Of a DNA stretch of 25,711 bases, positions 1 through 25,711 are shown one piece after another. Under the pieces are notes generated by a model. It was not told the origin of the DNA. It did no database searches and worked only from the letters and a program-made list of their open reading frames with translations. Made by a program: the position numbers and the translations under genes. The stretch is from positions 1 through 25,711 of IMG/VR virus record IMGVR_UViG_3300031711_000070; one strand, given 5' to 3'. Position 1 is the stretch's first letter. Every line of letters starts with the position of its first letter. Source of the DNA: a virus.

Positions 1-1
1 C

Positions 2-1933
2 GCATACAATTTCGTTCAGGTAACTGCCGCCGTCTCCTGGAAGTCCAGGCAGGTGGTTAGCAAGACCCCCCAAACGACCTGGGAAGTTGCGACTACCCGA
101 ACCTCCACCAAGTCCTTGACCTGGAATGACGGTAAGTCCACGTCGAACTCAAAGTCCTTCGTCTGGAATGTACGGATTCCCGCCAGCAGCACCACGTCCA
201 TGACTTGGAATGCCTACCTTCCTGTTTCCCTCTCGGCCGCCTCGTCCTGGGTCACCCGTCAGCAGGTCCGTCCTGTAGCCCTGATAACGTGGAACACCAT
301 GTTCCCCGGGGGGGTTACTGCACCCGTAAGCACCACCTGGGAATCGCTAGGGGCAGGCACAAATACGTCCGACATTCAATGGAATTCAAACAGTTTCCTG
401 ACTGCCGTAGCCAGTACCATAGGCCTTTCCTGGAAGAGTCGGACCCTTGTAACCCTGTCGCTGGTGATGCTATGGCAATCCGAAGTGTCGGGAGGAGCCT
501 CATCGAGCCTGGGGATTACCTGGGAGACGATGCACGGTGTCACAAGTACGGTAGCGACCGCGTGGGTTCAGTATCAGGGGGGGACCCCCTCAGCGTCGGT
601 GAACTGGAATGTCATCGAGTCCCTGAATGCAAGCAAGGCGGTGCTGTGGAATTCGCTACTGCCAGTTACCACGCAGCAAGCATGTGGGTGGCTCGATACG
701 ACCACCGTTCCGAAGACGGCATCAACTTCCTGGAACGTCAGGACGACGCTACCGGCCCTGACGTCCCTGGCCTGGCAGGTTTACGCCATGCGAAGTTCCA
801 TGGTGCCTGTTACGTGGAACTCCCATGCACGGGTTCTGTCGGCGGCCCCATCTACAATCTGGTGGGATACCCTCTATACCAAGCTGAAGACACAAACCGT
901 GGCGTGGGTAAGTGCTGGAGAGCTGGTTTCCCGTACGCAAGCCATAACGTGGGGTACTCGTAAGCGCCCGGCGACGACCCAGGCCCTGTCCTGGAAGAGT
1001 CTCCGCACGGTTGCTAGTCCCGCTGGACTGCGCTGGAATACCCGGGCAGCCCGTAAGGCCACCGAGCAAAGTACCTGGCGGGTGCGGCACACGGCGACCT
1101 CTGGCACCAGTACCTCCTGGCGGGCCCGCAGCGCGGTCGTGACGGACTTGCACACTTCCTGGCATGCATTGCTCGGACGGATTCGCACGGCCTCCCTGAG
1201 TTGGGCTGTGCGCCGCACAGTGCATGTTCCGTTGCCTGTCGCCTGGAATACGGTGACGACTTATCACCCAGTGACCAAGACGGCAGGAATTAACTGGCGG
1301 ACGGACAAGGCACTGCGCATCCGTGTGCCGGTCGCCTGGAACGCTCAGGATCTTCGTGTAACGAAGACCATCGGGGTTACCTGGAATACCCGGCATGTCG
1401 CGAGTCACACGACTGGCATCTCGTGGAAGGTCCTGCTCACGCCGGTAACGGTGACCAAGCCGGTCAAGTGGAACGCACGGACAAACGCGCACGTCTCTCA
1501 TGGCCTGGCCTGGATGGTGCTCCGTAAGGTGAGTTCGCAGAAGACGGTCAGGTGGACGGATAATATCCTTATCACTCAGGTTACCGTGACGCACGCTACT
1601 GCCTGGAAGGACCTTTCTAAGAAGTCCCTGACGCGATCCGTGCGCTGGAATGCAAGGTTTACCCGCGCCGCCCAGAAGTCCCTGGCCTGGAACGTGCTGC
1701 ACTCTGTGACCACGCAGAAGGCAGAGTCCTGGCGGGTGACGCACCGGGTCCCAGTTACCCGCGCCTGCTCCTGGAATGTTCCATTCGGTGCCGCACTGGT
1801 CAGCACGACCAAGTTCGTCAGGTGGAATACGCTCGCGACCGGTACCCACGTTACGACCTCGGCTACAATAGAGTGGACGACGAAGAAGACCATCCCCGGC
1901 GGGATTACGATCGCCGGAGCGGACCGGTGGCAG
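2..1933 (+). repeat. 44-unit Trp-anchored 14-residue (about 42 bp) coding repeat
   Basis: Units begin at Trp codons (tgg), usually tggaa(t/c) for Trp-Asn, recurring every 42 bp with insertions of 1-4 codons. The DNA is diverged between units while the amino acid pattern is kept, so this is an old, selected protein repeat rather than a recent DNA expansion. The last units (from about 1775) are longer, at 17-18 residues, which may mark the transition to the C-terminal end. Confidence 0.85.
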
Positions 1934-1945
1934 GCGGCGCAATGA
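2..1945 (+). CDS. Repetitive Trp-Asn repeat virion protein, probable head/tail fibre or decoration protein (5' end missing)
   Basis: The reading frame is open from base 2 and the repeat is already in register there, so the true start lies upstream and 647 residues are visible. The protein is almost entirely a tandem repeat of about 14 residues, each anchored by a Trp often followed by Asn (for example SLTWN, FVWNV, VAWNT). I count 44 register Trp residues; 31 of 43 spacings are exactly 14 and the rest are 15-18. Between them lie Ser/Thr/Val/Ala-rich beta-prone stretches; there is almost no Cys and no membrane segment. The first half is near-neutral and Ser/Thr-rich, the second rich in Arg, Lys and His. 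Similar WN-type repeats occur in phage structural proteins, and repeats of about 15 residues form trimeric beta-shafts in viral fibres. No enzymatic domain is visible. The stop is followed 1 nt later by the head-tail adaptor ATG, so it belongs to the late structural operon. Role as a fibre or decoration is inferred. Confidence 0.7.
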   Translation, partial: AYNFVQVTAAVSWKSRQVVSKTPQTTWEVATTRTSTKSLTWNDGKSTSNSKSFVWNVRIPASSTTSMTWNAYLPVSLSAASSWVTRQQVRPVALITWNTMFPGGVTAPVSTTWESLGAGTNTSDIQWNSNSFLTAVASTIGLSWKSRTLVTLSLVMLWQSEVSGGASSSLGITWETMHGVTSTVATAWVQYQGGTPSASVNWNVIESLNASKAVLWNSLLPVTTQQACGWLDTTTVPKTASTSWNVRTTLPALTSLAWQVYAMRSSMVPVTWNSHARVLSAAPSTIWWDTLYTKLKTQTVAWVSAGELVSRTQAITWGTRKRPATTQALSWKSLRTVASPAGLRWNTRAARKATEQSTWRVRHTATSGTSTSWRARSAVVTDLHTSWHALLGRIRTASLSWAVRRTVHVPLPVAWNTVTTYHPVTKTAGINWRTDKALRIRVPVAWNAQDLRVTKTIGVTWNTRHVASHTTGISWKVLLTPVTVTKPVKWNARTNAHVSHGLAWMVLRKVSSQKTVRWTDNILITQVTVTHATAWKDLSKKSLTRSVRWNARFTRAAQKSLAWNVLHSVTTQKAESWRVTHRVPVTRACSWNVPFGAALVSTTKFVRWNTLATGTHVTTSATIEWTTKKTIPGGITIAGADRWQAAQ

Positions 1946-1946
1946 C

Positions 1947-2762
1947 ATGCAGTTGACAGACATGCTTTCCCGAATCCGGATGGAGATCGGAGACATGGCG
2001 AAGCCATTCCGATCGATCATGCAGGGCGACGGTACCACCCTGATGACTGACCTGATACAGCCGAACGTCAATGCCCTCGGTTTCGCCATCGACGTCGCGG
2101 ACTCCATCGGAAACGTCACCACCCTGACTCCGACTACTGACTACACCGTGGACGAGGAGAACGGGATCATCCTGTTCGTTCACCCGGTCGCCGCCGGGTC
2201 GACCGCGATCATCTCCGGGACGAGCTGTGGCATGTTCACGGACAATGCGCTTCTCGTTCCCATTCGCGACGCGGTTATCTGGCACTGCCATAACCGTCAG
2301 CTCTCCGAGCGATACCGTGACCGCCACGGATTCATCACCTACCGGGAAACTCCGATAAGCCTGCGGACTATTCCGCCGGAAGAGGAGCTTCCCCTCGTAG
2401 TCCTGGCGACGTATAACACATACTGGATGCTTGCCGACGACATGGCCCTGGACGTCAATGTCCAGACCGCCGAGTCCACCAGCATCGACCGGTCCACCCG
2501 GTATCACCAGGTGATGTCACAGATCGAGGCGCTGGACGCCCGGTACAAGTCCCTGACAAGTCAGCTCAATATCGGCCCCTACCGCATCGCGACGACGAAC
2601 CTCCGGCGCACGAGCCAGACCACCGGCCGCCTTATTCCATTGTTCAAGCCGCGCGAGTTTGATGATCACAGGTATCCGGTAAGGATGCTTCCTCCCATTG
2701 ATCATATGTATGATGACAATTCGGGGGTCCCGTCCCAATTGTTCTATGGCGCGGGGTTGTGA
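1947..2762 (+). CDS. Putative head-to-tail adaptor (gp6-like connector)
   Basis: This 271-residue protein begins with a helical segment (LTDMLSRIRMEIGDMAKPF) and then has a beta-rich middle containing DYTVDEENGIILFVHP and AAGSTAIISGTS. That pattern is common in head-tail adaptor proteins of actinobacteriophages and other phages, followed by a helical C-terminal half. Such proteins sit under the portal ring and form the first layer of the neck. Its place before the other connector genes and the sheath fits. The start at 1947 lies 1 nt after the upstream stop without a strong Shine-Dalgarno; an in-frame ATG at 1962 is an alternative. The family call rests on the internal motif and gene order, so the neck role is likely while the exact layer is less certain. 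Confidence 0.6.
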   Translation: MQLTDMLSRIRMEIGDMAKPFRSIMQGDGTTLMTDLIQPNVNALGFAIDVADSIGNVTTLTPTTDYTVDEENGIILFVHPVAAGSTAIISGTSCGMFTDNALLVPIRDAVIWHCHNRQLSERYRDRHGFITYRETPISLRTIPPEEELPLVVLATYNTYWMLADDMALDVNVQTAESTSIDRSTRYHQVMSQIEALDARYKSLTSQLNIGPYRIATTNLRRTSQTTGRLIPLFKPREFDDHRYPVRMLPPIDHMYDDNSGVPSQLFYGAGL

Positions 2763-2809
2763 TATTCATGAGCGCCAAGCTGTAATAACGACAACGACAG
2801 GTATACAAC

Positions 2810-3556
2810 ATGCACAAGGTAAAGGGATACTGGTGGCGCGGCCAGCCGTCCCGTCCGGTTAACAACTTCGGTGACGGGCTCGCCCCGTATCTGCTCCGCA
2901 GGTTCTCACATCTCAAGGTGGCATGGTCCCCCGTCTCTCAGGCGAATATCGTGACGATAGGCTCCCTGCTTGAGCACATCCCCCCGCTGTGGGACGGGCA
3001 CGTACTCGGCACCGGGAAGCTCTACGAGGACTCGCTGCTCCACCTGCACACTCAGACGGCGACGGTATGGGCCCTGCGCGGCCCGCTGAGCGCCCGTGGC
3101 GTCTCCGGAGATTATGCCCTGGGTGATCCTGGGCTCCTGGCTGACGAACTCGTTACGGTCGATCACAGGGACGTGGGCCTGGGCATCGTCGCGCACCACA
3201 CCGACGACACGCTTGCCCATCGTAAGGAGTTCTTCAGCCCGGACTTCGAGACTCGTATCATCAATGTGGCTGATAATCCGCTTGATGTCGTCCGGGAAAT
3301 AGGCCGCTGCCAGAAGATCGTGACTAGCTCACTGCACGGAATGGTTCTCGCTGACGCGTTCGGCATCCCGCGCCGGTATGAAATTAACCCGAAGGCCACT
3401 AAGTACGAGGGGGGCCTGTTCAAGTTCCAGGACTACAGTGCGTCCATCAATGCCCCGTTCGAGCCGGGTAAACTGATAGAGGCGTCGCGGTTCCACGTCG
3501 AGGACCGCAAGCACGAGATTTACGACGCGTACCGTGACCTTGGGAGGGCACTATGA
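2810..3556 (+). CDS. Polysaccharide pyruvyl transferase family protein
   Basis: This 248-residue protein has the hallmarks of the polysaccharide pyruvyl transferase family: NNFGDGLAPYLL at residues 18-29, VTIGSLLEHI at 48-57, WALRGPLS at 87-94, ALGDPGLLA at 103-111 and VTSSLHGMVLADAFGIPR at 171-188. Family members transfer a pyruvate ketal from phosphoenolpyruvate to a sugar hydroxyl in exopolysaccharides, cell-wall polymers or N-glycans, adding negative charge. The His of SSLHG and the Arg of ALRGP match conserved positions. It is somewhat shorter than many bacterial members but spans the N- to C-terminal motifs, so it looks intact. It follows a 47-nt gap with only a weak ribosome site, and its stop overlaps the next gene's ATG by 4 nt (ATGA), so the two are probably translationally coupled. 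Its presence inside a phage neck module is unusual. The acceptor sugar is unknown; a virion glycan or a host wall glycan are both possible. Confidence 0.9.
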   Translation: MHKVKGYWWRGQPSRPVNNFGDGLAPYLLRRFSHLKVAWSPVSQANIVTIGSLLEHIPPLWDGHVLGTGKLYEDSLLHLHTQTATVWALRGPLSARGVSGDYALGDPGLLADELVTVDHRDVGLGIVAHHTDDTLAHRKEFFSPDFETRIINVADNPLDVVREIGRCQKIVTSSLHGMVLADAFGIPRRYEINPKATKYEGGLFKFQDYSASINAPFEPGKLIEASRFHVEDRKHEIYDAYRDLGRAL

Positions 3557-4335
3557 TGAGCCTGCGGAGGAAGCGCGGACACGGCATTACCCTGCTCATG
3601 CCCTTCCGCGCGAACGAGGGTGACACGAGGTTCCGGGCATTCGACTGGCTCCTCCGGTACTACAAGCATCACCTGCCGAGTGCTGAGATCATTGTCGGCA
3701 CCGACTTCAATACCCCGTTCAGCAAGACCACCGCGTTCAATAACGCGCGGGCTGAGGCACACGGGGACATCCTCGTGCTCATTGACGCGGACTGCTACAT
3801 TGACCCGAAGGTCATCCTGCACTGCGCAAAGGAAATCCGGCGCGAACGACGCAGGGGATACCGTCTATGGTACATTCCGTACCGGAAGTTCTACCGACTT
3901 ACCGAGGTAGCATCGGACCGCGTGCTCGACTCGAATCCCACGCGTCCGCACCGGTTCCCAGTTCCCCCGGACAAGGACGATGTTGAGAATCCGTTCGCGG
4001 CGTCGCACGGGCACTGGTGGGGCGCGCTGATTCAGATCATGCCCGCCGAGGCGTACGATATCGTCGGCGGCTGCGACCCGAGGTTTCTTGGCTGGGGCGG
4101 GGAAGACGTCGCATTCATGCGCGCGGTAGACACCCTGTACTGCAAGCATAAGACCACGCGGAACCAGGTGCTCCACCTCTGGCACCCGATCGTGAAGACC
4201 GAATGGAACCTCCGGATGTGGGAGGGCCAGTCCAGCGCCCGGGACAATGACGCCCTGGCTAACCGGTACTACGCGGCATTCGGTGACCCGAAGCGCATGC
4301 GGAACCTCGTAGGGGAATACCATGTCGAGGATTGA
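3553..4335 (+). CDS. GT-A fold glycosyltransferase with galactosyltransferase-like C-terminal motif
   Basis: This 260-residue protein has a GT-A layout: an N-terminal beta strand (GITLLMPFRA, residues 11-20), ILVLIDADCY at 73-82 with the metal-binding D78-A-D80, and GGCDPRFLGWGGEDVAFMR at 172-190. The last motif closely resembles the Glyco_transf_7C region of beta-4-galactosyltransferase-type and GalNAc-transferase-type enzymes, where the acidic pair contacts the acceptor. HLWHP at 208-212 supplies the usual C-terminal metal-ligand His. No membrane segment or signal peptide is seen, so it should act in the cytoplasm. It overlaps the pyruvyl transferase by 4 nt, with GGGAGGG upstream, and the next gene by 14 nt. 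The likely reaction is transfer of a hexose (galactose or N-acetylhexosamine) from a nucleotide sugar. Donor and acceptor are not predictable in detail. Both key motifs are intact. Confidence 0.85.
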   Translation: MMSLRRKRGHGITLLMPFRANEGDTRFRAFDWLLRYYKHHLPSAEIIVGTDFNTPFSKTTAFNNARAEAHGDILVLIDADCYIDPKVILHCAKEIRRERRRGYRLWYIPYRKFYRLTEVASDRVLDSNPTRPHRFPVPPDKDDVENPFAASHGHWWGALIQIMPAEAYDIVGGCDPRFLGWGGEDVAFMRAVDTLYCKHKTTRNQVLHLWHPIVKTEWNLRMWEGQSSARDNDALANRYYAAFGDPKRMRNLVGEYHVED

Positions 4336-4840
4336 TTACCACCACGGCCGGGCGAACGCGGACTTCGAGACGGTGCAGCTCTCGAATGCCATGCGCGGGT
4401 GGAAGTCGAACTACGGGGACTTCGTGGACTACTACCGGCTGGACCCGGACGCCACGCAGTACGACGACGTGTACGAGGAAGTTCTTTCCGGCGGCCGGAA
4501 GTACAAGCCCGTGATTCGTCTGGGCTGCCTGCACGTCTCCCTGCTACAGGGAGAGAACGACTGGGACGACAAGGGCTTCTACTACAACGACGACATTCGC
4601 GCGCTGGTCCCTTACGAGATTTACACCGGCTCGGGCATGCCATTGGCGGACATGGACACCGGGGCGTACGAGCTTGACCGTATCGTGTACAAGCAGAAGG
4701 TCTTCCGCGTAGTGGAGATAAACGTGCGCGGGCAGATCGTTGAGCACCCGAACATCGTCGCGATCGACGCGACCCAGCTCAAGCCGGACGAGTTGCACGA
4801 AGATCCACTTTTGAAAATATATGAGGATATAGCACCATGA
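4322..4840 (+). CDS. Putative head-closure / neck connector protein
   Basis: The 172-residue product is acidic, with no signal peptide or membrane segment. It starts at an ATG 6 nt after AGGGGA, inside the end of the glycosyltransferase gene (14-nt overlap). The first 50 residues are charged and helical (SNAMRGWKSNYGDFVDYYRL); the rest is beta-rich, with IRLGCLHVSLLQ, YEIYTGSGMPL, VFRVVEINVRGQIVEHPNIV and AIDATQL. An SH3-like or beta-barrel domain of this size between adaptor and tail-terminator genes is typical of head-closure (stopper) proteins. I assign it mainly by position and shape, not by a diagnostic motif, so another neck or minor structural role is possible. If correct, the glycan genes separate two neighbouring layers of the phage neck. 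Confidence 0.5.
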   Translation: MSRIDYHHGRANADFETVQLSNAMRGWKSNYGDFVDYYRLDPDATQYDDVYEEVLSGGRKYKPVIRLGCLHVSLLQGENDWDDKGFYYNDDIRALVPYEIYTGSGMPLADMDTGAYELDRIVYKQKVFRVVEINVRGQIVEHPNIVAIDATQLKPDELHEDPLLKIYEDIAP

Positions 4841-5481
4841 GTCACCGTAATGAGTTCATGAGTTTGGAGATACTAGAAAAGTTCACCAAACCCGAAGGTG
4901 CCTGTAACCTCTGGACAGGACCAGTTAGCAATTGCGGCGATCCCCGATGGTACGCCGTAAACATGCACGAGCACGGTGCCAGTGTTAAGTGTTGGTACGT
5001 GTCAGAAGTCCTCGGCATTGAGCGACCCAAGGGCATGAAGATCTATTCATCTTGCCGAAATAAGATGTGCCTCGCGGAAGATCATATCCGTGAGTTCATG
5101 CGCTATTGTCGTAACAAGCACGAGTACACACCAGAGAATACCGGCCACGACAAAGAGGGCACACGCTACTGCAAAGCCTGTAAGTACGCGTACCAGAAGC
5201 GGCACTACTACGGCCTGGAAGAGGCAACGTTCAACCAGATGCTTATTGATCAGGGCTTCACCTGTAAAATTTGCAAACGTCCTTTTGCGGGACAGCGCCC
5301 TCATCATATCGACCACGACCACGTAACCGGTCGCGTTAGAGGTATCCTGTGCGGGCAGTGCAACACCCTTCTCGGCATGGCGCATGACAACACGGCAATA
5401 CTGGGGGCAGCGATCGGGTACCTGACCAACGCCGAGGACCCGCTGCTCGCGGTTTACGGGGAAGGTAACCTGGCCCCGTGA
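4837..5481 (+). CDS. HNH / endonuclease VII-family nuclease with an extra degenerate N-terminal HNH-like domain
   Basis: The 214-residue protein has three parts. Residues 16-90 resemble the phage HNH domain of CWLWTG...CxNPxHL type (CNLWTG at 23-28, SSCRNKMCLAEDHI at 71-84), but the usual catalytic His before the first Cys is not apparent. Residues 91-115 form a Cys/His zinc-binding knuckle (CRNKHEYTPENT, then YCKACK). Residues 124-196 match the recombination endonuclease VII family: CKIC at 143-146, HHIDHDH at 156-162, CGQC at 172-175, then LLGMAHDN. The C-terminal site looks complete. Endonuclease VII relatives cut branched DNA, but free-standing copies in phages are often homing nucleases. 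The start overlaps the previous stop by 4 nt. The gene is visibly poorer in GC (near 47% in its first 60 bases) than its neighbours, which suggests recent acquisition. Confidence 0.9.
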   Translation: MSHRNEFMSLEILEKFTKPEGACNLWTGPVSNCGDPRWYAVNMHEHGASVKCWYVSEVLGIERPKGMKIYSSCRNKMCLAEDHIREFMRYCRNKHEYTPENTGHDKEGTRYCKACKYAYQKRHYYGLEEATFNQMLIDQGFTCKICKRPFAGQRPHHIDHDHVTGRVRGILCGQCNTLLGMAHDNTAILGAAIGYLTNAEDPLLAVYGEGNLAP

Positions 5482-5789
5482 GCGCCCACGACAACATGAA
5501 CCCGCAGCAGTTCATGTACCATGTGTCCCCGCATGCAACCCGGAAAAGCATAACGGATGAGGGGCTGGTTGCGGATTACGCCGAGGGCCCGTCAGCAGTT
5601 TACCTGAGCGCACAGCCCAGCAGTAAGAGCGGGCGACGCGGCTACGACACGTACAAGGTAGACACGTCAGGCCTGGATATCCTAACTGATCCACACGAAA
5701 CGTGTCATGACCCTAAGTGTGAGTTCCGGCATACTAACTCGTATTACTCGCCAGATGATATCCCTCCTGAGCGACTGCAGAGGATTTGA
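5478..5789 (+). CDS. Small ADP-ribosyltransferase-like protein
   Basis: This 103-residue protein carries a compact set of motifs seen in ADP-ribosyltransferase / RNA 2'-phosphotransferase-fold domains: FMYHVSP at residues 12-18, RKSITDEGL at 22-30, AVYLSAQP at 40-47 and a C-terminal YYSPDDIPPERL at 89-100. The first His would bind NAD and the Glu of IPPE sits where the C-terminal strand contributes a Glu. Related domains occur in phage MuF-type effector proteins and in toxins; here the domain is alone and small. It overlaps the nuclease gene by 4 nt (GTGA), with an in-frame ATG at 5496 as an alternative start. It may be a host-modifying moron, a toxin or a degenerate domain. The fold call is moderately supported; activity is unproven because a full catalytic triad cannot be verified by eye. 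Confidence 0.5.
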   Translation: MSAHDNMNPQQFMYHVSPHATRKSITDEGLVADYAEGPSAVYLSAQPSSKSGRRGYDTYKVDTSGLDILTDPHETCHDPKCEFRHTNSYYSPDDIPPERLQRI

Positions 5790-5915
5790 TGTCACGTATT
5801 GAGTTCGGGCCCGCCTTACCAGAGGGGGAAAGCCCGGCGATACAATGAGGGAGGGGCCATCCCGTGCGAGGACGCTCCGCATGCTGACTACTTGCCCATA
5901 AAGGAACGAGACTGA
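5789..5915 (+). CDS. Possible small gene split by a +1 frameshift
   Basis: The 125-nt gap between the neighbouring genes is bounded by coupled stop/start pairs (TGATG at 5787-5791 and TGATG at 5913-5917). From the first ATG, with AGAGGA 4 nt upstream, a 19-residue peptide (MSRIEFGPALPEGESPAIQ) runs to a TGA at 5846-5848. In the +1 frame the sequence continues as EGGAIPCEDAPHADYLPIK and ends at the second TGATG (5913-5915). Joined at the CAA-TGA junction, they would give a protein of about 41 residues that fills the gap exactly. It may be a real small gene with programmed frameshifting, a sequence error, or a decayed gene. No function can be assigned. Confidence 0.3.
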
Positions 5916-6103
5916 TGTCAAGGTCTTCGCAGTACGTGAACACGAATCCCGGCGCTGATGCCGACCGCGCGCGTACCGCAGAGTTTCTTCAGGGGCTAAA
6001 GGATTCCCAGCACGACCAGCGTGTCCGGATGGCTGAGACTGTCGCCATCCTGGCAGCGGTGAACCTCTACGGACGCTACCGTAACGCCAAGCGGGTGAAG
6101 TAA
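5915..6103 (+). CDS. Small hypothetical protein (62 aa)
   Basis: The ATG at 5915 follows AAGGA by about 8 nt and the stop overlaps the next ATG by one base (TAATG), so it is very likely translated as part of the late operon. The N-terminal 30 residues are polar and charged (NTNPGADADRARTAEFLQGL). Residues 40-55 form a short, moderately hydrophobic helix (AETVAILAAVNLYGRY), ending in a basic tail (RNAKRVK). This is too short and too charged for a confident membrane segment. No family is recognised. Its place before the tail-terminator candidate hints at a minor neck or assembly role, without other support. Confidence 0.65.
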   Translation: MSRSSQYVNTNPGADADRARTAEFLQGLKDSQHDQRVRMAETVAILAAVNLYGRYRNAKRVK

Positions 6104-6876
6104 TGCCCTGGCTGATGAACGAGGATGCCGCGCTGAAGTACCAGCTTCAGGGGATTACCGTCTTCGACCAGAACTCCGGATCGAGCGGTCGGCCGGTTAA
6201 GGTCCGTTACCGTTCTCCCGAGGACGAGGTAGCGAAGTTCACTCCCCCGATTATCCTTATCGAGATGCCGCAGCTTTCCATTGCCTGGGAACGCGCGCAC
6301 ATGGGGCAGATTAATCTTCCTTACGTTCCTGAGGGCGCAGACTCAACCAGTGTCCCGGCCCAGTGGCAGGCGGCATTCGCGGCTGCTGACGGAGCGTACG
6401 ATCCCACACTGTCCCCGTACAGCACCTGGAGCCCGACTCCCTATAACATCGATTACCAGGTGACGGTCTACGCGCGCATGGCGCGGGAGCACCTGATGCC
6501 CATCATGGCGACGCTGGAGCAGGACACCTACCTGGGCCGATTCGCAAAGCTTGTCATCCCGCAGACGAATACATTCGAGCGCGTCACCAGGATGGCAGGC
6601 CCGTTCCGGGACTACCAGAAAGACGAGAAGGGTAAGCGCCTGTTCCGGGCGACGTACTCAATTCGCGTCGCAACAGAACTAGTTGGGCCAGTTACCGACA
6701 TGACCGGCGGCGGCCCGTTCGGTCCGGTCACGTCACTAAACCTGTCCATCTCGTACGGATTTTCCAAGTCAGAACTTACTCCTTACTACAATGAGAATGA
6801 TCTGAGTCTGGAAGATGTAACCGAAGCAGTCGGCCTCGTCGGGTCTAGGACACCCATCGGCTGGAATAGCGATTAA
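6103..6876 (+). CDS. Putative tail terminator / neck protein of contractile tail
   Basis: The 257-residue product is soluble and beta-rich. It contains TPPIILIEMPQLSIAWER at residues 46-63 and a segment beginning YNIDYQVTVYARMAREHLMP, a pattern typical of tail-terminator or T4 gp15-like neck proteins in which strands and one helix build the ring that caps tube and sheath. Its position directly before the sheath gene, after the head-closure candidate, agrees with the gene order of many contractile-tail phages. The start overlaps the previous stop by one base. The C-terminal 80 residues (from about TDMTGGGPFGPV) are probably a peripheral extension. Neck location is likely; the exact layer (terminator or sheath-completion protein) is inferred. 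Confidence 0.55.
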   Translation: MPWLMNEDAALKYQLQGITVFDQNSGSSGRPVKVRYRSPEDEVAKFTPPIILIEMPQLSIAWERAHMGQINLPYVPEGADSTSVPAQWQAAFAAADGAYDPTLSPYSTWSPTPYNIDYQVTVYARMAREHLMPIMATLEQDTYLGRFAKLVIPQTNTFERVTRMAGPFRDYQKDEKGKRLFRATYSIRVATELVGPVTDMTGGGPFGPVTSLNLSISYGFSKSELTPYYNENDLSLEDVTEAVGLVGSRTPIGWNSD

Positions 6877-6891
6877 GGTCAAGGAGAAAGA

Positions 6892-8445
6892 ATGACCACT
6901 TACGGACGTCCCGGTACTTACGTTACCGAGATCCTTCCTCCGCTGACGCCGATTAACTCGACGTTCGGTGGCTCTCTTCCGGTCCTGGTGGCGGCTCACC
7001 CGCGCGGTCCGGTGTCCCCTACGCTCGTTAGCTCGTGGGCCCAGTTCACCCGGTTGTACGGAACGTACGCGGACGCGCCCGGGAGCATTCTCCCGTTCGC
7101 GGTCTCCGAGTTCTTCAGCAACAACGGATCGTCTCTGTACGTCCTGCGCGTTGCGAACTCCGATGCCGTCGCGGCGGTCCTGGACCTACAGGACGTGGAG
7201 AACGACAGCCCCGGTGCCCTTCAGCTTACCGCCGCGAACCCCGGTACCTGGGGTAACCGGCTGGCGGTTCAGGTCACCACGACTGGGACGGCGGGAGCCT
7301 TTACGCTTTCCGTTTACCTGTCGGACAGCACCACGAACGTGCTCTCCCTGGTGGAGACCTTCCCGTCTCTTAGCATGGACCCGTCGAACCAGCGTTACTG
7401 CGTTCCCATTCTGAATGCCCCCGCTTCAGGTTCGCAGTTCATCACGGCCAAGAACCTGCTGAGTTCGTACACCGCCGGGGAATCTGACCTGGTGGCCACC
7501 TCCGGAACTGTGCCCCTGGCATCAGGTGCGAACGGCACGAACACCTCGAACGTGGATACCGCCGTGGTTACCGCCGCGCTCGACAGCATTCCCGACCAGG
7601 TTATGGCCGTGAACCTTCCTGGTGTCTCGGACGTCCCCACCCTGTCCAGCATGATTTCCTGGGCTGAGGCGGCTGGTGACAAGATCATCGTCTGTGACGG
7701 TCCAGCCCCTGACCCGAGCGCCGTGTCCGAGACCGGGTACTCGGCTGTTGTCGTCTCGAATTACATCTCGATGGTGCAGTCAGGCAGCCCGTCTCTTCCC
7801 GACAGCTCGCATGGCGTGATCTACGCACCGTGGCTGCTCACCCGGGACCCGTCCTCCTCGGTCACCGGGGCGACCCGGTACCTGCCCCCGGGCCCGGCGG
7901 TTCTGGCGAAGTACCAGACGACCGATGCCACGGTCGGCCCCTGGAAGACTCCGGCGGGACTTAACACGGTGCTCGGCGGGGTCCTGGCTCTGGAGACCGC
8001 GTTCTCCGGGGCGCAGCTCGACACCCTGAACCTAGCCAAAGTGAATGCCATTAAGTCGCTGCCGAATACCGGCTTCGTGATTTATGGCGGCCACACACTC
8101 GCGACGGGGTACCCGGACACGTTCCTGTCGGTTCGCCGTCAGCTCATGTCAATCGAGCACGATCTTCGGGAGCTATTCCAGTTCGCGATCTTCGAGCCGA
8201 ACGGTCCACTGCTGTGGGCGCAAATCGAAAGCGTCGGTAACAACTACCTGAACCAGCAGTTCCAGGTGCACGCCCTTGGCGGGAATACTCCGACAGAGGC
8301 GTACCACATCGTGTGTGACAGCACGAATAACACGCCAGCCATCGCGCAGTCTGGCCTGTGCACCGTCGACATCGGCGTGGCACTCCTGAGCCCGGCGGAA
8401 TTCCTCCAGCTCAACATCACGCTAACCACCGGCACCTCAGCCTGA
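6892..8445 (+). CDS. Contractile tail sheath protein
   Basis: This 517-residue protein is a typical phage tail sheath. The N-terminus RPGTYVTEILPP is the conserved sheath opening that donates a strand to neighbouring subunits. It is followed by the sheath domain (AHPRGPVSPTLVSSWAQF, residues 33-50, then EFFSNNGSSLYVLRV). Near the C-terminus come the conserved FVIYGGHTL and DTFLSVRRQLMSIEHDL, then a final domain ending in PAEFLQLNITLTTG, which resembles the interlocking C-terminal strand. Six-fold sheath rings surround the tube and contract to drive it through the envelope. The strong ribosome site AAGGAG 8 nt before the ATG fits high expression. The tube gene follows after 15 nt, so they form an operon. 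Confidence 0.95.
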   Translation: MTTYGRPGTYVTEILPPLTPINSTFGGSLPVLVAAHPRGPVSPTLVSSWAQFTRLYGTYADAPGSILPFAVSEFFSNNGSSLYVLRVANSDAVAAVLDLQDVENDSPGALQLTAANPGTWGNRLAVQVTTTGTAGAFTLSVYLSDSTTNVLSLVETFPSLSMDPSNQRYCVPILNAPASGSQFITAKNLLSSYTAGESDLVATSGTVPLASGANGTNTSNVDTAVVTAALDSIPDQVMAVNLPGVSDVPTLSSMISWAEAAGDKIIVCDGPAPDPSAVSETGYSAVVVSNYISMVQSGSPSLPDSSHGVIYAPWLLTRDPSSSVTGATRYLPPGPAVLAKYQTTDATVGPWKTPAGLNTVLGGVLALETAFSGAQLDTLNLAKVNAIKSLPNTGFVIYGGHTLATGYPDTFLSVRRQLMSIEHDLRELFQFAIFEPNGPLLWAQIESVGNNYLNQQFQVHALGGNTPTEAYHIVCDSTNNTPAIAQSGLCTVDIGVALLSPAEFLQLNITLTTGTSA

Positions 8446-8460
8446 TAAGGGAGCTTCGGA

Positions 8461-9012
8461 ATGATTACCCAGAAGTCATCGCTTTCGAGCCCCGCCACCG
8501 ACCCTCTCCGGAACTTCAAGTGGCAGCTCATTTTCCGACCGACCACCGGCCCGGCGGTGCCAATGATGGCAATGACCCTCGGCGGCCTTTCCGGAACCAT
8601 CGACACGATCCCGTACCGTGAGGGCGGGTATAACATCGTCACCCAGAAGATGCCCGGCCAGGCGGACTTCGGTCCCCTGACCATTACCAAGGGCGTCATG
8701 GTCGGCCCGCAATTCCAGATCGACTGGTTCGCCCAGTTGTTCACGGTTCTGCAGGGGACCGGCGGCCAGGCGGCCGGACAGGACTTCCGCATGACGGTTG
8801 ACGTCCTGGTCATCGACCACCCGGTCACCGCCGCATCGGCCCCGGTTAAGGCGGCGTTCACGGTTTACCGCGCGTGGCCGACTGCCCTGGCGTTCGGGGA
8901 CCTTGACGCTGGCGCGAACCAGCTCCTGATTTCCCAGATGACGCTGGCGCACGAGGGCTTCACGCCGTCGATCGCGTCCGCTGTCGGGAACTCTGAGGCC
9001 TCCTACTCCTGA
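8461..9012 (+). CDS. Tail tube protein (T4 gp19-like)
   Basis: The 183-residue protein starts after a GGGAG ribosome site and shows the T4 gp19-like tube pattern: ATDPLRNFKWQLIF at residues 11-24, GGLSGTIDTIPYREGGYN at 41-58, and TQKMPGQADFGPLTITKGVM at 61-80. The first motif is the N-terminal strand, the second the conserved loop. The remainder completes the beta-barrel that assembles as hexameric rings lined up inside the sheath. Size and location directly after the sheath are as expected for contractile-tail phages. The gene is followed by a strong intrinsic terminator, which probably separates the highly expressed sheath/tube genes from the assembly genes. Confidence 0.95.
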   Translation: MITQKSSLSSPATDPLRNFKWQLIFRPTTGPAVPMMAMTLGGLSGTIDTIPYREGGYNIVTQKMPGQADFGPLTITKGVMVGPQFQIDWFAQLFTVLQGTGGQAAGQDFRMTVDVLVIDHPVTAASAPVKAAFTVYRAWPTALAFGDLDAGANQLLISQMTLAHEGFTPSIASAVGNSEASYS

Positions 9013-9030
9013 TCCAACACCTAGTAGACT

Positions 9031-9059
9031 GGGAGCCGGAATACAACCGGCTCCCTTTT
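9031..9059 (+). terminator. Intrinsic (Rho-independent) terminator after the tail tube gene
   Basis: GGGAGCCGG (9031-9039) pairs perfectly with CCGGCTCCC (9047-9055) around a 7-nt loop (AATACAA), followed directly by TTTT (9056-9059). It lies 19 nt after the tube stop and 22 nt before the next ATG. The 9-bp GC-rich stem and T-run make this a convincing terminator or attenuator on the + strand; the T-run is short, so read-through is likely partial. Confidence 0.9.
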
Positions 9060-9081
9060 CGTAGCATGATTCGAGGAACAC

Positions 9082-9927
9082 ATGACTGACGCTCCCCTCT
9101 CTTCCGTTGACCCGATGCTGGCCGCTGCGGCTGTGTCGGCAAAGTTCGATGATGCGAAGACGGAATTCCCAGAGGCTCCAGTAGAGGACGAGTCCGATCT
9201 CGTTGAACTTCCCGGCGGCCTGGTTAAGGGCGAGAATACTTACCGGACGGCGCAGGTTCGCGAGCTTAACGGCGAGCACGAGGAGAAGATCTTCCGGGCA
9301 CTGCAGTCGCGCAATAGCGCGCACATCCGCTCGGTCATCCTGGAGTGCGGCGTGGTCCGCCTGGGGGAACTCAGTGAGGATGACTCCCGTAAGCTCCTTC
9401 CCGAGCTGCTCATCGGTGACCGGGACCAGCTCCTGCTAGGCATCCGGAACCTTACGTACGACGACGCGGTGGACGTCTCCGCGTGGGCCTGCCCCGAATG
9501 CGGTGAGCCGATGGACCTCAAGCTGAACATTCGCGAGGACATCGAGGTTAAGAAGCTCAGGGACCCGGCCAAGGAGACCTACTTCGATGTTGAACTCCGG
9601 CATGGTAAGAAGGCCGTGGTGAAGCTCCCGAACGGAGCCGACCAGATGCGTGTCGGAGAGGGCAGTGACCACACTGTCGCGGAGCGAAACTCCATTCTTC
9701 TCCAGCAGTGCGTGACCGAAGTCGACGCCCCGGACGGCACCAAGACCATGATCGCCATGTTCCCCGGCTACGTCAAGGGACTGGGCATGAAGGACCGGCG
9801 GACGATCCTGGAAGAGATTGTCAAACGCCAGCCGGGACCGCAGTATACTTCAATTAAGATCACCCACGATAGCTGCGGTAAGGAGGTCACACTAGCTCTC
9901 GACCTAGTGGACCTGTTTCTCGGCTAA
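9082..9927 (+). CDS. Tail assembly chaperone-like protein (T4 baseplate/gp26-like type)
   Basis: The 281-residue protein lies between tube and tape measure, the usual site of tail assembly chaperones. It contains LIGDRDQLLLGIRNLTYDD (residues 110-128), followed by WACPECGEPMDL with a CxxC at 137/140 and a second possible zinc pair near the C-terminus (THDSCGK). This arrangement resembles the myophage family linked to T4 baseplate protein gp26, found before tape-measure genes. The start has GAGGA 6 nt upstream. It ends DLVDLFLG, and the last codons contain TTT-C directly before the stop, a place where a +1 slip would fuse it to the following short ORF. Such chaperones bind the tape measure while the tube polymerises. 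Role is inferred from position and family resemblance. Confidence 0.6.
   Translation: MTDAPLSSVDPMLAAAAVSAKFDDAKTEFPEAPVEDESDLVELPGGLVKGENTYRTAQVRELNGEHEEKIFRALQSRNSAHIRSVILECGVVRLGELSEDDSRKLLPELLIGDRDQLLLGIRNLTYDDAVDVSAWACPECGEPMDLKLNIREDIEVKKLRDPAKETYFDVELRHGKKAVVKLPNGADQMRVGEGSDHTVAERNSILLQQCVTEVDAPDGTKTMIAMFPGYVKGLGMKDRRTILEEIVKRQPGPQYTSIKITHDSCGKEVTLALDLVDLFLG
9916..9927 (+). other. Candidate +1 frameshift site at the end of the chaperone gene
   Basis: The chaperone ends TTT CTC GGC TAA. The Phe tRNA on TTT can re-pair with TTC one base downstream, placing the ribosome in the frame that reads on through the 52-residue ORF. Tail-assembly chaperone pairs in many phages are joined by programmed frameshifts, so the position is right. 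Without a downstream stimulator or conservation data this is only a candidate. Confidence 0.3.
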
Positions 9928-9928
9928 A

Positions 9929-10087
9929 GTGACGACGGCGCACGATAAGTACCAAGACTTCGGAGCAATACACCTTACATTCCCCGGCTGGACACCACGC
10001 GATATCGGGGCATTGACCGTTAAGAAGCGACGGTACTACGCCCAGTGGTCCCTCGCACGATGGGAACGGATGAATACCAATGCCTGA
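9929..10087 (+). CDS. Small second tail-assembly ORF (52 aa), possibly made by frameshift
   Basis: This short ORF fills the gap between chaperone and tape measure. It begins at a GTG only 1 nt after the chaperone stop and overlaps the tape-measure ATG by 8 nt. The 52 residues include LTFPGWTPRDIGALTVKKRR and YYAQWSLARWERMN, a basic, Trp-rich helix like the second, downstream tail-assembly ORF in many contractile-tail phages. It has no good ribosome site of its own. Its frame is open back to 9908, overlapping the end of the chaperone in the +1 frame, so it could be made by termination-reinitiation or as a fused extension through a +1 slip. Position and shape make it a real gene; the mode of expression is open. 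Confidence 0.65.
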   Translation: MTTAHDKYQDFGAIHLTFPGWTPRDIGALTVKKRRYYAQWSLARWERMNTNA

Positions 10088-13000
10088 GCCAGATGCCAGT
10101 GGTCTTGGTGATCCGTCCTTCGATGCGAATAATGACTCCTTTGGCAGCACCGGGCACGTACAAGTCCTAGGTACGAACCAGCTTCAGGCTGCCATCGATA
10201 AGTTCGAAGCTGCCGTCAGCAAGCTCAGCGCGCTGTACGACAAGGCTGCTAGCACGATGCCCTCAGGCGTCTCAGGGAGCGGCTCTCGCAGCGCGAACAA
10301 TAATGCGGGTGGTGCGAGCTTCGGAAACTCTGCGCAGGGCTCTCAGAGCGGCGTAGGTACCTTCCTGAGGGGTATGGGCAACGCCTGGACCGGCGGGAAG
10401 TATCCCAGCGCGTCATCCGGCCAGGGTGGGGGCCAGGGTGGGGGCCAGGGTGGGGGCCAGGGTGGCAGCGGATTCATGGGGCAGTTCTCCGTGGCCGGGC
10501 AGCCGTCCGGTGCTCCCGGTGGCGCGGGCGGCCAAGGCGGGGGCGACCAAGGCGGGGGCGGCACTAGCGGCTGGTCCAAGATCGGAACCGGGTTTATAGC
10601 GGCGACCGCTGCTATCAGTAGCTTCGGTACCGGGCGCATGGCGGACAGTACCGCCATGACAAACATGACCTGGCAAGGTAACCTGATAAACGGTGGCGGC
10701 TGGGCCGGAGCGCAGGCACAGCGTCGCGGTGCATTCGGTGGCGGCGGGGTCGGCCTGAACAATGCGGCATTGAATGCCCAGGACGCGGCTACCGGCTACT
10801 CCACTATGCAGCAGTGGTCGGGTTCCTCGGTACCGTATTCGGTCGGGGCGGGCAACCAGGTAACGTACGGGAACGGGATGGGCAGGGCCCTGTTCGGGGC
10901 GGCCTCAAGCTTTAGTGCTTCGAATCCGGGACTTGGCTGGGGTGGTTCCGTACAGGCGGCGACCTCACTTTATAACCCGCAGATGTCCATGCGGATGATG
11001 CAGCTCGGTTACAAGTCGACGCCGTTGAACATGGGCGGGCGCTCCCCAAGCTCAATGGGCTCCGTTGTCGGTGGCATGGTCCAGCGCATGTTCCCCGGGC
11101 AGACGAATAAGCAGGGCGCGGTTAACCCCAAGAACCTTGCGGCGTCACTGGCACCGGGTCAGGTTGGCTACGAGAACCTGGCTTCCCTGGGAATGTCACC
11201 TGACCAGATCAGTCAGATGACGCAGATGATGGAGTCCTATAACACGGTCTCCAGTAAAACTGGCAAGAACATGGGACAGGTACAGTCCCTGTTCCAGCAG
11301 TACTACTCCGGGGACAAGGGCGCGAAGGGAACACTTAGCAAGATCCTGGGCCCGAACATCCTGCAGTCCCTGAAGACTGCGCAGGCATCGCAGACCGGGC
11401 AGACAGCGGACGTTAACACCCAGTTCGCCCAGGGTGTCGACAAGGCGGCCCAGAGTCTGGCGAAATTCAATAACGTACTGGACCGGCTGCTCAATGACCC
11501 GATCCTAAAGCAGCTTGTCGGGTACGGCGGCGGTGCATCGGGAGCGTTCGGTGCCCTGACCAGCGGGGCTAGCCTTGGTGCCGGTGCCTTTGGTGCGAGT
11601 AAACTCCTCGGCATGCTCGGCAAGGGCGGCGGCGGGGCGGCCGGAGGCCTTGGCAAGCTCCTGGGCATGGGCGGGGGAGACGCCGCTGCCGGTGCCGGTG
11701 CTGGCGAGTCAGTTGCTGGCGGGGGAGCGGCGGCTGGTATCGGTGCGGGGGCCGGTGCAGGCGGGGCACTCACCGTAAGCCTGATTGAATCGTACATCCT
11801 GAATAAGGTTGGCAAGGATCTCGGCAAGAAGCTAGGAACTGACAAGGGCGGGGCGGGCTCGAAGATCGGCAGCATTATCGCCGGAGCTTCGACGGCTGTC
11901 ACCGGCCCGACCGGATTCCTCATCAAGGGCATATTCGGCGGTAACATGTTCGCTGAAGGCGGTCGGGTAGAGCACGGACAGCCAGGAGTAGATGACCAGC
12001 CAGCTATGTTGCAGAAGGGCGAGGTCGTTCTTAATCCCCGTGCAGCGCAGCGTGCCGGTTATGCAAACCTTGACCGTCTGAACCGGGAGAACCCTAACCC
12101 TAGTGGCAAGACGTCAATGCGTAACGGGATTCTGCATGCCGCTGGAGGCGCGGCCATTCTTGCCGACGCGAAGAAGTACAACGGACACCGGTACGTTTTC
12201 GGTGGCCCGTCGAACCCGCAGGGCGGATGGGACTGCTCGTCGTTCGCTAGCTGGGTGCTCGGACACGACGAGGGCATGGCCCTGCCTGGCGGATCGTGGG
12301 CGTCCACCACGAATAGCGGAAAGTCCCACGGCGACGTGGCGGCATCATTCATCGGAATGCCTGGCGCGCACAAGGTCAGTAATAACGCGGCCGACATTCA
12401 GGCCGGTGACATTCTCGTCTGGCCGACCCACGTTGGATTCGGTGTTGGCCCGGGAACGATGTTCTCTGCTTATGACACCGCAAGCGGCACCCTGCAGACT
12501 GCCAAGGACATGCATAACGCAGGCGGTCCCGGTGGTGAGAAGCTCACCATTATGCGGATCGGAGCCGGAGGCGGGGTCGGCGCTACCGCCGGAAGCGCAG
12601 GAAGCTCCACGTCCTCGTCGGCCACACAGTCCAGCACCTCCCAGTCAATGGGCGGCGCGGGCGGCAGCAGCCCCACGTCCACGTCCGAGGCGGACAATGT
12701 AATGTCAGCCCTAGGCGGGTCTGCTGCCGGGATTAGCAGCAGTTCTCCGAATACCACTGCAACAGCGGCCAGCAATGGTGGTGGTGGCGGTAGCGGGTCG
12801 ACAGCCGTTCCGGGTGGTTCCGGTGCAATGGGCGTTGACGCGCTCGCTAAGTACCTCCTAAAGGCCGGGTACTCGAAGCCTGCGGCTGCGGCTGCGGCCG
12901 GTGTCGCTGGCGGCGAGGGCACGGGTGCTATGCCGGAAGTCACCGGCTCGAACGGTGCTGGCCTTATCGGATGGACTCCTCCGTCTGCAATGGTTAAGTA

Positions 13001-13601
13001 CGGTGGCACCTGCGCCGCTGCGGGCATTGGGCACAATAGTCCCGCCGTTGACATGGCTAACCAGGAGCAGGCCATGGTCAAGTGGATGAGGGCCTTTGGC
13101 TGGCCACCGCCGCAGAACAAGTACCCGAACTCGCTGGCTGGTGCCATGCAAGCGGCTTATGCCGCGTCCGCTGCCTACGAGCGTCCGGCGGTTGCCGGTT
13201 CGGACGTGCACTCGAACTGGATCACCCAGGCCTGGAATGCGGTGGCGAAGCTCGGTACCGGTGGCACGGTCCTGCGTGACGGGCCGGTCATTGTTGGTGA
13301 TCGCGGGCCGGAGGTTATGAACCTTCCCGCCGGAACGCACGTCTCCAGCGCTGCTAGGTCGCGCGTTAACGGTGCCCAGGGCGTCGCCCAAGGTCCCTGG
13401 CAAACGGCTGGATCGGCCCAGTCCGGCGGCGCTAACATCAACCTGAACTTCGGGGATATCGTCATTCAGGGCGCGCAAGACGGGACGCTGAACAAGCAGA
13501 CCGTATCGAATTCGGTGCAGGAGATCTTCGCGGGAGTCAAGAAGATGATCGAGAACGACAAGGTAATCCAGGCTATCGCTAACGGAAGCAAGTGCGGGTG
13601 A
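10080..13601 (+). CDS. Tape measure protein with NlpC/P60 and tail-lysozyme-like domains
   Basis: This 1173-residue protein is the longest gene and lies after the chaperones. The N-terminal region has a helical start (LQAAIDKFEAAVSKLSALYD) and then very Gly/Gln-rich sequence. The middle is helical and Gly/Ala-rich with hydrophobic stretches (residues about 480-620). Residues 645-670 hold the phage-tail motif GEVVLNPRAAQRAG. Residues about 690-815 are an NlpC/P60 peptidase: YVFGGPSNPQGGWDCSSFAS with Cys719, and PTHVGFG with His784. Residues about 925-1035 resemble phage tail lysozymes, with GVAGGEGTGA (Glu946 as candidate acid) and GLIGWTPPSAMV. The C-terminus has the usual GPEVMNLPAGTHV. It sets tail length and should be ejected to open peptidoglycan locally. 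Domains are separated by Ser/Gly linkers. Confidence 0.95.
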   Translation: MPEPDASGLGDPSFDANNDSFGSTGHVQVLGTNQLQAAIDKFEAAVSKLSALYDKAASTMPSGVSGSGSRSANNNAGGASFGNSAQGSQSGVGTFLRGMGNAWTGGKYPSASSGQGGGQGGGQGGGQGGSGFMGQFSVAGQPSGAPGGAGGQGGGDQGGGGTSGWSKIGTGFIAATAAISSFGTGRMADSTAMTNMTWQGNLINGGGWAGAQAQRRGAFGGGGVGLNNAALNAQDAATGYSTMQQWSGSSVPYSVGAGNQVTYGNGMGRALFGAASSFSASNPGLGWGGSVQAATSLYNPQMSMRMMQLGYKSTPLNMGGRSPSSMGSVVGGMVQRMFPGQTNKQGAVNPKNLAASLAPGQVGYENLASLGMSPDQISQMTQMMESYNTVSSKTGKNMGQVQSLFQQYYSGDKGAKGTLSKILGPNILQSLKTAQASQTGQTADVNTQFAQGVDKAAQSLAKFNNVLDRLLNDPILKQLVGYGGGASGAFGALTSGASLGAGAFGASKLLGMLGKGGGGAAGGLGKLLGMGGGDAAAGAGAGESVAGGGAAAGIGAGAGAGGALTVSLIESYILNKVGKDLGKKLGTDKGGAGSKIGSIIAGASTAVTGPTGFLIKGIFGGNMFAEGGRVEHGQPGVDDQPAMLQKGEVVLNPRAAQRAGYANLDRLNRENPNPSGKTSMRNGILHAAGGAAILADAKKYNGHRYVFGGPSNPQGGWDCSSFASWVLGHDEGMALPGGSWASTTNSGKSHGDVAASFIGMPGAHKVSNNAADIQAGDILVWPTHVGFGVGPGTMFSAYDTASGTLQTAKDMHNAGGPGGEKLTIMRIGAGGGVGATAGSAGSSTSSSATQSSTSQSMGGAGGSSPTSTSEADNVMSALGGSAAGISSSSPNTTATAASNGGGGGSGSTAVPGGSGAMGVDALAKYLLKAGYSKPAAAAAAGVAGGEGTGAMPEVTGSNGAGLIGWTPPSAMVKYGGTCAAAGIGHNSPAVDMANQEQAMVKWMRAFGWPPPQNKYPNSLAGAMQAAYAASAAYERPAVAGSDVHSNWITQAWNAVAKLGTGGTVLRDGPVIVGDRGPEVMNLPAGTHVSSAARSRVNGAQGVAQGPWQTAGSAQSGGANINLNFGDIVIQGAQDGTLNKQTVSNSVQEIFAGVKKMIENDKVIQAIANGSKCG
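10419..10466 (+). repeat. Four tandem 12-bp repeats in the tape-measure gene, with G-quadruplex potential
   Basis: GGCCAGGGTGGG occurs four times in a row (last copy ends GGC), encoding Gly-Gln-Gly-Gly units in frame. Runs of three to five G separated by short spacers on the + strand meet the simple G-quadruplex pattern. A related pair, CCAAGGCGGGGGCG, lies about 70 bp downstream. Copy-number changes would keep the frame and vary a flexible linker. Confidence 0.9.
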
Positions 13602-13608
13602 TTATGCC

Positions 13609-14625
13609 ATGCCGATCCTGACTACCTCACCGTCCTCGGGTGCTAAGGCCCCAACGGTCAACCCTGCTACCGGCACCGTTAAGAATCCTGCGCCCGGTAA
13701 GGCGACCACCGCAAAGAATGCGACCGGCGCAGCGGCTACGTATTACGCCCAGCCAGTGTTCGACCCACGTATCTACTCTCTCGTGTACCCCATGCAGCAG
13801 TCGGATGCTACGGCTGCGACCAAGGGCGGGGCGTTTAACGGGGGACTAACACGCGGGGTCATGGTATGGGACACTCCGGTAACCCCGTACAAGCAGCGCG
13901 CGACAATGCAGTTCCTGTTTAACCCCACGACCGTCACGGCTAGCTATGCCATAGACGCCTTCGACGCGGCGACGTCTCTCATGTACCGAAGCCCGGCGGA
14001 CACGGCGCAAGCTGCATTTGCTATGAACCAGTCGATCAGCTTCAGCTTGTTCTATGACCGGACGTTCGAGCTATGGGGCTCGTACACCGCTGCAGGCGTC
14101 CCACGGACCCAAACCATCGGGCCAACGGGTAAAACGAGCACAACGACAAAGGCCATCGTCCCGGGAGGCACCACTACCACGACGGGTGGCGATCCAATGG
14201 ACCCGACTGTCTATGGTGTGAACGTAGATATTCTGGCCATGAAGCAGCTCACCGGTCAGTTCCTTACCTCGCTTGCCCCATCTGGATCGGGAGCGGCTGG
14301 TGCACCAGCTAATCCGAATGCCAACCCGGGACTATCGCAGCAGGGTGTTATGTGCATGATCCCGACGTGGGTCTACTTCGGTGCGCAGACGGGACTGGTG
14401 TACTACGGGTTCATCTCTGGCTTTAACGTCACCGTTACGCACTGGACCCAGTTCATGATTCCGATGCGTGCAGTTATCGACGTGTCCTTTAGCCTTCTTA
14501 TTCCATCCGCCGCTCAGGCCCTGGGTCCGGGCTTCGCTAACTTCAGCGTACTTTCCCAGCTCATAGCAGGTACTTCCGCCGCTAATACAACCACCGGTAG
14601 TACGGCTGGAACGGCGGGGCGATGA
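13609..14625 (+). CDS. Putative baseplate tube-initiator protein (contractile injection system tube N-domain-like)
   Basis: The 338-residue protein follows the tape measure. After a low-complexity Ala/Thr/Pro N-terminus it has a beta-rich core with YKQRATMQFLFNPTTVTASY (around residue 94-113), similar to the F-x-F-N-P motif in tube-initiator proteins of contractile injection systems (Pvc7/Afp7 type). It then has SFSLFYDRTFELW and, near the C-terminus, VYFGAQTGLVYYGFISGFNV and PMRAVIDVSFSLLIP. These proteins link the baseplate hub to the first tube ring; in injection systems a LysM domain is often fused at the C-terminus. Here LysM is encoded by the next, overlapping gene, which strengthens the call. 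A Thr/Gly-rich insert (residues about 165-205) is probably a loop. The ATG at 13609 is preferred; 13604 is out of frame. Confidence 0.6.
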   Translation: MPILTTSPSSGAKAPTVNPATGTVKNPAPGKATTAKNATGAAATYYAQPVFDPRIYSLVYPMQQSDATAATKGGAFNGGLTRGVMVWDTPVTPYKQRATMQFLFNPTTVTASYAIDAFDAATSLMYRSPADTAQAAFAMNQSISFSLFYDRTFELWGSYTAAGVPRTQTIGPTGKTSTTTKAIVPGGTTTTTGGDPMDPTVYGVNVDILAMKQLTGQFLTSLAPSGSGAAGAPANPNANPGLSQQGVMCMIPTWVYFGAQTGLVYYGFISGFNVTVTHWTQFMIPMRAVIDVSFSLLIPSAAQALGPGFANFSVLSQLIAGTSAANTTTGSTAGTAGR

Positions 14626-14897
14626 TTAATCAGTACAGCCGTTATGTTGATTCGGCACTCCTGAATGTCACGGTGAACAAGAAGACGCGAAAGGTCATCG
14701 TCCCGAGCCCGGCCCAGGCCTACAACATCACCTACCGGACGTACCTGGTTGCCGAATACGACACCCTCGACGGGCTGGCCGATCAGTTCTACGGGTCGGC
14801 CACCTTGTGGTGGAAGATCGCGGATGCCAATCCAGAGATACTTGACTGGCACACCCTGACGCCGAATATGAGCATCCGGATTCCGGTGACCGCGTAA
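14622..14897 (+). CDS. LysM-like baseplate protein (gpX / gp53 type)
   Basis: This 91-residue protein has a single LysM-like domain at residues 41-89: YLVAEYDTLDGLADQFYGSA, then LWWKIADANPEI and TPNMSIRIP. This is the tail protein X / LysM pattern found in contractile-tail baseplates (P2 gpX, T4 gp53-like), where it helps attach hub and wedge parts rather than binding peptidoglycan. The start overlaps the previous stop by 4 nt (ATGA) and its stop shares a base with the next ATG (TAATG), so translation is coupled along tube initiator, LysM and hub. The N-terminal 40 residues are a beta-prone extension of unknown role. Confidence 0.85.
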   Translation: MINQYSRYVDSALLNVTVNKKTRKVIVPSPAQAYNITYRTYLVAEYDTLDGLADQFYGSATLWWKIADANPEILDWHTLTPNMSIRIPVTA

Positions 14898-16069
14898 TGT
14901 CCACCGTCCCTGTTGGCCCGGTAGTCTTCTCAGCGACCGTTAACGGATTAGAGTCCCCGAACACGCCGCTGGACTACGAGCTGCACCAGGAATGGGGCAA
15001 GCACGACCTGTTCTTTGTCAGGCTCGTTGTTAAGAAGGGCCTGTCCTACACTCACCTCCTCCAAGCTTGGCCAGATGATTCTGCCGTTGACCTAACCTGG
15101 GGTAGGTACCCGACCTCCGTGCAACACTGGTACGGTTACATAAACCACCATGTGGTGAGCACGAACGACGACGCGTCCGGACAGAATGTTCAGATAACCT
15201 ACGTGTTCATCGGGACAAGCGCGAAGATGAACGGGGACAAGAACCGGTCGTGGAAGGGCTACACCCCGACGTCCATGGCCAGCGTGATTGCCCGCGATCA
15301 TTCCCTTCGTTGTGTTGTGACTTCCACTGACTGGGTTCTCCCCTACGAGGTGCAGGCAAACGAATCCGACTTCCAGTTTCTGAACCGTATCGCAGATAAA
15401 GTCGGCATGCGGTTCTGGGTTTCCGGCGGGACGCTGTACTTCATTGACCCGGTTGCCCTTCTTTCCGGCGCGAGTAACTTCTTCATCCCGCAGTACGTCA
15501 TTAACAAGCAAGCGTACACTCAAGACTCGGCAATGAATTTCGAGTTGCTACAAGGTAACTACATTCCCGGAGCCAATAAGATGGCCCGGACAGTATACGG
15601 AGTCGACACGACCACGGGCCAGGTAATCCAGGCAACGGCGGACGGGGCCACCTCGACGGATCAGATCATTAACATACACCGAAACGTCACCTCGGCCAAG
15701 GAAGCTAAGCAGATAGCTAACGCCTCACAGTCCCTCGGACAGTTCTGGCGTACGGGATCAGTTGAAGTCTTCGGGTACAGTTTGCTATACCCAGGTAAGA
15801 TGGTGAACCTTTCAGGCGCAGCCATGCCAGACAATACCGCTGGGAACTGGATGGTATCAAAGGCCACGCACATCCTGAAGATGTCGTATAACCCGAACCC
15901 GGTGAACGACCAGTACATTACACGGCTGACCATCTTGTCGAATGCAACAGCGTCTATACCCTTTGTGAAGGGTGTGCATAAGATCAGTCCGGAGATTATG
16001 CCATGTACCCTGCGTTCCGGTACGTGGCAGGCACAGATGCTTAACACGGTTATCGAGGGCGTAATCTGA
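14897..16069 (+). CDS. Baseplate hub protein (gpD / T4 gp27-like)
   Basis: The 390-residue product fits the late control gene D / gp27 hub family. It has an N-terminal barrel ([20 protein letters not shown], residues 27-46), a WYGYINHH and [11 protein letters not shown] strand pair, then the hallmark helical segment [12 protein letters not shown] and [20 protein letters not shown] followed by [13 protein letters not shown], and a second barrel. These proteins form the trimeric hub that adapts the six-fold tube to the three-fold spike. It lies between the LysM protein and the spike, as in many myophages. The stop and next ATG overlap by one base (TGATG). Confidence 0.85.
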
Positions 16070-16674
16070 TGACTAACTTGGTTCCACAATGGTTCGGTAC
16101 GTATACCGCGACGGTGGCTAGGTCCCGCGCGGATAACTACCTTGAGCTTTACATTCCGCAGGTACTGGGGACCGCCCTGTCGAACTGGGCTGTTCCCGTT
16201 GGATCATGGACGGGGACACCGCCCCTTCCGGGTACCGTGGTATACGTTACGTTTACCGGTGGGGACATTAACCAGCCCGTATGGATGCCAAAGTCCGGCC
16301 TTCTCCAAGGTGCGTACCCAGGTGACGCGACCGAAGTTCTTCACGGTGACGGCTCCTGGGGCGCTTCGGTTGGACCGAAGGGCGCTACTGGTGCGCAGGG
16401 TCCTGCCGGGGCCGCAGGGCCTCCTGGAGCCACGGGACCGCAAGGGAACACCGGACCACAAGGACCGGCTGGCCCTACAGGTACAACGGGCGCAACGGGC
16501 GCTCCAGGGGCTACTGGCGCAACAGGTCCCACCGGACCAACGGGGCCCACGGGGGCGACCGGCGCGACGGGACCGCAGGGTCCGGCTGGCGGGGCTGGTA
16601 CGACCAACATTGACGGCGGGGACCCTTCTAGCACGTTTCTGCCTGGCGGTATTCTCGATGGGGGAACTCCCTGA
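16069..16674 (+). CDS. Baseplate spike: OB-fold gpV/gp5-like domain with collagen-like shaft
   Basis: The 201-residue protein starts with an OB-fold of gpV/gp5 type (residues about 8-80): [19 protein letters not shown], then [20 protein letters not shown] and WMPKSGLL. Residues 84-101 are a short linker ([15 protein letters not shown]). Residues 102-176 are 25 uninterrupted Gly-X-Y triplets ([20 protein letters not shown] and so on), a bacterial-type collagen repeat. The end ([18 protein letters not shown]) is a Gly/Asp-rich tip. Normal contractile-tail spikes carry a beta-helix needle after the OB-fold; here a collagen triple helix takes its place, or this is a spike adaptor for another tip. 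The trimeric OB-fold would seed the triple helix. Stop and next ATG overlap. Confidence 0.8.
16372..16596 (+). repeat. Collagen-like Gly-X-Y coding repeat (25 triplets)
   Basis: A 225-bp stretch encodes 25 perfect Gly-X-Y triplets, with X and Y mainly Pro, Ala, Thr and Gln; GAT, GPT and GPQ dominate. The 9-bp DNA periodicity is imperfect because synonymous codons vary, which argues for protein-level selection. Pro is mostly in X, as in bacterial collagens lacking hydroxyproline. Confidence 0.95.
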
Positions 16675-19580
16675 TGTCTCAGCAAATTCAGATTCGGCGT
16701 GGTACGGCAGCGGCTTGGACGAGTGCTAATCCAGTCCTCGCTCAGGGTGAGTTCGGGTTCGAGTATGACACCACGAAGGTAAAGCTCGGTGACGGAACAA
16801 CTCACTGGACCTCCCTCGCGTACTTCACCGCCGGGCTGACTTACACTGATGTCGGCGCGGACGCGGCGGGAGCGGCTGCCGCCGTCCTGGCTACGTCCCT
16901 GCAGAAGGCCAGTAATCTTTCCGACGTAGCGAGTGCTAGCACAGCCAGGACGAACCTCGGCCTTGGGTCCGCAGCCGTAGCAGCGATTGACGCCACATCT
17001 GGGGACATCACTGTATCGGCAGCCGGAGATTCCCAGGCGGCCGGGGCGACCGGAAAAGTCGCGGACGCCGGGCATAAGCACGGACGGGAAGCCTTTGGCT
17101 CAGTGACCGCGCAGACTTCATACGGCTCCTCCAGCGGGAACGGGGCCGCAGCCACCCTAGCGCGCTCCGATCACACGCACGGTACCCCGGCCTTGAACTC
17201 CACCGCCGGGACTATCACGTGGCCCGGTACGCAAGCCGCTGGATCGACCGGCCAGGCGGCGGACGCTGGACACGTTCACCCGGCCGAACTCGGCTGGTAC
17301 AACGTAAAGCATTACGGCGCGGTCGGTAACGGCTCGACGGATGACACCACCGCAGTTCAGGCGGCGATTAATGCCACGGCAGCTACGGGTGGCGTCGTGT
17401 ACTTCCCACGCGGGGTTTACAAGATCACCGCTGGACTGACGTACAACAGCAGCGGTGTGTACGCGGTGGCATTCCGAGGAGACAATGCCTCCGGTGGGAC
17501 GGCAGACGGGTCGGTAATCGCCTTCACCCCCGGGTCGACTCCGTACGTGGCGGTGAAGATCACGAACGCCTACATGTCGTACATGGACCACCTTACAATT
17601 TGCGGCGCGTTCGGGTCTTCGATGTCGCAGACGGGCGGCTGGACTGGCCTGGAAGTGGATAACTCCGTATTCCGTATGGACAACTGCCAGATCGGTTCCT
17701 TCGCAATCAGCACCGGAGCTAGTGCACCGACGACTGGCTTCGCCTGTAATGTCGACGCTTACATCACGAATTCCACAATCTGCGGACAGCAGTTCGGTCT
17801 TGTGCAGATGGGTAACTCTCCCGGACTGGTGACTGAGAACACCCTGTTCATGGCTGCCGCTGGTAACGGGTCCGCATGCGTGAAGATGGATGCGAACGGC
17901 ATAAACAACAGCTCCGGATCACTCCTGATGTCGAACTCTTTCACGGGGGGAGGAGACTACGGATTCCAGATGACGTCGCAGACGCCCGGCGTGGTTTACC
18001 CGGTATTCGCGACGTTCAATAATGTCGGCCTGAATAACTGCGCGGTCGCCATGATGGACTTTGTGTACGGCGGGCAGATCTTTGGCAATGGCATCTGGAC
18101 CACGAACAACGGCGGGGCGGCCGGAACGCTAACCCATGGTCTACATTTCCACTCCACCTTCCAGGGTGGGGTCTACCTGGTCGACACGAACATCGGTGCC
18201 TTTTCTGGCCATGGTCTCTGGATTGAGGGGGGGTTCGGGTACACGATTACCGGTCTGAACATCGGTGACTGCGGGTACAGCACTACCACGAATACCTATG
18301 ACGATATCCATATCACATCAGGAGTAAGCCGGGTTACCCTCTCGAACATAAACTTCGACACGGACCCGTGGACTGGTCTGAATGCCAGCCCGGCCCGATC
18401 GGGGCTGTATATCGAGAACGGCGTAACGAACTATCAGGTCAGCAACTGCACCGCAGTGGCGTCGGGATATGCCACGGCGACGTGCATCGACCTGAATCCG
18501 AATGCCAGCCACTACCGGAACAATATCAACATACCGAACTCGGGAACAGTATCCTATTCCAGCATTCCCCATCTTATCGGGACTGCCGCAGTGAGCACCG
18601 GGGCCACCTCCGGCGCGGTCGGAACGACGAGCGAAGCTGTGCCAGTCGGCCAGGCGGTGAACGTCATGTTCATTGCCTCAGCCTCGACCACATTTACGGT
18701 TAGTGATTCGCACAGCAATACGTACACGCAGATCTCGGCTCAGCAGCTAGGTTCCAGTGGCAAGTACATGTACATGTTCGCGTCCCCGGTTACCACGGCG
18801 ATTCCGGCCTCCACTGCAATTACAGCCACGTCCAGCACGTCCACCACCTGGGAATCGGCAATCTACACCGTGCCACTGGGGACACAGTGCTATCTCGCCG
18901 GGGCGGCAGGAGGTACGGGTACCTCAGTCTCCGTTACACTCTCGAACCTTCGTCCGAACTCTGTGCTGGTATCGCACTTCGGGAATGCCGGAAACGTAAA
19001 CATCACGACCTGGGGCCCTAACTGGACTAACTGGTCCTCAACCTTTGGTGTAAATAGCCTGGTCGACAACTTTCAGTACATCCAGCCGAAGGACCTCACC
19101 AGCACAACCGTTACCGCCGCATTTGCCGGGAGCCAGAGCTGGTCCGCTGTGGTCGTGGGCTTCGCCGTCCCGGTGCCGGACACGGTACAGACTGCCGCTA
19201 TCGATACTGTTGCCGGGGATATCGCGGCCCTTGGAACGCAGGCGGCCGGAGCCACCGGAAAGCTAGCAGACGCGGGTCACGTGCACCCAATCGGAACTGT
19301 TTCGTCGCAGACCACGACGTACACCGTCCTAGCTACCGACCGAACTGTCCTGGCCGACGCCACAAGCAGTGCGTTTACCGTTACCCTTCCGACTGCGGTC
19401 GGCTGCACCGGGCGTATCTACACCGTCATCAAGAAGGATAGTGCAGCGCATACGGTTACCGTGGGCACCACAAGCAGCCAGACAATCAACGGAAGCACGA
19501 CCTACACCGGACTGACCGCGCAGTACAACCGGGTCACTGTTCAGAGTGACGGATCAAACTGGTGGATTCTTAATACGTAA
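16674..19580 (+). CDS. Tail fibre / tailspike with pectate-lyase-like beta-helix
   Basis: This 968-residue fibre has a baseplate-binding N-terminus (IQIRRGTAAAWTSANPVLAQ, then GEFGFEYDTTKVKLGDGTTHW) of the type shared by many phage fibres. Residues 105-205 hold three 33-residue units with HxH motifs (His134/136, 167/169, 200/202). At 208 the segment YNVKHYGAVGNGSTDDTTAV opens a pectate-lyase-3 type right-handed beta-helix, continuing with VVYFPRGVYKIT and repeated N-x-x rungs to about residue 610. A beta-sandwich-like region follows. A fourth HxH unit (His869/871) precedes a C-terminal domain with YTVLATDRTVLADATSSAFT and NWWILNT, common at fibre ends. The beta-helix may degrade or bind surface polysaccharide; catalytic residues cannot be placed by eye. 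Confidence 0.85.
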   Translation: MSQQIQIRRGTAAAWTSANPVLAQGEFGFEYDTTKVKLGDGTTHWTSLAYFTAGLTYTDVGADAAGAAAAVLATSLQKASNLSDVASASTARTNLGLGSAAVAAIDATSGDITVSAAGDSQAAGATGKVADAGHKHGREAFGSVTAQTSYGSSSGNGAAATLARSDHTHGTPALNSTAGTITWPGTQAAGSTGQAADAGHVHPAELGWYNVKHYGAVGNGSTDDTTAVQAAINATAATGGVVYFPRGVYKITAGLTYNSSGVYAVAFRGDNASGGTADGSVIAFTPGSTPYVAVKITNAYMSYMDHLTICGAFGSSMSQTGGWTGLEVDNSVFRMDNCQIGSFAISTGASAPTTGFACNVDAYITNSTICGQQFGLVQMGNSPGLVTENTLFMAAAGNGSACVKMDANGINNSSGSLLMSNSFTGGGDYGFQMTSQTPGVVYPVFATFNNVGLNNCAVAMMDFVYGGQIFGNGIWTTNNGGAAGTLTHGLHFHSTFQGGVYLVDTNIGAFSGHGLWIEGGFGYTITGLNIGDCGYSTTTNTYDDIHITSGVSRVTLSNINFDTDPWTGLNASPARSGLYIENGVTNYQVSNCTAVASGYATATCIDLNPNASHYRNNINIPNSGTVSYSSIPHLIGTAAVSTGATSGAVGTTSEAVPVGQAVNVMFIASASTTFTVSDSHSNTYTQISAQQLGSSGKYMYMFASPVTTAIPASTAITATSSTSTTWESAIYTVPLGTQCYLAGAAGGTGTSVSVTLSNLRPNSVLVSHFGNAGNVNITTWGPNWTNWSSTFGVNSLVDNFQYIQPKDLTSTTVTAAFAGSQSWSAVVVGFAVPVPDTVQTAAIDTVAGDIAALGTQAAGATGKLADAGHVHPIGTVSSQTTTYTVLATDRTVLADATSSAFTVTLPTAVGCTGRIYTVIKKDSAAHTVTVGTTSSQTINGSTTYTGLTAQYNRVTVQSDGSNWWILNT
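16986..17288 (+). repeat. Three 33-residue HxH repeat units in the fibre N-terminal region
   Basis: HxH motifs fall at residues 134, 167 and 200, exactly 33 apart. Units 1 and 3 end in ADAGH(K/V)H and share AAG(A/S)TG; unit 2 ends RSDHTHG. A further copy of GTQAAGATGKLADAGHVHP lies near the C-terminus (codons for His869 and His871 at 19278-19286). Confidence 0.85.
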
Positions 19581-19621
19581 CTCACCCGGACGCACCCGAT
19601 CCTGATAGACTGAAGGAGACC

Positions 19622-20008
19622 ATGAGCATTGAGATACTGATCCCGTTCGCACTGGACCCTATCACCGGAAAAGTCATGCAGACCTCGGACCCGGATGTCC
19701 AGCAGATGCAGCATGTCTCAAGCCTGGTAACGACTCAGCCCGGGGAGCGGGTCATGCACCCGGACTACGGCATTCCCTTGTCGTCCTATGTTTTCCAGCC
19801 GGGAGCGAATACCGTGGCGCAGGAGATCAGGACCGACGTTACCCAGCAAGTCATGCAATGGGAGCCGGGTATTCAGATCGTTAAGATCACCCCTGAGGGT
19901 GATGATAACTTCGGCGTGGCCCGGGTCGACGTGGACTTCGAGACCGCACCGGAGTCAACCGGGTACGTCCAGACAGCCACGGTTCACATAGGAGGCACCG
20001 TTTCATGA
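19622..20008 (+). CDS. Baseplate wedge protein, gpW/gp25 family
   Basis: The 128-residue protein has the gpW/gp25 pattern: an N-terminal strand with a short polar loop, TTQPGERVMHPDYGIPLSSY (residues 37-56), IRTDVTQQVMQWEPGI (69-84) with the conserved E-P-x core, and RVDVDFET in the final strand. gp25-like proteins initiate sheath assembly at the baseplate and bind the wedge. A strong AAGGAG lies 3-4 nt before the ATG region, after a 41-nt gap without a gene, suggesting fresh initiation. Its stop overlaps the J gene by 4 nt. Size and position are standard for contractile tails. Confidence 0.9.
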   Translation: MSIEILIPFALDPITGKVMQTSDPDVQQMQHVSSLVTTQPGERVMHPDYGIPLSSYVFQPGANTVAQEIRTDVTQQVMQWEPGIQIVKITPEGDDNFGVARVDVDFETAPESTGYVQTATVHIGGTVS

Positions 20009-21528
20009 GTACATCACAGCTTCCTCTGCCATCGCAGTACCCGGTACTTGCCGTACCGACAAGCATTGACTACACCAGCAAGGACTTCACGGCACTGGTG
20101 CAGGACATGCTGACGTACGCGGCGCAGGCGATGCCGGACTGGCATCCCGGCAGTGAGGGCGACTTCGGCCTGGTGATGGTAGAGCTTATGGCGTACATGG
20201 GAGATCTCCTCTCCTATTACGGCGACCGCTTGTCCCAGGAGGCGTACCTTCCCACAGCAACCCAGCGGCTCTCTGTTCTGAATATCGCACAGCTTCTGAA
20301 CTACGTTCCGTTCGGTGCCCTCCCCGCATCCGGGACGGTTACCCTTACCACGCCCCCGGGGGGCACGTCAGTGACCGTTCCGGCCGGTACGCAGATGTCC
20401 TCAACGAATATTCCGGACGGGCTAACGGAACCACCGATCTTCGAAACCAATGCGGACGTGACCATCGCCGGGAATGGCGGGACCGGAACTGTACAGGTCA
20501 CCCAGGGCATCACCTACACGATGGTTCAGCTCGGTACCAGTGATGGCACGCCGGGGCAGACGTTCTCTATCCCGCAGCTCCAGGCGCAGAACGATAGTGT
20601 CAAGGTCTTCGTGGACGGTGCTAATCCCGGGACCCCCGATGCATGGAACCAGATTGATTTCCTGATAGACGCGAGCGCGGGGGATGAATCTTACGTAGTC
20701 GGAACGGACCAGTCCGGGGTTACCTGGATCACCTTCGGGGACGGGCAGAACGGATTGATTCCCGGGGTTGGCCTTAGTATATGGGCAACCTACCGGGTAG
20801 TGTCCGGTGCCGCTGGTAACCTTCCCGCCGGGTCCGTGAGCACCATCACTAGTCCAGTGTCTGGTGTGAACATCGCGCTGCTTCCTGATGGTACGACGCC
20901 GAACACAACTGCAATGACCGGCGGCTCCGATCCTGAGTCAACCGAGTCCATCCGGGCGAACGCCGGACAGGCATTCCGAGCACAGCAGCGGGCGGTGTCC
21001 GTGCAGGACTACAACGACCTGGCCCTGAACGTGCCAGGTGTTACCATGGTGAATGCCGTGGCCCAGCATTCAACCAGCGTCGTGCTCTACGTGGCCGGGC
21101 CGAACTACCAGGGGCCCGGTCCCGCGCTTACGGATGCGGTGCTGAATTACTTCGCGGACAAGACGGTGAACGGGACAACCCTTAGCGTCGTGCCCCCGGC
21201 CGTCATCCCGATTGACGTCGGTACTTCGGGGCAGCCAGTGCAACTCACCGTGAAGGACGGGTTCGCGCAGGCTAACGTCGTCACGAGGGTGACTACCGCG
21301 TTGCAGGCCCTGTTCTCTCCACCGAACATCTCGTTCGGTCAGCTACTTACCATCTCGGCTGCCTACGAGGCTATCCTGGCGGTTGACGGGGTGGCATACT
21401 GCATCATCCCCGTGTTCACCCGGGAGGACACCACGCAGGCAAACACGAATTCAATTCAGCTACGGCCAAGTGAATTCGCATCTCCAGGAGCCATTCACCT
21501 CACAGTCCAAGGCGGGTTCACGTCATGA
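20005..21528 (+). CDS. Baseplate J-like protein (gpJ / T4 gp6 type)
   Basis: The 507-residue protein has the conserved baseplate J/gp6 start: SIDYTSKDFTALVQDMLTYA (residues 21-40), GDFGLVMVELMAYMGDLLSY, GDRLSQEAYLPTATQR, and LLNYVPFGALPASGTVTLT. The middle holds ITFGDGQNGLIPGVG and YRVVSGAAGNLPAGSV. The C-terminal half has SIRANAGQAFRAQQRAVSVQ and DYNDLALNVPGV, the standard J-family motif, then FSPPNISFGQLLTISAAYEA. J proteins form the ring of six wedge heterodimers around the hub. It is embedded between gp25 and a fibre-like gene, with 4-nt overlaps on both sides. Confidence 0.95.
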   Translation: MSTSQLPLPSQYPVLAVPTSIDYTSKDFTALVQDMLTYAAQAMPDWHPGSEGDFGLVMVELMAYMGDLLSYYGDRLSQEAYLPTATQRLSVLNIAQLLNYVPFGALPASGTVTLTTPPGGTSVTVPAGTQMSSTNIPDGLTEPPIFETNADVTIAGNGGTGTVQVTQGITYTMVQLGTSDGTPGQTFSIPQLQAQNDSVKVFVDGANPGTPDAWNQIDFLIDASAGDESYVVGTDQSGVTWITFGDGQNGLIPGVGLSIWATYRVVSGAAGNLPAGSVSTITSPVSGVNIALLPDGTTPNTTAMTGGSDPESTESIRANAGQAFRAQQRAVSVQDYNDLALNVPGVTMVNAVAQHSTSVVLYVAGPNYQGPGPALTDAVLNYFADKTVNGTTLSVVPPAVIPIDVGTSGQPVQLTVKDGFAQANVVTRVTTALQALFSPPNISFGQLLTISAAYEAILAVDGVAYCIIPVFTREDTTQANTNSIQLRPSEFASPGAIHLTVQGGFTS

Positions 21529-22583
21529 CCACTAACCCGGTGTACCCGAAGTCAATTCTTCCGTGGTCCGACCGCGTGGATGACGTTGATGTTGTCCGCG
21601 CGAATGACCCTAACAGCCTCGCGGCGGATGTCATTGCCATTGAGGACACGCTCGGCGTCATGCCCCAGCAGATGAAGGCACCGATGCTTGGCAACCCGGT
21701 GAACTTCGTTAACGTCGACCAGCGCCTGGATTACCTGTCTTCCGGGCAGAACATCCCGATCGCGCAGCTCTACAACACGACCGGCATGCAGGTCGCCGGA
21801 GCGCAGGGCCCCGGAACTAACTACGGCATGTACAACAGCTACCAGGTGGCCCAGGACCCGTTCGCCGCTGCCGGTCAGCCGATGTACAACGGGTCAGACA
21901 TCACCATGCCCGTCACTGCCTGGTGCAGCATCGACTCGAACCAGTTCTGGGAGTGGTGGTCTAACGGCTACTCCGGCATGGGACTTTACGTCGGCGGGAA
22001 CCTAGTCGATTACGATAAGTGGGACTGGGGATTCCCGGGGAACTACCCGGGTGGCTTGTGGCGTCTGCACAATCCGGTACGACCGGCCTGCACGCACGTC
22101 CACTGGGAGGGCGTCGTTAACCAGGGTGATCGCATTCGCGTGGTGTCCGAGAACGGGGCTAACTTCCCGGATAACTCCCGGGCCTACCAAATGAACCTGT
22201 CGGTGACCATTCTGCGTACGACCCCGTGGGACTACCATCAGGTGCCTTTCAATCCAACTGTTCAGGTCCCCGGTCCAGCTCAGGTTTCCCAGTATGCGCC
22301 GCCGCCGAACATGAGTGCCGCTGTTACAGCCGGGCAGATCGTAGCTAGCTGGGATATGTTCCCGCTAAATTACCCGCAGCCGTCCAACTATAACGTCGCC
22401 GTGTATGGCCTGGGGTCCACCGCGCCGCTGGTGTACTACACCACCGTGCCGACCCCCGCAACATTCGGACGCATGTCCTGGACTGTTACCCCCCTCCCCA
22501 CTGGCGTATCGTATCGCGTGGTCGTATGGGCATCGGGCGGCATTGCCCCCCCTCGTACGGCAACACTTTATATCGGAACCTGA
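21525..22583 (+). CDS. Tail/baseplate protein, fibre-like, with C-terminal FnIII-like domain
   Basis: This 352-residue product starts with YPKSILPWSDRVDDVDVVRA, then NDPNSLAADVIAIEDTLGVM (residues 8-46), a short helical adaptor seen at the N-terminus of phage fibre or baseplate-bound proteins. The middle (about residues 70-250) is a Trp/Tyr/Asn-rich beta domain (WCSIDSNQFWEWWSNGYSG, HVHWEGVVNQGDRIRVVSEN) resembling a beta-sandwich, possibly glycan-binding. The C-terminal 95 residues look like a fibronectin-type III fold (QIVASWDMFPLN, NYNVAVYGL, SYRVVVWASGG). No catalytic motif is seen. It overlaps gene J by 4 nt. A receptor-binding or fibre-anchor role is inferred from position and layout. 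Confidence 0.6.
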   Translation: MTTNPVYPKSILPWSDRVDDVDVVRANDPNSLAADVIAIEDTLGVMPQQMKAPMLGNPVNFVNVDQRLDYLSSGQNIPIAQLYNTTGMQVAGAQGPGTNYGMYNSYQVAQDPFAAAGQPMYNGSDITMPVTAWCSIDSNQFWEWWSNGYSGMGLYVGGNLVDYDKWDWGFPGNYPGGLWRLHNPVRPACTHVHWEGVVNQGDRIRVVSENGANFPDNSRAYQMNLSVTILRTTPWDYHQVPFNPTVQVPGPAQVSQYAPPPNMSAAVTAGQIVASWDMFPLNYPQPSNYNVAVYGLGSTAPLVYYTTVPTPATFGRMSWTVTPLPTGVSYRVVVWASGGIAPPRTATLYIGT

Positions 22584-22610
22584 TAGCGCCCTGGTGAAGG
22601 TGGTGTAGCA

Positions 22611-25487
22611 GTGTCGGTTTACGGGATATCTTCCTACGATCAGTCCATTTACGGGCTGGATCGTTATCCTGCCTATTCCGTCGAGCCGTTTACCGCGCGG
22701 TCGGTTAACTATGGCACGCTTCAAGTCACCTGGACGAAGCCATCAGGTTCCATTTTCCGGTACCGGCTGCTCGCTAACCGGTACGGATACCCGGTAAATG
22801 AGACTGACGGAACGGTGCTGTTCGATTCCACCACGTACCCCGGTTCCTCCTACGTGGATACCTCGGTCATCGCCGGGACGTACCACTACTACGGGTTCTA
22901 CGTTCTTGTCGACGTCACGAATAACATCTGGATTCGCAGCGGAGTCTCCGGTTGCCTGGCCGTTAAGGATTACGGTTCGAGCAATGACATGTGGAACCGT
23001 CTGCCCGAGCACTTCCGAACTCTGCCGGAAACCGGTGGCGAGCTAACCGGGGACGCGGCTGGTAACCCGTACCTCAAGCAGTTCGTGAACGTCCTGGGGT
23101 ACAGCGCCGACTACCTGCGCACGCAGTACGGAATGCTGGCCGAGCACTATAACGACCCGATGGTCATCCCGATTGACGACCTCTGGAATCTAGCGGCCGA
23201 GGTCGGACTTCATTTCTCCCCTGAGCTGCCCGCCTACACGATCCGAAAGGCAGTCGCAAACCAGGCCCATGTCTGTCGTGAAGGGGGGACGACCCAGGGT
23301 ATCGGGAATGAGATTATCATCCGCACCGGATGGGCAGCCGATATCACGACCGGCCCAAACCTTATGCTTGAGGACGACCAGTCGACATTCATCCACCCGA
23401 TCTTCACCCCGTATTCCCCTTACCGGTACTACTACATCGGGGATTACGTCTGGACCGGAGCACCGGTCCTGTCCCGGCAGTGGCCCGGCCTTGGTTTCTG
23501 GTACCAGTGCATTAGTCCTTGCCAGGGAATCGACCCCACGGGGGTTGTCACCCAGAGCGCGAACTGGAAAGTCGTAAAGGACGCGGACGATACCACCCTG
23601 CATACCCTGTTGAACTCCGGCACGGGCTTTCCCAGTACCTGGGAAGCCGTGGATATTAGCGCGACGTCTGGCTTGCCAACTGCCGGGTCACTAATCCAGG
23701 GCCTAGGGGTAAAAAACCTCCCGGGTACAGGTAACGCCTGGAATAGCCTGCGGTTGAAGAACACGGCGGCCAGTTCAAAGACTCTCATCATTCGTAGTGC
23801 AGCCCGGCAGCCAAGCCAAGTTACCGGAGCCCCGTGGGCAGTCGATCCGCAGAGCGCCGTACAGGATGCGGTGCCCGTTCCGTACGTTCGGGACTCACAG
23901 CAGTGGAGCCCCGCTATTCGGTACGGCACCGGAGACATAGTGCTCTGCCAGGGGCAGCCGTTCACGGCGCTGCGTGCCTCAACCGGTATCCGTCCGCCCG
24001 CGAACAATATAGCAACACCGGAGTGGGCCCCCCTGTCTGAGTCGCGGCGTATCAGGATTGCGGCGAGCGGGTACATCAGTGACAACATGACCGGTACAGG
24101 CAATCCGGTAAAGGTAAACCCATGCATGGAATGGTATGACGCCACCGGAAACTTCATCACCCGGGTCACCGCACGGAACACGTCAACAACCGGTAACCCG
24201 AGTAAACCAGATAACTTTGTGTTTGACTCCTTTACCGGGTCAAGCCGAGTCTTCAATGTACAGGGTAACAATACGGCTCCCATTGGCCCCTGGCAGGCCA
24301 CGTACTGGCAGAACCAGACTCTAACTGGGACGCCGGTCGGAAGCCAGTCAGTTCCGAATGTGAACTTCAGCCTCGACGGGACGACCTCCCTGTTCCCGAG
24401 CCTGGCCAACACCGGATGGTCCGCTAGCTGGGTAACGCGCTTCCTCCCACCGTCGACCGGCAACTATACCTTCTCCCTGAAGGGACTCGGCGGGGGGACG
24501 CGCCTGCTCATTAACGGCATCCCCGTGATCAATGCATGGGCGGGCACCCCGACCAGCCTGACGTCTGCCACCATCCAGCTTCCAGGAGGAAGCCCGGTGA
24601 CAGTCGAAGTCGACTATGTGGCCCCGGCCTACACCCAGGGCAGCGGGAGCACGCCGAACCTTATTGCCATTCCGAACCCCGTATCGACAGGTTCAACGAA
24701 CTATACCTTCCCGGCGCTCCCTGTGATTCCCGGCATCGAGTACGGTTTCGGGTTTACCGCTCCGGGGTTCATCGGGGCAACCATCACCTGGTACGGACCG
24801 AACAGTAACCAGCCGATAGGAACTACCCAGTTCGCCCGGCAGGCGGGACAGCCCGGTATCCGGTCGACCGCGACCGTCCCAGCCGGTGCCACCTCGGCAT
24901 CCGTCACAATCGGTGCGGACGCGTCTCCTATTAATGTGTCGGCCTACTTTCTCATGGCCACTGGTGCCCCCGTCGCATCGGGGCTTACTGTGACGAGCCA
25001 GGTTACGTTTACCCCGACGACTAGCCTGCTGAATACTAATACCCTGACCGGACGGACCACTGATGATAACCTATTGGCCTGGCAGACCCCAGTTGGAAAC
25101 TTCTCCGTGGGTAACGGTAACTGCTGGCCCCTGATCCCAGGACAACGATCAATTGGACTGGTTCCCGGACCGGCGAACACGAAGCTCGGCGTGACTTTCC
25201 GAACCGGGCCGCAGTCCGGGCAGACCCAGGGTATGGTCTTCCGGTACACCGACGATAACAACTACTGGCGGTGCAGCCGCACAGACCTTAGGAAGAAGGT
25301 CGCCGGGACATGGGCACTCGTCGCTACGCACTCAACTGCCTTCGCTGATAACGACAGGATGATCATCGTCCTGAACGGGCCCGTAATCCAGGTATTCCGG
25401 AACGCCGGGGGAACTCCGGTAAGCTCAGTCTCGGATACATTCAATTCGAGTGCCACGAAGCATGGTGTAATTGTGGAGCAGACGTGA
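22611..25487 (+). CDS. Large tail protein: gpI-like core with multiple carbohydrate-binding-like domains
   Basis: The 958-residue protein is modular. Residues 20-118 look like an FnIII domain. Residues 125-245 resemble tail protein I (gpI): MWNRLPEHFRTLP, YLKQFVNVLGYSADYLRTQY, IPIDDLWNLAAEVGL and AYTIRKAVANQAHVCREGGT. Two segments (about 275-324 and 430-475) have the aromatic W...Y..GD.V...G spacing of CBM5/12-type chitin-binding modules, e.g. YGTGDIVLCQGQPFTALRA. Residues about 590-685 match a PA14 domain (WVTRFLPPSTGNYTFSLKG, TRLLINGIPVI). Residues about 817-958 look like a concanavalin/LamG-like domain (YTDDNNYWRC). The GTG start follows GAAGG. gpI normally attaches the fibres; here it seems to carry glycan-binding modules itself. 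Confidence 0.75.
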   Translation: MSVYGISSYDQSIYGLDRYPAYSVEPFTARSVNYGTLQVTWTKPSGSIFRYRLLANRYGYPVNETDGTVLFDSTTYPGSSYVDTSVIAGTYHYYGFYVLVDVTNNIWIRSGVSGCLAVKDYGSSNDMWNRLPEHFRTLPETGGELTGDAAGNPYLKQFVNVLGYSADYLRTQYGMLAEHYNDPMVIPIDDLWNLAAEVGLHFSPELPAYTIRKAVANQAHVCREGGTTQGIGNEIIIRTGWAADITTGPNLMLEDDQSTFIHPIFTPYSPYRYYYIGDYVWTGAPVLSRQWPGLGFWYQCISPCQGIDPTGVVTQSANWKVVKDADDTTLHTLLNSGTGFPSTWEAVDISATSGLPTAGSLIQGLGVKNLPGTGNAWNSLRLKNTAASSKTLIIRSAARQPSQVTGAPWAVDPQSAVQDAVPVPYVRDSQQWSPAIRYGTGDIVLCQGQPFTALRASTGIRPPANNIATPEWAPLSESRRIRIAASGYISDNMTGTGNPVKVNPCMEWYDATGNFITRVTARNTSTTGNPSKPDNFVFDSFTGSSRVFNVQGNNTAPIGPWQATYWQNQTLTGTPVGSQSVPNVNFSLDGTTSLFPSLANTGWSASWVTRFLPPSTGNYTFSLKGLGGGTRLLINGIPVINAWAGTPTSLTSATIQLPGGSPVTVEVDYVAPAYTQGSGSTPNLIAIPNPVSTGSTNYTFPALPVIPGIEYGFGFTAPGFIGATITWYGPNSNQPIGTTQFARQAGQPGIRSTATVPAGATSASVTIGADASPINVSAYFLMATGAPVASGLTVTSQVTFTPTTSLLNTNTLTGRTTDDNLLAWQTPVGNFSVGNGNCWPLIPGQRSIGLVPGPANTKLGVTFRTGPQSGQTQGMVFRYTDDNNYWRCSRTDLRKKVAGTWALVATHSTAFADNDRMIIVLNGPVIQVFRNAGGTPVSSVSDTFNSSATKHGVIVEQT

Positions 25488-25711
25488 CCGCGCCATACAC
25501 GACTAACCTCTGCCCGAACCCGTCGTTTGAAACGGTAGTAGATTCCATCCCGCAGGGGTCACTAGCAGGGTACACCGCACTGCCGGGCACCGTTCTTGCG
25601 TCGACCTCGCAGGCTTCACTCGACGGCCAGTACTCAATGCTGGTCACCACGGACGGCCACCAGCCCGGTGAGGGTTTTGTCGGCCCGATGGAAGCCTTCA
25701 CTGGGATTACC
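25484..25711 (+). CDS. Start of a probable carbohydrate-binding tail protein (3' end outside window)
   Basis: Only the first 76 residues are present. The GTG at 25484 overlaps the previous stop by 4 nt. The sequence TTNLCPNPSFETV, then SQASLDGQYSMLVTTDG and GEGFVGP, is the usual opening of a jelly-roll carbohydrate-binding module (NPSFE at the start, a central G-x-x-S-hydrophobic strand). It is likely a further tail or fibre protein; the rest cannot be judged. Confidence 0.7.
   Translation, partial: MTAPYTTNLCPNPSFETVVDSIPQGSLAGYTALPGTVLASTSQASLDGQYSMLVTTDGHQPGEGFVGPMEAFTGIT

Follow-up and report, generated by a model that had tools for sequence, protein, structure and literature searches.

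The window, by which we mean the whole 25,711-base IMG/VR fragment analysed here, opens inside a gene for a tryptophan repeat protein (Table 1). Because the window is a fragment, this gene is cut at its 5' end. The full gene was obtained from an overlapping contig (L004), which shares 6,159 identical bp with the window; it starts 61 codons upstream of the window frame and encodes 708 residues with 48 Trp. The complete protein begins MTTYYFPGMAAPIGG and enters the repeats within about 30 residues; no N-terminal anchor domain was found in it, and the window part had no match in Pfam. Its C-terminal tail (...ATIEWTTKKTIPGGITIAGADRWQAAQ) is conserved in L006, one of the two contigs (L005/L006) that carry its closest relative. 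Directly upstream of the array gene in L004 is a distinct gene whose 245-aa product is similar to a tail fibre protein (phrog_38058), and a small gene of the family phrog_13135, hereafter the partner, accompanies the array on the same strand. The 271-aa protein encoded downstream keeps its place in the Streptomyces phages BRock, LuckySocke, GiJojo and pSt2308 (38-39% identity); no array gene was found at that place in these four phages, though the neighbourhood is kept. Judging from its position, the 271-aa product is probably a head-to-tail connector. Since the window encodes a tail sheath and a tail tube, the virion is that of a contractile-tailed (myo-) phage.

Table 1. Coordinates of the array gene, its neighbours and related features in the window and in other records.
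Feature	Record	Position	Strand	Remarks
Partner gene (phrog_13135)	L004	3440-3994	same as array	about 1 kb upstream of the left edge of the window, outside it
Array gene, complete	L004	4820-6946		
Array gene, 3' part (647 of 708 codons)	Window	2..1945	+	open at the left edge, start codon outside the window; stop TGA at 1943-1945
Antisense ORF opposite the array	Window	749-2122	-	457 aa; probably a by-product of repetitive codons
Next gene, undescribed protein	Window	1947..2762	+	271 aa; begins one base past the array stop
Polysaccharide pyruvyl transferase (PF04230) and glycosyltransferase gene	Window	2810-4335		between connector-region genes of the structural cluster
Endonuclease VII-type gene	Window	4837-5481		PF02945, E 4e-20; within the structural cluster
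Tail sheath and tail tube genes	Window	6892..9012	+	context
Small tail fibre-like protein	Window	16069-16674		collagen-like triple-helix stretch (PF01391)
Probable tailspike	Window	16674-19580		Mtd_N domain, then pectate-lyase-like domain
PA14-domain protein	Window	22611-25487		E 4e-13; 958 aa; near the end of the baseplate genes
Array variant	L385	4195-5967		Trp replaced by Tyr/Phe or lost (A-N); beside a phrog_13135 partner
Array variant	L401	7586-8941		as in L385
Partner variant	L107	1050-1763	-	insertion of about 60 residues in one loop
CRISPR spacers annotated inside a gp15 array	Vibrio phage 1.081.O (MG592456.1)	near 238110-238571		may be artefacts of the 42-base period

The 14-residue Trp repeat is real. 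The window part of the protein holds 45 Trp in 647 residues, and the 44 spacings between them are 14 residues in 31 cases, 17 in five (the commonest departure), 15 in four, 16 in two and 18 in one, with one adjacent WW. When the WW is counted once, this reproduces the count of a sequence-only reading of the same DNA, which had described at least 44 Trp-anchored units with 31 of 43 spacings at exactly 14. Trp pairs at a lag of 14 numbered 31, whereas 10,000 shuffles of the residues averaged 3.0 and never went above 11. The unit reads (V)-(S/T)-x-(T/S)-x-x-(V/I/L/T)-x-W-(N)-(V/T/S)-x-x-x, and the reading as a regular, beta-prone protein repeat is upheld. The label "Trp-Asn" holds in part: Asn is the commonest residue after Trp, but it directly follows only 18 of the 45. 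Units in the window share on average 22% of residues and 39% of nucleotides in pairwise comparison.

Comparison with the closest relative (L005/L006) shows how the array changes. There the array gene encodes 1080 aa with 67 Trp over its open frame, and the product carries an extra Gly-rich N-terminal domain (PF21722, E 1.4e-7) that is absent from the L004 protein. Aligned over 707 columns, the two arrays are 39% identical, and Trp is kept in 48 of the 52 columns that hold it, compared with 231 of 655 (35%) for the other residues; dN/dS between them is about 0.44. Together with the divergence among the units, this upholds the earlier claim that the units have drifted apart in DNA while selection on the protein keeps the pattern. 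Both contigs of the relative encode the same 271-aa type of downstream protein (85% identity), and the partner is 92% identical between L004 and L006. With flanks at 85-92% and the array at 39%, the array is therefore the variable part of a conserved neighbourhood, its Trp pattern strictly kept. The array protein is thus held to its pattern, yet fast-evolving.

A search with tblastn using the window protein gave only weak matches, in Vibrio phages, and these led to gp15, the tail sheath stabilizer and completion protein at the neck of KVP40-like Vibrio phages, whose C-terminal half, behind the gp15 domain, is an array of tandem 14-residue Trp units (hereafter a W14 array) like that of the window protein. 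KVP40 gp15 has 11 exact 14-residue spacings and F86 gp15 has 16. In T4, gp15 forms a hexamer at the upper end of the tail, adjoining the neck. As in L004, a phrog_13135-family gene adjoins gp15 in the KVP40-like phages. The full L004 protein differs in having no gp15 (sheath terminator) domain at its N-terminus, only about 25 residues before the repeats; what it has in common with the KVP40-like gp15 is the array alone. PHROG 6079, labelled "tail protein", matches the window protein (E 6.4e-17) and covers the repeat in part, probably through KVP40-like gp15. Novelty, as the sequence-only reading had proposed it, must therefore be qualified by this family; on the other side, no Pfam family covers the repeat, and PDB sequences gave no match to the array.

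We then scanned IMG/VR with two DNA patterns, one of seven TGG codons at 42-base intervals and the other of four TGGAAY units. The scans returned many further arrays, and dozens of uncultured phages carry one. The consensus unit over 61 loci reads V-(S/T/G)-x-(T/S)-x-x-(T/L)-x-W-(N/D)-V-(R/L)-A-x, and its hydrophobic residues fall at positions -8, -2, 0 and +2, alternating as in a beta-strand. Array length ranges from 7 to 67 Trp. The N-terminal domains differ among relatives: Gly-rich in L006 (and, by eye, in L248), laminin-G in L411 (PF13385, E 1e-15), and in others, judged by eye only, ConA-like or beta-helix. Many matches of the seven-Trp pattern were rejected as low-complexity WLWL frames, and others as members of another 14-residue family, SADWDSTY, in which the heptad-like spacing (W0, Y4, V7) points to a coiled coil; this SADWDSTYTSV-type Trp repeat is also common in viral contigs (L021, L256, L290, L313 and others). 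Most matches from a search of genome contigs were unrelated repeats, and one locus there (L182) was a real array and partner pair.

The period and composition of the repeat had been likened to the triple beta-spiral of viral fibre shafts. The array indeed has a period near the 15 residues of an adenovirus-type shaft, a beta-prone composition and variable length, but the comparison fails because the W14 unit has no conserved Gly/Pro turn residue: no unit position exceeds 25% Gly plus Pro in the window or 19% in the family, and the unit has instead a single near-invariant Trp at period 14. An AF2 model of eight window units (38 aligned rows) reached only pLDDT 56 and pTM 0.46; each unit had about one strand, and helix was absent. 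The array matches no solved fibre by sequence, and a Foldseek search with this low-confidence model found no significant fold match. A triple beta-spiral shaft is hence quite improbable. We also set aside the YadA-type left-handed beta-roll, another 14-residue repeat: the YadA consensus has a conserved Gly at fixed repeat positions, and the W14 unit has no conserved Gly position. A coiled-coil whisker of the fibritin (wac) type was set aside as well, given the beta alternation of hydrophobic positions and the predicted strands without helix; T4 fibritin is a coiled coil, and KVP40 has a separate wac gene.

The chief new finding is that a conserved partner accompanies the W14 arrays. The partner family, phrog_13135 (182 aa, function not annotated), comprises beta-rich proteins of about 180 aa encoded beside arrays. 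The L004 partner matches the family with E 2e-13 and is homologous to the product of the gene adjoining KVP40 gp15 (AAQ64422, 182 aa); phmmer searches with either protein recovered further family members at about 25 other loci, which had first been picked up through their Trp spacing. Of the 32 array loci listed before the reverse search, two of them KVP40 and F86, the partner was present in the available DNA of 21, including loci picked up by Trp spacing alone, always on the same strand (21/21) and within 30 bases in nine. The linkage also holds in reverse. One scan with a profile of the partner alone found 277 relatives, and in the best 80 of these an array, taken as at least three exact 14-residue spacings, was present in 47, on the same strand in all 47 and downstream in 46; none of the 2,287 other ORFs of at least 120 aa at these 80 loci held one. 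Some of the 33 loci lacking an array by this measure have F/Y-anchored repeats, short arrays or cut flanks, and others have none; F/Y-anchored versions lie beside the partner in L385, L374, L376 and L371. In all, the partner belongs to phrog_13135 in L004, L006 and about 60 further array loci, and among 50,697 phage records it was confined to 50 KVP40-like Vibrio records. None of the protein-family and structure libraries searched describes array and partner as a pair, and nothing on the repeat or on the partner turned up in literature searches.

The partner, modelled by AF2 with high confidence (pLDDT 91, pTM 0.89) and made mostly of strands and loops, is predicted to be a beta-sandwich from this model and its fold matches, which were weak in the PDB (a CBM3a, best, at E 0.024; an archaeal filament at E 0.030) and clearer for one uncharacterised siphovirus protein (E 3.4e-8). 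A confident small beta protein so tightly linked to the array could mean that the array has no fold of its own and that each W strand completes one partner beta-sandwich by strand addition, giving an appendage that is a string of partner subunits with its length set by repeat number. The low AF2 confidence of the array alone, with strands predicted nonetheless, the range of repeat number and the covariation of partner and unit (profile distances correlate over 61 loci; Mantel r 0.54, p 1e-4) would all fit. Self-assembling homotrimeric rods, however, would likewise give low monomer confidence, and the correlation reflects joint inheritance of neighbouring genes, which arises without contact between the two proteins. 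We regard such a string as possible but doubtful. Slightly more doubtful still is the broader proposal that array and partner form a new type of virion fibre, with each Trp strand docking one partner, and constitute a transferable cassette used on neck, head or tail tip and shared by phages of unrelated capsids and tails.

The array recurs among the virion genes of many unrelated, mostly uncultured phages, usually with its partner. Neighbours of the pair are genes for portal, head maturation protease, major head protein, head morphogenesis, scaffold or terminase (seen at L346, L352, L394, L385, L434, L411, L404, L428, L403 and L006). A place between capsid-side and neck genes, proposed from the window, is supported: in L006 the locus lies between the major capsid gene (phrog_1357) and connector and tail genes. 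Head-gene neighbours and the gp15 fusion point to the head/neck side of the particle as the probable site of the pair, and the earlier suggestion of a head fibre or neck whisker survives as a probable head or neck appendage.

A location elsewhere has to be weighed against this. Stenotrophomonas phage S1 and related siphophages encode a 1201-aa protein whose partner-like ends lie on either side of a long insertion; two genes further on, a tail-region protein has a short, diverged W14 array near its N-terminus. In S1 the ends of gp19 (tail protein b) weakly resemble the two partner halves, split by several hundred residues, and gp21 (tail protein) bears the array; these diverged versions sit at the tail tip, not the head, and the likeness is remote. 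Because the partner similarity in S1-related contigs is weak (E 1e-6 to 3e-4), we treat the group as a lead. It would suit a distal-tail or injection-related repeat, such as a hub extension or a tape-measure-like ruler, as would weak tblastn matches to Enterococcus tape measure proteins. Yet genes for portal, capsid and scaffold surround the main family, KVP40 has its array fused to gp15, and the baseplate and tail genes of the window lie apart from it, so that a distal-tail role appears improbable. Least probable of all, and very unlikely, is that the protein stays out of the virion, serving for example as an assembly factor or as a decoy set free at lysis, and lies in a structural operon by chance. 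In favour of this, our literature search found no proteomics papers on array or partner proteins; against it stand the fusion to a virion structural protein in KVP40-like phages and the types of N-terminal domain seen.

The best reading, and one we hold to be somewhat more likely than not, is that the array protein forms the stalk in a virion appendage of two components, located on the particle's head/neck side, a place similar to that of the T4 fibritin whisker. Each 14-residue unit would give one beta-strand, with Val at -8 and the residues at -2, Trp 0 and +2 facing inward and the Trp as anchor. Tandem units would build an elongated rod of variable length whose outward residues are free to vary. 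In many relatives the rod would hold off the capsid an exchangeable N-terminal domain (Gly-rich, laminin-G/ConA-like or, by eye, beta-helix) that probably touches the host surface or other surfaces. The small beta-rich partner, made alongside the array, would bind it and be needed to mount, cap or coat the rod.

A beta rod of variable length, anchored by a single-residue rule, would also interest protein designers. The module is widespread and has no Pfam family, solved relative or described function; it can be tested in cultured phages, since KVP40-like Vibrio phages carry the partner. A two-gene virion module of this kind would explain "hypothetical" proteins in the head gene clusters of many uncultured phages.
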